The notes under the pieces are model-generated. The model was not told the origin of the DNA and searched no databases. It worked only from the letters and a program-made list of their open reading frames with translations. A DNA stretch of 64,000 nt from Hydrogenophaga sp. (GTDB taxonomy: Bacteria; Pseudomonadota; Gammaproteobacteria; Burkholderiales; Burkholderiaceae_C): assembly GCF_019635465.1 (NCBI RefSeq), contig NZ_JAHBZK010000003.1, forward strand, positions 124,001 to 188,000, given 5' to 3'. The stretch's first letter is position 1. Each line of letters starts with the position of its first letter. The translations under genes and the position numbers were made by a program. Positions 1-64,000 of the stretch are shown in pieces.

Positions 1-1
1 G

Positions 2-556
2 GGCAGCTACTTCGACGCCTACCCACCCGGCCATGGCCGCAAGCCCGGCGGTGGCGACCTGGGCCCCGAAGCGGGCGCCGTCTGGCGCCACGGCGACTGG
101 CTGCGCATCCTGCCCGATGGCTCCTGCGTCATCTATGGCCGCTCCGACGCCACCATCAACCGCCACGGCCTGCGCATGGGCACGAGCGAGATCTACAGCG
201 CCGTCGAGGCCCTGCCCGAGGTGCTGGACTCGATGGTGATCGACCTGGAGTACCTCGGCCGCGACAGCTGGATGCCGCTGTTCGTCGTGCTGCGCGAAGG
301 TGTCGCGTTCGACGACGCTTTGCGCGAACGCCTGCGCGGCGCCATCCGCAGCGCGCTGTCGCCACGCTTCGTGCCCGACGCGATCTACCAGGTGGCCGAG
401 ATCCCGCGCACCCTCTCGGGCAAGAAGCAGGAGCTACCGATCAAAAAGCTGCTCCTGGGCCAGCCGATCGACAAGGTCATCAACCGCGAAGCCATGGCCA
501 ACCCGGGCTGCCTGGACTGGTACGTACAGCTCGCCCGCGAGCGCGCCGCCGCCTGA
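2..556 (+). CDS. Acetoacetate--CoA ligase, C-terminal part (5' end outside window)
   Basis: The frame is open from the window edge to a TGA at 554-556, so only the last 184 residues are present. Visible are the adenylate-forming enzyme signatures WRHGDWL, then YGRSDATINRHGLRMGTSEIY, and near the end the GKKQELPIKKLL segment holding the C-terminal catalytic lysine region. The wording matches acetoacetyl-CoA synthetases (ANL superfamily), which activate acetoacetate with ATP and CoA and so link ketone bodies or polyhydroxybutyrate breakdown to acetyl-CoA. It is cytoplasmic. It is followed after 126 bp by a solute receptor gene on the same strand. The specificity is inferred from motif resemblance; another short-chain acyl-CoA ligase is less likely. 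Confidence 0.85.
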   Translation, partial: GSYFDAYPPGHGRKPGGGDLGPEAGAVWRHGDWLRILPDGSCVIYGRSDATINRHGLRMGTSEIYSAVEALPEVLDSMVIDLEYLGRDSWMPLFVVLREGVAFDDALRERLRGAIRSALSPRFVPDAIYQVAEIPRTLSGKKQELPIKKLLLGQPIDKVINREAMANPGCLDWYVQLARERAAA

Positions 557-682
557 GCGGAACTCCGCAGTCCCGCAGGGGACTGATTCGCGCGGGCCCT
601 CATGGCCGTCCCGCTGTTGCGAAACGAAGGCTTGCGCTACAAGAGCGCGCGTTCGTTCCACAGACCCCAACGGAGACAAGCC

Positions 683-1678
683 ATGACCACGACCAAGGAC
701 CAACACGTCACCCGCCGCCAGGTGCTCGGCGCCGCCGCCGCCGTGGCAGCCCCCGCGCTGTTGCCTGCGGGCGCACTGGCGCAGGACAAGTACCCCTCGC
801 GTCCGATCACCTTGATCGCGCCCTGGCCGGCCGGCGGCAGCAGCGACGGCGTGATGCGCGCCTTTGCCAAGAGCGCCAGTGCCAGGCTGGGCGTGCCGGT
901 GATCATTGAGAACAAACCCGGTGTGGGCGGCACGCTGGGAGCCAGCGCCATGCTGCAGGCCAAGCCCGATGGCTACACGCTCACGCAGTTGCCGCTGGGC
1001 ATCTACCGCCTGCCGCACATGCGCGACATGCCGTTTCACCCGGTCAATGACCTCACCCACATCGTCTGCCTGACCGGCTACACCTTCGGCATCGCCTGCG
1101 TCGCCGACGCGCCGTTCAAGACGCTGCAGGAAATGGTGGCCTACGCCAAAGCCAACCCCGGGCAACTGGAATACGGCCACACCGGCACCGGCACCACGCC
1201 CCATCTGGCGATCGAAGAGTTCAGCGAAAAAGCGGGCATCAAGCTCAACCCGGTGCCTTTCAAAGGCTCGGCCGAGATCATGCAGGCCATCCTCGGGGGC
1301 CACATCCGCATGATGAGCGGCACCACCGAGTTCGCACCGCACGTGCAAAGCGGCAAGCTGCGCCTGCTGGCCACGCTGGGCAGCCAGCGCAACAAGGCCT
1401 TTGCCGACACGCCGACCGTCAAGGAAAGCGGCTGGGACACCATCAGCGAATCACCCTTCGGCATCGGTGGCCCCAAAGGCATGGACCCGACGGTCGTTCA
1501 GGCGCTGCACGACGCCTTCAAGGCCACGCTGGACGACCCCGAGGTCAAGAGCGCGCTCGACAAGTTCTTCCAGCCCGTGATCTACATGAACACGGCGGAC
1601 TACACCGCCTACGGTGCGCGCACTTACGCCGCGGAAAAGGCGACGATCGAGCGCCTGGGGCTGGCGAAGAAAAGTTGA
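683..1678 (+). CDS. Bug-family (TctC-like) periplasmic solute receptor
   Basis: A 331-residue protein with an N-terminal signal that has a twin-arginine-like start (TRRQVLG, residues 10-16), an alanine-rich core and cleavage near residue 34 (ALA-Q). The mature part shows the Bug pattern: YPSRPITLIAPWPAGGSSD, then GVPVIIENKPGVGGTLGA, then the QAKPDGYTL stretch. Such receptors bind carboxylates or small neutral ligands for tripartite tricarboxylate transporters; many are orphans, and no TctAB genes lie nearby. The ATG at 683 is chosen over the upstream in-frame ATG at 602 because it sits behind a GGAGACA ribosome site and starts the signal peptide. The ligand cannot be told from sequence. Confidence 0.88.
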   Translation: MTTTKDQHVTRRQVLGAAAAVAAPALLPAGALAQDKYPSRPITLIAPWPAGGSSDGVMRAFAKSASARLGVPVIIENKPGVGGTLGASAMLQAKPDGYTLTQLPLGIYRLPHMRDMPFHPVNDLTHIVCLTGYTFGIACVADAPFKTLQEMVAYAKANPGQLEYGHTGTGTTPHLAIEEFSEKAGIKLNPVPFKGSAEIMQAILGGHIRMMSGTTEFAPHVQSGKLRLLATLGSQRNKAFADTPTVKESGWDTISESPFGIGGPKGMDPTVVQALHDAFKATLDDPEVKSALDKFFQPVIYMNTADYTAYGARTYAAEKATIERLGLAKKS

Positions 1679-1709
1679 GCCCCCACGCTGCACCGCTGCG
1701 CGTGACCGC

Positions 1710-2612
1710 TCAGCGCCGGCTCACCAGCACGATGCCGGCGGCCACGCCAAGCAGGGCCAGCACCAGCTTGGCGGTGAGCGGCTCGCCCAGCAGCACCACG
1801 CCGAACACCAGCGCGAACACCGGCGTCAAAAAGGTGAAGGTGCTCATCTGCGTGGCCGGGTAGTGGCGCAGCATCCACATCCAGGTGAGGTAGCTGGCAA
1901 ACGCGCCCACGGCCGTCTGCAGCGCGATCGACGTCCACGCCTGCGTGGAATATGACAGCCCCCAGGGCTCGCCCAGTGCCAGCGACAACAGCGGCGCAAC
2001 AACAGCGGTCACGGCCACCTGGTAGAAGAGCGTCTTCTCGGCGCTGGCTGTGGCCATGCGTGTGGCGCGGATGGTGAGCGTGGTCAGGCCCCACAGCATG
2101 CCCGCGCCCAGCGCCATGGCGTCACCGCGCCATTGACCCGCCACCGGTGATGCATGGGTGAAGCCTTCGCTGAACGCCAGTGCCACCGCGGCAAACGCGA
2201 TCACCAGGCCCACCCATTGCACGCGGCGCAGCGTCTCGCCGGGCACCACGCGCGGCAGCAGCACGGCCACCACGAAGGGGCTGGTGTAGAGAAACACGGT
2301 CAGCCGCGATGCGCTGGTGAACTGCAGCCCGAGGTAGATGAAGCAGAACTCGCCCGAGAACAGCAGGCCCGCCAGCAAGCCCGCGCGCAGGGTGCCGTCG
2401 CGCTGGAACAAGGGCACGCCGCGCAGCTGGCACCACAGCCACAGCAAGGCCGTGGCGCCCCAGAAGCGCAGGCTCGCCTGCCACAGCGGCGGCACTTCAC
2501 CCACGGTGGACTTGATGAGGATTTGCTGAAAGCCCCAGAACGCGCAGCACACGATGAGCAGCGTGATGGCCAGGGAATCGAGGTGCGGCTTGCGCGCGAC
2601 AGTGGTGGACAT
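1710..2612 (-). CDS. EamA/DMT-family permease
   Basis: A 300-residue integral membrane protein with about ten hydrophobic segments arranged as two EamA repeats, for example LAITLLIVCCAFWGFQQ at the start and LVLALLGVAAGIVLVS at the end. The family exports or exchanges amino acids, nucleobases or other metabolites across the inner membrane. The start at 2612 (MSTTVARK) is preferred to an upstream in-frame start because the extra 18 residues are arginine- and proline-rich and unlike the family. It runs convergent to the Bug receptor gene with 31 bp between the stops. Substrate unknown. Confidence 0.87.
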   Translation of the reverse strand: MSTTVARKPHLDSLAITLLIVCCAFWGFQQILIKSTVGEVPPLWQASLRFWGATALLWLWCQLRGVPLFQRDGTLRAGLLAGLLFSGEFCFIYLGLQFTSASRLTVFLYTSPFVVAVLLPRVVPGETLRRVQWVGLVIAFAAVALAFSEGFTHASPVAGQWRGDAMALGAGMLWGLTTLTIRATRMATASAEKTLFYQVAVTAVVAPLLSLALGEPWGLSYSTQAWTSIALQTAVGAFASYLTWMWMLRHYPATQMSTFTFLTPVFALVFGVVLLGEPLTAKLVLALLGVAAGIVLVSRR

Positions 2613-2676
2613 GTGGGCGATTGTGGTGCGTGACGGTGGCGGACATCTGTCGCGCCGGTGCGCCAAAACGCCGGGC

Positions 2677-3111
2677 TCAGCGCGGCTGGGCGAGTTCGCG
2701 CAACTGCCGTTTCAGGCGCTGCACCTCGGCCGCGCTCAGCGCGCCGAGCACTTGCGCCTCGTGCTCGCGGGCGCGGCGCATCAGGGGCGCCACTTTGCGT
2801 TGTCCGGCCGCCGTGATGGCCACCAGCGTGCGGCGCTGATCGGCAGGGTCGGCCTGCATCGCCACCCAACCCTGGGCCAGCAGGCGCTGCAGCAGCTTGG
2901 TCACTGTGGGTTGCTGGCTCAGCACCTCTTGCGCCAGCGCGCCCACGCTCAAGGGCGAGTCGCCACTGAGCACGGCCAGCACGCGCCACTCGAGCGAGCC
3001 CAGCCCGGCCTCACGCACCTGGGCGTCGAAGTCCTTGAACAAGGCGTGGTTCGCCTGGCCCAGCAGGTAGCCGAGGTAGTCGTTGGTGAAGCGCTCGGCG
3101 GGCTCGCTCAC
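2677..3111 (-). CDS. MarR-family transcriptional regulator (nicR-like by context)
   Basis: The 144-residue product has the MarR winged-helix layout: LEWRVLAVLSG, the recognition region QEVLSQQPTVTKLLQRL (about 61-77) and a DQRRTLVAIT wing. The start is a GTG at 3111 whose last base pairs with the TGA of the upstream flavin reductase gene (GTGA overlap), implying translational coupling. Without that start the frame would run far into the reductase. The divergent nicX-nicD genes and a perfect AT-rich palindrome between them suggest it is a local, ligand-released repressor, like NicR or PicR in pyridine-carboxylate clusters. The ligand is inferred only. Confidence 0.85.
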   Translation of the reverse strand: MSEPAERFTNDYLGYLLGQANHALFKDFDAQVREAGLGSLEWRVLAVLSGDSPLSVGALAQEVLSQQPTVTKLLQRLLAQGWVAMQADPADQRRTLVAITAAGQRKVAPLMRRAREHEAQVLGALSAAEVQRLKRQLRELAQPR

Positions 3112-3638
3112 AGCGGGTGCTCCGCGTAGAAGCGCCCACCGTGAAACAGCAGTGGCGAGGCGTCCGCGCGGTGCGAGCAGCGCTCCACCTCGCCCACGAA
3201 GATCACGTGATCGCCCTCGGTGTACTGGCTGCGGTTGAAGCATTCGAACACCGCGGCTGCGCCCTGCAGGACCGGCGCGCCGTTGACGCCTTCGGTGTGC
3301 GGCACGCCGACCCAGCGATCGACGCCCCGCGCCGCAAAGCGTTCGGCCAGTGCCTGCTGATCGGCCGCGAGCACGTTGATGGCGTAGTGCAGGCCATTCT
3401 GGAAAGCCGCCATCGACCCCGCCTGGTGCGCCAGGCTCCACAGCACCAGCGGCGGCGACAGCGACACCGAGTTGAACGAATTGGCCGTGAGGCCCACCAG
3501 TGTCCCTTCGGCTGTGCGCGCGGTGACCACGGTCACGCCCGTGGCGAACATGCCCAGCGAGGCACGGAACTCCTGCGCCGAGAAATCGGGGGGGCGGGCC
3601 GAATGGCCGGACAGACGGGCAGGCGACATGGGCTGCAA
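3108..3638 (-). CDS. Flavin reductase family protein
   Basis: The 176-residue product carries the flavin-reductase-like split-barrel signature: FATGVTVVTA, GLTANSFNSVSLSPPLVLWSL, a late DHVIFVGEVE and a terminal LLFHGGRFY. HpaC/ActVB-type members reduce FMN or FAD with NAD(P)H and hand the reduced flavin to a partner monooxygenase. It is the first gene of a coupled pair with the MarR gene and is divergent from nicX, so its likely partner is the acyl-CoA-dehydrogenase-fold protein at 5591-6856; that pairing is an inference. An internal ATG three codons later (3629) is an equally possible start. Confidence 0.87.
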   Translation of the reverse strand: MQPMSPARLSGHSARPPDFSAQEFRASLGMFATGVTVVTARTAEGTLVGLTANSFNSVSLSPPLVLWSLAHQAGSMAAFQNGLHYAINVLAADQQALAERFAARGVDRWVGVPHTEGVNGAPVLQGAAAVFECFNRSQYTEGDHVIFVGEVERCSHRADASPLLFHGGRFYAEHPL

Positions 3639-3643
3639 TTTAC

Positions 3644-3655
3644 ATGAATATTCAT
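3644..3655. promoter_or_regulatory. Perfect 12-bp palindrome, probable MarR operator
   Basis: ATGAATATTCAT is a perfect inverted repeat in the 67 bp between the flavin reductase and nicX start codons. It starts 6 bp before the reductase start and lies inside an AT-rich patch in otherwise GC-rich DNA. MarR proteins typically bind such short AT-rich palindromes placed over divergent promoters, so repression of both arms by the local MarR protein is the simplest reading. Binding is inferred. Confidence 0.6.
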
Positions 3656-3705
3656 GAATAATGGGCCGCTACGCCCATCCACCCCACACACAACGAGGAG
3701 ACCCG

Positions 3706-4755
3706 ATGCTGCAGGAGCGGATCGAACCCGCCTGGATCGACGCATTCGACACGCTGTTGCGCCGCTGCGATCTACAGGCCGGCGACACGGTGGCGATTCT
3801 GGCCGAAACGCAGAGCCGGCCCGTGCTGGTCGAGCTGGCCCGCCTGGCCGCAGCGCGCCTGGGCGCCCGCTGCTTCGAGCTGGTCCTGCCCTCGGTGTTC
3901 AGCACCGACGCGCCGGTGCAGCGCTCAACCGGCGCCTGCACCGCCATCCAGCAGCTGCAACCGGTGATCACCGCACTGGCCGGCTGCCAGCTGGTGGTCG
4001 ATTGCACGGTCGAAGGCCTGATGCACGCGCCCGAGCTGCCGGCCATCCTCAAGGGCAATGGGCAAACCCAGCCGCGTGTGGTCTACGTCAGCAACGAACA
4101 CCCCGAGGCGTTGATGCGATTGCAGCCCGACGACGCCACCGAAGCGCGCGTCAAGGCGCATGTGAAACGCCTGCGCTCGGCCAGCGCCATGCACGTGCGC
4201 TCCGCCGCCGGCACCGACCTGCACATCGACCTGCGCGGCGCCGTGGTGGGCGGCAACTGGGGCAGCACCACGCGCCCCGGCACGCTCACGCACTGGCCCG
4301 GCGGTCTGGTGCTGGGCTTTCCCGCCGGCGGCACCGTCAACGGCACGCTGGTGCTGGCCGAAGGCGACGTCAACCTGACCTTCAAGCGCTACATCGAGCG
4401 GCCGATCACGCTCACCATCGAGCGCGATGTGGTGACCCGTATCGACGGCCAGGGCGTGGACGCCGATCTGCTGCGCCACCACTACGCCGCCTGGAGCGAG
4501 CCCGAGGCCTACGCGGTGAGCCACGTGGGCTACGGCCTGAACGAACACGCGCGCTGGGACAGCATGGCCCTGTACGACAAGCGCGACTTCAACGGCACCG
4601 AGCTGCGCGCGTTCGCCGGCAACTTTCTCTACAGCACCGGCGCCAACGAGGTCGCGGGCCGGCACACGCGCGGGCATTTCGACTTCCCCCTGCGGGGCTG
4701 CACCGTGACGCTCGACGGAGCGGTGGTTGTCGACGCCGGCAAGGTGGTGGCATGA
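3706..4755 (+). CDS. nicX: 2,5-dihydroxypyridine 5,6-dioxygenase (NicX-like)
   Basis: The 349-residue protein matches the NicX/PicD family in length and motifs: a LHVRSAAGTDLHIDLRG-type segment, HWPGG, SHVGYGLN followed by RWDSMALYDKRD, GNFLYSTGANEVAG and GHFDFPLRGC. In the Pseudomonas putida enzyme the Fe(II) is held by two histidines and an aspartate; H273, H324 and D326 here occupy the same motif positions. The enzyme opens 2,5-dihydroxypyridine to N-formylmaleamate in the cytoplasm. The ATG at 3706 follows a CGAGGAG ribosome site; the in-frame ATG at 3661 lies in the operator region. The stop overlaps the nicD start (ATGA), so the two are coupled. Confidence 0.88.
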   Translation: MLQERIEPAWIDAFDTLLRRCDLQAGDTVAILAETQSRPVLVELARLAAARLGARCFELVLPSVFSTDAPVQRSTGACTAIQQLQPVITALAGCQLVVDCTVEGLMHAPELPAILKGNGQTQPRVVYVSNEHPEALMRLQPDDATEARVKAHVKRLRSASAMHVRSAAGTDLHIDLRGAVVGGNWGSTTRPGTLTHWPGGLVLGFPAGGTVNGTLVLAEGDVNLTFKRYIERPITLTIERDVVTRIDGQGVDADLLRHHYAAWSEPEAYAVSHVGYGLNEHARWDSMALYDKRDFNGTELRAFAGNFLYSTGANEVAGRHTRGHFDFPLRGCTVTLDGAVVVDAGKVVA

Positions 4756-5567
4756 ACGCGCTGCCCACCTTCACCACACTGGGCAGCGGGCCGACCGTGC
4801 TGATGCTGCACGGCATCGGCGGCGGCCACCTGGCGTTCGCGCCGCAGGTCGAGACCCTGGCCGGCGCCGGCTACCGCGCCGTGGCCTGGGACATGCCGGG
4901 CTACGGGCACAGCGCACCGATCGAGCCCTACACCTTCAAGGGCCTGGCGCAATGCTGCATCGACCTCATCGATGCGCTGCAGTGCGACAGCGTGACGCTG
5001 GTCGGCCACAGCATGGGCGGCATGGTGGCGCAGGAAGTGATTGCGCGCCGACCCGACCGGGTCAACCGACTCGTGCTGGCCGGCACCTCGGCCGCCTTCG
5101 GGCGCACCACCGACGGCCGCCAGGCCGACGCGTGGGCCCAGCGCTTCATTGCCGAGCGCACCGCGCCACTGGACGCCGGCAAGACCATGGCCGACGTGGC
5201 CCGGCAGGTGGTGCCGCGCATGGTGGGCCCAGGCGCGCTGCCCGAGGGCCTGCGCCTGGCCGAGCACTGCATGGGCGGCGTGCCTGCGGCCACCTACCGC
5301 CGCGCGCTCGACTGCCTGGTGACCTTCGATCGTCAGGCGCAACTGCGCGACATCCGGGTACCCACGCTGCTGATCGGCGGCGAGTTCGACCGCGTCGCCG
5401 CGCCATCGGTGATGAAGCAGATGACCGAAACCATTCCCAACGCCCGCTACACCGAACTCAAGGGCATCGGCCATCTGATGAACCTGGAAGCACCCGAACT
5501 GTTCGATGGTTTGCTGCTCGACTTTCTGGTCGAGCCCGCGCCCGGCCTGGCCGTCGACCTGCACTGA
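4752..5567 (+). CDS. nicD: Alpha/beta hydrolase, probable N-formylmaleamate deformylase (NicD-like)
   Basis: The 271-residue protein is a plain alpha/beta hydrolase: LMLHGIGGG oxyanion region, nucleophile elbow GHSMGG with S87, acid D213 in GGEFDRV and H241 in GIGHLMN. The fold alone would also fit enol-lactonases. The ATGA overlap with nicX and the length close to P. putida NicD (about 267 residues) support hydrolysis of N-formylmaleamate to maleamate and formate. The next pathway genes, maleamate amidohydrolase (nicF) and maleate isomerase (nicE), are not in this window and must be elsewhere, or the substrate differs. Confidence 0.78.
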   Translation: MNALPTFTTLGSGPTVLMLHGIGGGHLAFAPQVETLAGAGYRAVAWDMPGYGHSAPIEPYTFKGLAQCCIDLIDALQCDSVTLVGHSMGGMVAQEVIARRPDRVNRLVLAGTSAAFGRTTDGRQADAWAQRFIAERTAPLDAGKTMADVARQVVPRMVGPGALPEGLRLAEHCMGGVPAATYRRALDCLVTFDRQAQLRDIRVPTLLIGGEFDRVAAPSVMKQMTETIPNARYTELKGIGHLMNLEAPELFDGLLLDFLVEPAPGLAVDLH

Positions 5568-5590
5568 CACCGACCCCACAGGAGACACGC

Positions 5591-6856
5591 ATGCACCGCG
5601 ACCCCCAACCGACCGGCCTGGACTTCACCCCCGCCGTGGGCGACATGGCCTTCACCCCCTTGCAGCGCGAGCTGCTGACCGTGGCCAACCGCCTGGGCCG
5701 CGAGAAGTTCGCGCCCCGCGCGGCCCAATGGGACCGCGAGGCCAGCTTCCCCTTCGCCAACTACGACGACTTGCGTGACGCGGGCTTTCTGCGCCTGTGC
5801 GTGCCCAGGGAGCGTGGTGGCCTGGGCGCCGACTACCCGACCTACATGATGGTGGCGGCCGAGATCGGTCGCTTCTGCGGAGCGACGGCACTGACGTGGA
5901 ACATGCACATCTGCAGCACCATGTGGACCGGCGTGCTGGCCGACGGCATTCCCATGACCGACGTCCAGCGCAGCGAGCACGCTGCGCGTCGCGAGTTGCA
6001 CTTCCAGCGCGTGGTGAATGATGGCGCCATCTACGCCCAACCTTTCAGCGAAGGCTCGGCCGCGGCGGCCGGGCGCGCGCCGTTTGGCACCACGGCCAGG
6101 AAGGTCGACGGTGGCTGGCTGGTCAACGGCCGCAAGATCTTCGCCAGCCTGTCGGGCGCGGCCGACTACTACGGCGTGCTGTGCACCGAAGACGTGGAGG
6201 GCAAGGACCCCGATCCGCGCGACACCATGTACATCAGCGTGCCGGCCACCAGCGCAGGGCTGACCATCTCGGGCGAATGGGACCCGCTGGGCATGCGCGG
6301 CACGGTCAGCCGCAACCTGCTGTTCAAGGACGTGTTCGTGAGCGACGCCGAGCAGCTCATGCCGCGCGGCATCTACTTCGTCGGCGCGCAGACCTGGCCG
6401 GCCATGTTCTTCACGCTCGCGCCCACCTACCTGGGCCTGGCCAATGCGGCCTACGACTTCACGGTGCAGTACCTGCGCGGCGAGGTGCCGGGTGAGCCAC
6501 CGGTCAAACGGCGCCAGTACCCCACCAAGCAGATCGCCGTGGCCCAGATGCGCATCCAGCTCGAGGCCATGAAGAGCCTGTTCGTGCGCGCCATCCAGGA
6601 AGCCCGACCCAACCCGGGCAAGGACGAGAAGCTGCGCCTGTACGCGGCGCACCACTCGGTGATGGAAGGCGCCAACGACATCGCACGCCTGGCCATCCGC
6701 ACCTGCGGTGGCCAGAGCATGATGAAGCACCTGCCGCTGGAGCGGCTCTACCGCGACAGCCGCTGCGGCTCGCTCATGCTGCCCTGGACGGCCGAGCTGA
6801 TCGTCGACCGCATGGGCCGCGAGACGCTTTACGAACCCGGCGAGAAGGACGCCTGA
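5591..6856 (+). CDS. Acyl-CoA dehydrogenase-fold flavoprotein, possibly a flavin-dependent monooxygenase
   Basis: The 421-residue protein has the acyl-CoA dehydrogenase layout: helical N-terminal domain (LGREKFAPRAAQWDREASFPFANYDDLRDAGFLRLCVPRE), beta domain with YAQPFSEG and WLVNGRKIFASLSGAADYY, and a C-terminal bundle ending MEGANDIARLAIRTCGGQSM and RLYRDSRCGSLMLP. The start follows GGAGACACGC. It is the third gene of the nicX-nicD operon (23 bp gap). Two readings are possible: a true CoA-thioester dehydrogenase, or a reduced-flavin monooxygenase of the kind that shares this fold (DszC, HpaB relatives), fed by the divergent flavin reductase and hydroxylating a pyridine substrate. Sequence alone does not decide. 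Confidence 0.8.
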   Translation: MHRDPQPTGLDFTPAVGDMAFTPLQRELLTVANRLGREKFAPRAAQWDREASFPFANYDDLRDAGFLRLCVPRERGGLGADYPTYMMVAAEIGRFCGATALTWNMHICSTMWTGVLADGIPMTDVQRSEHAARRELHFQRVVNDGAIYAQPFSEGSAAAAGRAPFGTTARKVDGGWLVNGRKIFASLSGAADYYGVLCTEDVEGKDPDPRDTMYISVPATSAGLTISGEWDPLGMRGTVSRNLLFKDVFVSDAEQLMPRGIYFVGAQTWPAMFFTLAPTYLGLANAAYDFTVQYLRGEVPGEPPVKRRQYPTKQIAVAQMRIQLEAMKSLFVRAIQEARPNPGKDEKLRLYAAHHSVMEGANDIARLAIRTCGGQSMMKHLPLERLYRDSRCGSLMLPWTAELIVDRMGRETLYEPGEKDA

Positions 6857-8181
6857 GCGCCTTGCGCCACGCGTGTCGTGCGCGCGTCGGCATCGATGCC
6901 TTGAAACCCGAAGGCCATGGCCGGGCGCTCACCGCTGATGAGCTCGGCCAGCGCCTTGCCCGAGCCAGCACCATGGGTCCAGCCCAGCGTGCCGTGCCCG
7001 GCGTTGATCCACAGCCCTTTGACGGGCAGGCGCCCGATCATGGGGATGTTGGTCGGCGTGGCCGGGCGCAGGCCGGTCCAGAACTGCGGGTTGCCACCTT
7101 CTTCCGGCAGGCGCGTGTCGGCCACGCCCGGAAACACCTCCTCGATGCGGCGCACCAGCATCTCGCAGCGCCGACGCGCCAGCGGCGTGTCCAGCGAGAG
7201 GTCGAAGCCGCCAAGCTCGATGGTGCCGGCCACGCGCAACTGGTTGCCCAGGCGCGAGAAGGCGATCTTCAGGCTGTCGTCGATCATGCTCACGAACGGG
7301 GCGCGTTCGGGCTTGAGCAGCGGCAGCGTGGCGCTGTAGCCCTTGCCGGGGTAGATGGGCACGCGCACGCCGATGCGCGCCAGCAGCGGGGTGGTGTAGG
7401 AGCCGCAGGCCACCACGGTGGCATCGGCCTTGAGCGCGCTGAGCAGACCGGTGTCGCGGTTGCGCACATGCACCGCACTCACAGCGCCGGCCGCGGTGTC
7501 GATGCGCTCGATGTCGTGGCCAAACAGCATCTGCGCCCCACGCTGCGCACACAGTGCGGCCAGCTGTTGCGTGAACATGCGCGCGTCGCCGGACTCGTCG
7601 CTTTCGGTGAAGGTGCCGCCCACGATGCGATCGGCAAAGGCCGAGAGGGCGGGCTCGATGCGCAGCAGCTCCTCGCGCGAGACGACCCGACGCTGCACGC
7701 CGTGGCGGGCCATCAGCTCGGCTGCGCGGGCCGCACCTTCGAACGAAGCCTGGTCGACAAAGTAGTGCGCGATGCCACGTTCAAGCCGGTGGTAGTCGAT
7801 ACCGGTCTCGCGCACCACGTCCTTGAGCGCGGCGTGGCTGTACGCACCCAGGGCCACGATCTGCGCCACGTTGCGTTCGAAGGCAGCGTCGTTGCACTGA
7901 CCCAGGAACTGCAGGCCCCAGCGCCATTGGGCCGGGTCCATCTGCGGGCGAAACAGCAAGGGCGAGGTGGCCGAGAACATCCACTTCAGGGCCTTGAGCG
8001 GCGCGTCCTTGTTGGCCCAGGGTTCGCAGTAGCTCACCGAAATCTGCGCAGCGTTGGCAAAGCTGGTTTCCAGGGCGGCATCGGGCTGCCGATCCACCAG
8101 CGTGACGTCGTGCCCACGCTGCAGCAGGTGCCAGGCGGTGCTGACGCCGATGATGCCGGCGCCCAGAACAGTGACTTTCAT
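6829..8181 (-). CDS. dadA: D-amino acid dehydrogenase (DadA-like FAD oxidoreductase)
   Basis: The 450-residue protein begins MKVTVLGAGIIGVSTAWHLLQRGHDVTLVDRQ, the FAD dinucleotide-binding fold of DAO-type enzymes, and carries the DadA-like ETSFANAAQISVSYCEPWANKDAPLKALKWM and the C-terminal GLRPATPTNIPMIG and NAGHGTLGWTHGAGSG, which also contacts FAD. DadA oxidises D-amino acids to 2-oxo acids at the membrane face and passes electrons to the respiratory chain. The start at 8181 is preferred to the upstream in-frame start at 8253 because the Rossmann strand must be near the N-terminus. Its stop overlaps the convergent gene at 5591-6856 by 28 bp. It is divergent from an ArgP-type regulator. Confidence 0.86.
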   Translation of the reverse strand: MKVTVLGAGIIGVSTAWHLLQRGHDVTLVDRQPDAALETSFANAAQISVSYCEPWANKDAPLKALKWMFSATSPLLFRPQMDPAQWRWGLQFLGQCNDAAFERNVAQIVALGAYSHAALKDVVRETGIDYHRLERGIAHYFVDQASFEGAARAAELMARHGVQRRVVSREELLRIEPALSAFADRIVGGTFTESDESGDARMFTQQLAALCAQRGAQMLFGHDIERIDTAAGAVSAVHVRNRDTGLLSALKADATVVACGSYTTPLLARIGVRVPIYPGKGYSATLPLLKPERAPFVSMIDDSLKIAFSRLGNQLRVAGTIELGGFDLSLDTPLARRRCEMLVRRIEEVFPGVADTRLPEEGGNPQFWTGLRPATPTNIPMIGRLPVKGLWINAGHGTLGWTHGAGSGKALAELISGERPAMAFGFQGIDADARTTRVAQGAQASFSPGS

Positions 8182-8267
8182 GGAGGAACTCCAGACGGAT
8201 TCGCGATGCCCGCAGTGTCGGGAAATCCCCGCCCGCAGTGAAGGCAGATTCAAGCAAAATCCGATCC

Positions 8268-8282
8268 ATCAGTTTTGCTGAT
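8268..8282. promoter_or_regulatory. LysR-type T-N11-A box between dadA and its divergent regulator
   Basis: ATCAGTTTTGCTGAT is a perfect inverted repeat of five bases each side of a five-base centre and has the T-N11-A form typical of LysR regulators (extended by one base pair on each side). It lies just before the start of the ArgP-like gene at 8308 and about 90 bp from the dadA start, the classic place for autoregulation and control of the divergent gene. Binding is inferred. Confidence 0.5.
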
Positions 8283-8307
8283 GAAAGCACGCACAGGCGA
8301 TCCTTCG

Positions 8308-9225
8308 ATGAGCACCTTTGACCCCGACGCCCTCGAATGCCTGGCCGCCATCGTGGAAGAAGGGGGGTTCGAGCGGGCCGCCAAACGCCTGTCCATCACC
8401 CAGTCCGCCGTGTCGCAGCGTCTGCGCGCCCTGGAGGCCCAGGTGGGCACAGTGCTCATCGTTCGCAGCCGCCCCCTCAAGCCCACGCAGGCGGGGCAGC
8501 TCATGATCAAGCACGCCAAGATGATGCGGCTGCTGCGCGCCGATCTGGAGAAAGACCTCAAGGAGTTGGCGCCCAGCACCGCGGCCACCGGCCGTGGCGA
8601 GGAGCGCATTTCCGTGGCGATCAACGCCGACAGCATTGCCACCTGGGCCTTGCCGGCGCTGGACGGGCTGGCCTGCGGCGGCCTGCCGATCGAGATCATT
8701 GCGGACGACCAGGAATTCACCCACGAATGGCTGCGCGAGGGCCAGGTGCTGGGCTGTGTCACCTCGCTGGGTCAACCGCTCAGGGGCTGCCGCATGGAGC
8801 CGCTGGGTGTGATGGACTATGTGCTGATCGCGCAGCCTGCGTTTGTGCGCGCACATTGCCCGAACGGGCTGACCACGCAGAACTTTCACCGCCTGCCTTT
8901 CATTGCCTTCAACCGCAAGGACCACCTGCAGCACGCCTTTGTCGAGCAGACCTTCGGCTTGTCGCATGTGGTGCTCAAGCAGCGCTTCGTTCCCACAAGC
9001 GAGGGGCAGGTGCGGGCGGTGCTATCCGGCTGGGGCGTGAGTGTGGTGCCGGAACTGCTGGTGCGCGGCCTGATCGAGCGCGGCGACCTGGTGGACCTCG
9101 CGCCAGGCCGGCGTCTGGGCGTTGCCTTGCACTGGCATTGCTGGAACCTGAGCTCTGACGTGCTGGATGGCCTGTCGGGCGCACTGCGTGCGGCGGCGGC
9201 ATTGCAGTTGAGGCCCACCGGGTGA
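8308..9225 (+). CDS. LysR-family regulator, ArgP/LysG-like
   Basis: The 305-residue protein opens with LECLAAIVEEGGFERAAKRLSITQSAVSQRLRALEAQVG, very close to the helix-turn-helix wording of ArgP/IciA and LysG, regulators that sense lysine or arginine. The remainder fits a LysR effector domain (INADSIATWALPAL, GWGVSVVPELL). The ATG at 8308 puts the helix-turn-helix at the normal distance from the N-terminus; an ATG at 8281 would add nine residues and lies inside the palindrome. Divergent from dadA, so control of amino-acid breakdown is a reasonable inference. No LysE exporter gene lies beside it. Confidence 0.84.
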   Translation: MSTFDPDALECLAAIVEEGGFERAAKRLSITQSAVSQRLRALEAQVGTVLIVRSRPLKPTQAGQLMIKHAKMMRLLRADLEKDLKELAPSTAATGRGEERISVAINADSIATWALPALDGLACGGLPIEIIADDQEFTHEWLREGQVLGCVTSLGQPLRGCRMEPLGVMDYVLIAQPAFVRAHCPNGLTTQNFHRLPFIAFNRKDHLQHAFVEQTFGLSHVVLKQRFVPTSEGQVRAVLSGWGVSVVPELLVRGLIERGDLVDLAPGRRLGVALHWHCWNLSSDVLDGLSGALRAAAALQLRPTG

Positions 9226-9335
9226 ACCGGCGCCAACCTCCCTGTCGCCGTCCAGACCAAACAGTCTTCGAATCGACGCCACGGTTGCGCTGGGGCAGAA
9301 TCGGACGCTTCGTCACGGGTCGCTCCCTGCCAACC

Positions 9336-9986
9336 ATGTCTGCTTCCGCTTCCGCCTCCGACACCCCCGCCAAGGCTGCGCCGCGGCGCAGCTTTCGCGA
9401 GCGCATGCACCAGGCGCGCGAGGACGCAATCATCACCACGGTGAACCGCCTGCTGGCCGAGAAGGGCTACGAAGCCATGACGGTCGATGAGGTGGCGGCC
9501 GAGGTAGGCATTGCCAAGGCCAGCCTGTACAAGCACTTTCCCAGCAAAGAGGATTTGGCCGCGGCGGCCATGGTGCGCGTGATGGAGCGCGCCCGGGCGT
9601 TCATCGCCGAACGCCGAGGCTTGTCGGCCGTGGCGCCGATCGAGCAACTGAAGGCGGTGGCGCGCTGGACGATGGAAGTTCAGCTTGACGGCGAAATGCC
9701 CTCCCTGCCCAGCGAGAACTCGACGCTGCGCACGGCGCTCATCGACAACAAGGCCTACATGGATGGTCTGATGGAAGTCAGCGACCAGCTGGGCGAATGG
9801 ATTGGTGCCGCGCAATCGGACGGCAGTCTCAACCCGGCGCTGCCACCCATCGCGGTGCTCTACACCTTGTATGCGCGGGCATGCGACCCGGTGCTGGGCT
9901 TTCTCAAGACCGGTGGCCTGTTCGACCGCGAGCAGATCGTGGACCTGGTGCTGTCGACCTGCTTTGAAGGGCTGCGCGCCCGTTAG
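9336..9986 (+). CDS. TetR-family transcriptional regulator
   Basis: The 216-residue product has a TetR N-terminal domain after a short low-complexity start: REDAIITTVNRLLAEKGYEAMTVDEVAAEVGIAKASLYKHFPSKEDLAAAAM. The C-terminal half is the variable ligand-binding domain and cannot be assigned. The ATG at 9336 is chosen because the upstream in-frame extension is arginine-rich and overlaps the LysR gene. It is followed by a strong shared terminator; the genes on both sides have no clear connection to it, so its target is unknown. Confidence 0.85.
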   Translation: MSASASASDTPAKAAPRRSFRERMHQAREDAIITTVNRLLAEKGYEAMTVDEVAAEVGIAKASLYKHFPSKEDLAAAAMVRVMERARAFIAERRGLSAVAPIEQLKAVARWTMEVQLDGEMPSLPSENSTLRTALIDNKAYMDGLMEVSDQLGEWIGAAQSDGSLNPALPPIAVLYTLYARACDPVLGFLKTGGLFDREQIVDLVLSTCFEGLRAR

Positions 9987-10003
9987 TGGCACAGATCGCC
10001 CAT

Positions 10004-10034
10004 GCAAAAGGCCGCCCTTGGGCGGCCTTTTGCG
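10004..10034. terminator. Bidirectional rho-independent terminator
   Basis: GCAAAAGGCCGCCC, a TTG loop and GGCGGCCTTTTGC form a 14-bp stem with A-rich and T-rich flanks, so it can stop transcription in both directions. It lies between the convergent TetR and universal stress protein genes. Confidence 0.85.
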
Positions 10035-10049
10035 TTCCGCGCGTGCAGG

Positions 10050-10472
10050 TCAGCGCACGATCAACAGCGGCGATTTGGCATGGGCCAGGACCTTGGTGGT
10101 CACCGAACCCAGCACCAGGTTGCCCAGTGCGCCATGGCCATGCGAGCCCATGATCACCAAGTCGAATTTGCCGGCGTTGGCCGCTTTGGCAATGATCTCG
10201 CCAGGGGCGCCCACCTTGTGGATCACCTTCGGCTCGATGCCGTGGCGCTGGAGGAACTTGGTCACCGGCGCGGTGACCTTGTTGGACTCGTCTTCGTAGT
10301 AGCCGTTGGCGATGTCGGCGCCCACTGCCGCGCGTGCCCGGGGTGGCAGCGGCGCCTGCACCGTGATGGTGGTGTATTGGTGCCGAGTGCCGAAGAGTTC
10401 GTCGTGCGCGGCCAGATAGCCCAGCATCTTCTTGGTGTAGGTGCTGCCGTCAACAGCCAGCAGGATCTTCAT
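10050..10472 (-). CDS. Universal stress protein (UspA family)
   Basis: The 140-residue protein has the UspA fold: MKILLAVDGSTYTKKML at the start and the ATP-binding signature GSHGHGALGNLVLGSVTTKVL near the end, matching G-2x-G-9x-G(S/T). Proteins of this type bind ATP or AMP and raise tolerance to stress or starvation; the exact role of this member is unknown. A single-gene unit ending at the bidirectional terminator, with its start behind a GGAGATGCG ribosome site. Confidence 0.9.
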   Translation of the reverse strand: MKILLAVDGSTYTKKMLGYLAAHDELFGTRHQYTTITVQAPLPPRARAAVGADIANGYYEDESNKVTAPVTKFLQRHGIEPKVIHKVGAPGEIIAKAANAGKFDLVIMGSHGHGALGNLVLGSVTTKVLAHAKSPLLIVR

Positions 10473-10542
10473 CGCGCATCTCCTAGGTTGGTGTAAGTCC
10501 GGCGAGTGTACGGGCCGGGTTGGCGTCTGCGTTTGCGCCCCA

Positions 10543-11352
10543 TCAACTCGCCGCGTCGGGCAGCGCCACCGTGCACAAGGGGTCGAAAGCGGCCTGCTCG
10601 CCCTTGGCGTGGTACCCCAGCGGATTGGCCTTGATGCGGCACCGGCCAACGCGCACATCGGTCGGGCAATGCAGGTGACCATGCAGCCACAGATCGGCGT
10701 GCTCGAGCAAATCGTCCAGCGCGTTGCAAAAGCCCGCCGTGCCCGGGGTGAGGCCGTAGCGCGGATCGGCGCTGTGCAGGGTCGGCGCGAAGTGGGTCAC
10801 TACCACCGTGGGGCCATCATGGGTGGAGGCCAGCGCGTTGCGCAACCAGGCCTGCGCGTCCAGGCCCAGCTCGCGCATGGCCGCGGCATCGAATGGTGCG
10901 CCCCGGCGTGTGCTGCCCATGGTGCTCAGGTAGTGGTTGGCCGCCCGAAACGCCTTCTCCCGTTGCACGAGCCGATCCGTGCCAGGTGGGCGGACGGCGT
11001 CGTAGTCGGTCCACAACGTAGCGCCGACAAAGCGCACGCCACGCCAGACCCAGGTCTCGCGGTCGAGCCAGCGCAGACCGAGCCTGTCGCACGTGGTGCG
11101 CAGCTGGGAGAGCGCCGTGTCCACATCGAGCGCGTCGTATTCATGGTTGCCCGGCACAAAGAGCACAGGCACCGGCCAGTTGGCAAATCGACGCAGGCCC
11201 CAGTCGGCTTCGGCCATGGTGGTGCCATCGCGCCGACGTTGGTAGGAGCCGACGTCGCCAGCCAGCACCAGCAGGTCGGCGTCGGGTGCGGGCCGGGCCT
11301 GGAAGTCGGGATTGGCCTCCAGGTGCAGGTCGCTCAACAACTGAATCTTCAT
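10543..11352 (-). CDS. Metallophosphoesterase (calcineurin-like)
   Basis: The 269-residue protein begins MKIQLLSDLHLEAN and shows the metallophosphoesterase metal-ligand blocks in order: the DLHLE box, LVLAGDVGS, VPGNHEYD, VVVTHFAPT and LWLHGHLHCPTD. These bind two metal ions and hydrolyse phosphoesters; the substrate (nucleotide, nucleic acid or phosphoprotein) cannot be told. The start codon at 11352 overlaps the TGA of the upstream LysR gene (ATGA), so the two are coupled. The longer in-frame extension upstream is a shadow of that LysR gene. Confidence 0.87.
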   Translation of the reverse strand: MKIQLLSDLHLEANPDFQARPAPDADLLVLAGDVGSYQRRRDGTTMAEADWGLRRFANWPVPVLFVPGNHEYDALDVDTALSQLRTTCDRLGLRWLDRETWVWRGVRFVGATLWTDYDAVRPPGTDRLVQREKAFRAANHYLSTMGSTRRGAPFDAAAMRELGLDAQAWLRNALASTHDGPTVVVTHFAPTLHSADPRYGLTPGTAGFCNALDDLLEHADLWLHGHLHCPTDVRVGRCRIKANPLGYHAKGEQAAFDPLCTVALPDAAS

Positions 11353-12323
11353 GGATCGATTGTGGCTGTGGCCGCGAGTTCCACCCTCGCGGCGCGCGAT
11401 ACCGCCTCCCGCAGCCACTGATGCGCTGCATCGTGCTGGCGCTGTCGGTGCCACAGTGCGTCCACATGCACATCGTGCACAGGCAAGGGCAGCTCGGTGA
11501 TGGCGAGCTCGTCTTCCATGCCGGTGGCCGACAGGAAGTGGCGCGGCAGCACCGTGAGCAGGTCGGTGGTGGCCACCACGCGGCCGGCGGTGAAGAACTG
11601 GTTGACCGTGAGCACCACGCGGCGCGTGCGCCCCCGCGCTGCCAGGGCCTCGTCGACGAAGCCGAAGGGTTTGCCCGAAAAGCTCACCAACAGGTGCCGC
11701 GCCTGGCAATACGTGTCCAGCGACAGCGGCTTACCCGCCAGCGGGTGGCCGCGACGCATCACCACCACGTACTGACCGTCATACAGACGCTCGAAGCCGA
11801 AGCGCGGCAGTTCGTCCTGCTGCTGCAAGGCGCCCAGCTCGGCGATCACGGCCGGAAAGTGGCCAATGGCAATGTCCACCGTGCCGTTGTCAAGCCACTC
11901 GCGCGGATCACGCGTCGTCAGCGGCAGCACACGCAGGTTCACCCCGGGAGCGTCGAGCTCGCAGATGTCGATCAATGCCGGCACCAGCTTGGCCCCGGTG
12001 GCGTCGGCCATGGCGAGGTGAAAGGTGTTGCCGGCCGACGCAGGGTCGAAGTCCCCGGGTGACAGCACCCCCCGCAGCAGGGCCAAAGCCTCCCGAACGG
12101 CGGGCCAGATGGCTTGGGCGGCTGGCGTGGGTTCCACGCCAAAGCCCGAGCGGCGCAGCAATTCGTCTCCCAGCAACTCGCGCAAACGTCGCATGGCGTT
12201 GCTCACCGCCGGTTGCGTCATCGCCAGATTCGCGGCTGCCCGCGTAAGGTTGCGCTCACTCATGACCTCATCGAACACGCGCAGCAGGTTGAGGTCCAGG
12301 GTCCGGAAGTTGGGTGTTTTCAT
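11349..12323 (-). CDS. LysR-family regulator (NodD/LinR-type)
   Basis: The 324-residue protein starts with the helix-turn-helix LDLNLLRVFDEVMSERNLTRAAANLAMTQPAVSNAMRRLRELLGDELLRR, typical of the NodD/SyrM-like branch of LysR proteins, followed by a periplasmic-binding-like effector domain. The ATG at 12323 is used instead of the GTG one codon upstream. Its 3' end is coupled to a metallophosphoesterase gene, an unusual partner for a LysR regulator, and it is divergent from a small membrane-protein gene. Target genes cannot be named. Confidence 0.85.
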   Translation of the reverse strand: MKTPNFRTLDLNLLRVFDEVMSERNLTRAAANLAMTQPAVSNAMRRLRELLGDELLRRSGFGVEPTPAAQAIWPAVREALALLRGVLSPGDFDPASAGNTFHLAMADATGAKLVPALIDICELDAPGVNLRVLPLTTRDPREWLDNGTVDIAIGHFPAVIAELGALQQQDELPRFGFERLYDGQYVVVMRRGHPLAGKPLSLDTYCQARHLLVSFSGKPFGFVDEALAARGRTRRVVLTVNQFFTAGRVVATTDLLTVLPRHFLSATGMEDELAITELPLPVHDVHVDALWHRQRQHDAAHQWLREAVSRAARVELAATATIDP

Positions 12324-12336
12324 CACAGAGACGAAT

Positions 12337-12388
12337 GGTATCCATCATCAAAATAAAGTGGTGAGATACCAGGGTTAACCCTATATTC
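12337..12388. promoter_or_regulatory. Divergent promoter with nested palindromes
   Basis: A perfect palindrome AGGGTTAACCCT (12371-12382) directly abuts a TATATT hexamer (12383-12388) that could be the -10 box for the gene at 12429. A second inverted repeat, GGTATC (12337-12342) and GATACC (12365-12370), brackets the upstream side. The region is AT-rich compared with its surroundings. This looks like a regulated promoter, possibly controlled by the divergent LysR protein; binding is inferred. Confidence 0.45.
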
Positions 12389-12428
12389 TCGCCATCCACC
12401 CCACCGGGTGTCCCTTCAAGGAGTTGCC

Positions 12429-12968
12429 ATGAGCACCACTCTCTCCGCCCCATCGCTGTCACCTGTCCGCGCGCCGCGCCTGCCCTCCGCTCCCAGCTCA
12501 CCCGAAGGCGCCCGCCGCCTGAGCGCGCTGTTGCTCGCTGCCGCTGTCGCCACCCTGGTGGTCATCGCCGACCAGGTCATCGATTCGTGGGCCGACGGAC
12601 ATCTGATGCTGGCCTGGGTGATGCTCTGGGCCCTGATCTTCGGCGGCATCGCCCTGTTTGCCGACAGCGCCCGCCGGGTTGCCCGTCGCGCCGTGGTCGC
12701 TCTGGACGGCTGGTCGCGCTCGATGGCGGAAGCCCGCGCCGAAATGCGCCTGTGGGAACTGGCCAAGCAGGATCCCCGCCTCATGAGCGAGCTGGTCGCT
12801 GCCCGCAGCCGCGACGAAGCAGAGGAAGTGGAGTCCGCGGTCGCCAGCAACGACTTCAGCGACGCGCTGGCCCCGATCGGGCTGCCCCACTCGGCCGTGC
12901 GCAGCCCCAGCTACTGGGAGCGCCTGTCGGAGAGCCGCAGCCGCAACGCGCACCTGTTCTACATCTGA
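12429..12968 (+). CDS. Hypothetical inner-membrane protein
   Basis: A 179-residue protein not assigned to a named family. It has a proline/serine-rich N-terminus (1-28), two hydrophobic segments (LSALLLAAAVATLVVIADQVI and LMLAWVMLWALIFGGIALFA, about 31-50 and 61-80), then a charged, helical cytoplasmic tail rich in Glu/Arg (MAEARAEMRLWELAKQDPRLMSELVAA) and a C-terminus ending in SYWERLSESRSRNAHLFYI. It follows a GGAG ribosome site and stands alone between a divergent LysR gene and a terminator. It may be a stress or envelope protein; no function is claimed. Confidence 0.75.
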   Translation: MSTTLSAPSLSPVRAPRLPSAPSSPEGARRLSALLLAAAVATLVVIADQVIDSWADGHLMLAWVMLWALIFGGIALFADSARRVARRAVVALDGWSRSMAEARAEMRLWELAKQDPRLMSELVAARSRDEAEEVESAVASNDFSDALAPIGLPHSAVRSPSYWERLSESRSRNAHLFYI

Positions 12969-12990
12969 TGCTCTGACGTCGGCGCAATGC

Positions 12991-13019
12991 AAAAAGGCCA
13001 CCCAAGGGTGGCCTTTTTG
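12991..13019. terminator. Rho-independent terminator shared with pckG
   Basis: AAAAAGGCCACCC, a three-base loop and GGTGGCCTTTTT give a 13-bp stem flanked by A and T runs, suitable for both the gene ending at 12968 and the convergent pckG ending at 13039. Confidence 0.85.
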
Positions 13020-13038
13020 TTGTCCAGGCCTGAGCCGA

Positions 13039-14895
<1,857 letters not shown>

Positions 14896-15258
14896 CGGAC
14901 AGACTCCAGAGGTTGAAAACCAGCGGCGGCCCAAGACGCCAACAGCCGCATCTGCGGCTGTCATCGAGGCTGGCCTTGGGCGGCGAATCGGGTCGGTCGG
15001 CGCCGGGTTGCGGGGCGGTGAGCACGCAAAGCGGATGCCCGGCGTTGGGTCGTTTGGACCCACATACGGGGGCGCGTATCGGCCAATGGGCGAATTTTAG
15101 GTGGGGGGCCTTCGGGTTACAGCCTGGTTACATGCAAAACCCGCATAACGTGATGCAGTTGGCGCGCCCAAGTGCGTAAGTATGCAAACGAAAGACCCCA
15201 AAACAAAGGGCCGAGACGCTGTGCGCGCCGTCGGCCCTGGAGCGGGTAGGCGCCGGGC
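14896..15258. other. Upstream region of pckG; contains GGTTACA direct repeats
   Basis: No gene is seen here. Two identical GGTTACA heptamers at 15115-15121 and 15126-15132 are spaced by 11 bp (one helical turn), about 220 bp before the pckG start. Just downstream is GCAT-N6-ATGC (15143-15156). These could be operator half-sites for a regulator of gluconeogenesis. The end of the region holds the terminator of the small gene at 15259-15399. Confidence 0.3.
15208..15237 (-). terminator. Rho-independent terminator of the small membrane-protein gene
   Basis: Read on the minus strand, GGGCCGA (from 15237) and TCGGCCC (to 15208) form a 7-bp GC-rich stem with a 16-base loop, followed directly by TTTGTTTTGGGG. 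It lies 21 bp after the stop of the 46-residue gene. Confidence 0.6.
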
Positions 15259-15399
15259 TCAGGCCATCATCACCGCAATGAAGGCCAGCAGGAACATCAG
15301 CACGCCACCGGCGATGGGCAGCACGATGGGCATGAGCGGCGTGATGGACTCGACCACGTCGTCGGTCTGCTCGGGGGTGTGATGCTCGTGGTGGGCCAT
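15259..15399 (-). CDS. Small single-pass membrane protein (46 residues)
   Basis: The frame from ATG 15399 encodes 46 residues: a histidine- and acid-rich N-terminus (MAHHEHHTPEQTDDVVESIT) and one hydrophobic helix (LMPIVLPIAGGVLMFLLAFIAVMM, about 22-45). It is preceded by a purine-rich GGAGCAATCC ribosome site and followed by its own terminator, which argues that it is a real gene despite its size. The His-rich head could bind a metal. It stands 59 bp after a thioesterase gene on the same strand. Not recognised by name. Confidence 0.6.
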   Translation of the reverse strand: MAHHEHHTPEQTDDVVESITPLMPIVLPIAGGVLMFLLAFIAVMMA

Positions 15400-15458
15400 G
15401 GATTGCTCCGGTACGGTGACGTCAAAACGCGCGATTTTAGTGGAAATGGCGCGGTGGC

Positions 15459-15881
15459 CTACAGCAGGGCGTAGGTCGTGGTCGCACGGCAGATGCTCTT
15501 GCCATCGTTCGCCCCACGGATGTCGATCTCGCCGAAGGCCAGGCTCTTGCCTGCGCGGATCACCGTGGCCTGCACCAGCGCGTCCTGCTGCGACAGAGGT
15601 TTGAGAAAGCTGGTGTTCATCTGCACCGTGGTGCATGGGCGAAAGGCCCCGAAATGGCCGATCAGCGCCAGCACCATGGCCGTGTCGGCAGCGGCCATCA
15701 TGGCTTGCCCGCACAACATGCCACCCACGCGGCTGAGTTGGTCACTCTGCGGCAGGCGCAGGGTGACGGAGGTGTCATCGCGGCCTTCCACGCGCAAGCC
15801 CAGGGCCTGCACCCAGGGCGCGAAGTACTCGGCCAACGCCCCCTGCAAGGTGTCCATTTCCGCATCCGCCGATGCCTGCAT
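15459..15881 (-). CDS. PaaI-family hotdog thioesterase
   Basis: The 140-residue protein shows the hotdog-fold core of PaaI/YigI-type acyl-CoA thioesterases: GGMLCGQAMMAAADTAMVLALI, where the family has its catalytic acid and asparagine region, then the strands TTVQMNTSFLKPL and ALVQATVIRAGKSLAFGEIDI. Such enzymes hydrolyse acyl- or aryl-CoA esters to free CoA. It lies 3 bp after the stop of the channel gene at 15885, so the two form a unit. Substrate unknown. Confidence 0.82.
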   Translation of the reverse strand: MQASADAEMDTLQGALAEYFAPWVQALGLRVEGRDDTSVTLRLPQSDQLSRVGGMLCGQAMMAAADTAMVLALIGHFGAFRPCTTVQMNTSFLKPLSQQDALVQATVIRAGKSLAFGEIDIRGANDGKSICRATTTYALL

Positions 15882-15884
15882 GCA

Positions 15885-17345
15885 TTACTCCTCTTTGCGC
15901 CAGCGCGCGAGCCAATGGTCCATGAGTTTGCCGGCGGCTTCGCGTCCGCCGAGGCCGAACGAGAGTGCCACCGCCACCGCAATCGCACCCAGCGTCAGGC
16001 CGAAGGCGAGATTGACGATGTCGTCGGCGATACCCATGGCACGCAGGCCCATGGCCACCACCAAGGCCAGGATGGCGAAGCGCCCGATGCGCGCCAACCC
16101 CTTGGTGTTGGCGCCACTGGCGCGGTCGATGGCCTCGTAGGCCACATTGGCCAGCCAGAAGCCGATGACCAGAATCGCCGACCCGAGCAGGATATCGCCG
16201 CCAAAGCGGATGAAGCTGGACACGATGTCGCTCACCTGATCGAAACCCAGTCGGGCCGCGGCTTCGACCGTGGCAAACAGCATGGCAAAGAACAGGGCCA
16301 CGCGTCCGACCACGACCGACGCCGCCGTCTTCTCGAACGCGTGCGCCATCTGGATGCGTTGCGGCAGCGTGTCGAAGCCCAGCGCCGCCAGCAGGCTGGC
16401 CAGCAGGCGCGTCGCAAACGACGCGACGATCCAGGTCACGAACAGAATCAGTCCCGCCGCAATGATGTCCGGCACGGCCGACATCATCATGCCCAGCATG
16501 TCGGTGGCCGGTTTCGAAATCGCTTCGACCTTCAGCGCGTCCAGTGCCGCAATCAGCGAGGGCAGGAACACCACCACGAACACCAGCAGCCCCACCACAT
16601 TGGACAGCTGCACCGAGCTGGCCAGACCGGCCTCACTGCCCAGGCGGTCTATGCCCGCCGTTCGGGTCAAGGAAGTCACCAGGCGACGCAGCACCGTGGC
16701 CACGATCCAGCCCACCCCACCGATGATGAAGGCGGCCAGTGCGTTGGGCAGCATGTCCAGCGTCTTGGCCACCATGTCGCGCAACGGGTCCAGCAGGCCC
16801 TGCATCTGCAGAGCGCCCAGGACGGCCGGCAGGAACAGCAGCACCACCAACCAGAAGAGCGCACCCGCCAGGCTTTCGCCAATCGGGGCCATGTCGGCGT
16901 GCGCGGACAGCTTCTCGTCCAGCGACGTGCGGTCCAGCAGCTTCTGCGCCACCGTGCGGACCACACTGGCGACCAGCCAGGCCACCAGCGCCAGCACCAG
17001 ACCGGCCAACAGCCGCGGCGCGTAGTCGAACAGTTGGGTGGTGAAGGCAGAGAACGGTCCCGACACGACCGTCAGGTCAAGCGCGTTGAAGACCGCAACC
17101 AGGGTCAGCAGCAGCACCACCCAGAACAGCGCCAGGGCAACGCCACCCTCGATGTCCATCTGCGTCCTGGTGAGCTCGCCAAAACGCCGGTTGACGCCGA
17201 CGAGGCCCAACCCATGGCGCACCGCGGCGCGAACAAGCACGGCCACAAACCAGCCGATCACGAACACGGCGAGCGCGCCGAGCAATTGGGGGATGTGATT
17301 TCCGAAGCTGCTTTGCAGCGCGCTCCACAGGGCAGTGGTGTCCAT
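15885..17345 (-). CDS. CmpX-like mechanosensitive-channel family membrane protein
   Basis: The 486-residue protein consists almost wholly of long hydrophobic segments (about ten), including two repeats of the conserved TM-helix unit seen in MscS-superfamily CmpX proteins: LLGALAVFVIGWFVAVLVRAAV near the start and LLAGLVLALVAWLVASVVRTV around 120. It ends with FGLTLGAIAVAVALSFGLGGREAAGKLMDHWLARW, the form seen after the pore helix. There is no large cytoplasmic beta domain as in classical MscS. CmpX has been linked to cell-surface stress in Pseudomonas; ion conduction here is not shown. Confidence 0.8.
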   Translation of the reverse strand: MDTTALWSALQSSFGNHIPQLLGALAVFVIGWFVAVLVRAAVRHGLGLVGVNRRFGELTRTQMDIEGGVALALFWVVLLLTLVAVFNALDLTVVSGPFSAFTTQLFDYAPRLLAGLVLALVAWLVASVVRTVAQKLLDRTSLDEKLSAHADMAPIGESLAGALFWLVVLLFLPAVLGALQMQGLLDPLRDMVAKTLDMLPNALAAFIIGGVGWIVATVLRRLVTSLTRTAGIDRLGSEAGLASSVQLSNVVGLLVFVVVFLPSLIAALDALKVEAISKPATDMLGMMMSAVPDIIAAGLILFVTWIVASFATRLLASLLAALGFDTLPQRIQMAHAFEKTAASVVVGRVALFFAMLFATVEAAARLGFDQVSDIVSSFIRFGGDILLGSAILVIGFWLANVAYEAIDRASGANTKGLARIGRFAILALVVAMGLRAMGIADDIVNLAFGLTLGAIAVAVALSFGLGGREAAGKLMDHWLARWRKEE

Positions 17346-17437
17346 GACGCGTCCTCCTGTCGTGGTGGTGAATCGGCCGGGGCATCATGCAGACGCATCG
17401 GCCGCGCGTCAAATGCGGGCAGGTGCCCGCGGGGAAG

Positions 17438-18637
17438 TCACTGCGCCTGGGCAGAGAAGCCCGCGGCGCTGAGCTTGTCGATCACTTGTTGCACGTGCTC
17501 CCGTCCGCGGGTCTGCAGCACGAGCTCGATCTCCACGTTCTGCGCCGCCAACAGGGTGAAGGCACGCTGGTGATGCACCTCGTCGATGTTGGCGCCCGCT
17601 TCGGCCACCAGCGCCGTGATGCGGGCGAGACTGCCGGGGACATCGCGCGAACTGACGGCAATGCGCGCGAGACGGCCTGCGCGGACCATGCCGCGCTCGA
17701 TGATCGAGGCCAGCAGCATCGGGTCGATGTTGCCGCCACAGAGCACCAGACCCACCCGCCGCCCCGCAAATCGCCTGGGGTGCTTGAGCAGCGCCGCCAG
17801 ACCGGCTGCACCGGCGCCTTCGACCAGCGTCTTCTCGATCTCGAGCAGCATCACGATCGCCTGCTCGATGTCGCCCTCGTCCACAAGCAGCAGGTCATCG
17901 ACCCGTTCGCGCACGATGGGCACGTTCACCTCACCCGGTGTGCCCACCGCAATGCCCTCTGCAATGGTGCTGGCACCCTGGGGCAGATGGGTCCCCTTGA
18001 TGGCATTGACCATGGCGGGGAAGCGCTCTGTCTGTACCCCCACCACCTCAATGCCCGGACGCAGGGCCTTTGCCACCGTGGCCATGCCGGCGATCAGGCC
18101 GCCGCCGCCCACCGCGATCACCAGCGTGTCCAGGTCGGGTACGTCCGCCAGCATCTCCAGCGCCACTGTGCCCTGGCCGGCCACAATGGCTTCGTCGTCG
18201 TAGGGGTGCACGAACACCAGCCCCTGCTCGGCCGCAAGCTGGCGGGCGTGGGCGCGGGACTCGTCCAGGGTGTCGCCATGCAGCACCACCTCGGCGCCGA
18301 AGCCTCGGGTTCGCTCCACTTTCACACCTGGGGTGAAGCGTGGCATCACGATGACGGCGCGCAGTCCGAGCCGTTGCGCGTGGTACGCCACGCCTTGTGC
18401 ATGGTTGCCTGCGCTCATTGCGATCACGCCGCGCGCGCGTTCGTCGGCCGTGAGCTGGCTGAGCTTGTTGCAGGCACCTCGCTCCTTGAAGGAAGCGGTG
18501 TACTGCAGGTTCTCGAACTTGAGGAAGACCTGGCAGCCGGTCAGCTGCGAGAGCGTGCGCGATTCCACGCAGGGGGTTCGCAGCACTTGTCCGTCGAGGC
18601 GTTGTGCCGCACGCCGTATGTCGTCGATCTGGATCAT
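17438..18637 (-). CDS. ilvA: Threonine ammonia-lyase (threonine deaminase), single-ACT form
   Basis: The 399-residue protein has the fold-type II PLP signatures: FENLQYTASFKERGACNKL with K51 as the PLP lysine, SAGNHAQGVAYHA and the phosphate-binding VIAVGGGGLIAGM. After about residue 320 comes one ACT-like domain (LARIAVSSRDVPGSLARITALVAEAGANIDEVHHQ). It deaminates threonine to 2-oxobutanoate, for isoleucine synthesis or catabolism. The single regulatory domain places it with the short, roughly 400-residue enzymes rather than the 500-residue biosynthetic IlvA. The start at 18637 begins with the usual family N-terminus (IDDIRRAAQRL). Confidence 0.92.
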   Translation of the reverse strand: MIQIDDIRRAAQRLDGQVLRTPCVESRTLSQLTGCQVFLKFENLQYTASFKERGACNKLSQLTADERARGVIAMSAGNHAQGVAYHAQRLGLRAVIVMPRFTPGVKVERTRGFGAEVVLHGDTLDESRAHARQLAAEQGLVFVHPYDDEAIVAGQGTVALEMLADVPDLDTLVIAVGGGGLIAGMATVAKALRPGIEVVGVQTERFPAMVNAIKGTHLPQGASTIAEGIAVGTPGEVNVPIVRERVDDLLLVDEGDIEQAIVMLLEIEKTLVEGAGAAGLAALLKHPRRFAGRRVGLVLCGGNIDPMLLASIIERGMVRAGRLARIAVSSRDVPGSLARITALVAEAGANIDEVHHQRAFTLLAAQNVEIELVLQTRGREHVQQVIDKLSAAGFSAQAQ

Positions 18638-18790
18638 GGCGCGATTGTGGCGCGGCAATTGTGGAAAAAGCCCCGAAACGCCCGTCATCACGCACTTCCA
18701 TCGCGCATCAAGCTGCGTTATGGTGCGCCGCAAAGGGGGTGCTCTGGCACCTCTGGCGTTGAACCCCCATACCCCCCAGGAGGTCTTTGC

Positions 18791-21178
18791 ATGAGCAAAC
18801 GGCCACTGCTGTCCGGCACGACAACCCGCACCCAGGAGGTGCGCCCCGCCGGCGTGGGCGAAGGACGTTTGCATGTGCCACACGGCCTGCGCCAGGCACC
18901 GGTGCTCGACCTCATGTGCTCGCACTTCGTGCTGACGCTGGCGGCACGCCAGGGTCCGCGTTTCAATGTGCGGCGCGACCTCAATACGCTGTTGTCGCTG
19001 GCGGGTCGTCACCTGGTCTGGCCGCACACCGTGCTGCAACGTCTGCGCGAATTCCTGCAGCGCCGTTGCCGGGACAACGACCTCTGGAGCGGTCACGACA
19101 AACTGGCCACCGGCGCCTTCATGGACCGCTACGGCGTCTGGCGGGGTCCTTATGAAGAAGGCACGCTGTTCTTCTACCTCGACGAATACGCCAAGGAAGC
19201 CCCCAAGGACTTGCTGTCGGTGCTGGCCGTGACGGGCGACTGGCTGAGCCAGGCGCTCAAGAAGCAGAGCACCCTGGTCGAGAAAAACATCGACGCGCTG
19301 GCGGGCTTGCTGCAGTTGAACCGCGCCGAGCGTGCGCTGCTGCTCTACGGCACGCTGGCGCGGTACCAGCGCGACCTGCGCTCCATCCTGGTCGAGTTCA
19401 AGGTCAACAACGCGCCCGAGGCCTATGCCGCGATCGCCGACGTGGCTGGCGTCAAGGCCAGCGAAGTGGGCGAGGCGCTGCGCGCCGGTTCGCGCCTTGA
19501 GCGCATCGGCATGGTCGAGAACCTGATCTCCGAGCACAACATCACCGATCTGGCCGACCTGATGAAGGTCAGCGAAAAGCTGCCGCCGGTGCTCATGCGC
19601 GAGTACCGCTCGCAAAGCGAGCTGATGGCCGTGTTCACCCGGCCGGCGGCCAAGTCCACGCTGCTGCCGACCGACTTTGACTACGTGGCCGATGACGTGC
19701 GCCTGCTCTGCGGCCTGCTGCGCGAGGCCGTGGCCCGCAAGGAGGCCGGCGTCAACGTGCTGCTGTACGGCCCGCCCGGCACCGGCAAGACCGAACTGGC
19801 CCGCGTGGTTGCCAATGCAGCGGGGCTGGCCTTGTACGAAGTGGAATACGCCGACCGCGACGGCAACGCCCTGTCCGGGCGCGACCGCTACCGTTCACTG
19901 CAGATCGCGCAGGTGTTCCTCAAGGGCACGGCGCAGTCGGCCCTGTTGTTCGACGAGGTCGAAGACGTCTTCCCGCCCATCTCCAGCGAGGCCGCGCAAT
20001 TCATGGCGCGCGCCGAACAGGTTCCCGCCCCGCACAGCCATTCGGTCAGCGGCAAGGCGTGGGTGAACCAGGTGCTCGAGTCCAACGCGGTGCCCACCAT
20101 CTGGATCACCAACCGCATCGAACAGATCGACCCGGCCTTCCGTCGCCGGTTTGCGTATCACCTGGAGCTCAAGAGCCCGCCGCCCGGTGCGCGCGAGCAA
20201 CTGGTGCGCAAGACGCTCGATGGCGTGCAGGTCAGCGATGCCCTGGTGGCCCGGCTGACCGAGCGCAAAGGGCTCACGCCGGCACAGATCCGCACCGCGG
20301 TGCGTTTTGCGCAACTGGCGGCGGCCCCGACCCGCACCGCCGGGCGCCGCAGCACCAAACAGGCTTCTGCGCCGGTGCTCGACGACCTGATCGAGCGCCA
20401 GCTGCGCCATGCAGACCATGCGCTGGGTCGCGCGCCCGACTCGGTGGCCCGGCCCAGCGTCACGCAGTACAGCCTGGACATGCTCAACGTCGAGTCGCGC
20501 CACCCGGTGCCGCGCATCATCGAGGCGCTCAAGGCCCGCGGTCACGGCTGCCTGTGTTTCCATGGCGCACCCGGCACCGGCAAGACGGCGCTGGCCGAGC
20601 ACCTGGCGCAGCAGCTGGGGCGGCCCTTGATGATCCGGCGTGCCAGCGACCTGGTCAGCAAATTCGTGGGCGAGACCGAGCAGCACATGGCGGCCATGTT
20701 CCGTGACGCCGAAGCCGAAAGCGCGGTGCTGCTGCTCGACGAAGCCGACAGCTTTCTGCAGGACCGCCGTGGCGCGCAGCGCACCTACGAGGTCACCGAG
20801 GTGAACGAGATGCTGCAGGGCATGGAGCGCTATGCGGGCATCTTCATCTGCACCACCAACCTGATGGACAGCATCGATCAGGCGGCGTTGCGGCGCTTCA
20901 CCTTCAAGATCCACTTCAAACCGCTGACGCGCGCCCAGCGCGAGACCATGTTCGTGGTGGAGGCGCTCGAAGGCGACCACAACCGCCTGGACGACGGCGT
21001 GAAGCGCCGTCTCGGCTTGCTGGAGCAGTTGTGCCCCGGCGACTTTGCGGCCGTGAAGCGCCAGACCGAGATCCTGGGCACCACGATGGCGCCGGACGAG
21101 TTTCTGGACCAGCTCGAGGCCGAGCACCGCATCAAGCCCGAGGTGCGCGAGTCGCGCTCGATGGGCTTCATGCACTGA
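18791..21178 (+). CDS. Tandem AAA+ ATPase of unknown function
   Basis: A 795-residue protein with a roughly 300-residue N-terminal region of no recognised fold, then two AAA+ modules. The first has Walker A GPPGTGKT (327-334), Walker B LLFDEVEDVF and a later ITNRIEQIDPAFRRRF sensor/arginine-finger-like region. The second has GAPGTGKT (592-599), LLLDEADSFLQDR and FICTTNLMDSIDQAALRRF. Both sites look intact. The ATG at 18791 follows a strong AGGAGG site; the much longer upstream frame is a shadow of ilvA. The layout recalls Cdc48/ClpB-like remodelling machines, but there is no ClpB middle domain. It is monocistronic, ending at a terminator. No substrate or partner can be named. Confidence 0.85.
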   Translation: MSKRPLLSGTTTRTQEVRPAGVGEGRLHVPHGLRQAPVLDLMCSHFVLTLAARQGPRFNVRRDLNTLLSLAGRHLVWPHTVLQRLREFLQRRCRDNDLWSGHDKLATGAFMDRYGVWRGPYEEGTLFFYLDEYAKEAPKDLLSVLAVTGDWLSQALKKQSTLVEKNIDALAGLLQLNRAERALLLYGTLARYQRDLRSILVEFKVNNAPEAYAAIADVAGVKASEVGEALRAGSRLERIGMVENLISEHNITDLADLMKVSEKLPPVLMREYRSQSELMAVFTRPAAKSTLLPTDFDYVADDVRLLCGLLREAVARKEAGVNVLLYGPPGTGKTELARVVANAAGLALYEVEYADRDGNALSGRDRYRSLQIAQVFLKGTAQSALLFDEVEDVFPPISSEAAQFMARAEQVPAPHSHSVSGKAWVNQVLESNAVPTIWITNRIEQIDPAFRRRFAYHLELKSPPPGAREQLVRKTLDGVQVSDALVARLTERKGLTPAQIRTAVRFAQLAAAPTRTAGRRSTKQASAPVLDDLIERQLRHADHALGRAPDSVARPSVTQYSLDMLNVESRHPVPRIIEALKARGHGCLCFHGAPGTGKTALAEHLAQQLGRPLMIRRASDLVSKFVGETEQHMAAMFRDAEAESAVLLLDEADSFLQDRRGAQRTYEVTEVNEMLQGMERYAGIFICTTNLMDSIDQAALRRFTFKIHFKPLTRAQRETMFVVEALEGDHNRLDDGVKRRLGLLEQLCPGDFAAVKRQTEILGTTMAPDEFLDQLEAEHRIKPEVRESRSMGFMH

Positions 21179-21197
21179 GTCGCGCTCAGCGCCCAGC

Positions 21198-21224
21198 AAA
21201 AAGGCCACCCGAGGGTGGCCTTTT
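21198..21224. terminator. Rho-independent terminator after the tandem AAA gene
   Basis: AAAAAGGCCACCC, a GAG loop and GGTGGCCTTTT form a 12-bp stem nearly identical to the one at 12991-13019. It also serves the convergent gene ending at 21242. Confidence 0.85.
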
Positions 21225-21241
21225 CATTGGGGATGCGCCGC

Positions 21242-21586
21242 TCAGTGCACGAGCGCCATCGGCTTGCTGGGCAGTTCGTCCGCGTCGTAGTCGGGGTGGT
21301 TCTCCACAAAGAAGCGCAGCTTGGCATCAAGGCGACCCAGGCGGCGGTTGGCTTCGCCTTCGTGGTGGTGCTTGGAGATCAGGCTGAACAGCTTGCCGCG
21401 CAGGAACCACAGCTCCTTGGGGGTCTGACAGGTCATCAGCGCCGCGTGCAGGCGTGCGCGAAGCGGGTCCTGAATGTCGGCCATGGCGGCATGGAACTCA
21501 TCGACGAGGTAGTCGAGTTCAAGCACCTGGGTGTCGTGGTAGCTGGGCGTCTTGCGCTTGGCCAACCAGGGAAGTCGAAAAAACAT
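21242..21586 (-). CDS. Hypothetical 114-residue protein
   Basis: The ATG at 21586 (MFFRLPWLAKRKTPS) follows an AAGGAGTG ribosome site and gives a 114-residue soluble protein rich in helices: VLELDYLVDEFHAAMADIQDPLRARLHAALMTCQTPKELWFLRGKLFSLISKHHHEGEANRRLGRLDAKLRFFVENHPDYDADELP. No catalytic motif is recognised. The frame continues upstream to 21736, but that extension is low-complexity and lies before the ribosome site. It is convergent with the AAA ATPase gene. Function unknown. Confidence 0.7.
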   Translation of the reverse strand: MFFRLPWLAKRKTPSYHDTQVLELDYLVDEFHAAMADIQDPLRARLHAALMTCQTPKELWFLRGKLFSLISKHHHEGEANRRLGRLDAKLRFFVENHPDYDADELPSKPMALVH

Positions 21587-21774
21587 TGCCGCACTCCTTG
21601 AGCCGCTTCTGTGAGCCTGCGTGTCTGGTCGGGAACGGGTCGTTCCCCTGACTCCTACATCGGCAGGGGCGCGGGCGGCTTGAGCGGCGGGAGATGTATG
21701 ACAGGCGGTAGCCCGACGGGCGGTCGGGCATGTCACACAGAGGTTTTCGGCTGGGGCGGTTTGAACTTGAGGGC

Positions 21775-23663
<1,889 letters not shown>

Positions 23664-23667
<4 letters not shown>

Positions 23668-24083
23668 ATCTGTTCCCAGGGCAGACCGTCGAAGCGCCAG
23701 CCGTTGATGCTGGAGCGCTTGAACTGGTCGTTGAGCTCGCCCTCGAAGCCATGCACCACGTGCTGCACGTCGGTGAACCCAGCGGCCTCCAGGGCGCGCG
23801 CTGCATCCAGCGTGCGCTTGCCGCTGCGGCAGATCAGCAGCACCGGCCGCCCGGTCGTGCCGGCCTCGTCGGCCACCGTGCGTGCGAAGCGCTCGGGGTC
23901 GGGCGTGAGGTCGGGGTATTCGTACCAGGGGATGTTTTCCACGCCGGGCGGGCGGCCCACATAGAGCGATTCGATCTCCATGCGCACGTCCACGAACAGC
24001 GGCGGCTCCTGGCCCGCCGCGGTGCGGCGTTCGGTCTCGGCCTGCAGCCAGGCCCAGGCTTCCTTGGGGGTCAGGTGCTTCAT
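23664..24083 (-). CDS. Single-domain rhodanese-like protein
   Basis: The 139-residue protein has the rhodanese fold with the active-site loop [22 protein letters not shown], the cysteine being the likely sulfur carrier, and the preceding [30 protein letters not shown]. Single-domain rhodaneses shuttle persulfide sulfur; the true acceptor is unknown. The start at 24083 ([13 protein letters not shown]) fits the family N-terminus; the in-frame extension to 24119 reaches into the promoter shared with the divergent metH gene. Coupled to recQ by a 4-bp overlap. Confidence 0.88.
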
Positions 24084-24154
24084 GGGCGCGTATTGTCGGG
24101 CATGCGCTGCCCCCACCACCCTTGCGGCTAGATCGCGCTTCTTACAATCGCGCG

Positions 24155-25228
24155 ATGGATTCCACCGCCACCTACACCCGCGCCCAGGCCCTGCCGGCCA
24201 TCCTCGAGCAACGCATCGCCATCCTCGATGGCGCCATGGGCACGATGATCCAGCGCTTCAAGCTCGGCGAGGCGCAATACCGCGGCGAGGGCTATGCGGG
24301 CCCCGGCGCGGTGGGTGACCGGTTCAAGGATTTTCCCAAGGACGTCAAGGGCAACAACGAGCTGCTCAGCCTCACCCGTCCCGACGTCATTGCCAGCATC
24401 CACGAGGGCTACCTCGCCGCCGGCGCCGACCTGATCGAGACCAACACCTTCGGCGCCACCACCATCGCCCAGGCCGACTACGACATGGCGCACCTGGCGC
24501 GCGAGATGAACCTGGCCTCGGCCCGCCTGGCGCGCGCCGCCTGCGACAAGTTTTCCACCCCCGACAAACCGCGCTTCGTGGCCGGTGCCCTGGGCCCCAC
24601 GCCCAAGACCGCCAGCATCAGCCCCGACGTGAACGACGCCGGTGCGCGCAACGTCACCTTCGACGAGCTGCGCGCCGCCTACCGCGAACAGGTCGAGGCG
24701 CTGATCGAAGGCGGCGCCGACGTGCTGCTGGTCGAGACCATCTTCGACACGCTCAACGCCAAGGCGGCGCTGTTTGCCATCGACGAGGTGTTCGAGGCCA
24801 CCGGTGAACGCCTGCCGCTCATCATCAGCGGTACCGTCACCGACGCCTCCGGGCGCATCCTCAGCGGCCAGACCGTGAGCGCCTTCTGGGCCAGCGTGCG
24901 CCATCTCAAACCCATGGCCGTCGGCTTGAACTGCGCGCTGGGTGCGGCGCTCATGCGCCCCTACATCCAGGAGCTGGCCAAGGTCGCGGGCGACACCTTC
25001 ATCAGCTGCTATCCCAACGCCGGCCTGCCCAACCCCATGAGCGAGACCGGCTTCGACGAAACGCCCGAGGTCACCAGCCGCCTGCTGCACGAGTTCGCGG
25101 CCGAGGGGCTGGTCAACATCGTCGGCGGCTGCTGCGGCACCACGCCCGACCACATCGCCGCCATCGAGCGCAGCGTGTCGCCGCTGGCGCCGCGCCACCG
25201 CGGCGCCTTTTACCGCGAAGCCGCCTGA
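24155..25228 (+). CDS. metH: Methionine synthase, homocysteine-binding domain only (split MetH)
   Basis: The 357-residue product equals only the first module of cobalamin-dependent Met[43 protein letters not shown] and the zinc-binding cysteines in GLNCALG and GGCCGTT. The pterin, cobalamin and activation modules are absent, and the frame ends with a normal stop (FYREAA). In Burkholderiales MetH is often encoded by two genes, usually next to each other; here the next gene is terC, so the partner half must be elsewhere. The protein would transfer methyl groups to homocysteine only together with that partner. Divergent from the rhodanese gene. Confidence 0.9.
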
Positions 25229-25278
25229 AAAACCGACACCGGCCCGGGTCATTGCCGGGTCGGTGACAATCGCGCTTC

Positions 25279-25424
25279 CCTTCAAGGGGAGTAGTCGGCC
25301 CGCCACCCTGCTTGCAGCAAGGCCTCGGCGGCGCGGCGTTCTCGTCAATTCGTGCCCGGTGGCAACGCCGGTCGCCGGGAACGTCCAGCCACCCAGCGGG
25401 TGGCGGCGGCAAGACCTTGGGGTG
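25279..25424 (+). promoter_or_regulatory. yybP-ykoY (manganese) riboswitch
   Basis: The 224-bp leader before terC carries the conserved blocks of the yybP-ykoY aptamer in order: AAGGGGAGTAG (25285-25294), CGTCAATTCGT (25343-25353) and GGCAAGACCTTGGGG (25408-25422), separated by GC-rich arms that can pair. P1 is formed by CAAGG (25283-25287) with CCTTG (25415-25419). The 3' strand of the aptamer (AGACCTTGG, 25412-25420) can instead pair with CCGAGGTCT (25441-25449), which covers the ribosome site of terC, so metal binding would free translation. The family and its Mn2+ ligand are known; the switch drawn here is my inference from complementarity. Confidence 0.85.
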
Positions 25425-25452
25425 TTTGTTCAACACCAAACCGAGGTCTTTC

Positions 25453-26403
25453 ATGCAAAGCATTGCCCCACTGTGGCTGTGGCTGGTCTTCGTCGCGTTC
25501 GTCCTGGCCGCCCTGTTCGTCGATTTCGTGCTGCTGCGCAAGCAGGGCGCCCACACCGTGGGTGTCAAAGAGGCGCTCAACTGGTCCATGGTCTGGATCG
25601 CGCTCAGCTTCCTGTTCAACGGCCTGCTCTGGTGGGCCATCAAGGACAGCACCGGCTCCACCGCGCTGGCCAATGAGAAGTCGCTGGAGTTCCTCACCGG
25701 CTACCTGATCGAGAAGAGCCTGGCGGTCGACAACATCTTTGTCTTCCTGCTGATCTTCAGCTACTTCGCGGTGCCGCCGGCGTACCAGAAGCGGGTGCTC
25801 ATGATCGGCATCCTGGGCGCCATCGTGCTGCGCACGGTGATGATCCTGCTGGGTGGCTGGCTGCTGGCGCAGTTCCACTGGATCCTTTATGTGTTTGGCG
25901 GCTTCCTGGTGCTCACCGGCATCAAGATGTGGTGGGCCGCCGGGCAGGAGCCCAGCCTGGACGACAACCCCGCGCTCAAGCTGCTGCGCCGCCTCATGCC
26001 GGTGAGCGAGCGCTACGACGGCGAACGCTTCTTCACGATTGCGAACGGCAAGCGCATCGCCACGCCCTTGCTGATGGTGATCGCGCTGATCGGCGTCACC
26101 GACGTGATCTTCGCGGTCGACTCCATTCCGGCGATCTTCGCCATCACGCGCGACCCCTTCATCGTGCTCACCAGCAACGTCTTCGCCATCCTGGGCCTGC
26201 GCGCGATGTTCTTTCTGCTGCAAGCGGTGGCGGGCAAGTTCCACCTGCTCAACTACGGTCTGGCCGTCATCCTGGTGTTCATCGGCACCAAGATGATGCT
26301 GATCGACGTGTTCAAGATCCCGGTGGCGGTGTCGCTGGGGGTGGTGGTGGGCATCCTGGCCATCACCATGGTCTGGAGCGCAAAGACCGCACCGAACGCA
26401 TGA
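25453..26403 (+). CDS. terC: TerC/Alx-family membrane protein, probable Mn2+ exporter
   Basis: The 316-residue protein has about nine membrane segments and the TerC hallmarks: LFVDFVLLRKQGAHTVGVKEALNWS at the start, EKSLAVDNIFVFLLIFSYFAVP and TDVIFAVDSIPAIFAIT, with the conserved acidic residues inside the membrane. Length fits Alx (about 320). The start at 25453 follows GAGGTCTTTC; upstream in-frame starts lie in the leader RNA. Alx and related proteins are linked to manganese export and pH or tellurite tolerance, and the yybP-ykoY leader in front strongly supports manganese homeostasis here. Confidence 0.9.
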   Translation: MQSIAPLWLWLVFVAFVLAALFVDFVLLRKQGAHTVGVKEALNWSMVWIALSFLFNGLLWWAIKDSTGSTALANEKSLEFLTGYLIEKSLAVDNIFVFLLIFSYFAVPPAYQKRVLMIGILGAIVLRTVMILLGGWLLAQFHWILYVFGGFLVLTGIKMWWAAGQEPSLDDNPALKLLRRLMPVSERYDGERFFTIANGKRIATPLLMVIALIGVTDVIFAVDSIPAIFAITRDPFIVLTSNVFAILGLRAMFFLLQAVAGKFHLLNYGLAVILVFIGTKMMLIDVFKIPVAVSLGVVVGILAITMVWSAKTAPNA

Positions 26404-26500
26404 GGCCCCCACACTCCGCCGCTGCACGAGTCGCTGCCCCCGTGGGGTGCTGATCCGCCTCGCGGCGGCCCGGCGGCGGATCGGTGGTGCGCTGGCCATA
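26404..26500. repeat. GC-rich intergenic repeat of Comamonadaceae type
   Basis: The stretch GGCCCCCACACTCCGCCGCT followed by a CTGCCCCCGTGGGG hairpin, CGCGGCGGCCCGGCGGCGGATCGG-like arms and GGTGCGCTGG resembles a repeat I recall from many Comamonadaceae intergenic regions. It fills most of the gap between terC and the kinase gene and may end the terC transcript. A short related piece follows the Bug gene at 1679-1706, and a second type lies at 33914-34005. Confidence 0.4.
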
Positions 26501-26544
26501 GCGCGGCGCACCACCGTGGCACGTCCGTTGCTTCAGCCTGGGGC

Positions 26545-27765
26545 ATGCGCATCGACCTGCCCGATCTCGTCAGCACCACGGAAGCGCCATCGGCCGCCGC
26601 CTGGCGCGACCCGCTGGGCTTGCTGCTGGCCAGCACGGGGGAGGGCGTGTTCGGTGTCGACCTGGATGGGCTGTGTGTGTTCATCAACCACGCCGGCGCG
26701 CGCATGATCGGCTACGAACCCGCCGAGCTGCTGGGCTGCAACATGCACGAGCTGACCCACCACTCGCACGCCGACGGCGCGGCCTACCCGGTGGAAGACT
26801 GCCCCATCTTCAACGCCTTTCGCCAGGGCGAACCCTGCCGCATCGACACCGAGGTGTTCTGGCGCCGCGACGGCAGCGCGTTTCCGGTCGAGTACAGCAG
26901 TCACCCCATCGTCGACGGCGGCGAGGTGCGGGGCGCGGTGGTCACCTTCATCGACATCACCGAACGCCGGCGCGCGGCCGATGCCCTGCGTGCCGCCAAG
27001 AACGAGCTGGAGCTGCGTGTGCGTGAGCGCACGCACGCGCTGGAGACGGCACTGCATCAGGTGCGCGAGCTGGCCGCCCGCACCGACGCCGTTCGCGAAG
27101 AGGAGCGCACCCGCATCGCGCGCGAGGTGCACGACGAGCTCGGCAGCCTGCTGGTGGCGCTCAAGATGGACGTCAACTGGATGGACAAGCGCCTGTCCGA
27201 GCAGGCCCAGCGCCGCCCCGAAGACGCCGAGGGCATGCGCGAGCGCATGCGCTGCAAGTGCCAGAACATGAGCCACCTGATCGAGCGCGCGGTCGACAAC
27301 GTGGGGCGCATCATCACCGACCTGCGTCCCAGCATCCTCGACCACCAGGGCCTGTGGGCGGCGCTCGAATGGCAGGCGCAGGAATTCGTGGCCAGTGCCG
27401 AAATGGCGCTCGACTGGCGCATGGACGTGGACGACGCCCCCGAGCCGCCCGAGGCGCTGGCGATCGCCGTCTTCCGCATCTTTCAGGAGATGCTCTCCAA
27501 CGTCGGGCGTCACGCGCGTGCCCGTCGGCTGGCGGTGCACATCCGTCACCACGCCGGCCTGCTGCAGCTGTCGGTGCAGGACGATGGCGTCGGTGCACCC
27601 CCGCAGGCCTTCGAATCCGCCAATGCCTATGGCGTCATGGGCATGCGCGAACGCGCGCGGCACTTCGGGGGCGACATCCGGATCCACAGCAGCCTGGGCT
27701 GCGGCACGCACATGGAGCTGAGCATCGCCTTGTCCAGTGCGCCCGCGCCCGGGGAGGGCACATGA
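26545..27765 (+). CDS. PAS-domain sensor histidine kinase (NarX/DegS type)
   Basis: The 406-residue soluble kinase has an N-terminal PAS domain (LLASTGEGVFGVDLDGLCVFINHAGARMIGYEPAELLG, about 28-66, then FWRRDGSAFPVEYSSHPI and a PAC motif), a short coiled coil (NELELRVRERTHALETALHQV), the HisKA_3 phosphoacceptor box EERTRIAREVHDELG with H196, and an HATPase domain (FRIFQEMLSNVGRHARA, DDGVGAP, GVMGMRERA). It has no membrane segment, so it senses an internal signal. Its stop overlaps the start of the LuxR-type regulator (ATGA). The pair directly precedes the cyanate/nitrate uptake genes and most likely controls them. Confidence 0.92.
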   Translation: MRIDLPDLVSTTEAPSAAAWRDPLGLLLASTGEGVFGVDLDGLCVFINHAGARMIGYEPAELLGCNMHELTHHSHADGAAYPVEDCPIFNAFRQGEPCRIDTEVFWRRDGSAFPVEYSSHPIVDGGEVRGAVVTFIDITERRRAADALRAAKNELELRVRERTHALETALHQVRELAARTDAVREEERTRIAREVHDELGSLLVALKMDVNWMDKRLSEQAQRRPEDAEGMRERMRCKCQNMSHLIERAVDNVGRIITDLRPSILDHQGLWAALEWQAQEFVASAEMALDWRMDVDDAPEPPEALAIAVFRIFQEMLSNVGRHARARRLAVHIRHHAGLLQLSVQDDGVGAPPQAFESANAYGVMGMRERARHFGGDIRIHSSLGCGTHMELSIALSSAPAPGEGT

Positions 27766-28454
27766 ACAGCCAATTCAGCGAGGCCAGCCGCTTTGACTTG
27801 CTGGCCGACACCATCCGCGTGCTGATCGGCGACGACCACCGCATCGTGCGCGAGGGGCTCAAGCAGATCCTGGCCGACGCGCCCGATGTGACCGTGGTGG
27901 CCGAAGCGCAGAACGGCGAAGAGGTGCTGGCCAAGGTCTACGCGCTTGGCGGTGTCGAGGGGCTGGACCTCGTGCTGCTCGACGTTGCCATGCCGGGCAT
28001 CGATGGCCTGGACGTGCTGCAGCGCCTGCGCAAGGAGCACCCGCAACTGCCGGTGCTCATGCTCAGCACCTACCCCGAACGCCAGTACGCGGTGCGCTGC
28101 ATCCGCATGGGTGCCTGCGGCTACCTCAGCAAGAGCGCCGACCCCGACGACATGCTGCTGGCGGTGCGCAAGTGCGCCGGCGGCGGTCGCTACCTCACGC
28201 CCGCCACGGCCGAAGCGCTGGCCGCTGCCGTGGGCAGTGGCACCGCCCAGGCCGGGCCGGAGTCGCTATCGCATCGAGAGCACCAGGTTTACCGTCTGCT
28301 GACCCAGGGCCTGACCGTGAGCGAAATTGGTGCGAAGCTCGGCCTGGCACCCAACACGGTGAGCACCTACCGCGCACGCATCCTCGAAAAGACCGGCACC
28401 AAGAACGACGTCGAGCTCGCGCTGTACGCCGAACGGCACCGCGCGCAGCCCTGA
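27762..28454 (+). CDS. NarL/LuxR-type response regulator
   Basis: The 230-residue protein has a receiver domain (VLIGDDHRIVREGLKQIL, phosphoacceptor D74 in LVLLDVAMPGIDG, then LSTYPERQYAVRCIRMGACGYLSKSADPDD) and a C-terminal LuxR helix-turn-helix (LSHREHQVYRLLTQGLTVSEIGAKLGLAPNTVSTYRARILEKTG). It is the partner of the upstream PAS kinase, with overlapping start and stop codons. Candidate binding sites are the GTAGGGG/CCCCTAC palindromes before both downstream receptor genes; this is an inference. Confidence 0.92.
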   Translation: MNSQFSEASRFDLLADTIRVLIGDDHRIVREGLKQILADAPDVTVVAEAQNGEEVLAKVYALGGVEGLDLVLLDVAMPGIDGLDVLQRLRKEHPQLPVLMLSTYPERQYAVRCIRMGACGYLSKSADPDDMLLAVRKCAGGGRYLTPATAEALAAAVGSGTAQAGPESLSHREHQVYRLLTQGLTVSEIGAKLGLAPNTVSTYRARILEKTGTKNDVELALYAERHRAQP

Positions 28455-28476
28455 TCACGGATCGTCGACGCCGTTT

Positions 28477-28492
28477 GTAGGGGCGCCCCTAC
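28477..28492. promoter_or_regulatory. Perfect 16-bp palindrome upstream of the first receptor gene
   Basis: GTAGGGGCGCCCCTAC is a perfect palindrome 22 bp after the response-regulator stop. Its centre lies 65 bp upstream of the GG of a sigma-54 type promoter. A near copy with the same half-site GTAGGG lies at the same distance before the second receptor gene, which argues for a regulator site rather than a chance hairpin. Confidence 0.6.
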
Positions 28493-28547
28493 GTCGGCGC
28501 CGACAAGACTGCCGCGATTCGCCGGACGGTCGCTGCCCGGGCCGGCG

Positions 28548-28563
28548 TGGCCTGTCGATTGCA
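28548..28563 (+). promoter_or_regulatory. Sigma-54 type promoter of the first receptor gene
   Basis: TGGCCTGTCGATTGCA has the invariant GG and GC of a -24/-12 promoter with exactly ten bases between them and 9 of the 11 informative consensus positions (TGGCACG-N4-TTGC). It lies 35 bp before the start codon at 28598. Confidence 0.55.
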
Positions 28564-28597
28564 AGTCCCGACACCAGTTCAACGACGGAGGTGTCCC

Positions 28598-29959
28598 ATG
28601 CAATCCACGCCCGAATCCCACGAGCCCGACCAACGCCTGCGGCTGCGCTGCGGCTGCGGCCTGCCCCACACCGTGGCCGAGCACATCGCCGATGCCGCGG
28701 CGTCCGAAGAGTCCACCGGGCTCGCGCTGCTCGAAGAGAGCCTGCTCAAGGCCCTGCTGCCGCAGGCGCCGGTGCGCCGCGCCTTTTTGAAGGCGGTGGG
28801 CCGGCGTACGGCGATGGCCGCCATCGCCAGCCTGTTCCCCATGGCCTCGCTGCAGGCCATGGCGCAGGACAAGGGCAAGCTGGAAAAGAGCGAGCTCAAG
28901 ATCGGCTTCCTGCCCATCACCTGCGCCACGCCGCTGGTGGCCGCCGACCCGCTGGGCTTCTACGCGCGCGAAGGCCTAAAGGTCACGCTCAACCGCACCG
29001 CGGGCTGGGCGGTGGTGCGCGACAAGACGCTGGCCGGCGAGTTCGACGCCGCCCACATGCTCTCGCCCATGCCGCTGGCCATCAGCATGGGCCTGGGTGC
29101 CAACGCCACGCCCATGGTCATGCCCGCCATCGAGAACGTGAACGGCAACGCCATCACGCTGCACGTCAAGCACAAGGACAAGCGCGACCCCAAGCAGTGG
29201 AAGGGCATGCGCTTCGCGATCCCGTTCGACTACTCGATGCACAACTTCCTGTTGCGCTACTACCTGGCCGAGAACGGGCTCAACCCCGACACCGACGTGC
29301 AGCTGCGCGTGATGGCGCCGCCCGACATGGTGGCCAACCTGCGCGCCGAAAGCATCGACGGCTTCATCGTGGCCGAGCCTTTCAACCAGCGCGCGGTGTT
29401 CGACGGCGTGGGCTTCATCCACACCCTCACCAGCGAGATCTGGGACAACCACCCCTGCTGCGCCTTTGCCGCCACGCGCGGCTTCGTGGACACCAACCCC
29501 AACACCTTTGCGGCGCTGTTCCGCGCCATCGTGAGCTCCACCCTTCATTGCTCGAAGATGGAGAACCGCAAGGACGTGGCCAACGCCATCGCCGGCCCCA
29601 ACTACCTCAACCAGCCCATCACCGTGCTGGAGCAGGTGCTGCTGGGCCGCTTCGCCGACGGCCTCGGTGCCGTGCGCAACGAGCCCAACCGCATCAACTT
29701 CGACCCCTTCCCGTGGCAGAGCATGGCCGTGTGGATGCTCACGCAGATGAAGCGCTGGGGCTACGTGAAGCAGGACATCCAGTACGCGCAGCTGGCCGAG
29801 CAGGTGTTCCTGGCCACCGACGCGCGCCGTCGCATGAGCGAGCTGGGCTTCACCGCGCCCACGGCCAACAGCAAGACGCACGTGATCATGGGCAAGACCT
29901 TCGACCCGGCCCAGCCCGAGGCCTATCTCAAGTCGTTTGCCATCGCCTCGCGCGGTTGA
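28598..29959 (+). CDS. NrtA/CmpA-like ABC receptor with N-terminal Cys/His motif (copy 1)
   Basis: The 453-residue protein has three parts. Residues 1-59 hold a C-x-C-G-x-x-H-T-V-A-E-H motif (C18, C20, H24, H29). A Tat-type signal follows (RRAFLK, R60-R61, hydrophobic stretch to about 89, AMAQ). The mature part is an NrtA/CmpA-type binding protein (LKIGFLPITCATPLVAADPLGFYAREGL, GKTFDPAQPEAYLKSFAI at the end). The family binds nitrate, bicarbonate or similar anions. Near the cyanase gene, cyanate or nitrate is likely. The ATG at 28598 follows GACGGAGGTG. A Cys/His motif before the Tat signal is unusual and would be lost on cleavage. A paralogue follows at 30235. Confidence 0.87.
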   Translation: MQSTPESHEPDQRLRLRCGCGLPHTVAEHIADAAASEESTGLALLEESLLKALLPQAPVRRAFLKAVGRRTAMAAIASLFPMASLQAMAQDKGKLEKSELKIGFLPITCATPLVAADPLGFYAREGLKVTLNRTAGWAVVRDKTLAGEFDAAHMLSPMPLAISMGLGANATPMVMPAIENVNGNAITLHVKHKDKRDPKQWKGMRFAIPFDYSMHNFLLRYYLAENGLNPDTDVQLRVMAPPDMVANLRAESIDGFIVAEPFNQRAVFDGVGFIHTLTSEIWDNHPCCAFAATRGFVDTNPNTFAALFRAIVSSTLHCSKMENRKDVANAIAGPNYLNQPITVLEQVLLGRFADGLGAVRNEPNRINFDPFPWQSMAVWMLTQMKRWGYVKQDIQYAQLAEQVFLATDARRRMSELGFTAPTANSKTHVIMGKTFDPAQPEAYLKSFAIASRG

Positions 29960-30036
29960 AGGCGTGCCGTTGCGTGCACCAAGTTGCACGCATCACGCCC
30001 ACCGCGTTCACTTCTGGTGCGCTGCACCATCGCCCC

Positions 30037-30059
30037 AAGGCCCCGCTCGTCGGGGCCTT
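30037..30059 (+). terminator. Hairpin after the first receptor gene, possible terminator
   Basis: AAGGCCCCG, a five-base loop and CGGGGCCTT form a perfect 9-bp stem 78 bp after the receptor stop. The following bases are not a clean T-run, so termination may be partial. Confidence 0.5.
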
Positions 30060-30110
30060 GCTGCTTGCGTTCGTGCAGCACAGAGCGCACAGGCACCGTT
30101 GGTCCGCCAT

Positions 30111-30130
30111 TTGTAGGGCCACCCCTACAA
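30111..30130. promoter_or_regulatory. Palindrome upstream of the second receptor gene
   Basis: TTGTAGGGCCACCCCTACAA has eight-base arms around a four-base centre. Its centre is 67 bp upstream of the GG of the sigma-54 type promoter at 30186, nearly the same geometry as at 28477-28492 (65 bp). Confidence 0.6.
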
Positions 30131-30185
30131 GGCCTCGATAGCACCGGCACGAAATGCCCCGGTGGCCGTGCGTTGGCATGCCCAC

Positions 30186-30201
30186 TGGCACGTCATCTGC
30201 A
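30186..30201 (+). promoter_or_regulatory. Sigma-54 type promoter of the cyanate uptake operon
   Basis: TGGCACGTCATCTGCA differs from the -24/-12 consensus TGGCACG-N4-TTGCA at one base and has the required GG-N10-GC spacing. It lies 33 bp before the ATG at 30235 and would drive the second receptor, permease, ATPase and cyanase genes under nitrogen control. Confidence 0.75.
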
Positions 30202-30234
30202 AAGGGAATGGCGTCTTCACTCAAGAGGTGCGCC

Positions 30235-31641
30235 ATGTCCGAATTCTTCGATCCGTACAACGCCGACAAGCCCCTGATGCTCAAGTGCAGCTGCGGGCGC
30301 GACCACACCGTGGCCGATCACCAGGCCGAAGAAGCCAGTGCCACACAGGCCGCGGCCACGCTGCGCGAGCGCAGCGAAACCAGCGAGTTCGAGGCCTACA
30401 GCCGCGAGTTCATCGAGGCCACGCTGGTCAAGGCGCTGTTCCCGCAGGACGCGGTGCGCCGCAGCTTCCTGCGCGCGGTGGGCAAGGGCACGGCCATGGC
30501 TGCCATCGCCAGTGTGCTGCCGGTGGCCAGCCTGCAGGCCATGGCGCAAGAGAAGAAGTCGCTCGAGAAGACCAACCTCAAGATCGGCTTCATCCCGATC
30601 ACCTGCGCCACGCCGCTGATCATGGCCCACCCCCTGGGCTTCTACAAACGCGAAGGCCTCAACGTCGAGGTCATCAAGACCGCAGGCTGGGCGCTCATCC
30701 GCGACAAGATGATCAACAAGGAGTACGACGCCACGCACTTCCTGTCGCCGATGCCGCTGGCCATCTCCATGGGCGTGGGCTCCAACAGCGTGCCCATGAA
30801 CGTGGCCACCATCCAGAACACCAACGGCCAGGCCATCACGCTGCACGTCAAGCACAAGGACAAGCGCGACCCGAAGGAGTGGAAGGGCTTCAAGTTCGCC
30901 GTGCCGTTCGAGTTCTCGATGCACAACTTCCTGCTGCGCTACTACGTGGCCGAGCACGGGCTCAACCCCGACACCGACATCCAGATCCGCGTGGTGCCGC
31001 CGCCCGAGATGGTGGCCAACCTGCGCGCCGGCAACATCGACGGCTACCTCGGCCCTGATCCGTTCAACCAGCGCGCGGTGTACGACGAGGTGGGCTTTCT
31101 GCACGTGCTCACCAAGGACCTCTGGTACGGCCACCCCTGCTGCGCCTTCGGCACCAGCACCGAGTTCATCAAGCAGAACCCCAACACCTTCGCGGCGCTG
31201 TACCGCTCGGTGCTCACGGCCGCGGCCATGGCGCGCCAGGCCAAGAACCGCGAGCTCATTGCCAAGGTGATCTCGCCGCAGGCCTACCTCAACCAGCCCG
31301 AGACCGTGGTGGCGCAGGTGCTCACGGGCCGCTTTGCCGACGGCCTGGGCAAGATCCAGAACGTGCCCGACCGCGCCGACTTCGACCCGATGCCGTGGCA
31401 GAGCATGGCGGTGTGGATGCTCACGCAGATGCAGCGCTGGGGCTACGTCAAGGGCGACGTCAACTACAAGCAGATCGCCGAGCAGGTGTTCCTCATCACC
31501 GATGCGCGCAAGTACATGAAGGAGCTCGGCCAGGACTTCAAGGCCGGCCCCGCGTACGAGAAGCACACCATCATGGGCAAGGTGTTCGACCCGGCCAAAC
31601 CGGTCGAGTACCTCAACAGCTTCGCCATCAAGAAGGCGTGA
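30235..31641 (+). CDS. NrtA/CmpA-like ABC receptor with N-terminal Cys/His motif (copy 2)
   Basis: The 468-residue paralogue of the protein at 28598 shares long identical runs (NNxxHVKHKDKRDPK-type centre, FDPxPWQSMAVWMLTQM near the end). The N-terminal region has C18, C20, H24 and H29 at exactly the same positions as copy 1, a longer helical linker, and a Tat motif RRSFLR (R75-R76) with cleavage near QAMAQ (about 105). It is followed by its permease and ATPase genes, so this copy is the likely main receptor and copy 1 an alternative with different affinity or ligand. Start chosen after AAGAGGTGCGCC. Confidence 0.88.
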   Translation: MSEFFDPYNADKPLMLKCSCGRDHTVADHQAEEASATQAAATLRERSETSEFEAYSREFIEATLVKALFPQDAVRRSFLRAVGKGTAMAAIASVLPVASLQAMAQEKKSLEKTNLKIGFIPITCATPLIMAHPLGFYKREGLNVEVIKTAGWALIRDKMINKEYDATHFLSPMPLAISMGVGSNSVPMNVATIQNTNGQAITLHVKHKDKRDPKEWKGFKFAVPFEFSMHNFLLRYYVAEHGLNPDTDIQIRVVPPPEMVANLRAGNIDGYLGPDPFNQRAVYDEVGFLHVLTKDLWYGHPCCAFGTSTEFIKQNPNTFAALYRSVLTAAAMARQAKNRELIAKVISPQAYLNQPETVVAQVLTGRFADGLGKIQNVPDRADFDPMPWQSMAVWMLTQMQRWGYVKGDVNYKQIAEQVFLITDARKYMKELGQDFKAGPAYEKHTIMGKVFDPAKPVEYLNSFAIKKA

Positions 31642-31707
31642 CGCACCACCACCCGGGTGGGCGTGCACCGTCGCGCCGGCCCGGGTGGGTCAATCAGGAC
31701 CCTGGCC

Positions 31708-32574
31708 ATGAATCTCAACCTGCACTTGCGCGCCGCGCTGGTCTCGCTGTTGCTGCTGTTCGTCTTTGTGGGCGTGTGGCAGCTCGGCACCAGCACGGGC
31801 GACAGCGGCGCCGCCGTCTCCAACCTCACGCCGGAGGAGATCGAGTACGCCAAGCTCATGGGCAAGGACCCCACCGGCGCCACCACCAAGGCCTCCGGCT
31901 TCCCGCGCCCGGGCGATGTGGCCAAGGCCAGCTGGGGCCACCTGTCCAACCCGTTCTACGACAACGGGCCCAACGACAAGGGCATCGGCATCCAGCTCGG
32001 GCACTCGCTGGCCCGCGTGGGCCTGGGCTTTCTGCTGGCCATGCTGGTGGCCATTCCGCTGGGCTTTCTCATCGGCATGTCGCCGCTCATGCAGAAGGCC
32101 TTCGACCCCTTCGTGCAAGTGCTCAAGCCCATCAGCCCCCTGGCCTGGATGCCGCTGGCGCTCTACATCCTCAAGGACTCCAACGTCAGCGGCATCTTCG
32201 TGATCTTCATCTGCTCCATCTGGCCCATGATGATCAACACCGCCTTCGGCGTGGCCTCGGTCAAGCGCGACTGGCTGGCCGTGGCCGCCACGCTCGAGGT
32301 CAACCCGGTGCGCAAGGCCCTGCGCGTGATCCTGCCGGCGGCCGCACCCACCATCCTCACCGGCATGCGCATCAGCATGGGCATCGCGTGGCTGGTCATC
32401 GTCGCGGCCGAAATGCTCGTGGGCGGCACCGGCATCGGTTACTTCGTCTGGAACGAGTGGAACAACCTCTCGCTCACCAACGTGATCTTTGCGGTGCTGG
32501 TGATCGGCGTGGTCGGCATGTTGCTCGACCTGATGTTCGCGCAGCTGCAGAAGGCGGTGACCTATGTGGAGTGA
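31708..32574 (+). CDS. ABC transporter permease (nitrate/cyanate type)
   Basis: The 288-residue protein has an N-terminal membrane anchor (LVSLLLLFVFVGVWQLG), a periplasmic loop, then about five helices with the BPD_transp_1 EAA region (AATLEVNPVRKALRVILPAAAPTILTGMRISMGIAWLVIVAAEML). It matches NrtB/TauC-type permeases. The start at 31708 is preferred over an in-frame ATG 51 bp upstream because the anchor then begins normally. It pairs with the ATPase at 32624 and receptor at 30235 to import an anion such as cyanate or nitrate. Confidence 0.9.
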   Translation: MNLNLHLRAALVSLLLLFVFVGVWQLGTSTGDSGAAVSNLTPEEIEYAKLMGKDPTGATTKASGFPRPGDVAKASWGHLSNPFYDNGPNDKGIGIQLGHSLARVGLGFLLAMLVAIPLGFLIGMSPLMQKAFDPFVQVLKPISPLAWMPLALYILKDSNVSGIFVIFICSIWPMMINTAFGVASVKRDWLAVAATLEVNPVRKALRVILPAAAPTILTGMRISMGIAWLVIVAAEMLVGGTGIGYFVWNEWNNLSLTNVIFAVLVIGVVGMLLDLMFAQLQKAVTYVE

Positions 32575-32623
32575 CAGCCGACAGTTCGGCGCGCCCGGCG
32601 CGTCCTTGAAGAAAGCCCCCGCC

Positions 32624-33433
32624 ATGAGCGACACCACCTCCCGAGCCTTTCTGCAGATCGAGCAACTGAGCAAGGCCTACCAGGCCGACAAGCCGGTGTT
32701 CGCCGACGTGAGCTTCGGCATCGACAAGGGCGAGTTCGTCTGCATCATCGGCCACAGCGGTTGCGGCAAGACCACCATCCTCAACGTGCTGGCGGGTCTG
32801 GACACCGCCAGCTCGGGCCACGCGTTCATGGACGGGCGCGAGATCGCCGGGCCCAGCCTGGAGCGCGGTGTGGTGTTCCAGGGCCACGCGCTCATGCCCT
32901 GGCTCACCGTGCGCCAGAACATCGCCTTCGCGGTCAAGTCGCGCTGGCCCGATTGGGGCAAGGCCGAGACCGATGCACAGGTCGAGAAGTACGTCGCCAT
33001 GGTTGGCCTGGCGCACGCCATCGACAAGAAGCCCTCGCAGCTCTCGGGCGGCATGAAGCAGCGCGTGGGCATTGCGCGCGCCTTCGCCATCCAGCCCAAG
33101 ATGCTGCTGCTCGACGAGCCCTTCGGCGCGTTGGACGCGCTCACGCGCGGCACCATCCAGGACGAGCTCATGGCCATCGTGCGCGAGACGCACCAGACGG
33201 TGTTCATGATCACGCACGACGTGGACGAGGCCATCCTGCTGGCCGACCGCATCCTGCTCATGACCAATGGCAGCGAGGCCGATGGCGTCTACAAGCCCGG
33301 CGGGCTGGCCGAGGTCGTGGTCAACCCCTTGCCCCGCGAGCGCACCCGCACGCAGCTGCACCACCTCGATGGCTATTACGCACTGCGCAACCACATCGTC
33401 GATTTCCTCGTCACCCGGGCAAAGGCCCATTGA
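32624..33433 (+). CDS. ABC transporter ATPase (NrtD/TauB type)
   Basis: The 269-residue protein has a complete ABC cassette: Walker A GHSGCGKTT, Q-loop FQGHALMPWLTV, signature LSGGMKQRVGIARA, Walker B MLLLDEPFGALDALTR and switch histidine in ITHDVDEA. The wording fits nitrate/sulfonate-type importers. An in-frame ATG at 32564 would overlap the permease end; the ATG at 32624 is preferred because the cassette begins shortly after it. Its stop is 36 bp before cynS, so the transporter and enzyme are in one operon. Confidence 0.92.
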   Translation: MSDTTSRAFLQIEQLSKAYQADKPVFADVSFGIDKGEFVCIIGHSGCGKTTILNVLAGLDTASSGHAFMDGREIAGPSLERGVVFQGHALMPWLTVRQNIAFAVKSRWPDWGKAETDAQVEKYVAMVGLAHAIDKKPSQLSGGMKQRVGIARAFAIQPKMLLLDEPFGALDALTRGTIQDELMAIVRETHQTVFMITHDVDEAILLADRILLMTNGSEADGVYKPGGLAEVVVNPLPRERTRTQLHHLDGYYALRNHIVDFLVTRAKAH

Positions 33434-33469
33434 TCCACCCCACCCACAACACAGTTCAAGAGGCAAACC

Positions 33470-33913
33470 ATGAGCCGCATCGAAGTCACCGAAAAAATCG
33501 TCACCGCCAAGGTCTCCAAAGGCCTCAAGTGGGAAGACGTCGCGAAGAAGGTCGGTCAGTCCAAGGAATGGACGACCGCGCTGTGCCTGGGTCAGATGAC
33601 CGCCACGCCCGCGCAAGCCAAGGTGCTGGGCAAGATCTTCGGCCTCACCGCGGAAGAGCAGAAGTGGCTGCAGGTCGTGCCCTACAAGGGCTCGCTGCCC
33701 ACCACCGTGCCGACGGACCCGCTGATCTACCGCTTCTACGAACTGGTCAACGTCTACGGCACCACCTTCAAGGAACTCATCCACGAAGAGTTCGGCGACG
33801 GCATCATGAGCGCCATCGATTTCAAGATGGACCTCAAGCGCCAGAAGGACCCGAACGGTGACCGCGTGAACATCGTGATGTCGGGCAAGTTCCTGCCGTA
33901 CAAGCAGTACTGA
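33470..33913 (+). CDS. cynS: Cyanase (cyanate hydratase)
   Basis: The 147-residue protein is a full cyanase: an N-terminal helical domain ([25 protein letters not shown]) and the catalytic domain with R88 and E91 in [11 protein letters not shown] and S114 in [12 protein letters not shown], equivalent to R96, E99 and S122 of the E. coli enzyme. It reacts cyanate with bicarbonate to give CO2 and carbamate, which decays to ammonia. Last gene of the transporter operon, start behind AAGAGGCAAACC. Its place identifies cyanate as the probable transported ion. Confidence 0.95.
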
Positions 33914-34005
33914 CCCCCCGCGGCGCTGCGCGCCACCCCCCTGGGAGGGGGGCGACACCGGCGGACCGGCGAAGCCGGCTCCGTGGTGTCTGCTGGAGAA
34001 CTCCC
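33914..34005. repeat. GC-rich intergenic repeat with strong hairpins
   Basis: After cynS lie CGCGGCGCTGCGCG, a CCCCCCTGGGAGGGGGG hairpin, and CACCGG-CGGACCGGCGAAGCCGG-CTCCGTGGTGTC arms, an arrangement I recall as a common Comamonadaceae intergenic repeat. It may end the cyanate operon transcript. Confidence 0.45.
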
Positions 34006-34049
34006 CTTCCTGCGTTGCGTCGCTCCCTTCTGAGCAGGAGTGCTGGCGC

Positions 34050-34520
34050 ATGACCGATCAACGTCCCCCGATTCCACCGTTCACGCGCGAGACGGCGGTG
34101 CAGAAAGTGCGCATGGCCGAGGACGCGTGGAACACGCGCGACCCCGACCGCGTGGTGCGCGTCTACACCGAGGACACGCGCTGGCGCAACCGCGCGGAGT
34201 TTCCGACCGGGCGCGCCGAGGTGCACGCCTTCCTCACGCGCAAGTGGGCGCAGGAGCTGGACTACCGGCTCATCAAGGAGATCTGGGCCTTTGACACGCA
34301 CCGCATCGCGGTGCGCTTCGTCTACGAATGGCGCGACGACTCGGGCCGCTGGTACCGCTCGCACGGCAACGAAAACTGGCAGTTCGACGCCGACGGCTAC
34401 ATGAGCCGTCGCCACGCCAGCATCAACGACCGACCCATCCACGAGAGCGAGCGGCTGTTCCACTGGCCATTGGGCCCGCGCCCGGCCAACCACCCCGGGT
34501 TGACCGAACTCGGGCTCTGA
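34050..34520 (+). CDS. DUF1348 / nuclear transport factor 2-like protein
   Basis: The 156-residue protein has the SnoaL-like DUF1348 wording: [68 protein letters not shown] and [23 protein letters not shown]. The fold is a cone-shaped pocket that can be enzymatic or binding; the family function is unknown. The gene follows cynS after 136 bp of repeat DNA. The start at 34050 is consistent with an AGGAG site just upstream (34036). Confidence 0.82.
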
Positions 34521-34583
34521 GAACGCCGGGCGGGAACCGGGCGCGCGCTACGGTGACTCAGGGGCTTGCCACGCAAGCCCGCC

Positions 34584-34820
34584 ATGTACTGCCGCACCCT
34601 CAAATACCGCGATCCCTACGGCCGCTTCGACCTCCTGGTCGAAGAGCAACCCGACGGCTCCCTGCAGCTCTGGGAGTTCGACGTGCCCGGCGACCCGGCG
34701 CGGCGCCAGTACATCATCGACAAGATCGCCGACGGCCTGGTCAAGCAGGGCAAGCAGCTGCGCGTGGTGTGGGGGCAGAAGCGGGTGCAGCGGGCCAGTG
34801 CCAGCGGGCTGCCCTGGTAA
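34584..34820 (+). CDS. Hypothetical 78-residue protein
   Basis: The product starts MYCRTLKYRDPYGRFDLLVEEQ and continues with WEFDVPGDPARRQYIIDKIADGLVKQGKQLRVVWGQKRVQ. It reads as a small mixed alpha/beta soluble protein with no motif I recognise. The start at 34584 gives a compact domain; an ATG 18 bp upstream is also in frame. It sits between the DUF1348 gene and a convergent pirin gene, 18 bp from the latter's stop. Function unknown. Confidence 0.6.
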   Translation: MYCRTLKYRDPYGRFDLLVEEQPDGSLQLWEFDVPGDPARRQYIIDKIADGLVKQGKQLRVVWGQKRVQRASASGLPW

Positions 34821-34838
34821 GCGCCGAAGACGCGGGGC

Positions 34839-35711
34839 CTAGGCCTTCGGCAGCGGAATCCACTCGTCGTGATCGTCCGGCGGCAGCGCCATGCGCCCGG
34901 CCTGCCAGTCGGCCTTGGCCTGCTCGATGCGCTCCTTGCGCGAGGACACAAAGTTCCACCAGATGTGGCGCTCGCCCAGCGGCTCGCCACCAAAGAGCAT
35001 GAGCGTGGCGTCGCTGCGCGCGGTCACCGCCGCATCGCCATCGTTGCCGAACACCAGCAACTGGCCGGGCACATAGACCTGGCCCGCGTGCTCGACTTCA
35101 CCCTTGGCCACGTACAGCGCCTGCTCGGCGTGCCCGCCCGGCAGGCGCACCCGCGCCCCGGCGCGCGCCTGCACATGCACATGGAACAGCGGCGAGCGAG
35201 TCGCCACCGGGCTGGTCGCGCCAAAGGCCGAACCCACCACCAACCGCATCCACACACCGTCTTCGTCGATCGTCGGCAGCTCGGCCTTGCCCGTATGTGC
35301 AAACGCCGGCGCCATCTCCTCGTCTTCGGCCGGCAGCGCCACCCAGCTCTGCATCAGCTCCAGCCCGCCGCCCGCAAACGACTGCGGGTGCGTGAAGCGC
35401 TCGCTGTGGCTGATGCCCCGGCCCGCGGTCATCCAGTTCACGTCGCCGGGCTCGATGTCCATCACCGTGCCCAGGCTGTCGCGGTGCGTCATCGAGCCAC
35501 TGAGCAGGTAGCTCACCGTGGCCAGGCCGATGTGCGGGTGCGGCCGCACGTCCGCGCCCTTGATGGCATCGGCCGGCAGCGTCACCGGCCCCGCGTGGTC
35601 CCAGAAGATGAACGGCCCCACCATGCGCCGCTTGGCATAAGGCAGCACCCGCCGCACCGTCAACCCATGGCCCAGGTCGGCGGCGCGCGCGGTGATGACG
35701 GTCTCAAGCAT
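34839..35711 (-). CDS. Pirin family protein
   Basis: The 290-residue protein is a pirin bicupin: RMVGPFIFWDHAGPVTL, the metal-ligand region RPHPHIGLATVSYLLSGSMTHRDS, WMTAGRGISHSER with the other His/Glu ligands, and a C-terminal cupin with EPLGERHIWWNFVSSRKERIEQAKADW. Pirins are Fe-binding; some have quercetinase activity, others are regulators. The role here is unknown. A GGAGAC ribosome site precedes the ATG at 35711. Confidence 0.9.
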   Translation of the reverse strand: MLETVITARAADLGHGLTVRRVLPYAKRRMVGPFIFWDHAGPVTLPADAIKGADVRPHPHIGLATVSYLLSGSMTHRDSLGTVMDIEPGDVNWMTAGRGISHSERFTHPQSFAGGGLELMQSWVALPAEDEEMAPAFAHTGKAELPTIDEDGVWMRLVVGSAFGATSPVATRSPLFHVHVQARAGARVRLPGGHAEQALYVAKGEVEHAGQVYVPGQLLVFGNDGDAAVTARSDATLMLFGGEPLGERHIWWNFVSSRKERIEQAKADWQAGRMALPPDDHDEWIPLPKA

Positions 35712-35850
35712 GGGGGTCTCCTTGGTTGGAGCGGCGATTGTGGCGGGCGGGGGCGAGTTTGTCCGCAGGCGCGCGGGTTGACCGCACGGGCGGGTGCGGC
35801 AAGGGGGAAGGTGGTGGGCGCGTCTGGCAGCTATGGGCCTGGCGCTGCCT

Positions 35851-35886
35851 CGGCTAGCATGACGGTCATCGGCCAGAAGCGGACAT
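35851..35886 (-). repeat. Island repeat, copy 1 (inverted relative to the others)
   Basis: On the minus strand this reads ATGTCCGCTTCTGGCCGATG followed by ACCGTCATGCTAGCCG. It matches the copy at 40657-40692 at 31 of 36 positions and the one at 40157-40197 closely. It lies 60 bp before a lower-GC lipoprotein gene and marks the left edge of the accessory island. In gene direction it has the same relative orientation as the other copies. Confidence 0.7.
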
Positions 35887-35946
35887 TCTTACCGCGAACG
35901 GTGAAGCTCTTTAGGTAATCGTGACCTGAATAGGGATGGGCAAGGA

Positions 35947-36483
35947 ATGCAGGCATCACTACTTGGCACAGCGGTCGCCGTTTCGCTTGCGATTGGCGCT
36001 GCAGGCTGCACTTCTGAAGGACCGGCGCTGGTCCAGGGGAAGAACGGTGCTGTGGTTGACCAGCCGAGGTTCATGGCCATGCCCGGGAAAGATCTAGAAC
36101 TGGCTGCGATGGAGGCGAGGAATAGCCTTCCGGAGTTCAGGAAGCTAATTCAGGTACTTGGGGACGGTGCTTACCCACCACTGGTTAAATTTCGCATACC
36201 AGATGCCGAAGACACTTGGCTTTGGCTCGTCGTCCAAGAGGCTAAAGAAACGGGTTTTGTCGCGGCGGTATTCGAGGCTCCTCCCGAATTGCCACAGCTG
36301 AAAGTCGGAACTCGTCGGTGGCTCCCAGACACTGAAGTTGGCGACTGGATGATTGTGGGAAAGCAAGGGGTTGTACACGGCGCCTACTCGCTGCGCCTCC
36401 AAAGGGAGCGACTACCACATGATCAGCGGGCAACCTTTGATCTACACATCGGTGCGCAAAGTTATGCACCGTTGCCACGCTAG
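35947..36483 (+). CDS. Lipoprotein with DUF2314-like domain
   Basis: The 178-residue protein has a lipoprotein signal (LLGTAVAVSLAIGAAGC, lipobox AAGC with C21) and a DUF2314-like body: FRKLIQVLGDGAYPPLVKFRIPDAEDTWLWLVVQEAKETGFVAAVFEAPPELPQLKVGTRRWLPDTEVGDWMIVGKQGVVHGAYSLRLQR. The function of that domain is not known to me. Base composition is less GC-rich than the flanking genes, consistent with acquisition. First gene of the island, reading away from the copy-1 repeat. Confidence 0.7.
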   Translation: MQASLLGTAVAVSLAIGAAGCTSEGPALVQGKNGAVVDQPRFMAMPGKDLELAAMEARNSLPEFRKLIQVLGDGAYPPLVKFRIPDAEDTWLWLVVQEAKETGFVAAVFEAPPELPQLKVGTRRWLPDTEVGDWMIVGKQGVVHGAYSLRLQRERLPHDQRATFDLHIGAQSYAPLPR

Positions 36484-36694
36484 CCCTTCGTGCGTGAGGA
36501 CACCTCTGTCATTTCGGTTTTCTCCGCAATCAGTTCCCCAGTCGGGAGTGTCGCAGATGGGCCCGAAGCAGAAACTCAACCAGGAGCCTTGGATCGTCGA
36601 AGCAACCTGCCAGCTGTCAGTCTGGGCTGCTGCCGGTTTCAAAGACACCTTGTTAAGGTGGAAGATCAAACCGGCAGGCGCCCACAGGCCACGA
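36484..36694. other. Intergenic stretch without a supported gene
   Basis: Several short frames cross this 211-bp stretch but none has a ribosome site or a recognisable product. Nothing else is seen. Confidence 0.4.
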
Positions 36695-37141
36695 TCATGT
36701 GAGTGGATCGTCGGCAACTTTGGGCTCGTTCTTTTGCTCATGCACGATGGCTAGCGCTACTTGCACTGCAATCGTTTCCGCAGCCTTCTGCCATGACCAG
36801 CCCTCTGGCATGCACGCGGTGTCGACCTCAGATAGGGCGAACATCACCCGCTCCTCGATGGTCTCGCGCGCCCAAGTCACTCGCTCCCTATCGAGGCTCA
36901 GACCTTTAGCTATTCGATGCGCTAGAACCAGGTCGTTGGCCAAACGCAGGTGTTTTCGCAGCTCGCTGACGTCAATGCCGTCGATGTCCATGGGGCGATT
37001 TTGATTCGTGCTCCACTGGTCGACTAGTCCTTCGATCACCTCCGACACTGGCTGCGTCAGGTATGCCAGACGCGCCTCGCGCATCTCTGGGTACTGTGAA
37101 GCAGACGTGCGCTGCCTTGAGTCAGAGATGAGAAGTACCAT
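36695..37141 (-). CDS. Hypothetical protein of the accessory island
   Basis: From the ATG at 37141 the frame gives 148 residues: a charged helical protein with SQYPEMREARLAYLTQPVSEVIEGLVDQW, then ELRKHLRLANDLVLAHRIAKGLSLDRERVTWARETIEERVMFALSEVDTACMPEGWSWQKAAETIAVQVALAIVHEQ. No family recognised. The frame stays open to 37249, but the extension overlaps the divergent gene at 37148. With this start the two divergent start codons are only 6 bp apart, so the true start is probably further in. Lower GC than the chromosome average here. Confidence 0.5.
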   Translation of the reverse strand: MVLLISDSRQRTSASQYPEMREARLAYLTQPVSEVIEGLVDQWSTNQNRPMDIDGIDVSELRKHLRLANDLVLAHRIAKGLSLDRERVTWARETIEERVMFALSEVDTACMPEGWSWQKAAETIAVQVALAIVHEQKNEPKVADDPLT

Positions 37142-37147
37142 AGTCGC

Positions 37148-37591
37148 ATGCCTAACCTCGCTCAAACGCTCAAACAAGAGATATCGCGCATCGCTCGCAA
37201 GGAGGTCCGAGAGGACATTGCGGCACTTCGCAAGGCCGTTACAGCCCATCGGTCTGAAATCGCCTCATTGAAGCGGACAGTCAAAGAGCTCGGCACTCAG
37301 CTCCGTTCGGCGCAGAAAGCAGCGAAGCGTGCCGCGCCTCAAGCTGTTGAGCAAATGGAAACGAGCAGGCCAGGGCGCAAGCGAAGCTTCAGTGCCGATC
37401 GACTAAAGGCGAAGCGCCAGGCTCTAGGGATGAGTCAGGCGCAGATGGCGCAACTCCTCGGCATTTCTTCTCTCAGCTTGTGGAAGTGGGAGTCCGGGCA
37501 GGTAAGTCCGCGCGCTTCAATGCTTGAGCGGTACTTTGTGGCGATGAACATGGGTAAGCGCGAGGCGTGGAACGTGATCGACGCCAACTGA
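37148..37591 (+). CDS. XRE-type helix-turn-helix protein with N-terminal coiled coil
   Basis: The 147-residue protein has an N-terminal charged coiled-coil segment ([56 protein letters not shown], about 8-62) and a C-terminal Cro/CI-type helix-turn-helix ([37 protein letters not shown], about 95-131). The coiled coil would make it a dimer or larger. It resembles phage- or island-borne regulators; its target may be the divergent gene or the island itself. No ribosome-binding evidence beyond a weak purine tract. Confidence 0.72.
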
Positions 37592-37613
37592 CCTCAACGT
37601 CGGCTTGCTCGCA

Positions 37614-37832
37614 CTAGACAGCGGATGCGGCACGGTTGTAGGCCAGCACAGTCAGGCTCACCTCCGTGCTCACGCCGTCCAGTCGCCTGGTCAGGAAGTG
37701 GGTGTGGCACATCCAGTGTTTGAAGGTCCCGAAGTCGTGCTCCACCGTGCGCCTGCGCACGCGCATGGCCTCTGGCATGCGATCCAGACACCGCTGGGCG
37801 GCCTCCAGCACATCCTCATGCTCCCAGCGGCT
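37614..37832 (-). pseudogene. IS1182-family transposase remnant (C-terminal end)
   Basis: The minus-strand frame ends with [65 protein letters not shown], the C-terminal signature of IS1182-type DDE transposases, including the glutamate region of VEHDFGT. Everything upstream is missing; the frame merges into unrelated sequence at about 37832. It is a dead fragment, broken by or joined to the IS3-type fragment beside it. Confidence 0.72.
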
Positions 37833-37847
37833 GATGCGCCTGTGGCC

Positions 37848-37997
37848 GACATGACCTACGTGCTCACCTGGACAGGGATCCTGTACCTGGCGGTGGTCAT
37901 CGACGTGTGGAGCCAGCGTGTGGTGGGTTGGTCCATGGGGGAGCGCATGACGGCCGACCTGGTGCTCTCGGCGCTCAACATGGCGCTGCTGGGCTAG
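37848..37997 (+). pseudogene. IS3-family transposase OrfB remnant (integrase core)
   Basis: The plus-strand frame encodes [47 protein letters not shown], the start of the rve integrase core of IS3-type OrfB with the first catalytic aspartate region (DMTYV) and the second ([13 protein letters not shown]). It has neither the N-terminal half nor the later glutamate region and ends in a stop 4 bp into the neighbouring gene. Dead fragment. Confidence 0.75.
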
Positions 37998-38617
37998 TCG
38001 TCTCCGCCAAGCTCCCAGAGATAGATATCGAAGACGCGTTCCGTGAACCACGGTCTTTGAACCAGGGCAAGCAATCGATCGTCATCCGGCGCGTCCGCAG
38101 GCAAGAATGCCCGAATCTTTGGAAGCCGTATTGCCGCATCGAGTATGGCTTGCTTGTTCTCCTTGTATGCCTTCTTCCAGGATTTGCAGTACGCGCCGTA
38201 GTCCCCCCGCCTTCCCTCGTGGCCAAACACATCTCTGAGCGCGTCGAACGCCCGAGCGTCATAGATGATCGGCTTGCGATTGGAGAGCCACAACAACTTT
38301 GAGGCTGCAGAGACGTTGTATCGAAATCCAGCCTTCTCATAGAAACGAGCAAGGGCCGACACCTTTTGTTCAACAGAAAGGCCGCTTTGTGCGCGCACTT
38401 CAAGAAGCTTGCCTCGCACGACCCTGGCTCTTGGCTCTTTGTCGAGTCCCCTGAAATTGCGCGCGATCATGAAGTAGCTCAGAGCGGCGCGAAGATAGTC
38501 AAGCTTCGGCTCGACCTGGCGAACTCTCAGATAGTGCGTCTGCTCCTTACGCAGCCATTGGTGAAGGTATCGCAATGCACAGTACTCAAACGTGTCTTTG
38601 CCCTGAGTTGATGCCAT
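37994..38617 (-). CDS. Hypothetical protein of the accessory island (207 residues)
   Basis: A 207-residue protein starting [46 protein letters not shown] and including [29 protein letters not shown] and [33 protein letters not shown]. It is mostly helical; the [17 protein letters not shown] stretch faintly recalls a helix-hairpin-helix DNA glycosylase-like pattern, but this is too weak to name a function. Its stop overlaps the IS3 remnant by four bases, so its 3' end may have been altered by that insertion. Repeat copy 2 lies 90 bp upstream. Confidence 0.6.
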
Positions 38618-38706
38618 GTGGGTTGTTGCCGCTTGAGTTGAGTTTTACCCAAGTCCTTCGAAATCCTGCTTGGGTGCCATCGTGAATCAATGGGCGCATT
38701 GTGGAG

Positions 38707-38740
38707 CCCCGCTTCTGCTCGATGGCAGGGATACTAACGC
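38707..38740 (+). repeat. Island repeat, copy 2 (degenerate)
   Basis: GCCCCGCTTCTGCTCGATGG and the following CAGGGATACTAACG match the copy at 40655 at about 23 of 34 aligned positions, including the CCGCTTCTG, CGA, GGCAG and AT-CTA blocks. It lies 90 bp upstream of the gene starting at 38617, in the same relative orientation as the other copies. Confidence 0.45.
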
Positions 38741-38782
38741 AGGCCTATGGAGGCAGGGACTGCGGTCATCAAGCGCCGACCT

Positions 38783-38884
38783 GCCAATGACAAAGCTCCC
38801 AGCAGATTGCGCTGCATGGGGGCTTGTTCAATGTTTTCAGGCGAACGCGATTTGCTCGCGTGTGGCCAGGTGTTCAGCGACCAC
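38783..38884 (-). repeat. 102-bp direct repeat, copy A
   Basis: Starting GCCAATGACAAAGCTCCCAG and ending CAGCGACCAC on the plus strand, this segment equals 39782-39883 without gaps and with 14 mismatches (88 of 102). Read on the minus strand it contains a frame ending VVAEHLATREQIAFA-stop, then a GCAG/CTGC hairpin followed by GGGAGCTTTG, which looks like a terminator. It lies just downstream of the gene at 39001-39627. Confidence 0.75.
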
Positions 38885-39000
38885 AGCGAACCCGGCGCGC
38901 TCAATGCTCGACAGGTTCTTCATCGCCAGCTTGACGATCCGTTGCGCGTCTTGCGAAATGGCGCTCGAAATGTGTTCGAAGGCCTTCGAAAGCAAGATGG

Positions 39001-39627
39001 CTAGAACTTGGCGCTCTCCTTTGCTTTCTTTGCATCCTCTTCGAGCCGTTTCTTCCTTTGGCTTGCCTCGTCCGCGGCTTTTACCTGCTGCGCTAGGCGG
39101 TTTAACGTGGGAGAGGAGTATTCGATCTCAACGACCCGCGCTTTGAGTTCTCTGTTATCTAGGACGGTGATCTCCAGCGTCTCATCGGGGGAGTATCCCC
39201 ATCCGTACTTCGTTCGAATGCTGCCATCGCGACCTCTCTCCAGATGGCGCCCCTTGCCATACTTGCGCTTAACAAGACTCTCAATCTCCTGAATCTGATC
39301 GCCCATTGATAGAGGGTTAGGGATAAACTGCAGTCTGACGCCCACCAGTCGCGAGTCTACAAATTGCGCACTTCCCGTGAACGGCAGATCGGATATCACG
39401 CCTTTGAAAGCGACCACGAACCTGCCCCTCGTCTTGTCGAATTCGAAATATTTGTCGAGGCTGTAGCCGGCGGCCTTGATCTTCTGTTCTGCCTGGTCTC
39501 GGTTGTCGCCCCAAGCAAGGTTGGAAAAGCTGTACTTCTGAGCCGCGTGTGCGCGCGCGAGCGATCCCGATAGGACAGCCGCCAAGAGTAGCGATCTCCT
39601 CTTGATTCCCCACCGGTGGGTTGGCAT
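39001..39627 (-). CDS. Secreted hypothetical protein of the accessory island
   Basis: From the ATG at 39627 the product is 208 residues with a signal peptide (MPTHRWGIKRRSLLLAAVLSGSLARAHA, cleavage near 28), a beta-rich central domain (YSFSNLAWGDNRDQAEQKIKAAGYSLDKYFEFD, FKGVISDLPFTGSAQFVDSRLVGVRLQF) and a charged coiled C-terminus (QVKAADEASQRKKRLEEDAKKAKESAKF). The WGD-starting module resembles small periplasmic proteins of unknown role. It is framed by the two copies of the 102-bp repeat, like a cassette. The longer frame to 39711 precedes the signal peptide. Confidence 0.65.
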   Translation of the reverse strand: MPTHRWGIKRRSLLLAAVLSGSLARAHAAQKYSFSNLAWGDNRDQAEQKIKAAGYSLDKYFEFDKTRGRFVVAFKGVISDLPFTGSAQFVDSRLVGVRLQFIPNPLSMGDQIQEIESLVKRKYGKGRHLERGRDGSIRTKYGWGYSPDETLEITVLDNRELKARVVEIEYSSPTLNRLAQQVKAADEASQRKKRLEEDAKKAKESAKF

Positions 39628-39729
39628 CGATTTGGCCCTTTCGTAGGTGAACTGAGTCCCTATGCTCAATGGCTGCGCGCAGCGGGCGCGCATTGCTCGC
39701 ACGGGGAACATGCTATTCGATCTGATCCT

Positions 39730-39993
39730 CTACTCGGTACAGATGTTGGGTGAACCGTTCGCATGGAATGGCTTGCAGTTCGCCAATGAAAAAGCCCCCA
39801 GCAGATTGCTCTGCGTCGGGGTTTGTTCAATGGTTTCAGGCGAACGCGTGTCGCTCGCGTCCAGCCAGGTGATCAGCGACCACAGGGGTTGCGTAGCGGC
39901 CGTCGCGACACTGGCCAGCAGGACTTTGAGGCGACGCTCGAACACCAGGTGCGCGATGAACAGAAGGCCGAGCGCCCCGGCGAAAGCCGCCAT
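39730..39993 (-). CDS. Possible small membrane protein or truncated remnant
   Basis: From the first ATG (39993) the frame gives 87 residues beginning MAAFAGALGLLFIAHLVFERRLKVLLASVATAATQPLWSLITWL, that is two hydrophobic segments. The same frame is open upstream to 40101 and adds a third hydrophobic segment (IFFAIGCSLLSWSILLLFTVGPLSA) but no ATG, GTG or TTG, which suggests a gene that lost its 5' end. Its C-terminal part is the 102-bp repeat; in the other copy most differences change the amino acid, so this frame is probably not under selection there. Confidence 0.3.
   Translation of the reverse strand: MAAFAGALGLLFIAHLVFERRLKVLLASVATAATQPLWSLITWLDASDTRSPETIEQTPTQSNLLGAFSLANCKPFHANGSPNICTE
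39782..39883 (-). repeat. 102-bp direct repeat, copy B
   Basis: Second copy of the segment at 38783-38884, same orientation, 88 of 102 identical. On the minus strand it includes CGACGCAG-AGCAAT-CTGCTGGGG followed by GCTTTTTC, a terminator-like hairpin better formed than in copy A. It lies 155 bp upstream of the gene starting at 39627. Confidence 0.75.
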
Positions 39994-40156
39994 GGCCGAC
40001 AGCGGGCCGACCGTGAAAAGCAGAAGGATGCTCCAGGACAGGAGCGAGCAGCCAATCGCGAAGAAGATTTCGCGCCCAGCGCGTATGGGGTGACAACCGA
40101 CTTAACAGCGCCGGACGTCTTCTACCCCCGAAAGCGAATGCTTCCACACTGACCAA

Positions 40157-40197
40157 AACGCCCGCTTCGGGCCGATGTCCGCCATGCTTGCTGAGGC
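40157..40197 (+). repeat. Island repeat, copy 3
   Basis: AACGCCCGCTTCGGGCCGAT and the following GTCCGCCATGCTTGCTGAGGC match the reverse complement of copy 1 at about 34 of 41 positions. It lies after the 3' end of the HEAT-repeat gene and upstream of the gene starting at 39627. Confidence 0.65.
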
Positions 40198-40248
40198 CGA
40201 GCTGGGCCGTAGGGGAGGCGGCATAGGCAAGGTGGAGGCGTGCCCCAT

Positions 40249-40641
40249 CTAGTCGCAGAACTCCAAGAGCCAAAGTGCATGGGCCTTTATGGACCCTTCC
40301 GCTCGCGGTATCAAATTCGTCAATGCAGCTCTTGTTTCAGCGTGCAGTTCAGGTATCTCAAGCAATGCGGCAGTGAATCCGTCATTGTCGAGACCCTCGT
40401 CGAACCCTCGCTGGTACGCAGCAAGTAGCTCTGCAATGACCTGCGGGCCAAGCAATTCAGCCAGAGGCCAAGCGGCTGCTTCTCGAACAAAAAAGTTCGG
40501 ATGCTTGAGCAGTTCGAGAAGGCGTGGGGCATCTTCGATCAGGGCTGCAGCGTGTAGTCGCTCGCACGCCATAACTGCGATCGGAACATCTCGACTTTGG
40601 AGCTCCGCTTCAATCTCGCACCACGTGTGCTCATCGAGCAT
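40249..40641 (-). CDS. HEAT-repeat-like protein of the accessory island
   Basis: A 130-residue protein of paired helices typical of HEAT/armadillo repeats: DVPIAVMACERLHAAALIEDAPRLLELLKHPNFFVREAAAWPLAELLGPQVIAELLAAYQRGFDEGLDNDGFTAALLEIPELHAETRAALTNLI. Such modules bind other proteins, or sit beside phycobilin-lyase-like domains; no enzyme motif is seen. The gene lies between island repeat copies 3 and 4, with copy 4 ending 16 bp before its start codon. Confidence 0.7.
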   Translation of the reverse strand: MLDEHTWCEIEAELQSRDVPIAVMACERLHAAALIEDAPRLLELLKHPNFFVREAAAWPLAELLGPQVIAELLAAYQRGFDEGLDNDGFTAALLEIPELHAETRAALTNLIPRAEGSIKAHALWLLEFCD

Positions 40642-40656
40642 CGCTTCTCACCCCCT

Positions 40657-40692
40657 ATGTCCGCTTCTGGCCGAAGGCAGTCATCCTAGCCC
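40657..40692 (+). repeat. Island repeat, copy 4 (right edge)
   Basis: ATGTCCGCTTCTGGCCGAAG and the following GCAGTCATCCTAGCCC are the inverted counterpart of copy 1 at 35851-35886 (31 of 36 identical). Together copies 1 and 4 bracket the lower-GC accessory genes; chromosome-like coding resumes about 26 bp later. Confidence 0.7.
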
Positions 40693-40717
40693 AGCCCCCT
40701 CCGCCAGCCCATCAACC

Positions 40718-41194
40718 TCACCGCGGCGAACGCTCGCCCGCTTTGCGCACCCCGCTAAGGTGGGGCGGTCTGGCCCGCGGCAGGTCGGGCAGGTGCTGGT
40801 GGGGCAGGGTGGTGGGTGCATGGCCTGTGGCCAGCCACTCGTCGTAGAAGGCGATCTTGCCGTCGATGAGGGCGAGTGCCTGAACCCATTGGGCGATGGT
40901 GGCCTGGGCGCGTTCCTTGTGTGCCTGCAGCAGTGCCTTGCGTTGGCGCAGGCTGCCTTTGCCCTGCCGCACCAGCGTCGTGTACTCGCGCATGTCTGCG
41001 ATGGACATGCCGGTGCAGCGCAGACGGTCCATCAGGTCCAGCCAGTCCAGGTGCATGGGGTGGTAGACGCGCCGGCCCGCTGCGTCGCGCGCCACGCCAG
41101 GCATCAGCCCTTGCGACTCGTACCAGCGGATGGTGTGCACGCTGCGCTGGCTGCGCGCTGCCAGTTCGCCGATGCGCAAACCCGCCTCGCTCAT
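40718..41194 (-). CDS. MerR-family transcriptional regulator
   Basis: The 158-residue protein starts MSEAGLRIGELAARSQRSVHTIRWYESQGLMPGVARDAAGRRVYHPMHLDWLDLMDRLRCTGMSIADMREYTTLV, the MerR winged helix with its RWYE and GRRVY signatures, followed by the dimerisation coiled coil (LRQRKALLQAHKERAQATIAQWVQALALIDGKIAFYDEWLA). No metal-binding cysteines are seen, so it belongs to the group that responds to small organic effectors or redox. Its ATG overlaps the stop of the upstream SnoaL-like gene (ATGA). Confidence 0.88.
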   Translation of the reverse strand: MSEAGLRIGELAARSQRSVHTIRWYESQGLMPGVARDAAGRRVYHPMHLDWLDLMDRLRCTGMSIADMREYTTLVRQGKGSLRQRKALLQAHKERAQATIAQWVQALALIDGKIAFYDEWLATGHAPTTLPHQHLPDLPRARPPHLSGVRKAGERSPR

Positions 41195-41601
41195 GTGCCT
41201 GTCCTTTCTGGCGGGGTCAGAACCGCTTCGGCCAGCGCGGTGTCCATGTACTCGGTCAGTTCCTTGAGTTGCCCGCCTTCCAGGCGGCAGACGTAGCAGT
41301 ACTGGTTGTTGTAGGGCTGGCCGGCCTTGGTGGTCACGCGGCCCTGGCATTCGACCACCACGTGCTCGCCCTCCGCAATGAAGCGCGAGGCGGTGTTGGT
41401 GTAGCGCTCGGCGAATTGCGCCAGCAGGGGCGCGAGCAGTTCGTCGCGCACCGCGCGCTTGCCGCGGTACGTGCCCCGCCAGGGGCCGATGCTTTTGAAA
41501 GTCCAGCAGAAGTCGTCGGCCATGGCGTCCACGAATGGCCGGCCGTCGCCCTGGGCGAGCGCTGAAAGAATCGATTGCATGAGGGCTTTGTTCGCTTGCA
41601 T
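41191..41601 (-). CDS. SnoaL-like (NTF2-fold) protein
   Basis: The 136-residue protein shows the SnoaL/NTF2 pattern: MQANKALMQSILSALAQGDGRPFVDAMADDFCWTFKSIGPWRGTYRGKRAVRDELLAPLLAQFAERYTNTASRFIAEGEHVVVECQGRVTTKAGQPYNNQYCYVCRLEGGQLKELTEYMDT. The fold forms a pocket used by isomerases, cyclases or binding proteins; no certain active-site residues can be named. Translationally coupled to the MerR gene, which probably regulates it. The start at 41601 is chosen because the extension upstream is unlike the family. Confidence 0.84.
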   Translation of the reverse strand: MQANKALMQSILSALAQGDGRPFVDAMADDFCWTFKSIGPWRGTYRGKRAVRDELLAPLLAQFAERYTNTASRFIAEGEHVVVECQGRVTTKAGQPYNNQYCYVCRLEGGQLKELTEYMDTALAEAVLTPPERTGT

Positions 41602-41703
41602 GGTGCATCTCCAGTCGTCACAGGTTCGGGGACACCCATTGGGCAAGCTGGAGTGCACTCTATGTCAATAGGCGGCGCTGCGGTGGCCCTGCCGACCAGG
41701 GTC

Positions 41704-42723
41704 TCACGCCTGCGCGAGCGGGTTGAATGCCGTGGGTGCGGCCGAGGCCCGGCGCCCTTTGCGGCCCGCCAGCGGGCAATCCGCAAAACAGCTTACGGTC
41801 TTGCCGCTGTCGGCCTTGCGCGCCAGTTCGTCGGGAATCGCCTGAGCCAGCCATTGCATCAGTAGGCGCACGCGCGCGTTGCCACGCACATCGGGGTGGT
41901 GCAGCAGCCACAGGCCCATGGACTGGCCTTCGATTGGCGGGGTGATGCGCACCAGGCCCGGCTCCTGCGCGGCGGCGAACATCGGCAGCACGACCGCGCC
42001 GATGCCGGCGGCGCCGGCCTTCAGCATGGCCGGCAGCGAGTCGGCCTTCATGCGGGGACGCACCTCGGGCAGCGCCTTCACGAACCATTGCGCAATGCCG
42101 GTGTAGGCGATGCGTTCGTCAAAGCCGATCCACGGCAGGGTCTGCAGCACCGGTTGCACGTCGCTGCGGCGCGGCAGCAGCGAGCGCGCGGCGTAGATGG
42201 CGTAGCGCAGCTCCCCGACCGGTCGCCCCACCATCGAATCGGGTGGACGGGCGGTGGCCCGCAAGGCCAGGTCGGCTTCGCGCCGCGTCAGATCGACCGC
42301 GCGGTTGGACACGTCGGCTTCGATCTCCACGCCGGGGTGCGCCGCCAGAAAGCGCTGCAGCAGCGCTGGCAACAGGTAGCCCGCCAGCATCTCGCTGGTG
42401 GCCAGGCGGATCACGCCTTCCACGCGGGCGTCCGAGCCGCTGATGGCGCGTTCGGCCGACAGGGCCGCGGCTTCCATCTCGGCGGCCGCGGCCGCCACCG
42501 CCTCGCCTTGCAGGTTGGGCCGCCACCCGGCGCGCGAGCGCTCGAAGAGCTTGGCGCCGGCGCGCGCCTCGACCTCTTCGATGCGACGGAACACGGTGGA
42601 GTGACGCAGCGCGAGGTCGCGGGCTGCGCCGTTGAGGCTGCCTGCGCGGGCCACGGCCAGCACCATGCGCAGGTCGTTCCAATCCAGCGTGCTTGTGCGA
42701 CTGTGCAAACTCTTTTTGCCCAC
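41704..42723 (-). CDS. LysR-family regulator
   Basis: The 339-residue protein has helix-turn-helix LDWNDLRMVLAVARAGSLNGAARDLALRHSTVFRRIEEVEARAGAKLFERSRAGWRPNLQGEAV and a standard effector domain (GVIRLATSEMLAGYLLPALLQRFLAAHPGVEIEADVSNRAVDLTRREADLALRATARPPDSMVGRPVGELRYAIYAA). The start is a GTG at 42723, with AAGGAA upstream as ribosome site. Divergent from an SDR gene with 67 bp between, so it probably controls that gene. Confidence 0.86.
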   Translation of the reverse strand: MGKKSLHSRTSTLDWNDLRMVLAVARAGSLNGAARDLALRHSTVFRRIEEVEARAGAKLFERSRAGWRPNLQGEAVAAAAAEMEAAALSAERAISGSDARVEGVIRLATSEMLAGYLLPALLQRFLAAHPGVEIEADVSNRAVDLTRREADLALRATARPPDSMVGRPVGELRYAIYAARSLLPRRSDVQPVLQTLPWIGFDERIAYTGIAQWFVKALPEVRPRMKADSLPAMLKAGAAGIGAVVLPMFAAAQEPGLVRITPPIEGQSMGLWLLHHPDVRGNARVRLLMQWLAQAIPDELARKADSGKTVSCFADCPLAGRKGRRASAAPTAFNPLAQA

Positions 42724-42790
42724 TTTCGGAATTTCCTTGTTCAGATCGACAACCCATCATAGGCGCACCTCAACACACAGGACGTCGAAC

Positions 42791-43540
42791 ATGAACCGCT
42801 TCACACACAAAACCCTGCTTGTCACCGGTGGCACCAGTGGCATCGGCCTGGCCACGGCGCAACGCCTCGCGGACGAAGGCGCGCACGTCATCGTCACCGG
42901 CTCGCGGCCGTCGTCGCTGGACGCTGCCCGTGGCGTGCTGGGCGAGCGCGCCCACTACCTGCTCAACGACGCGGGCGACCCCGCCGCCGCACAGGCCCTG
43001 ACCGCGGCCGTCCAGGCGATCACACCGCAGCTGGACGGCGCCTTCTTCAATGCCGGCTTTGGTCGCTTCCAGTCGCTGGAAGACGTGACGGCCGAGGAGT
43101 TCGATGCCCAGTACGCGGTCAACGTGCGTGGCCCGTTGCTGCAGGCGCGTGCCTTGTCGCCCTTGCTGGCCGACGGCGCCGCGCTGCTGCTCAACACCTC
43201 GGTGGCGCGCGAGAAGGGCTTTGGCTCGATGGCGATCTACGCCTCCACCAAGGGCGCAGTGCGCACCCTGACCCGCGTCCTGGCGCGCGAACTGGCGCCG
43301 CGCCACATCCGAGTCAATGCGGTGAGCCCCGGCCCCATCGAAACCGCCTTCTTCGACCGCACGGGCATGCCCGCCACGGCGGTGGCCGAGTTCGGTCAGG
43401 CCGTGTTGCAGCAGGTGCCGCTGGGCCGCTTCGGCAGGCCCGACGAGGTGGCGGCGGTGGCGGCCTTCCTGCTCTCGAATGACGCCTCATTCGTTACCGG
43501 TGCCGAGTACGTGGTGGACGGTGGTATCGCGCAGCTCTGA
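42791..43540 (+). CDS. Short-chain dehydrogenase/reductase
   Basis: The 249-residue protein has the classical SDR layout: TGGTSGIG nucleotide site, FFNAGFG, the catalytic Ser-Tyr-Lys set (S in NTSVAREKG, Y and K in YASTK), NAVSPGPIETAFF and the terminal SFVTGAEYVVDGG. It oxidises or reduces an alcohol or carbonyl group with NAD(P)(H). The substrate is not predictable; the divergent LysR gene is its likely regulator. The ATG at 42791 is chosen because the frame upstream of it is a shadow of the LysR gene. Confidence 0.9.
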   Translation: MNRFTHKTLLVTGGTSGIGLATAQRLADEGAHVIVTGSRPSSLDAARGVLGERAHYLLNDAGDPAAAQALTAAVQAITPQLDGAFFNAGFGRFQSLEDVTAEEFDAQYAVNVRGPLLQARALSPLLADGAALLLNTSVAREKGFGSMAIYASTKGAVRTLTRVLARELAPRHIRVNAVSPGPIETAFFDRTGMPATAVAEFGQAVLQQVPLGRFGRPDEVAAVAAFLLSNDASFVTGAEYVVDGGIAQL

Positions 43541-43553
43541 GGTGCGCGGCGGC

Positions 43554-44510
43554 TCAGGCCTGCGGCAACAACTTCCCCGCCATCGCCGCCGCCGCCGTGC
43601 GCGTCTCCACGCCGAGCTTTTCGAACACGTGCTCCAGGTGCTTGTTCACGGTGCGGTGGCTCATGCCGAGGATGTCGGCGATGTCGCGGTTGGTCTTGCC
43701 CTTGGCCAGCCACGACAGCACCTCGGTCTCGCGCGGGGTGAGGGCGATGTCGCGCAGGTGTTGGGCGTTGATGTTGTCGGCCGGGGCGAGGTTGAGCACC
43801 AGCATCGACTCGCCCAGACCGCCCTGGCCGAGGTTGCGCGCATGCAACCGCCCCTGGCCCAGGCCGACGCCGGCCATGCTCTCGCGACGCGCCTTGCTCA
43901 GCCACTGGGCGGCGCGTTCGCGTGCGGCGGCGTCGGTGCCGAAGGCCTGCTCCAGCCACACCATGGCCTGGGGCGAACGCCAGGCCACGCGGCCCAGCGA
44001 GTCGAGCAGCACCGTGCCCATGCCGGCCACGTCCACCGCCTCCTGGGCCAAGCGTGCCACGCGGGCGTTGCGCACGTGGGTGGCCAGGCGGGCCATCACC
44101 TCGGGGATGCGCAGCGGCTTGACCACATAGTCCACGCCGCCACTGGCAAAGCCGCGCAGGATCTGTTCGCTCTCGGACAGGCCGGTCATGAACACCACCG
44201 GCACGTGCGACCACGCAGGCGTGGCCTTGATGCGCTCGCACAGGTCGAAGCCGTCCATGCCGGGCATCACCGCGTCCAGCAGCACACCGTCGGGGATGGC
44301 CACTTCAAAGCGTTCGATGGCTTCCTGCGCGTCGCGCGCGGCCATCACCACGTAGCCCTCGGCCACCAGCGCGTCGCCCAGCATGCGCAGGGTGTCGAGC
44401 GAGTCGTCCACCACCAGGATCACCGGCTGGGCGACGCCGGTGGACGCACTGGCCGATGTTGTGCCGGTGGGGGCGGTCGGGGTCTCAGACGAGGGTGTCA
44501 TCGTCGGCAT
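43554..44510 (-). CDS. LuxR-type response regulator of the amide/urea regulon
   Basis: The 318-residue protein has an N-terminal low-complexity linker, a receiver domain ([24 protein letters not shown], phosphoacceptor D79 in [41 protein letters not shown]), a middle region with [28 protein letters not shown] that resembles a short PAS-like module, and a LuxR helix-turn-helix ([51 protein letters not shown]). Its start overlaps the 3' end of the kinase gene by 26 bp, so the pair is coupled. Probable binding sites are the TACGT-N6-AC motifs at 48014 and 55298. Confidence 0.88.
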
Positions 44511-47500
44511 GCTCTTCGGTGTCTCTCAGGTAGTCGGTCAGTGTCTGGAAGTCGAAGCGCTCGGCGCAGGCCAGCAGCATGGCCAGTGTGGCGGCGTGCG
44601 CGGGTTCGTCACCCTGGGCCTGCCACAGGCGCTGGCGCAGCGCCGCGGCCTGGCCCTGGCGCGCCAGGCGCTGCAGTTCCTCGCGCAGGGCGGCAGGCAG
44701 CGGCAGGCCGCTGCGGCGCAGGCGCCCGGTGTCGGTGGCCGGGGCGCTCAGCGCGGCCTCGGTCACCCATTCCAGCTCCAGCGCGTCGCGCACGGCATCC
44801 AGCAGCTCCGACTCGCTGATCGGTTTGGCCACGAAGCCCTGGTAGTCGAGGTTGTCGAACTCGGGCGGGCGGTTGTCGAGCAGGTTGGCCGAGACGAAGA
44901 CGATCGGCAACTGCGACGACGGCAGCAGTCGGCGCACCGCCTCGGCGGTCTGCCAGCCGTCCAGGCCGTCCATGGTCAGGTCCAGCAGCAAGATGTCGGG
45001 CGGGTGCTGCTCGATGATCTCCAGGCACTCCTGGCCACTGGCGGCCTCGCGCACCAGAAAGCCCAGCGGCACCAGGATGCTGGCCAGCAGCTGCCGGTGC
45101 AGGGCCTGGTCGTCCACCACCAGCACCGTGCGGCGCTCGCCCAGGTAGCCGGTGATGGTGCGCATGGCCGAGGGCATCTCCATCGGGTGCTGGGGGTCGG
45201 TGGGGATGGCGGGCAGGTACAGCCGCAGCGAGAAGGTGCTGCCCTTGCCCGGCGCACTCTTGAGCAGCAGCTCGCCGCCCATCATGTCGGTCAGCAAATG
45301 GGTGATGGTCAGGCCCAGGCCGGTGCCCGAGTCGGCCGCGCGGCGCCCGGCGCTGCCGCGCTCGTAGGGCAGAAAGATGCGCTTCTGGTCCTGCTCGGCG
45401 ATGCCGATGCCGGTGTCCACCACGTCGATGCGCGCCACCTGCTGTCGAAAGTCCAGCCGCAGCGTGACCTGACCCTCGTCGGTGAAGCGCACCGCATTGC
45501 TCAGCAGGTTGATGAGAATCTGGCGCAGCCGCTTGGCGTCGGCGCGCACCCAGGCCGGCAGCTCGCCCTTGTGCTCGACGGTGAAGCGCAGGCCCTTGGC
45601 CTCGGCCTGCGGTCGCACCATGCGCTCCACGTCCTGCAGCAGCGACTGCAGCGGCAGCGGCACCGGGTCCAGCCGCAGGCGGCCGGCCTCGATGCGCGCG
45701 AGGTCGAGCGAGCCGTCGATGAGCGCGTGCATGTGCGTGCCGCTGCGCTGCATGGTGGCGATGGTCTCGCGCACCCAGACCGAGATCTCGCTGTTTTTGA
45801 GCAGGATCTGCGCGTAACCCAGGATGCTGGTGAGCGGCGTGCGCAGCTCGTGTGTCATACCGGCCACATAGCGCGTCTTGGCCTGGCTGGCGGCCTCGGC
45901 GCGATCGCGCGCCGACTGCAGCTCGGCGTCGGTGCGCTGGTGGGCCTCGATCTCGCGCGTGAGCAGCTGCGTCTGCCGCTCGGACTCGTCCTGCGCCATG
46001 CGGCGGCTGTCGGTGGTGAGCACCACCCACCACGAGCACACCGCCGCGAACAGCACCAGAAAGGCGTAGATCTTGAGCAGCGGCAACTGCAAGGCGTGCG
46101 CGGTGCCGTGCAGGCTCTCCTGCGCGTAGACCATGCCCATGAGCAGCGCCACGATGGCGCAGATGGACAGCCACACCAGCAGGAACTGCCCGGCACGAAA
46201 GTTCACCCGCGCGGCCAGGCCCTGCGGCAACACATTGCCCAGCCAGCCGCGCAGCTGGTCGATGGCGCGCGCGTTGGTCTTGCAACGGTCGTGGCAGCGC
46301 GATTCAAGCGAGCAGCACAACGAGCAGATCGGCGCACGGTAGGCCGGGCAGCTGGCCATGTCTTCCGACTCGAACTGGTTCTCGCACACGGCGCAGCGCA
46401 CCACCTGGCCGGGCGCCCAGTCCTGCGCCGGCTGGCGCGCCAGGTAGTAGCGGCCCTTGGTGGCCCAGGCCAGCAAGGGCGACAGCAGCAAGGCCAGACC
46501 CAGCGCGATGAAGGGTGAGAAGGCCTCGGCCACCTCGCCCAGCACGCCGCTGTAGGCCACGCTGGCCACGAGCGCCGCGATGATCATCGAGCCCATGCCC
46601 ACCGGGTTGAAGTCGTACAGGTAGGCGCGGCGGAACTCGATGCCGCGCGGGCTCAGGCCCAGCGGCTTGTTGATGATGAGGTCGGCCACCAGCGCGCCGA
46701 CCCAGGCGATGGCGACGTTGCTGTACACGCCCAGCACCTTCTCGATGCCGGCGAACACGCCCAGCAGCATCAGCAAGGTGGCGATGGCCACGTTGAACAC
46801 CAGCCACACCACGCGCCCGGGGTGGCTGTGCGTCACCCGCGCGAAGAAGTTGCTCCAGGCCAGCGAGCCCGCGTAGGCGTTGGTCACGTTGATCTTGATC
46901 TGCGCCAGGATCACGAACACCACCGTCATCAGCACCGCCAGCCCGGGGTGGCCCACCGCCTGGGTGAAGCCGGCCAGAAACATCTGCGTGGGCTCGGCCG
47001 TGCGCTCGGTGGGCACCTCGAACTGCATGGCGGCAAAGGCCAGGAAGGCGCCGCCCAGCATCTTGAGCATGCCCATGACGATCCAGCCCGGCCCGGGGAT
47101 CAGCACCGCCAGCCACCAGCGCACGCGGTTCTTCGCGGTGCGCTCGGGCATGAAGCGCAGAAAGTCCACCTGCTCGCCGATCTGCACCACCAGCGAGAAG
47201 ATCACCGCCGCTGCGGCGCCGAACATCAGCGGCTGGAACCCGCTGCTGCCCGAGCGCAGGCCGGTCAGCGACGTGAAGTCGCGGTACAGCTGCGGCTGCG
47301 ACAGCGCGATCCACACGAACGGCAGCAGCAGCAGAAACAGGTACAGCGGCTGCGTCCACACCTGCAGGCGCGAGATCAGGGTGATGCCCTTCATGGCCAG
47401 CGGGATCGCCACCACCGCCGAAACCAGGTAGCACACCGGCAATGGCCAGTCGGTGGCCAGCTGCAGGGCCAGCGCCATGATCACCGCCTCGATGGCGAAG

Positions 47501-47910
47501 AAGATGAAGGTGAACACCGCGTAGATCAGCGAGGTGATCGTCGAGCCGAGATAGCCAAAGCCCGCGCCCCGGGTCAGCAGGTCCATGTCCAGGCCGTGGC
47601 GCGCGGCGTAGTAGGCGATGGGCAGGCCGGTGAAAAAAATGATCAGGCCCACCACCAGGATGGCCCACATGGCGTTGGTGAAGCCGTAATTGACGGCAAT
47701 GGCGCCGCCGATCGCCTCCAGCGCCAGGAACGACAGCGAGCCGAACGAGGTGTTGGCCACGCGCCACTCGCTCCATTTCCGGAAGCTGCGCGGCGCGTAA
47801 CGCAGCGCGTAGTCCTCCATGGTCTCGTCGGCCACCCACGAGTTGTATTCGCGGCGGAAGCGAAAGATCTTCTGCGCGGCAATGGGTTGGGCGGAGTCGG
47901 GCAGGGCCAT
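44485..47910 (-). CDS. NCS1-type permease fused to a hybrid sensor histidine kinase
   Basis: The 1141-residue protein joins four parts. (1) About 1-490: twelve-helix NCS1 cytosine/purine permease-like module. (2) About 504-545: a cysteine cluster (RCAVCENQF through CHDRC, eight Cys), likely a zinc site. (3) A membrane pair, coiled coil and kinase core: HisKA MTHELRTPLTSILG with H687, then HATPase N, G1 and G2 boxes (LINLLSNAVRF, VDTGIGIAEQDQKRIF, GTGLGLTI). (4) A receiver (TVLVVDDQ, D977 in LLLDLTMDGLDG) and a C-terminal helical tail. It is coupled to the LuxR-type regulator at 43554 and divergent from the amide/urea importer, so it probably senses an amide, urea or related ligand as a transceptor. 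Transport itself is not shown. Confidence 0.88.
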   Translation of the reverse strand: MALPDSAQPIAAQKIFRFRREYNSWVADETMEDYALRYAPRSFRKWSEWRVANTSFGSLSFLALEAIGGAIAVNYGFTNAMWAILVVGLIIFFTGLPIAYYAARHGLDMDLLTRGAGFGYLGSTITSLIYAVFTFIFFAIEAVIMALALQLATDWPLPVCYLVSAVVAIPLAMKGITLISRLQVWTQPLYLFLLLLPFVWIALSQPQLYRDFTSLTGLRSGSSGFQPLMFGAAAAVIFSLVVQIGEQVDFLRFMPERTAKNRVRWWLAVLIPGPGWIVMGMLKMLGGAFLAFAAMQFEVPTERTAEPTQMFLAGFTQAVGHPGLAVLMTVVFVILAQIKINVTNAYAGSLAWSNFFARVTHSHPGRVVWLVFNVAIATLLMLLGVFAGIEKVLGVYSNVAIAWVGALVADLIINKPLGLSPRGIEFRRAYLYDFNPVGMGSMIIAALVASVAYSGVLGEVAEAFSPFIALGLALLLSPLLAWATKGRYYLARQPAQDWAPGQVVRCAVCENQFESEDMASCPAYRAPICSLCCSLESRCHDRCKTNARAIDQLRGWLGNVLPQGLAARVNFRAGQFLLVWLSICAIVALLMGMVYAQESLHGTAHALQLPLLKIYAFLVLFAAVCSWWVVLTTDSRRMAQDESERQTQLLTREIEAHQRTDAELQSARDRAEAASQAKTRYVAGMTHELRTPLTSILGYAQILLKNSEISVWVRETIATMQRSGTHMHALIDGSLDLARIEAGRLRLDPVPLPLQSLLQDVERMVRPQAEAKGLRFTVEHKGELPAWVRADAKRLRQILINLLSNAVRFTDEGQVTLRLDFRQQVARIDVVDTGIGIAEQDQKRIFLPYERGSAGRRAADSGTGLGLTITHLLTDMMGGELLLKSAPGKGSTFSLRLYLPAIPTDPQHPMEMPSAMRTITGYLGERRTVLVVDDQALHRQLLASILVPLGFLVREAASGQECLEIIEQHPPDILLLDLTMDGLDGWQTAEAVRRLLPSSQLPIVFVSANLLDNRPPEFDNLDYQGFVAKPISESELLDAVRDALELEWVTEAALSAPATDTGRLRRSGLPLPAALREELQRLARQGQAAALRQRLWQAQGDEPAHAATLAMLLACAERFDFQTLTDYLRDTEEHADDDTLV

Positions 47911-47998
47911 GCCCCTACCCCTATCAAGAACCGTACCCGGGCCGCAGCGAAGCCGGGTGCCATGCGTCGAACGGTCGTTTTGGCGGGGAGCGAATGGT

Positions 47999-48010
47999 GT
48001 GCGTACGCAC
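47999..48010. promoter_or_regulatory. Perfect 12-bp palindrome in the kinase/importer intergenic region
   Basis: GTGCGTACGCAC is a perfect palindrome about 107 bp before the importer start codon and close to a second, non-identical inverted motif at 48014. It may be a regulator site or a short hairpin. Confidence 0.4.
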
Positions 48011-48013
48011 CAC

Positions 48014-48033
48014 CTACGTTATTTGACTTATGG
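48014..48033. promoter_or_regulatory. TACGT-N6-ACTTA motif upstream of the amide/urea importer
   Basis: CTACGTTATTTGACTTATGG carries half-sites TACGT and ACTTA separated by six bases. Its reverse complement matches the amidase upstream element at 55297-55316 at 15 of 20 positions. Position about 85 bp before the start codon at 48117 fits an activator site. Confidence 0.55.
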
Positions 48034-48116
48034 GCGCTCCCGAGGGTCTTCCCTAGTCTTCGTTCCGGTCGGCACGTTGCCGGTTCTTCAGTCCCAACCG
48101 CCCCAGGAGCACCCTC

Positions 48117-49385
48117 ATGAAGCATTCCTCCGATCCGAAAGACCTCATGCTCGAAACGCCGGAGGCCAGCCGCCGCCGCGTGCTGCAGATGCTGGGCGCG
48201 GCCTCGCTGGCCGGCCTGCCCGCCTGGAGCTTCGGTCAGCCCACCGCGCAGGTGAACACGACCAAGCTCGCCATCACCGACACCGAAGTCACCGTCGGCC
48301 AGCTGCACTCGTCCACCGGCACCATGGCCATCTCCGAGACCGGCTCCATCCAGGCCGAGCAGCTCGCCATCGACGAAATCAACGCCATGGGCGGCATCCT
48401 GGGTCGCAAGATCAAGGTCATCAAGGAAGACGGCGCCTCCGACTGGCCGACGTTTGCCGAGAAGTCCAAGAAGCTGCTCATCAACGACCGCTGCGCCGCC
48501 GTCTTCGGCTGCTGGACCTCGGCCTCGCGCAAGGCCGTGCTGCCGGTGTTCGAGAAAGAGAACGGCCTGCTGTACTACCCCACCTTCTACGAAGGCCTGG
48601 AGCAGTCCAAGAACGTGATCTACACCGGCCAGGAAGCCACCCAGCAGATCCTGTACAGCCTGGACTGGGCCAAGAAGGACAAGGGTGCCAAGACCTTCTT
48701 CCTCATCGGCTCCGACTACATCTGGCCGCGCACCTCGATGAAGATCGCGCGCAAGCACATCGAGAACTTCCAGAAGGGCAAGGTCGTCGGCGAGGAGTAC
48801 TACCCGCTGGGCAGCACGAACTTCGGTTCGCTGATGAACAAGATCAAGCTGCAAAAGCCCGACTGCATCTTTGCCGCCGTGGTGGGTGGCTCCAACGTGG
48901 CGTTCTACAAGGCCCTCAAGGCCGCCGGCATCACCGGCGACAAACAGCTGCTGGTCACGCTGTCGGTCACCGAAGACGAGATGACCGGTGTGGGCGGTGA
49001 AAACTTCAAGGGCTTCTACTCGTCCATGAAGTACTTCCAGTCGCTCGAGAACGAGAACAACAAGAAGTTCGTTGCCGCCTTCAAGGCCAAGTACGGCAAG
49101 GATGCGGTGATCGGCGACGTGACCCAGGCCGGCTACCTCGGCCCCTGGCTGTGGAAGGCCGCGGTCGAGAAGGCCAAGAGCTTCGACGTCGACAAGGTGG
49201 TCGCCGCCTCCGAGACCGGCATCGAACTCAAGACCGCGCCCGAGGGCTACGTCAAGCTCGATCCGAACCACCACCTGTGGAGCAAGTCGCGCATCGCCAT
49301 GGGCATGCCGGACGCCACGTTCAAGGTGGTCTCGGAGTCGCCGGAGCTGATCAAACCCGATCCGTTCCCGAAAGGCTACCAGTAA
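48117..49385 (+). CDS. ABC receptor for short amides/urea (UrtA/FmdD type)
   Basis: The 422-residue protein has a Tat-type signal (SRRRVLQMLGAASLAGLPAWSFGQ, twin arginines near 19-21) and a periplasmic-binding body close to UrtA/FmdD: VTVGQLHSSTGTMAISETGSIQAEQLAIDEINAMGGILGRKI, FAEKSKKLLINDRCAAVFGCWTSASRKAVLPVFEKENGLLYYPTFYEGLEQSKNVIYTG. It binds urea or short amides and delivers them to the following four components. The formamidase and amidase genes downstream make amides the likely main ligands. The start follows CCAGGAGC. Confidence 0.9.
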   Translation: MKHSSDPKDLMLETPEASRRRVLQMLGAASLAGLPAWSFGQPTAQVNTTKLAITDTEVTVGQLHSSTGTMAISETGSIQAEQLAIDEINAMGGILGRKIKVIKEDGASDWPTFAEKSKKLLINDRCAAVFGCWTSASRKAVLPVFEKENGLLYYPTFYEGLEQSKNVIYTGQEATQQILYSLDWAKKDKGAKTFFLIGSDYIWPRTSMKIARKHIENFQKGKVVGEEYYPLGSTNFGSLMNKIKLQKPDCIFAAVVGGSNVAFYKALKAAGITGDKQLLVTLSVTEDEMTGVGGENFKGFYSSMKYFQSLENENNKKFVAAFKAKYGKDAVIGDVTQAGYLGPWLWKAAVEKAKSFDVDKVVAASETGIELKTAPEGYVKLDPNHHLWSKSRIAMGMPDATFKVVSESPELIKPDPFPKGYQ

Positions 49386-49448
49386 GCAGACCCCGCCGCG
49401 GCGCGTGTGCGCCGCGGCTGCGCATCCCTTTTGCCTGGAGAGATCCCC

Positions 49449-50363
49449 ATGAGTTTCAACGACATGCTCAACATCGGCCTGATGCAAGGCTTCGCGGGCC
49501 TGAGCCTGTTCGCGGTGCTGCTGCTCATGGGCCTGGGTCTGGCCATCATCTTCGGGCAGATGGGCGTGATCAACATGGCGCACGGTGAGTTCATGACCAT
49601 CGGCGCCTACACCATCTTTCTCGGCTCCACGCTGGCCGAGTCGATCAGTCCCGGCGCGGTGGCGGCGTACTTTCCGTTCGCCATCGTCGCCGCGTTCCTG
49701 TTCGCATTCATTGCCGGGTGGCTGGTGGAGTGGGCGCTGATCCGCCACCTCTACAAGCGACCCCTGGACACCCTGCTGGCCACCTGGGGCATCAGCCTGG
49801 CCATGCAGCAGTGCTTCCGCACCTTCATCGGCCCCAAGGAAGTGAGCCCGGTGCTGCCCGACTGGCTGCTGGGTTCGTGGGCACCCGCCGAGGGCCTGGA
49901 CATTCCCATCAACGGCATGTTCGTGCTGGCGCTGACGGCGGTTGTCACCGGCGGCGTGCTGATCGCCCTGCACAAGAGCCGCTGGGGCCTGCGGGTGCGC
50001 GCCACGGTGAGCAACCGCGTGATGGCCAACGCCATCGGCATCGACACCAAGAAGACCGACCGCCTCACCTTCGCCATCGGTTGCGGCATCGCCGGTGTGG
50101 CCGGCGCAGCGTTCACCACCATCGGCTCCACCGGCCCCACCTCCGGCTCGCTCTACATCGTCGACGCCTTCCTGGTCGTCACCTTCGGCGGCGCCGCCAG
50201 CCTGCTGGGTACCGTGGTCTCGGCCTTCGGCATCGCCCAGACGCAGTCGATCAGCGAGTTCTTCATGGCCGGCTCCATGGCCAAGATGCTCACGCTCTCG
50301 CTCATCGTGGTGATCCTGATGATGCGTCCGCAGGGTCTGTTCGCCTCCAAGGTCCGCCGCTGA
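49449..50363 (+). CDS. ABC permease 1 of the amide/urea importer (LivH/UrtB type)
   Basis: The 304-residue protein has eight or more membrane helices and the branched-chain permease wording GLGLAIIFGQMGVINMAHGEFMTIGAYTIF and GIAGVAGAAFTTIGSTGPTSGSLYIVDAFLVVTFGGAASLLGTV. It lacks the long N-terminal periplasmic extension of classical UrtB (over 500 residues), so it is closer to the FmdE-like amide form. Second gene of the importer operon, with GGAG before its ATG. Confidence 0.9.
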   Translation: MSFNDMLNIGLMQGFAGLSLFAVLLLMGLGLAIIFGQMGVINMAHGEFMTIGAYTIFLGSTLAESISPGAVAAYFPFAIVAAFLFAFIAGWLVEWALIRHLYKRPLDTLLATWGISLAMQQCFRTFIGPKEVSPVLPDWLLGSWAPAEGLDIPINGMFVLALTAVVTGGVLIALHKSRWGLRVRATVSNRVMANAIGIDTKKTDRLTFAIGCGIAGVAGAAFTTIGSTGPTSGSLYIVDAFLVVTFGGAASLLGTVVSAFGIAQTQSISEFFMAGSMAKMLTLSLIVVILMMRPQGLFASKVRR

Positions 50364-50388
50364 ATTTCCCGCCTACCGGAGTCCTTTC

Positions 50389-51588
50389 ATGAACGCCCTC
50401 AAAGCCTGGATCGCCCGCTACCAACTCGCCAGCCTGGTGCTGCTGACCCTGCTGCTGGCGGTGGTGCTGCCGCTGTCGATGGACATCTTCCGCCTCAACC
50501 TGGTCGGCAAGTACCTCACCTACGCCTTCGTGGCCATCGGCCTGGTGATGCTGTGGGGCTACGGCGGCGTGCTCAGCCTGGGGCAGGGCGTGTTCTTCGG
50601 TCTCGGCGGCTACGCCATGGCCATGTTCCTCAAGCTCGAGGCGTCCGACCCCGAGAGCACCAAGATCCAGTCGACCCCGGGCATCCCCGACTTCATGGAC
50701 TGGAACCAGCTCACCGAGCTGCCCACCTTCTGGCTGCCGTTCAAGAGCTTCCCCTTCGCCCTGGCCGCGGTGGTGGTGGTGCCGATGCTGCTGGCCTGGA
50801 TCATCAGCTTCGCCATGTTCAAGCGGCGCGTGGGTGGCGTGTACTTCGCCATCATCACGCAGGCCGTGGCGCTGATCCTGACGGTGCTCATCATCGGTCA
50901 GCAGGGCTACACCGGTGGCGTCAACGGCATGACCGACCTCAAGACGCTGATGGGCTGGGACACCCGCACCGACAGCGCCAAGTACATCCTGTACTACCTG
51001 TGCGTGGGCCTGCTGGTGCTGGCCATCGTGGCCTGCCGCTGGGTGCAGACCAGCAAGCTCGGCACCCTGCTGCTGGCCATGCGCGACAAGGAAGACCGGG
51101 TGCGCTTCTCGGGCTACGACGTCGCCGACTTCCGCATCTTCGTGTTCTGCCTGGCGGCCGCGCTTTCGGGCATCGGTGGTGCGCTGTTCACGCTGCAGGT
51201 GGGCTTCATGTCGCCCAGCTTCGTCGGCATCGTGCCCTCGATCGAGATGGTCATCTTTGCCGCCGTCGGTGGTCGCATGAGCCTGGTCGGCGCGGTCTAC
51301 GGCACCTTGCTCGTCAACGCCGGCAAGACCTACTTCTCGGAGAGCTTCCCCGACGCCTGGCTGTTCCTGATGGCCGCGCTCTTCATCGGCGTGACCATGG
51401 CCTTCCCGATGGGCCTGGCCGGTGTGTGGGAGAGCCGCATCCTGCCCTGGTGGCGTGCGCTTCGCAGCGGCAAGGCCGCGGCACCGGTCACCACCACCGT
51501 GGTGCCCCAGGCCGCTGCGCCCAAGGTCGTGCCGCCCAGCACCACCGACGTGAAGTTGCCCGAAGGCACCAGCGGCCAGGGCGTCTGA
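50389..51588 (+). CDS. ABC permease 2 of the amide/urea importer (LivM/UrtC type)
   Basis: The 399-residue protein has LivM-type features: FRLNLVGKYLTYAFVAIGLVMLWGYGGVLSLGQGVFFGLGGYAMAMFLKLEAS, then KRRVGGVYFAIITQAVALILTVLIIGQQGYTGGVNGMTDL and RVRFSGYDVADFRIFVFCLAAALSGIGGALFTLQVGFMSPSFVG. It ends in a low-complexity Ala/Pro/Val tail of about 50 residues. Pairs with the preceding permease to form the membrane pore. 25 bp after the previous gene. Confidence 0.92.
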   Translation: MNALKAWIARYQLASLVLLTLLLAVVLPLSMDIFRLNLVGKYLTYAFVAIGLVMLWGYGGVLSLGQGVFFGLGGYAMAMFLKLEASDPESTKIQSTPGIPDFMDWNQLTELPTFWLPFKSFPFALAAVVVVPMLLAWIISFAMFKRRVGGVYFAIITQAVALILTVLIIGQQGYTGGVNGMTDLKTLMGWDTRTDSAKYILYYLCVGLLVLAIVACRWVQTSKLGTLLLAMRDKEDRVRFSGYDVADFRIFVFCLAAALSGIGGALFTLQVGFMSPSFVGIVPSIEMVIFAAVGGRMSLVGAVYGTLLVNAGKTYFSESFPDAWLFLMAALFIGVTMAFPMGLAGVWESRILPWWRALRSGKAAAPVTTTVVPQAAAPKVVPPSTTDVKLPEGTSGQGV

Positions 51589-51608
51589 GTCACCACCGGA
51601 GAGCATCC

Positions 51609-52352
<744 letters not shown>

Positions 52353-52365
52353 AGGAGAGACCACC

Positions 52366-53055
52366 ATGCTGCAAGTCAAGGACCTGTTCGTCTCCTATGG
52401 CCAGAGCGAGGCGCTGCACGGCATCTCGTTCGAGGCCCGCGAAAACGAAGCGGTGGCCATCATGGGCCGCAACGGCATGGGCAAGACCACGCTGTTCAAG
52501 TCGCTCATGGGCGTGCTGCCCACCAAGAGCGGCCACATCAGCGTGGCCGGGCAGGACCTCACGCGCGACGAGAGCTTTCGCCGCGTGGCCAAGGGCCTGG
52601 CCTACGTGCCGCAGGGCCGCATGATCTTCCCTACGCTGACGGTCGAGGAGAACATCCAGACCGGCCTGGAAAACGCGAAAGACAAGACCATCCCGCAGGA
52701 GATCTACGCACTGTTCCCGGTGCTGTGGGACATGCGCCGCCGCAAGGGCGGCAACCTCTCCGGAGGTCAGCAGCAGCAGCTCGCCATCGCGCGCGCCCTG
52801 GTCACCAACCCCAAGGTGCTGCTGCTCGACGAGCCCACCGAGGGCATCCAGCCGTCGATCATCAAAGACATCGCCAAGGCGCTCAACGAGATCCGCAAGA
52901 TGCGCAAGATCACCATCGTGGTCTCCGAGCAGGTGCTCTCGTTCGCCATGGACGTCGCCGATCGCCTGTTCGTCATCGAGGGCGGGCGCCTGGTGCACGA
53001 AACCGAGCGCGCCAACACCGACCAGCAGCGCATCAAGGCCTATCTGTCGGTCTGA
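52366..53055 (+). CDS. ABC ATPase 2 of the amide/urea importer (LivF/UrtE type)
   Basis: The 229-residue protein has Walker A GRNGMGKTT, the Q-loop region YVPQGRMIFPTLTVEENIQTGL, signature LSGGQQQQLAIARALVTNPKVLLLDEPTEGIQPSII and switch region VVSEQVLSFAMDVADRLFVIEGG. Second nucleotide-binding subunit; completes the five-gene importer. Start after AAGGAGAG, 13 bp after the previous stop. Confidence 0.93.
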   Translation: MLQVKDLFVSYGQSEALHGISFEARENEAVAIMGRNGMGKTTLFKSLMGVLPTKSGHISVAGQDLTRDESFRRVAKGLAYVPQGRMIFPTLTVEENIQTGLENAKDKTIPQEIYALFPVLWDMRRRKGGNLSGGQQQQLAIARALVTNPKVLLLDEPTEGIQPSIIKDIAKALNEIRKMRKITIVVSEQVLSFAMDVADRLFVIEGGRLVHETERANTDQQRIKAYLSV

Positions 53056-53098
53056 ACCCCCTCCAACACCTTTCCCCGTCCACCCAAGGAGCACAGCC

Positions 53099-54325
53099 AT
53101 GCCCGAAACCCTGATCAAAGTCGACCTGTCGCAACCCGCGCCGTCCAACGAGATGGTGCACAACCGCTGGCACCCGGACATTCCGATGGCCTGCTGGGTC
53201 AACCCGGGCGACGACTTCGTGCTCGAGACCTACGACTGGACCGGGGGCTTCATCAAGAACAACGACAGCGCCGACGACGTGCGCGACATCGACCTGACCA
53301 CGGTGCACTACCTGAGCGGCCCGGTGGGCGTGAAGGGCGCCGAGCCCGGTGACCTGCTGGTGGTCGACCTGCTCGACATCGGCGCCAAGGAAGACAGCCT
53401 GTGGGGCTTCAACGGCTTCTTCAGCAAGAAGAACGGCGGCGGCTTCCTGACCGAGCACTTCCCGCAGGCGCAGAAGTCCATCTGGGACTTCCACGGCATG
53501 TTCACCACCTCGCGCCACGTGCCGGGCGTGAAGTACGCGGGCCTGATCCACCCCGGCCTGATCGGCTGCCTGCCCGACCCCAAGATGCTGGAGATGTGGA
53601 ACACGCGCGAGCAGGCGCTGATCGATTCCGATCCCGCCACCAGCGGGCTGGCCAACCCGCCCTTCGCCGGCACGGCCCACATGGGCAAGCTCACCGGTGA
53701 CGCCAAGGCCAAGGCCGCCGCCACCGGCGCGCGCACCGTGCCCCCGCGCGAACACGGCGGCAACTGCGACATCAAGGACCTCTCGCGCGGCTCGAAGATC
53801 TTCTTCCCCGTCTACGTCGAAGGCGCCGGCCTGTCGGTGGGCGACCTGCACTTCAGCCAGGGCGACGGCGAGATCACCTTCTGCGGCGCCATCGAGATGG
53901 CCGGCTGGGTGCACATGAAGGTCTCGATCATCAAGGGTGGCATGGCCAAGTACGGCATCAAGAACCCGATCTTCAAGCCCAGCCCGATCACGCCCACCTA
54001 CAACGATTACGTCATCTTCGAAGGCATCAGCGTCGACGAAAGCGGCAAGCAGTACTACCTGGACGTGAACGTGGCCTACCGCCAGGCCTGCCTCAACGCC
54101 ATCGAGTACCTCAAGAAGTTCGGCTACTCGGGCGCACAGGCCTACTCCATCCTCGGCACGGCGCCGGTGCAGGGCCACATCAGCGGTGTGGTCGACGTGC
54201 CCAACGCCTGCGCCACGCTGTGGCTGCCGACGCAGATCTTCGACTTCGACATCAACCCGAGCGCGGCCGGCCCGATCAAGCACCTCGACGGCTCGGTCGT
54301 GATGCCGCTGTCACCGGACCTCTGA
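53099..54325 (+). CDS. fmdA: Formamidase (FmdA, acetamidase/formamidase family)
   Basis: The 408-residue protein matches FmdA in length and wording: LIKVDLSQPAPSNEMVHNRWHPDIPMACWVNPGDDFVLETYDWTGGFIKNNDSADDVRDIDLTTVHYLSGPVGVKGAEPGDLLVVDLLDIG, HVPGVKYAGLIHPGLIGCLP and REHGGNCDIKDLSRGSKIFFPVYVEGAGLSVGDLHFSQGDGEI. It hydrolyses formamide to formate and ammonia. In Methylophilus methylotrophus fmdA lies with an amide ABC system and fmdB, as here. Start after AAGGAGCACAGCC; 43 bp after the ATPase gene, so probably the same operon. Confidence 0.93.
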   Translation: MPETLIKVDLSQPAPSNEMVHNRWHPDIPMACWVNPGDDFVLETYDWTGGFIKNNDSADDVRDIDLTTVHYLSGPVGVKGAEPGDLLVVDLLDIGAKEDSLWGFNGFFSKKNGGGFLTEHFPQAQKSIWDFHGMFTTSRHVPGVKYAGLIHPGLIGCLPDPKMLEMWNTREQALIDSDPATSGLANPPFAGTAHMGKLTGDAKAKAAATGARTVPPREHGGNCDIKDLSRGSKIFFPVYVEGAGLSVGDLHFSQGDGEITFCGAIEMAGWVHMKVSIIKGGMAKYGIKNPIFKPSPITPTYNDYVIFEGISVDESGKQYYLDVNVAYRQACLNAIEYLKKFGYSGAQAYSILGTAPVQGHISGVVDVPNACATLWLPTQIFDFDINPSAAGPIKHLDGSVVMPLSPDL

Positions 54326-54344
54326 TCGCAGCGCGGAGCCGCCC

Positions 54345-54686
54345 ATGCCGACCTACGACTACGCCTGCCCGGCCTGCGGCGGCTTCGACGCCTTTCGCAG
54401 CCTGTCCGAACGCAACGCGCCGGCCTACTGCCCGGACTGCGGCACCGCTTCACCGCGGGTGTTTGCCACCGCACCGCGCCTGGCGCTCATGAACAGCGAC
54501 ACGCGCACCGCCATGGGTGTCAACGAGCGCGCACGGCACGAGCCCAAGCGATCGGGCGACTACGCGCGCCTCAAGCACCCGGCGGGCTGCGGCTGCTGCA
54601 GCACCGGGCGCAGCAAGGCCACGGTGACGGCACCCAACGGGGCCAAGGCCTTCCCGTCCAAGCGGCCCTGGATGATCAGTCACTGA
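54345..54686 (+). CDS. fmdB: FmdB zinc-ribbon protein
   Basis: The 113-residue protein opens with the FmdB zinc ribbon MPTYDYACPACGGFDAFRSLSERNAPAYCPDCG (CxxC then CxxC, C8/C11 and C29/C32) and ends with a second Cys group near AGCGCCS. FmdB was named as a possible regulator of the formamidase operon; its biochemical role remains unknown. 19 bp after fmdA, same operon. Its 3' end overlaps the convergent gene by 7 bp. Confidence 0.9.
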   Translation: MPTYDYACPACGGFDAFRSLSERNAPAYCPDCGTASPRVFATAPRLALMNSDTRTAMGVNERARHEPKRSGDYARLKHPAGCGCCSTGRSKATVTAPNGAKAFPSKRPWMISH

Positions 54687-55249
54687 GTGCCGGCCGGCCG
54701 GCGCTTAGACGTGGGCCGTGGCGGGCGCAGCCGGGCCGACGTCGGGGTCACCGGCTTGCCGATCGACACGGTCTGCGCGTGGGGCGGCGCCCGGTCTTCA
54801 CCGCCCACCGGCACGACGACCACCACCGTGCTGTGCTCGCGCAGCTCGCGTGGGTCACCGTGCGCTTCGATGCGCAGGCCCAACTCGCCGTGTGGGCCTT
54901 GCAGATCGGCCAGCAGGTCCGACACGGGCAAGGCGCATTCCCAGTAGCCCCGCTCGCGCGGACCGCATTGCACCGGGCTCTGCAATGGCGCGCGCTCGCC
55001 GGGCGCAGCGCGCACGAAGGGAAACACCTTCACCGCCGACAGCGACTCGGTGGCGATGAAGGCCAGCTTCAGTTGCGTGGCGTCCCGATTCAGGCGGGTG
55101 GGTGTGACGCCAAAGACCACGAAGGGTGCGTCGTTGGAGAGGTAGTCGGTCTTCGATGGCCAGCCATCGAGGGTGGACTCGGCACCGGCGGTGCCCAGGC
55201 TGAGCGCGAGCGCGGCTGCACCCGCGAGGACCACGGTCGGGTTCCCCAT
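54680..55249 (-). CDS. Secreted hypothetical protein
   Basis: The 189-residue protein has a signal peptide ([24 protein letters not shown], cleavage near 23) and a mature domain with [36 protein letters not shown] and [38 protein letters not shown], where two cysteines could form a disulfide. The C-terminal 35 residues are proline- and arginine-rich. It lies between fmdB and amiE on the opposite strand. Function unknown; a periplasmic role beside the amide importer is possible but unproven. Confidence 0.6.
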
Positions 55250-55397
55250 GCTTGTCTCCTGCCGCTGTTGTACGCCCCATTCTCACGACGCCGGCGCATA
55301 CGTCAATCAACGTATCCCCCATAACAGGGCCGCTGCCCACAATGAAAGCGACACCGTTGCAACGGTCAGATCAACCGCTTTTCTGAGGGCCACCGCC
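55250..55397. promoter_or_regulatory. Divergent promoter region of amiE with inverted repeat
   Basis: The element ATACGT-CAATCA-ACGTAT (55298-55315) is a perfect inverted repeat with the same TACGT-N6-ACGTA form as the motif before the importer operon (48014-48033). It lies 82 bp before the amiE start and 48 bp from the divergent secreted-protein gene start, a good place for an activator. Control by the response regulator at 43554 is inferred. Confidence 0.55.
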
Positions 55398-56438
55398 ATG
55401 ATGCATGGGGACATTTCGAGCAGCGCCGACACCGTCGGCGTGGCCGTCGTGAACTACAAGATGCCGCGTCTGCACACCAAGGCCGAGGTGCTGGACAACG
55501 CGCGCAAGATCGCCGACATGATCGTCGGCATGAAGTCCGGCCTGCCGGGCATGGACCTGGTGATCTTCCCCGAGTACAGCACCCACGGGATCATGTACGA
55601 CTCGAAGGAGATGTACGACACCGCGTCCACCGTGCCCGGCGCCGAGACCGAAATCTTTGCCGAGGCCTGCCGCAAGGCCAAGGTGTGGGGCGTGTTCTCG
55701 CTCACCGGCGAGCAGCACGAAGAGCACCCCAACAAGGCGCCCTACAACACACTGATCCTGATGAACGACCAGGGCGAGGTGGTGCAGAAGTACCGCAAGA
55801 TCATGCCCTGGGTGCCCATCGAAGGCTGGTACCCCGGCAACTGCACCTACGTGAGCGAGGGCCCCAAGGGCCTGAAGATCAGCCTCATCATCTGCGACGA
55901 CGGCAACTACCCCGAGATCTGGCGCGACTGCGCCATGAAGGGGGCCGAGCTCATCGTGCGCTGCCAGGGCTACATGTACCCCGCCAAGGACCAGCAGGTG
56001 CTCATGGCCAAGGCCATGGCCTGGGCCAACAACAGCTACGTCGCAGTGGCCAACGCCTCGGGCTTCGACGGCGTGTACAGCTACTTCGGGCACAGCGCGA
56101 TCATCGGCTTTGACGGCCGCACGCTGGGCGAATGCGGCGAAGAGGACTACGGCGTGCAGTACGCGGCGCTGTCCAAGAGCCTGATCCGCGACTTCCGCAA
56201 GAACGCGCAGAGCGAGAACCACTTGTTCAAGCTGCTGCACCGCGGCTACACCGGCGTCATCAACTCGCGCGAAGGCGACAAGGGCGTGGCCGCCTGCCCC
56301 TACGAGTTCTACGGCAAGTGGGTCAGCGACCCCGAAGGCACGCAGAAGGCGGTCGAGGCGATCACGCGGCCCATGGTGGGCACCGAGGAATGCCCGATCG
56401 AGGGCATCCCCAACCCGGCCACGGCCGGACATCGCTGA
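55398..56438 (+). CDS. amiE: Aliphatic amidase AmiE (nitrilase superfamily)
   Basis: The 346-residue protein is the same length as Pseudomonas aeruginosa AmiE and reads almost in step with it from [27 protein letters not shown]. The catalytic triad falls on exactly the same numbers: E59 (FPEY), K134 (YRK) and C166 (IICDDGN). It hydrolyses short aliphatic amides such as acetamide to the acid and ammonia in the cytoplasm. The ATG at 55398 is chosen because it keeps the known N-terminus. Downstream genes encode a MoxR ATPase and a VWA protein, similar to the chaperone gene beside amiE in Pseudomonas. Confidence 0.95.
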
Positions 56439-56442
56439 GCCG

Positions 56443-57252
56443 GTGCGCGTGGACCCGCTGGCGGACTGGCGCCTCGCCGAGGAGCCCTTCTACCAGCCGG
56501 TCGGCGACGAAATCGCGGCCTTTGACGCCGCGCGCGCCGCGCGGCTGCCGTTGCTGCTCAAGGGTCCCACCGGCTGCGGCAAGACGCGCTTCGTCGAGCA
56601 CATGGCCTGGCGGCTGCAGCTGCCGCTGGTGACCGTGGCCTGCCACGACGACCTGAGCGCGGGCGATCTGGCCGGGCGCTGGCTGCTCGACGCCGACGGC
56701 ACGCGCTGGGTCGACGGCCCGCTGGCACTGGCGGCGCGCCACGGCGCGCTGTGCTACCTGGACGAGCTGATGGAGGCGCGCGGCGACACCACGGTGCTGC
56801 TGCACCCGCTGGCCGACACCCGCCGCGTGCTGCCGCTGGAGCGCCGTGGCGAACTGCTGCAGGCCCACCCCGACTTCCAGCTCATCGTCAGCTACAACCC
56901 GGGCTACCAGGGCCTGCAGCGCGACCTCAAGCCGTCGACGCGGCAGCGCTTCGTGGCGCTCGGCTTCGACTACCCCGCGCCCGAGGTCGAGGCCGCCATC
57001 GTGGCGCACGAAGGCGGTGTGGACGCCGCACTGGCCGAGCGGCTGGTGCAACTGGCCATCCGCACCCGCCGCCTGCGCGACGAAGGCCTGCCCGAAGGCG
57101 CTTCCACCCGCATGCTGGTGCACGCCGCGCAACTGGTGCGCGCCGGCATGGCCGAGGGCGCGGCGGCGCGGCTGGCGGTGGCCGAACCCCTGAGCGACGA
57201 CCCCGACCTCGCGCCCAGCCTGCGCGCCCTGGTCAGCGCGAGCTTTGCATGA
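56443..57252 (+). CDS. MoxR/CbbQ-type AAA ATPase
   Basis: The 269-residue protein has the CbbQ/NorQ form of MoxR ATPases: Walker A GPTGCGKT (41-48), LVTVACHDDLSAGDLAGRWLL, Walker B ALCYLDELMEAR, HPDFQLIVSYNPGYQGLQRDLKPSTRQRFVAL and GLPEGASTRMLVHAAQLVRAG. These ATPases work with VWA partners to activate or assemble metal or multimeric enzymes. The start is GTG 56443, 4 bp after the amiE stop, so the three genes look like one operon; it may be the counterpart of Pseudomonas AmiB. Confidence 0.88.
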   Translation: MRVDPLADWRLAEEPFYQPVGDEIAAFDAARAARLPLLLKGPTGCGKTRFVEHMAWRLQLPLVTVACHDDLSAGDLAGRWLLDADGTRWVDGPLALAARHGALCYLDELMEARGDTTVLLHPLADTRRVLPLERRGELLQAHPDFQLIVSYNPGYQGLQRDLKPSTRQRFVALGFDYPAPEVEAAIVAHEGGVDAALAERLVQLAIRTRRLRDEGLPEGASTRMLVHAAQLVRAGMAEGAAARLAVAEPLSDDPDLAPSLRALVSASFA

Positions 57253-58907
57253 CGGCGCAGGCCGCCGAGGCCTCACGCGCTGAAGGGTCAGGCACCGACA
57301 CCTCACGCACCGACACCCGCGTGCGCCTGCTGGCGCGCGCCCTGTGGGGCGGCGAGTGGGCCACGCTGCGCCAATCCCCCGTGGCGGGCGACGCCACCCG
57401 CACGGCCGCGCAGCGCGCGGTGCTGGTGCGCGGCGAGGCCGACCACTGGGCGCTGCACCTGCCCACACGTACCCCGCCCGACCTGGCCCTGGCGGTGGCT
57501 GCTCACGCCGCGGCGCACCGGCAGTTCGGCGCGCCAGCACAAGCGCGCGCCGGCCTCAAGCCGGTGCAGCAGGCCTTGCTCGGCGTGCTCGAAGACGCGC
57601 GGATCGAGTGGTTCGCCATGCAGGCGATGCCCGGCCTGCGCGCGGTGTGGTGGCCGCATCACGCCGCCGCCGTGGCGCACGCGGGCAACGGCTTTGAAGA
57701 CCTGCTCACGCGGCTGGCGGCCAGCCTGTTCAACCCCCACCACGCCGACCCGCACGCCTGGATCGCGCGCGTGCGGCGCAGCGTCTTCGACGCCGATGGT
57801 CACACGCTGTCTTTGCGCAGCGCCCAACAGGTGCGCGCGCTGGCCTCGGTGCTGGGCAACGACATCGGTCAGATGCGCCTGCCCTTCAACCCGCGCAGCT
57901 ATGCGGTGGCCGCGCGCTACCGCGACGACAACACCCACCTCTGGCTGCCCGACGATCAACCCACCGACGACCAGCCGCTGCATGCCGATGCGCCACCCGA
58001 CGCGCAGACACCGCCCGCGGCCGGGCACCAGGATGACCCGGTGCCACCCGCGGCGGTGTACCCCGAATGGGACCAGCGCATCGCGCGCTACCGCACGCGC
58101 TGGTGCCAGGTGTACGAGCACACGCCAACGTTGCAGGCCCGCGCCTCCGCCGCGCCCACGCCCGGCCGCGACCGCCTGGTACGCGCGCTGGCGCGTGCCG
58201 GGCGTGTGCCGCGCCCCGGCGCCACGCGCGAGCGCGACGGCGACGAACTGCACGCCGTGGCCCTGGTGGAGGCCGCCATCGAGCGGCGCCGCCACCAGCC
58301 ACCCGATGCGCGCCTGTACCGCGCGCGCTGGCGACCCGCACCCCCCATGGCCGTGCTCTTGCTGCTCGACGCCTCGGTCTCGACAGCCGACCGCCTGCCC
58401 GGCGGCGAACCCGCCCTGGCCGCCTTGCAGCGCGGTGCGTTGACCACGGCGGCCGCCTTGCGCGCGCTGGGCCACCGCTGCGCGGTCTGGGCCTTTGCCA
58501 GCCAGGGCCGCCAGCGCATCGACCTGCACGCCGTGCTGCCCTGGCAGGCCGCGCTGGGCGATGCACAGGCGGCGCAGCCTGGCGGTTCCACCCGCATGGG
58601 CGCGGCCTTGCGCCATGCGCTGCACCTGAGCGGGCGCGACCGCCGCCAGCACCCGGGCCACCGCCGCTGCGTGGTGCTGCTCACCGATGGCGAGTTGCAT
58701 GACATTGACGTGCACGAAAAGGGCTACCTGCGCGCCGACCTGCAGCGCGCCGCCCACGAGGCCGCGCAGCAAGGCATCGCGGTGCGGGCCCTGGTGCATG
58801 CGCCCGGCGATGCCCGGGCGCTGATGGTCGCGCTCGGCCGTGCCGGCGTGAGGCCCTGTGCCCAGCCGGCCCAGTGGCCGCAGGCCCTGGTGCCTTTGTT
58901 GGTCTGA
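57249..58907 (+). CDS. VWA-domain protein (CbbO/NorD type), partner of the MoxR ATPase
   Basis: The 552-residue protein begins at an ATG overlapping the ATPase stop (ATGA). It has a long N-terminal region with LLGVLEDARIEWFAMQAMPGLRAVWW and a C-terminal von Willebrand A domain with the metal site DASVS in AVLLLLDASVSTADRL, GGSTRMGAALRHAL and VVLLTDGELHDIDVH. NorD and CbbO proteins have this layout and act with CbbQ-type ATPases as enzyme activases. Its client here could be AmiE or another amide-cluster enzyme; this is inference. Confidence 0.87.
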   Translation: MTAQAAEASRAEGSGTDTSRTDTRVRLLARALWGGEWATLRQSPVAGDATRTAAQRAVLVRGEADHWALHLPTRTPPDLALAVAAHAAAHRQFGAPAQARAGLKPVQQALLGVLEDARIEWFAMQAMPGLRAVWWPHHAAAVAHAGNGFEDLLTRLAASLFNPHHADPHAWIARVRRSVFDADGHTLSLRSAQQVRALASVLGNDIGQMRLPFNPRSYAVAARYRDDNTHLWLPDDQPTDDQPLHADAPPDAQTPPAAGHQDDPVPPAAVYPEWDQRIARYRTRWCQVYEHTPTLQARASAAPTPGRDRLVRALARAGRVPRPGATRERDGDELHAVALVEAAIERRRHQPPDARLYRARWRPAPPMAVLLLLDASVSTADRLPGGEPALAALQRGALTTAAALRALGHRCAVWAFASQGRQRIDLHAVLPWQAALGDAQAAQPGGSTRMGAALRHALHLSGRDRRQHPGHRRCVVLLTDGELHDIDVHEKGYLRADLQRAAHEAAQQGIAVRALVHAPGDARALMVALGRAGVRPCAQPAQWPQALVPLLV

Positions 58908-58944
58908 CCCGGGGCAGGGTGGGCTGCGCGACAATCCCACCCCC

Positions 58945-60015
58945 ATGCAACTCACCGACCTGCGTCAACAACTGGCCGCCCTGGGCGCCGGGCCGCTGCA
59001 TGCGCAGCGCGTGTTGCGGCATTGGGTGCACGCGCTGCCGGCCGACGCCGGACGGCGCAAGCCGGAACACCACTTTCCCAAGGCCTTGTTCGAGGCCCTG
59101 CCGGCGCTGCGCGAACAACTCGCCGGCCTCGCGCGCCTGCAGGCCGAGCACCCCGGCGAGGACGGTTCGGCCCGATTGCTGGTGGCGCTGCGTGATGGCC
59201 AGACCGTCGAGAGCGTGCGCCTGCCGCGCGGCGGCCTGTGCGTGTCCACGCAGGTGGGCTGCGCCGTGGGCTGCGGTTTCTGCATGACCGGCACCGGTGG
59301 CCTGATCCGCCAGCTCGGCAGTGCCGAAATCGTGGCCCAGGTGGCGCTGGCGCGCGCGGGCCGCGCGGTGAACAAGGTGGTCTTCATGGGCATGGGCGAG
59401 CCCGCGCACAACCTCGACGCGGTGCTCGAGGCCATCGAGCTGCTGGGCACCGTGGGCGGCATCGGGCACAAGCAGCTGGTGTTCTCCACCGTGGGCGACG
59501 AGCGCGCCTTCGACGCTTTGCCGCGCGGTGCGGTCAGGCCCGCGCTGGCCTTGTCGCTGCACACCACCAAGGCCGCTCTGCGCGAGCAATTGCTGCCGCG
59601 TGCGCCGCGGCTCACGCCGGCCGAGCTGGTCGAGCGCGCCGACGCCTATGCGCGCGCCACCGGCTACCCGGTGCAATACCAGTGGACGCTGCTCGACGGC
59701 GTGAACGACGGCGACGACGAAATCGAGGGCATCGTGCGCCTGCTGGGCGGGCGCTACGGCGTGCTCAACCTCATTCCCTACAACGCCGTCGACGGCCTGC
59801 CGTTCCAGCGCCCCGGCTGGGACAAGGCGGCCGACATGGCGCGGCGCCTGCACCGTCAGGGCATCCTCACCAAGCTGCGCCACTCCGCCGGGCAGGACGT
59901 GGACGCCGGCTGCGGCCAGCTGCGTGCGCGCTCGCTGACCACGGGTGAGCAGGTGGTGGCGCTGCGCCGGCGCGCACCCCTCACTGCAGCGTCATCGGCC
60001 GCGAGCTCGTCTTGA
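58945..60015 (+). CDS. rlmN: RlmN-like radical SAM RNA methyltransferase
   Basis: The 356-residue protein has the radical SAM cluster [14 protein letters not shown] (C106, C110, C113), the [11 protein letters not shown] region, STVGD and the C-terminal catalytic cysteine in [10 protein letters not shown] (C323), all features of RlmN, which methylates C2 of A2503 in 23S rRNA and A37 of some tRNAs. The wording GCGFCMTG differs from the usual RlmN CxxxCxFCxTA, so this may be the second RlmN-like paralogue found in many Burkholderiales rather than the main enzyme. Its 3' end overlaps the convergent rubredoxin reductase gene by 35 bp. Confidence 0.85.
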
Positions 60016-61267
60016 CCCGCACCAGCGGTGCCCGCGGCACATAGGGCGCGGGCGTGGCGCCGCAGATGTCGGCGGCGATGGCGCGGGCCTGGCGCGCGAT
60101 GGGTTCGATGTAGCGGCAGGCCTGCCCATCGATGCTGATGCAGTCGCCCAGGGCGTGGATGCGTTCGGCGCTGGTGCGCAGGTTGTGCGGGCTCACGCAG
60201 ATGCCGTTGTCCCAGGCCAGGGCGGCGCTGCGCGCCAGCCGCCCGGGCGTCTGCAGGCCGGCGGCCACCACCACCTCGTCGGCCGCAAAGCGCTGGCCGT
60301 CGACGGTGCTCAGGCGCAGCTTGTCGCCCACCCGTTGCAGCGACTGCACCTGCACGCCGCCCATGAAGCGGATGCTGAGGTCGCGCCAGGCGTCAAGCAA
60401 TTGGGTGCCGGCGCCTTGCTCGTGCCAGCGCGCCAGCGGCTCGACCGTGGTGTCGATCAGGGTGACATGGTGGCCGCCGATGGCCAGGTCGTTGGCCAGC
60501 TCGCTGCCGATCAGGCCGGCACCGACGATGAGCACGTCGCGCGGGGTGTCGCCCAGGCGTTCGCGCAGGCGGCGGTAGGCGCCCAGGTGGTTGATGCGCC
60601 AGCACAGCTCGGGCGGCAGCTCGTCGGGCAGGCGGGCGCGCGCGCCGTGGGCCAGCACCAGGTGGGCGTAGCGCAGGTTGCCGCGGGTGGTTCGCAGGGT
60701 GCGGGTGTCGGTGCAGATGCGCACGGCCTCGGTGTGGGCCAGCAGGCGCACGCCCAGTCGCGCCGCAGCGGCGCTGCCGCTTTCGCGCACCAGCGCACCG
60801 TCGTCGAGCCGGCGCGCCAGCGCCACCGACAGCAGCGGCTTGTCGTACACGTCACCGGCGCACTGGGTGACCAGGGTGATGGGCAGCGCCGGGTCGAGCG
60901 CGCGCAGGGCCTCGGCCGTCTGCCAGCCGGCGCGGCCGGCGCCGACGATGACCACGCCGGCGTCGCCGCCGCGGGTGGCCACCGGTGTGCTGTCGCTGGC
61001 CGCGGCGCGCGCACGCAGGGCGTCCACGCTCGGGGCTTCGTAGGGGCGGAACTCGGCCTTGGTGACGCCGCACAGCGGGCAGGCCCAGTCGTCGGGGATG
61101 TCGTCGAAGCGGGTGCCGGGGGCCAGGCCACCGTCGGGGTCGCCGAGGGCTTCGTCGTACACATAGCCGCAGGCTTCGCAGAGGTACTGGCGGTAGGGTG
61201 CCAGCGCACGCGCGGCCTGCGCCGTGGCGCTGAGCGTGGAGGGCAGCGAGGAAGGCAGCGTGTTCAT
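59981..61267 (-). CDS. Rubredoxin-fused FAD-dependent rubredoxin reductase
   Basis: The 428-residue protein joins an N-terminal rubredoxin ([40 protein letters not shown], iron ligands C30, C33, C63, C66) to an FAD/NAD(P)H reductase with [10 protein letters not shown], the NAD site [16 protein letters not shown] and [10 protein letters not shown] near the FAD. Such fusions pass electrons from NAD(P)H to an oxygenase or detoxify O2. Its ATG overlaps the stop of the upstream acyl-CoA-dehydrogenase-like gene (ATGA), so that protein is the likely electron acceptor partner. Confidence 0.9.
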
Positions 61268-62412
61268 GCGGGCATCACCTCGGCCGACAGGCGCGCGATC
61301 TCCTTGCGCAGGTGCTTGATGGCCGGCGTGACGATGGCCACGAAGTGCGATTCGCGCACCCGGCGCTGCACCTCGCTGCTCATCAGGTAGCCGCGCGCGC
61401 CCTGGTGCAGCAGCGCCGATTGCGCGGCGCGCAGCGACAACTCGGCGCCGTGCGCGCGCGCATCGAGCACGTCGATGAAGAAATCCACCGAGGGGTCGAA
61501 CGGCGTCTCGGCGAGCTTCATCACGCGCGCGGTGAGGGTGTCCAGTTCGGCCTGCAACGCAGCCGGGCGGTCTTCGAGGAACTGGTTGACGTGGCCGAGC
61601 TGGTCTTCCACCGCCCACATGCTGTCGATCGCGCCCTGCACCACGCCCACCGCCATGCCGCACTGGAGCATGACGAAGGCGCTGCGGATGCGCGCGATGA
61701 AGGGCTTGGCGGGGTCGGCCATGATCTCGCCGGCACCGATGAAGTGGTCCTTCAGGCGCAGCGCGTAGGTGCCGGTGCCTTCCATGGCCGAGAAGCTCGG
61801 GCACTCGCGCAGCTCCACGCCATCGCCGTCGCAGCGCAGCAGGAACATCACCTCGCGCACCAGCTGTCCCTGCTCGTCCACCACGCCGGCCAGCGCGCCG
61901 CACACATGGCCGGGGCCCAGGTTGCTGACCCAGGGCAGGTTGCCGTTGATGCGGTAGCCGCCGTCCACCGGCGTGGCCTTGAGCAGCAGGCCTTCGATCT
62001 GCGCGTAGCTCTTCATCGGGTTGGACATGGCGGTGCCGCCGAGCACGTCGCCGCGGGCCAGCGCCAGCAGGGCTTCGCCCGCCAGTGCCGGGTTGCCCGA
62101 GGCCTGCATGTACAGGCCGCACACCGCCTGGCACCACATCATGAAGCCGGTGGCGCCGCAGACCTGCGAGACCTCGGCCATGGCGCGCAGCGCCAGCGCG
62201 AAGTCGCCGCGGCCGGCGGGTGCGTTCAGGTGCGCGCTCATGGCCCCCAGCGCGGCCAGTTGCTGCAGCTCCTGGCGCGGGTAGTGGCCCTCGCGGTCGA
62301 TGGCCTCGACCACCTCAGCCAGCGGGCCGCGTGCGATGGCGCGCACGGCGGCCAGCACAGCGTCGGGGCTGTTGTCCACGGCCAGGTCGCGGGGCAGGTC
62401 GGCGGGGTGCAT
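61264..62412 (-). CDS. Acyl-CoA dehydrogenase-like flavoprotein
   Basis: The 382-residue protein has the dehydrogenase-like fold: an N-terminal helical domain ([17 protein letters not shown]), [20 protein letters not shown], the beta domain region [45 protein letters not shown], and a C-terminal bundle with [36 protein letters not shown]. The terminal arginine/glycine-rich FAD segment of true acyl-CoA dehydrogenases is poorly kept, and the usual catalytic glutamate cannot be placed. It may be a reduced-flavin monooxygenase or an oxidase fed by the coupled rubredoxin reductase. Substrate unknown. Confidence 0.8.
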
Positions 62413-62442
62413 GTCGGCTCCTTGCAGCGTTGCGGGCAGGCC

Positions 62443-63000
62443 TCAGGCCATGGAGATTTCGAACGGGATGGGGTTGCGCATGGTGTTGGCCACGGGCGAG
62501 TAGTAGTTGGCGTGCTTGACGATCTCGTCGAGCACCTCGCGCGGGGCATCGCCCTCGACCAGCACCTTCACGCGAATCGCCTGGAAGCCCATCTCGGGCG
62601 GCGTCTTCTCCAGTGCGCCGCCGGCGCCCCAGGCGGCCGGGTTGCCGATGTCGCCTTCCAGAAAGACCTCGAGCTTGCTCAGCTTGACGCCCTTCCAGGT
62701 GGCGACGGCGGTCACACCCACGGCGATGCAGCCGCCCAGGCCCGAGAGCACAATCTCGCCGGGCGCGGGCGCGGTGTCCTGGCCGAACAGGTGCAGTGGC
62801 TCGTCAACCACCACCGGTTGGTGGTTGCCCACATAGCTGAGCGAGCGGTATTGCCCCTCCATCACGGTGTGGACCTTGTTGGTTCCCCGCGAGCCGGGAT
62901 TGGCCTTGCCTTTGGCGGCGAAGGCGGCCAGGCCGGTGCTGTCGATGGGGCGCAGGTAGGCCTTGATGGTGGTGGGCTCGGCGGTGTCGGTGCTGGACAT
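62443..63000 (-). CDS. OsmC-family protein lacking the second redox cysteine
   Basis: The 185-residue protein has the OsmC fold: FGQDTAPAPGEIVLSGLGGCIAVGVTAVATWKGVKLSKLEVFLEGDI and a C-terminal HANYYSPVANTMRNPIPFEISM. OsmC/Ohr peroxidases use two cysteines; the first is kept (GLGGC) but the second position (usually HxxCPxS) is tyrosine here, so classical thiol peroxidase activity is doubtful. Between an acyl-CoA-dehydrogenase-like gene and a sulfurtransferase gene, all on the minus strand, suggesting a sulfur- or thiol-related role. Confidence 0.85.
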   Translation of the reverse strand: MSSTDTAEPTTIKAYLRPIDSTGLAAFAAKGKANPGSRGTNKVHTVMEGQYRSLSYVGNHQPVVVDEPLHLFGQDTAPAPGEIVLSGLGGCIAVGVTAVATWKGVKLSKLEVFLEGDIGNPAAWGAGGALEKTPPEMGFQAIRVKVLVEGDAPREVLDEIVKHANYYSPVANTMRNPIPFEISMA

Positions 63001-63034
63001 GAAAAGTCTCCGTGATGGGTGGGGAAAAGCGGGT

Positions 63035-63919
63035 TCAGGCGGCCAGTGCCAGGGCGGGCGCGCTGGCCTTGACGGGCAGGCCGGTCTCGATCGGCAGGGA
63101 CGGGTCGCGCGACCATTCGTTCCACGAACCGAAGTACATGCGCACGTCGCTGAAGCCGGCCTGCTTGAGGGCGAGGAAGGTGTTGGAGGCGCGCGCACCC
63201 TTGAAGCAATAGAGGTAGATGGTGTCGTCGGTGCCGACGCCGGCGGTGGCCAGCTCGGCCTTCACCTCGTCGGGCGACTTGATCACCGGCCCGAGCGCGG
63301 ACGGCTTCATGAAGCGGTACCACTCGACCCACTTGGCGCCGGGCAGACGGCCTTTGCGCGGTGCGAAGTCCTTGCCATAGGGGCTGGAGCTTTCGCCGAT
63401 CCACTCGTCCACGTCGCGCACGTCGAGCAGCACGACGTCGGTGCCCAGGGCCTTCTGCACATCGGCCTGGGTCAGCATGACGTCGGCCGTGGGCAGGTCG
63501 GGGAAGGTGGCGGACACGGGCGTGGCCACTTCGGTCGAGACCGGCAGGCCGGCGGCCTTCCAGGCGCTGAAGCCACCGTTGAGCACCTTGATCTTGGGGT
63601 AGCCCAGCCAGGTGAGCAGGTAGTAGCCGCGGCAGGACTGGCCGTAGCCGGTGTTCATGGCGTCTTCGTAGAACACCGCGGTCTCCTTGCCCGACAGGCC
63701 GGCCGCGCCGAGCGCGCTGGCGAAGGTGCTCTTGAGCGCCTGCAGGCCCTCGGGCGACGAGGTGGCCAGGTAGGTGAAGATTTCGCGCAGGTTGACCGCG
63801 CCGGGCACATGGCCAGCGGCGTAGGTGTCGGGGTCGCGTGTGTCGATGATCACCACGGGCTCGCTGGCTTGCAGGGCCTGCAGCTGTTCAGGGGCAATCA
63901 GGGTGGCGTCGATGCTCAT
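63035..63919 (-). CDS. sseA: Tandem-domain sulfurtransferase (thiosulfate/3-mercaptopyruvate type)
   Basis: The 294-residue protein has two rhodanese domains: the N-terminal one with VVIIDTRDPDTYAAGHVPGAVNL and EDAMNTGYGQSCRGYYLLTWLG, and the C-terminal one with VVLLDVRDVDEWIGESSSPYG and the active-site loop IYLYCFKGARASNTFLAL, whose cysteine carries the sulfur. Loop form CFKGARAS is nearer thiosulfate rhodanese (CRKG) than mercaptopyruvate sulfurtransferase (CGSG), so the sseA symbol is tentative. It would transfer sulfur to cyanide or a thiol. First gene of the run, start at 63919. Confidence 0.85.
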   Translation of the reverse strand: MSIDATLIAPEQLQALQASEPVVIIDTRDPDTYAAGHVPGAVNLREIFTYLATSSPEGLQALKSTFASALGAAGLSGKETAVFYEDAMNTGYGQSCRGYYLLTWLGYPKIKVLNGGFSAWKAAGLPVSTEVATPVSATFPDLPTADVMLTQADVQKALGTDVVLLDVRDVDEWIGESSSPYGKDFAPRKGRLPGAKWVEWYRFMKPSALGPVIKSPDEVKAELATAGVGTDDTIYLYCFKGARASNTFLALKQAGFSDVRMYFGSWNEWSRDPSLPIETGLPVKASAPALALAA

Positions 63920-64000
63920 GAGGACCTCGCGAAAAGGGTGGATGAAGGGTTGGCCTTGCTCCTTATCGCAACGGGTGTGCCAGGTCGGCAACGTGGTACG

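Follow-up and report, generated by a model that had tools for sequence, protein, structure and literature searches.

Evidence for a yybP-ykoY manganese riboswitch with a ribosome-site switch in the leader of an Alx-type terC gene of Hydrogenophaga sp.

The leader of a terC gene in Hydrogenophaga sp. raises the question of whether the RNA itself controls production of a metal-homeostasis protein and, if so, by which ligand and through which alternative structures. The window, i.e., the whole 64 kb stretch of DNA that was analyzed, carries terC at 25453..26403 on the + strand, on which all leader features described below also lie. The gene encodes a 316-aa protein of the Alx-type TerC family (PF03741, 171.3 bits; TIGR03718 R_switched_Alx, 'TerC/Alx family metal homeostasis membrane protein', 401.9 bits vs. 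a cut-off of 246.4), which places the leader directly before a Mn-homeostasis gene of the TerC/Alx type. The leader is very probably an alx/TerC-kind yybP-ykoY Mn2+ riboswitch whose platform acts on translation in the ON direction and whose choice of state is made during transcription. The Mn2+-riboswitch identity and a mutually exclusive translational switch are supported by computation: the aptamer has homologues, P1, P3 and the switch helix covary, the two pairings exclude each other, and the gene context agrees.

The first-pass annotation had read three conserved yybP-ykoY blocks, in order, in the terC leader, and this reading is confirmed. The L1 box GGGGAGTAG (25286..25294), L3 CGTCAATTCG (25343..25352) and the third block GGCAAGACC (25408-25416) are all present in that order, and the three blocks at this spacing are found at one place in the window and in 0/100 shuffles. 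At the RNA level the class features are the ordered L1 (GGGGAGUAG), L3 (CGUCA, with an invariant A) and GCAAGACC blocks, and the GCAAGACC box (25409..25416) joins the aptamer to the platform. In an aptamer-only fold, the P1 5' strand CTTCAAGG (RNA CUUCAAGG; 25280..25287) forms eight pairs, two of them U-G, with the strand CCTTGGGG (RNA CCUUGGGG; 25415..25422), the P1 3' strand of the ON state. P3.1 joins CGTTC (25337..25341) to GAACG (25379..25383), a pairing found by the fold, by covariation and by the covariance model, and the helix of the P3.2 hairpin (25352..25375) covaries in relatives. Two further arms, P4 and P2, would make up the rest of the four-way junction. The P4 hairpin GCCACCCAGCGGGTGGC (25388..25404) is stable against shuffles in the window (2/200) and reaches ≤10/200 in 11 of 28 leaders. 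The P2 arm, placed approximately at 25298..25334, is present in the minimum free energy (MFE) structure of 25270-25475; it is no more stable than shuffles in the window (95/200 equally stable) and reaches ≤10/200 in 15 of the 28 leaders.

In folding energy, the full 191-nt leader lies 4.3 standard deviations under its own shuffles, 0/200 of which are as stable; the aptamer-only MFE favours another long-range pairing by 1.8 kcal/mol (-72.9 vs. -71.1). A naive leader MFE that pairs P2 with P4 across the aptamer was rejected because L040, from the same genus, keeps the P2 strand and has a different P4. In the full-length MFE, the P1 5' strand and the L1 box sit in a small hairpin (25274-25281/25285-25292) instead of P1. 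This hairpin pairs GCUUCCCU with AGGGGAGU, involves CUUCCC before the L1 box and appears in both full-length folds; as modelled, it would hide L1 and add to the OFF state.

Homology to experimentally known members was assessed across the family. TerC was sought in 120 family genomes, of which 55 matched (own included), and 30 loci were read; the motif was found in 28 of these 30 leaders including the window's own, i.e., in 27/29 relatives. L046 and L050 were the two leaders lacking the full motif; two of its three blocks are visible by eye in L050. With the window and L040 excluded, the remaining 26 leaders were used to train a covariance model, R1, which scored the window at 50.8 bits, L040 at 54.4 bits and the leader of a gdt1 gene in the same genome at 28.9 bits. 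R1 also found E. coli alx (27.2 bits, E 4.8e-5 by rough calibration), so that one model recovers both the window and a known member; it gave no match on E. coli mntP. Across the 3.9 Mb genome, R1 returned three clear matches (50.8, 41.2 and 28.9 bits) with the next at 13.7, for 150 of 5015 first-look candidates scored. At least one R1 match was present in 33/40 genomes of the genus, own included. Parsing of 20 of 30 genus loci placed 14 before Alx-type and six before YjbE-type terC; the ten left out of parsing had no GCAAGACC-type box at the place examined. When the leader was used as a query for DNA similarity, no plasmid matched; relatives yielded mainly short, dispersed pieces, and the one longer piece that could be placed lies inside the terC leader of G002.

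Covariation of P1, P3.1 and P3.2 was tested on a MAFFT alignment of 26 leaders that was not fitted to the structure. Paired cells made up 86.9% vs. 70.6% in shuffles, cells changed on both sides numbered 109 vs. 42.3, and the covariation score was 0.500 vs. 0.207, each at 0/500 shuffles. Slid partners paired in only 33.7-50.9% of cells. Four of five measures stood at 0/500 in total, and the number of pairs with a change on both sides (14 vs. 12.4 shuffled, 83/500) was not above shuffles. P1 thus covaries in 26 relatives, and in a swap test over 28 leaders the own P1 strands beat swapped ones (0/5000); the window's P1 duplex ranks 5th of 28 partners, and 1st for its variable half.

A match to the Rfam model RF00080 had been proposed as a check on class membership, with its absence counting as a refutation. 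None was obtained above threshold, though the E. coli class members also fail. In the Rfam copy used (177 positions, cut-off 45 bits), RF00080 had no match in the window and none in 25220-25480 even at E ≤ 10; E. coli alx likewise gave no match at E ≤ 10, and E. coli mntP reached 41.6 bits, below the cut-off. At the gathering threshold RF00080 recovered 0/22 terC loci of the family (the window's own, L040 and 20 further relatives), and it matches the gdt1 leader elsewhere in the same genome at 96.3 bits. A match of 47.7 bits has been reported for H. seropedicae mntP (PMC7011215). RF00080 seems to favour mntP-like members. Because E. coli alx and mntP also fall short, the silence of RF00080 on the terC leader is uninformative and refutes nothing, and the model was rejected as arbiter of class membership. 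RF03067, the terC RNA motif, was rejected as the identity of this leader: it had no match there at E ≤ 10, and its best match in the genome was 17 bits, on another contig, against a cut-off of 39.9 (150 of 1500 first-look candidates scored). Weak cross-family matches (insect flavivirus xrRNA at 21 bits, Scr3202, mir-1908, CRISPR-DR20) lay far under their cut-offs and were taken as chance.

The aptamer is followed by a compact platform. The strand AGACCTTGG (25412-25420) had been described as a P1 strand complementary over nine pairs, one of them G-U, to CCGAGGTCT (25441-25449) at the ribosome site. The nine pairs hold, whereas AGACCTTGG as a whole is not the P1 strand: P1 proper is 25280-25287/25415-25422, and only CCTTGG (25415-25420) is common to P1 and the switch helix. 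In full, the switch helix comprises ten pairs between 25411..25420 (AAGACCUUGG), its 5' strand in the OFF state, and 25441..25450 (CCGAGGUCUU), as indicated by folds, duplex energy and covariation. The proposed mutual exclusion of P1 and the ribosome-site helix is supported, since both use 25415-25420. The OFF hairpin encloses an inner stem-loop (25421..25437) of six pairs, 25421-25426 with 25432-25437 (GGUGUU/AACACC), of which four show both-sides changes. The 3' strand of the switch helix contains and covers the Shine-Dalgarno sequence GAGG (25443-25446), six bases upstream of the ATG at 25453. In the unconstrained leader GAGG has an unpaired probability of 0.0, which rises to 0.13-0.30 once P3.1 and five pairs of P1 are enforced.

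At -22.3 kcal/mol, the duplex of the window's switch strand with the 30 bases before the ATG ranks first among 28 partners, and 0/300 shuffles equal it. In a swap test over 28 leaders, swapped partners were as good as the own ones in 0/5000; shuffled (1352/5000) and P2-region (2219/5000) controls were neutral, and the coding-sequence control was also low (16/5000), so part of this signal is base composition. A strong switch duplex (≤3/300 shuffles) was present in only 10/28 leaders, and in 8/14 of the Alx-type leaders of the genus. Swap tests restricted to the genus were weak (99/5000 for the switch, 560/5000 for P1), as expected from the likeness of its leaders. Covariation of the switch helix and inner stem was tested within a selected set, A3, of 22 leaders picked for an apparently compact platform (13 distinct genus leaders, window included, and nine of the family). 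There the covariation score was 0.212 vs. 0.144 shuffled (0/500), both-sides changes occurred in 6/16 pairs (11/500 shuffles), and 86.1% of cells were paired against ≤57.7% for slid partners; one pair was seen as G-C, G-U, U-A and C-G. In L060 and L061, GTCTTGC at or beside the ribosome site pairs with GCAAGAC itself; this different pairing indicates a conserved aptamer combined with a changing platform. Promoter and terminator scans returned nothing in the window's terC leader, and no intrinsic terminator was called.

The metal site can be traced by comparison with solved structures. The L. lactis aptamer binds Mn2+ through the phosphates of G9, U39, C40, U44 and C45 and through N7 of A41 (PMC9190785). 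By letters and spacing, these correspond to G25289 in the L1 box and to U25345, C25346, U25350, C25351 and A25347 in L3, respectively, so that the window's L1 and L3 letters fit the contact list for the solved L. lactis yoaB and X. oryzae aptamers (PMC9190785). The G25289 column is G in 28/28 rows of leader alignment A1, the A25347 column is A in 28/28 leaders, and the U25350 column is A in 26/28 and U in two, including the window. The L. lactis yoaB and X. oryzae riboswitches are described as acting on transcription termination (PMC9190785, PMC6754395), whereas the window has a ribosome-site hairpin and no called terminator. The E. coli alx leader shares an Alx-type TerC gene, the L1 and L3 blocks, a GAGACCUUG block and translational control; it differs in its arms, in a longer platform and in an established pH response.

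From homologues we infer Mn2+ as the ligand and induction by Mn2+ in the ON direction; from the stability of the OFF hairpin, a co-transcriptional choice. In the X. oryzae aptamer, Mn2+ stabilises P1.1 but no longer does so once the sensing A has been altered (PMC6754395); applied here, this behaviour means that Mn2+ should hold P1, free GAGG (25443-25446) and turn terC on. At low Mn2+, the strand AAGACCUUGG would leave P1 and pair with CCGAGGUCUU, burying the terC ribosome site. At high Mn2+, the ion would dock L1 on L3 and P1 (CUUCAAGG/CCUUGGGG) would be stabilised, freeing the ribosome site so that TerC would be made. The choice between the ON and OFF states would fall during transcription, because the finished OFF hairpin would be too stable for one ion to reopen; enforcing P3.1 and five pairs of P1 costs 18.4 kcal/mol relative to the unconstrained leader (-80.4 vs. 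-98.8). A choice during transcription has also been described for E. coli alx, with pausing-dependent folding, an alkaline pH response and translational control (PMC3874183), and Mn activates reporters of both E. coli mntP and alx (PMC9603457).

Three other explanations were weighed. That a GC-rich leader merely resembles the class by chance is exceedingly improbable: the RF00080 result and the tendency of this GC-rich leader to fold several ways would fit it, but the absence of the pattern from shuffles, the hold-out R1 match and the motif in the relatives run against it, and the covariation of P1/P3 and of the switch helix argues strongly against it. Somewhat unlikely is an arrangement in which the leader is a yybP-ykoY aptamer whose main control is Rho-dependent termination within the leader, the ribosome-site hairpin serving as trigger and not as endpoint. 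Rho also controls E. coli mntP, which belongs to the translational members (PMC11647493), and the lack of a called intrinsic terminator in the window leader agrees with such control; against it, covariation supports the ribosome-site helix in its own right. Termination of this kind is compatible with the translational switch, and the probabilities of the two overlap; by analogy with mntP, Rho may also be involved at the window's terC (PMC11647493).

It is distinctly unlikely that the aptamer senses another cue besides or instead of Mn2+, such as alkaline pH or another divalent metal; in its 'as well as' form this overlaps with the Mn2+ riboswitch that we favour. E. coli alx responds to alkaline pH through pausing-dependent folding (PMC3874183) and to pH and Mn2+ together (PMC9603457), and most leaders carry A at the position of L. 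lactis U44. The window, however, has U there, a position contacted through phosphate (PMC9190785), and retains the Mn-site letters of L. lactis; moreover, the other two matches of the genome precede gdt1 (PF01169) and a YjbE-type terC (PF03741, TIGR03717).

As to the protein, Mn export by the window's TerC is likely by analogy, and it may extend to delivery: deletion of a riboswitch-linked terC raises cell Mn in V. parahaemolyticus (PMC13274385), and metalation of exported enzymes is a further role of B. subtilis MeeF and MeeY (PMC10550928). Among solved structures, no relative of TerC was found by sequence at E ≤ 0.01. The gene just upstream of the leader (24155-25228) encodes a homocysteine methyltransferase domain that corresponds to the initial part of methionine synthase MetH, and the next gene on its strand is terC, not the remainder of MetH.

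The genome carries three copies of the class, before terC, a YjbE-type terC and gdt1, which predicts a three-gene Mn regulon in this bacterium. The third copy (G000:C1:181210-181361; L187:1501-1652) precedes the YjbE-type terC (TIGR03717, 221.3 bits vs. a cut-off of 134.8; PF03741, 159). The gdt1 copy (L001:1501-1680, G000:C6; downstream gene PF01169) belongs to the same class by RF00080 and R1 but differs from the terC leader in its L3, GTCAACA as in E. coli mntP, and in its platform, where a long stem leads into a U-rich stretch, partly paired in the fold, which the scanner did not call a terminator. A literature search found nothing on yybP-ykoY with Comamonadaceae. RF00080 misses the alx/TerC form, both in the family's terC loci and in E. 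coli alx, and annotation by Rfam only therefore probably under-counts Mn regulons in this group. The window leader is a solid further member of a known riboswitch class, biologically expected, with an unusually readable translational platform, and it offers a clean case of predicted Mn-controlled translation. It is useful mainly as a caution on a single Rfam model and for testing how platforms turn over. More tentatively, the TerC/Alx Mn riboswitches of the family could form a subtype outside RF00080 in which the aptamer is kept, the platform is repeatedly replaced and the decision is one-way during transcription. The platforms concerned would be the P1-invading compact hairpin of the window's genus, GCAAGAC-grabbing helices in some relatives and another in the gdt1 copy; the OFF hairpin would not be reopenable by the metal ion, hence a one-way decision.

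To assess the wider distribution, a pattern scan was run on an 84,980-species collection; it found at least 120 stretches, with 80 named loci among the matches listed. By best tblastn, the downstream gene at these 80 listed loci was of the TerC family in 59 (36 YjbE-type, 16 Alx-type, seven other), HtpX in six, GDT1 in two, a Na/Ca exchanger in two, OAD-beta in one and unclassified in ten. One locus counted as HtpX (L112, Megamonas) has the order riboswitch, YjbE-type terC, htpX, which changes the counts among the 80 to 60 for the TerC family and five for HtpX. R1 matched 23/23 loci tried from the 80, which is no independent test: judged by length, the contig of L108 is that of training row L035, and the blocks used to find the loci are shared with R1.

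Aptamers directly before htpX, encoding a membrane metalloprotease, were seen at L075, L084, L089, L120 and L136 (R1 41-53 bits), and htpX-linked aptamers occur in Geobacter-like, Desulfuromonas and Nitrospirae contigs. The downstream products at L075 and L089 are M48/HtpX by HMM; at L116, the aptamer precedes a partial htpX, assigned by eye only and with no Pfam match. In B. subtilis, TerC proteins and HtpX are purified together (PMC10550928), and a literature search that reached this paper and PMC5816637 turned up no report of a link between a Mn riboswitch and htpX. L075, from the MAG Mn-Nitrospirae-1, carries two successive aptamers (3432-3550 and 4559-4662), before htpX and a P-type cation ATPase (PF00689, PF00122). 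In a Methylibium MAG, an aptamer (L132:2413-2539, R1 51.4 bits) has as its nearest ORF one of 103 aa, exported/EF-hand-like by eye and with no Pfam match, and in a Geobacter MAG the gene downstream of another (L121:4574-4690, R1 52.5 bits) is unclassified. Among relatives of the window, one has a tandem terC pair (G117:C17:150892-151836 and 152417-153361) whose products are 83% and 76% identical to the window protein, and another carries an SAH riboswitch (RF01057, 54.6 bits) downstream of terC (L053:3143-3237).
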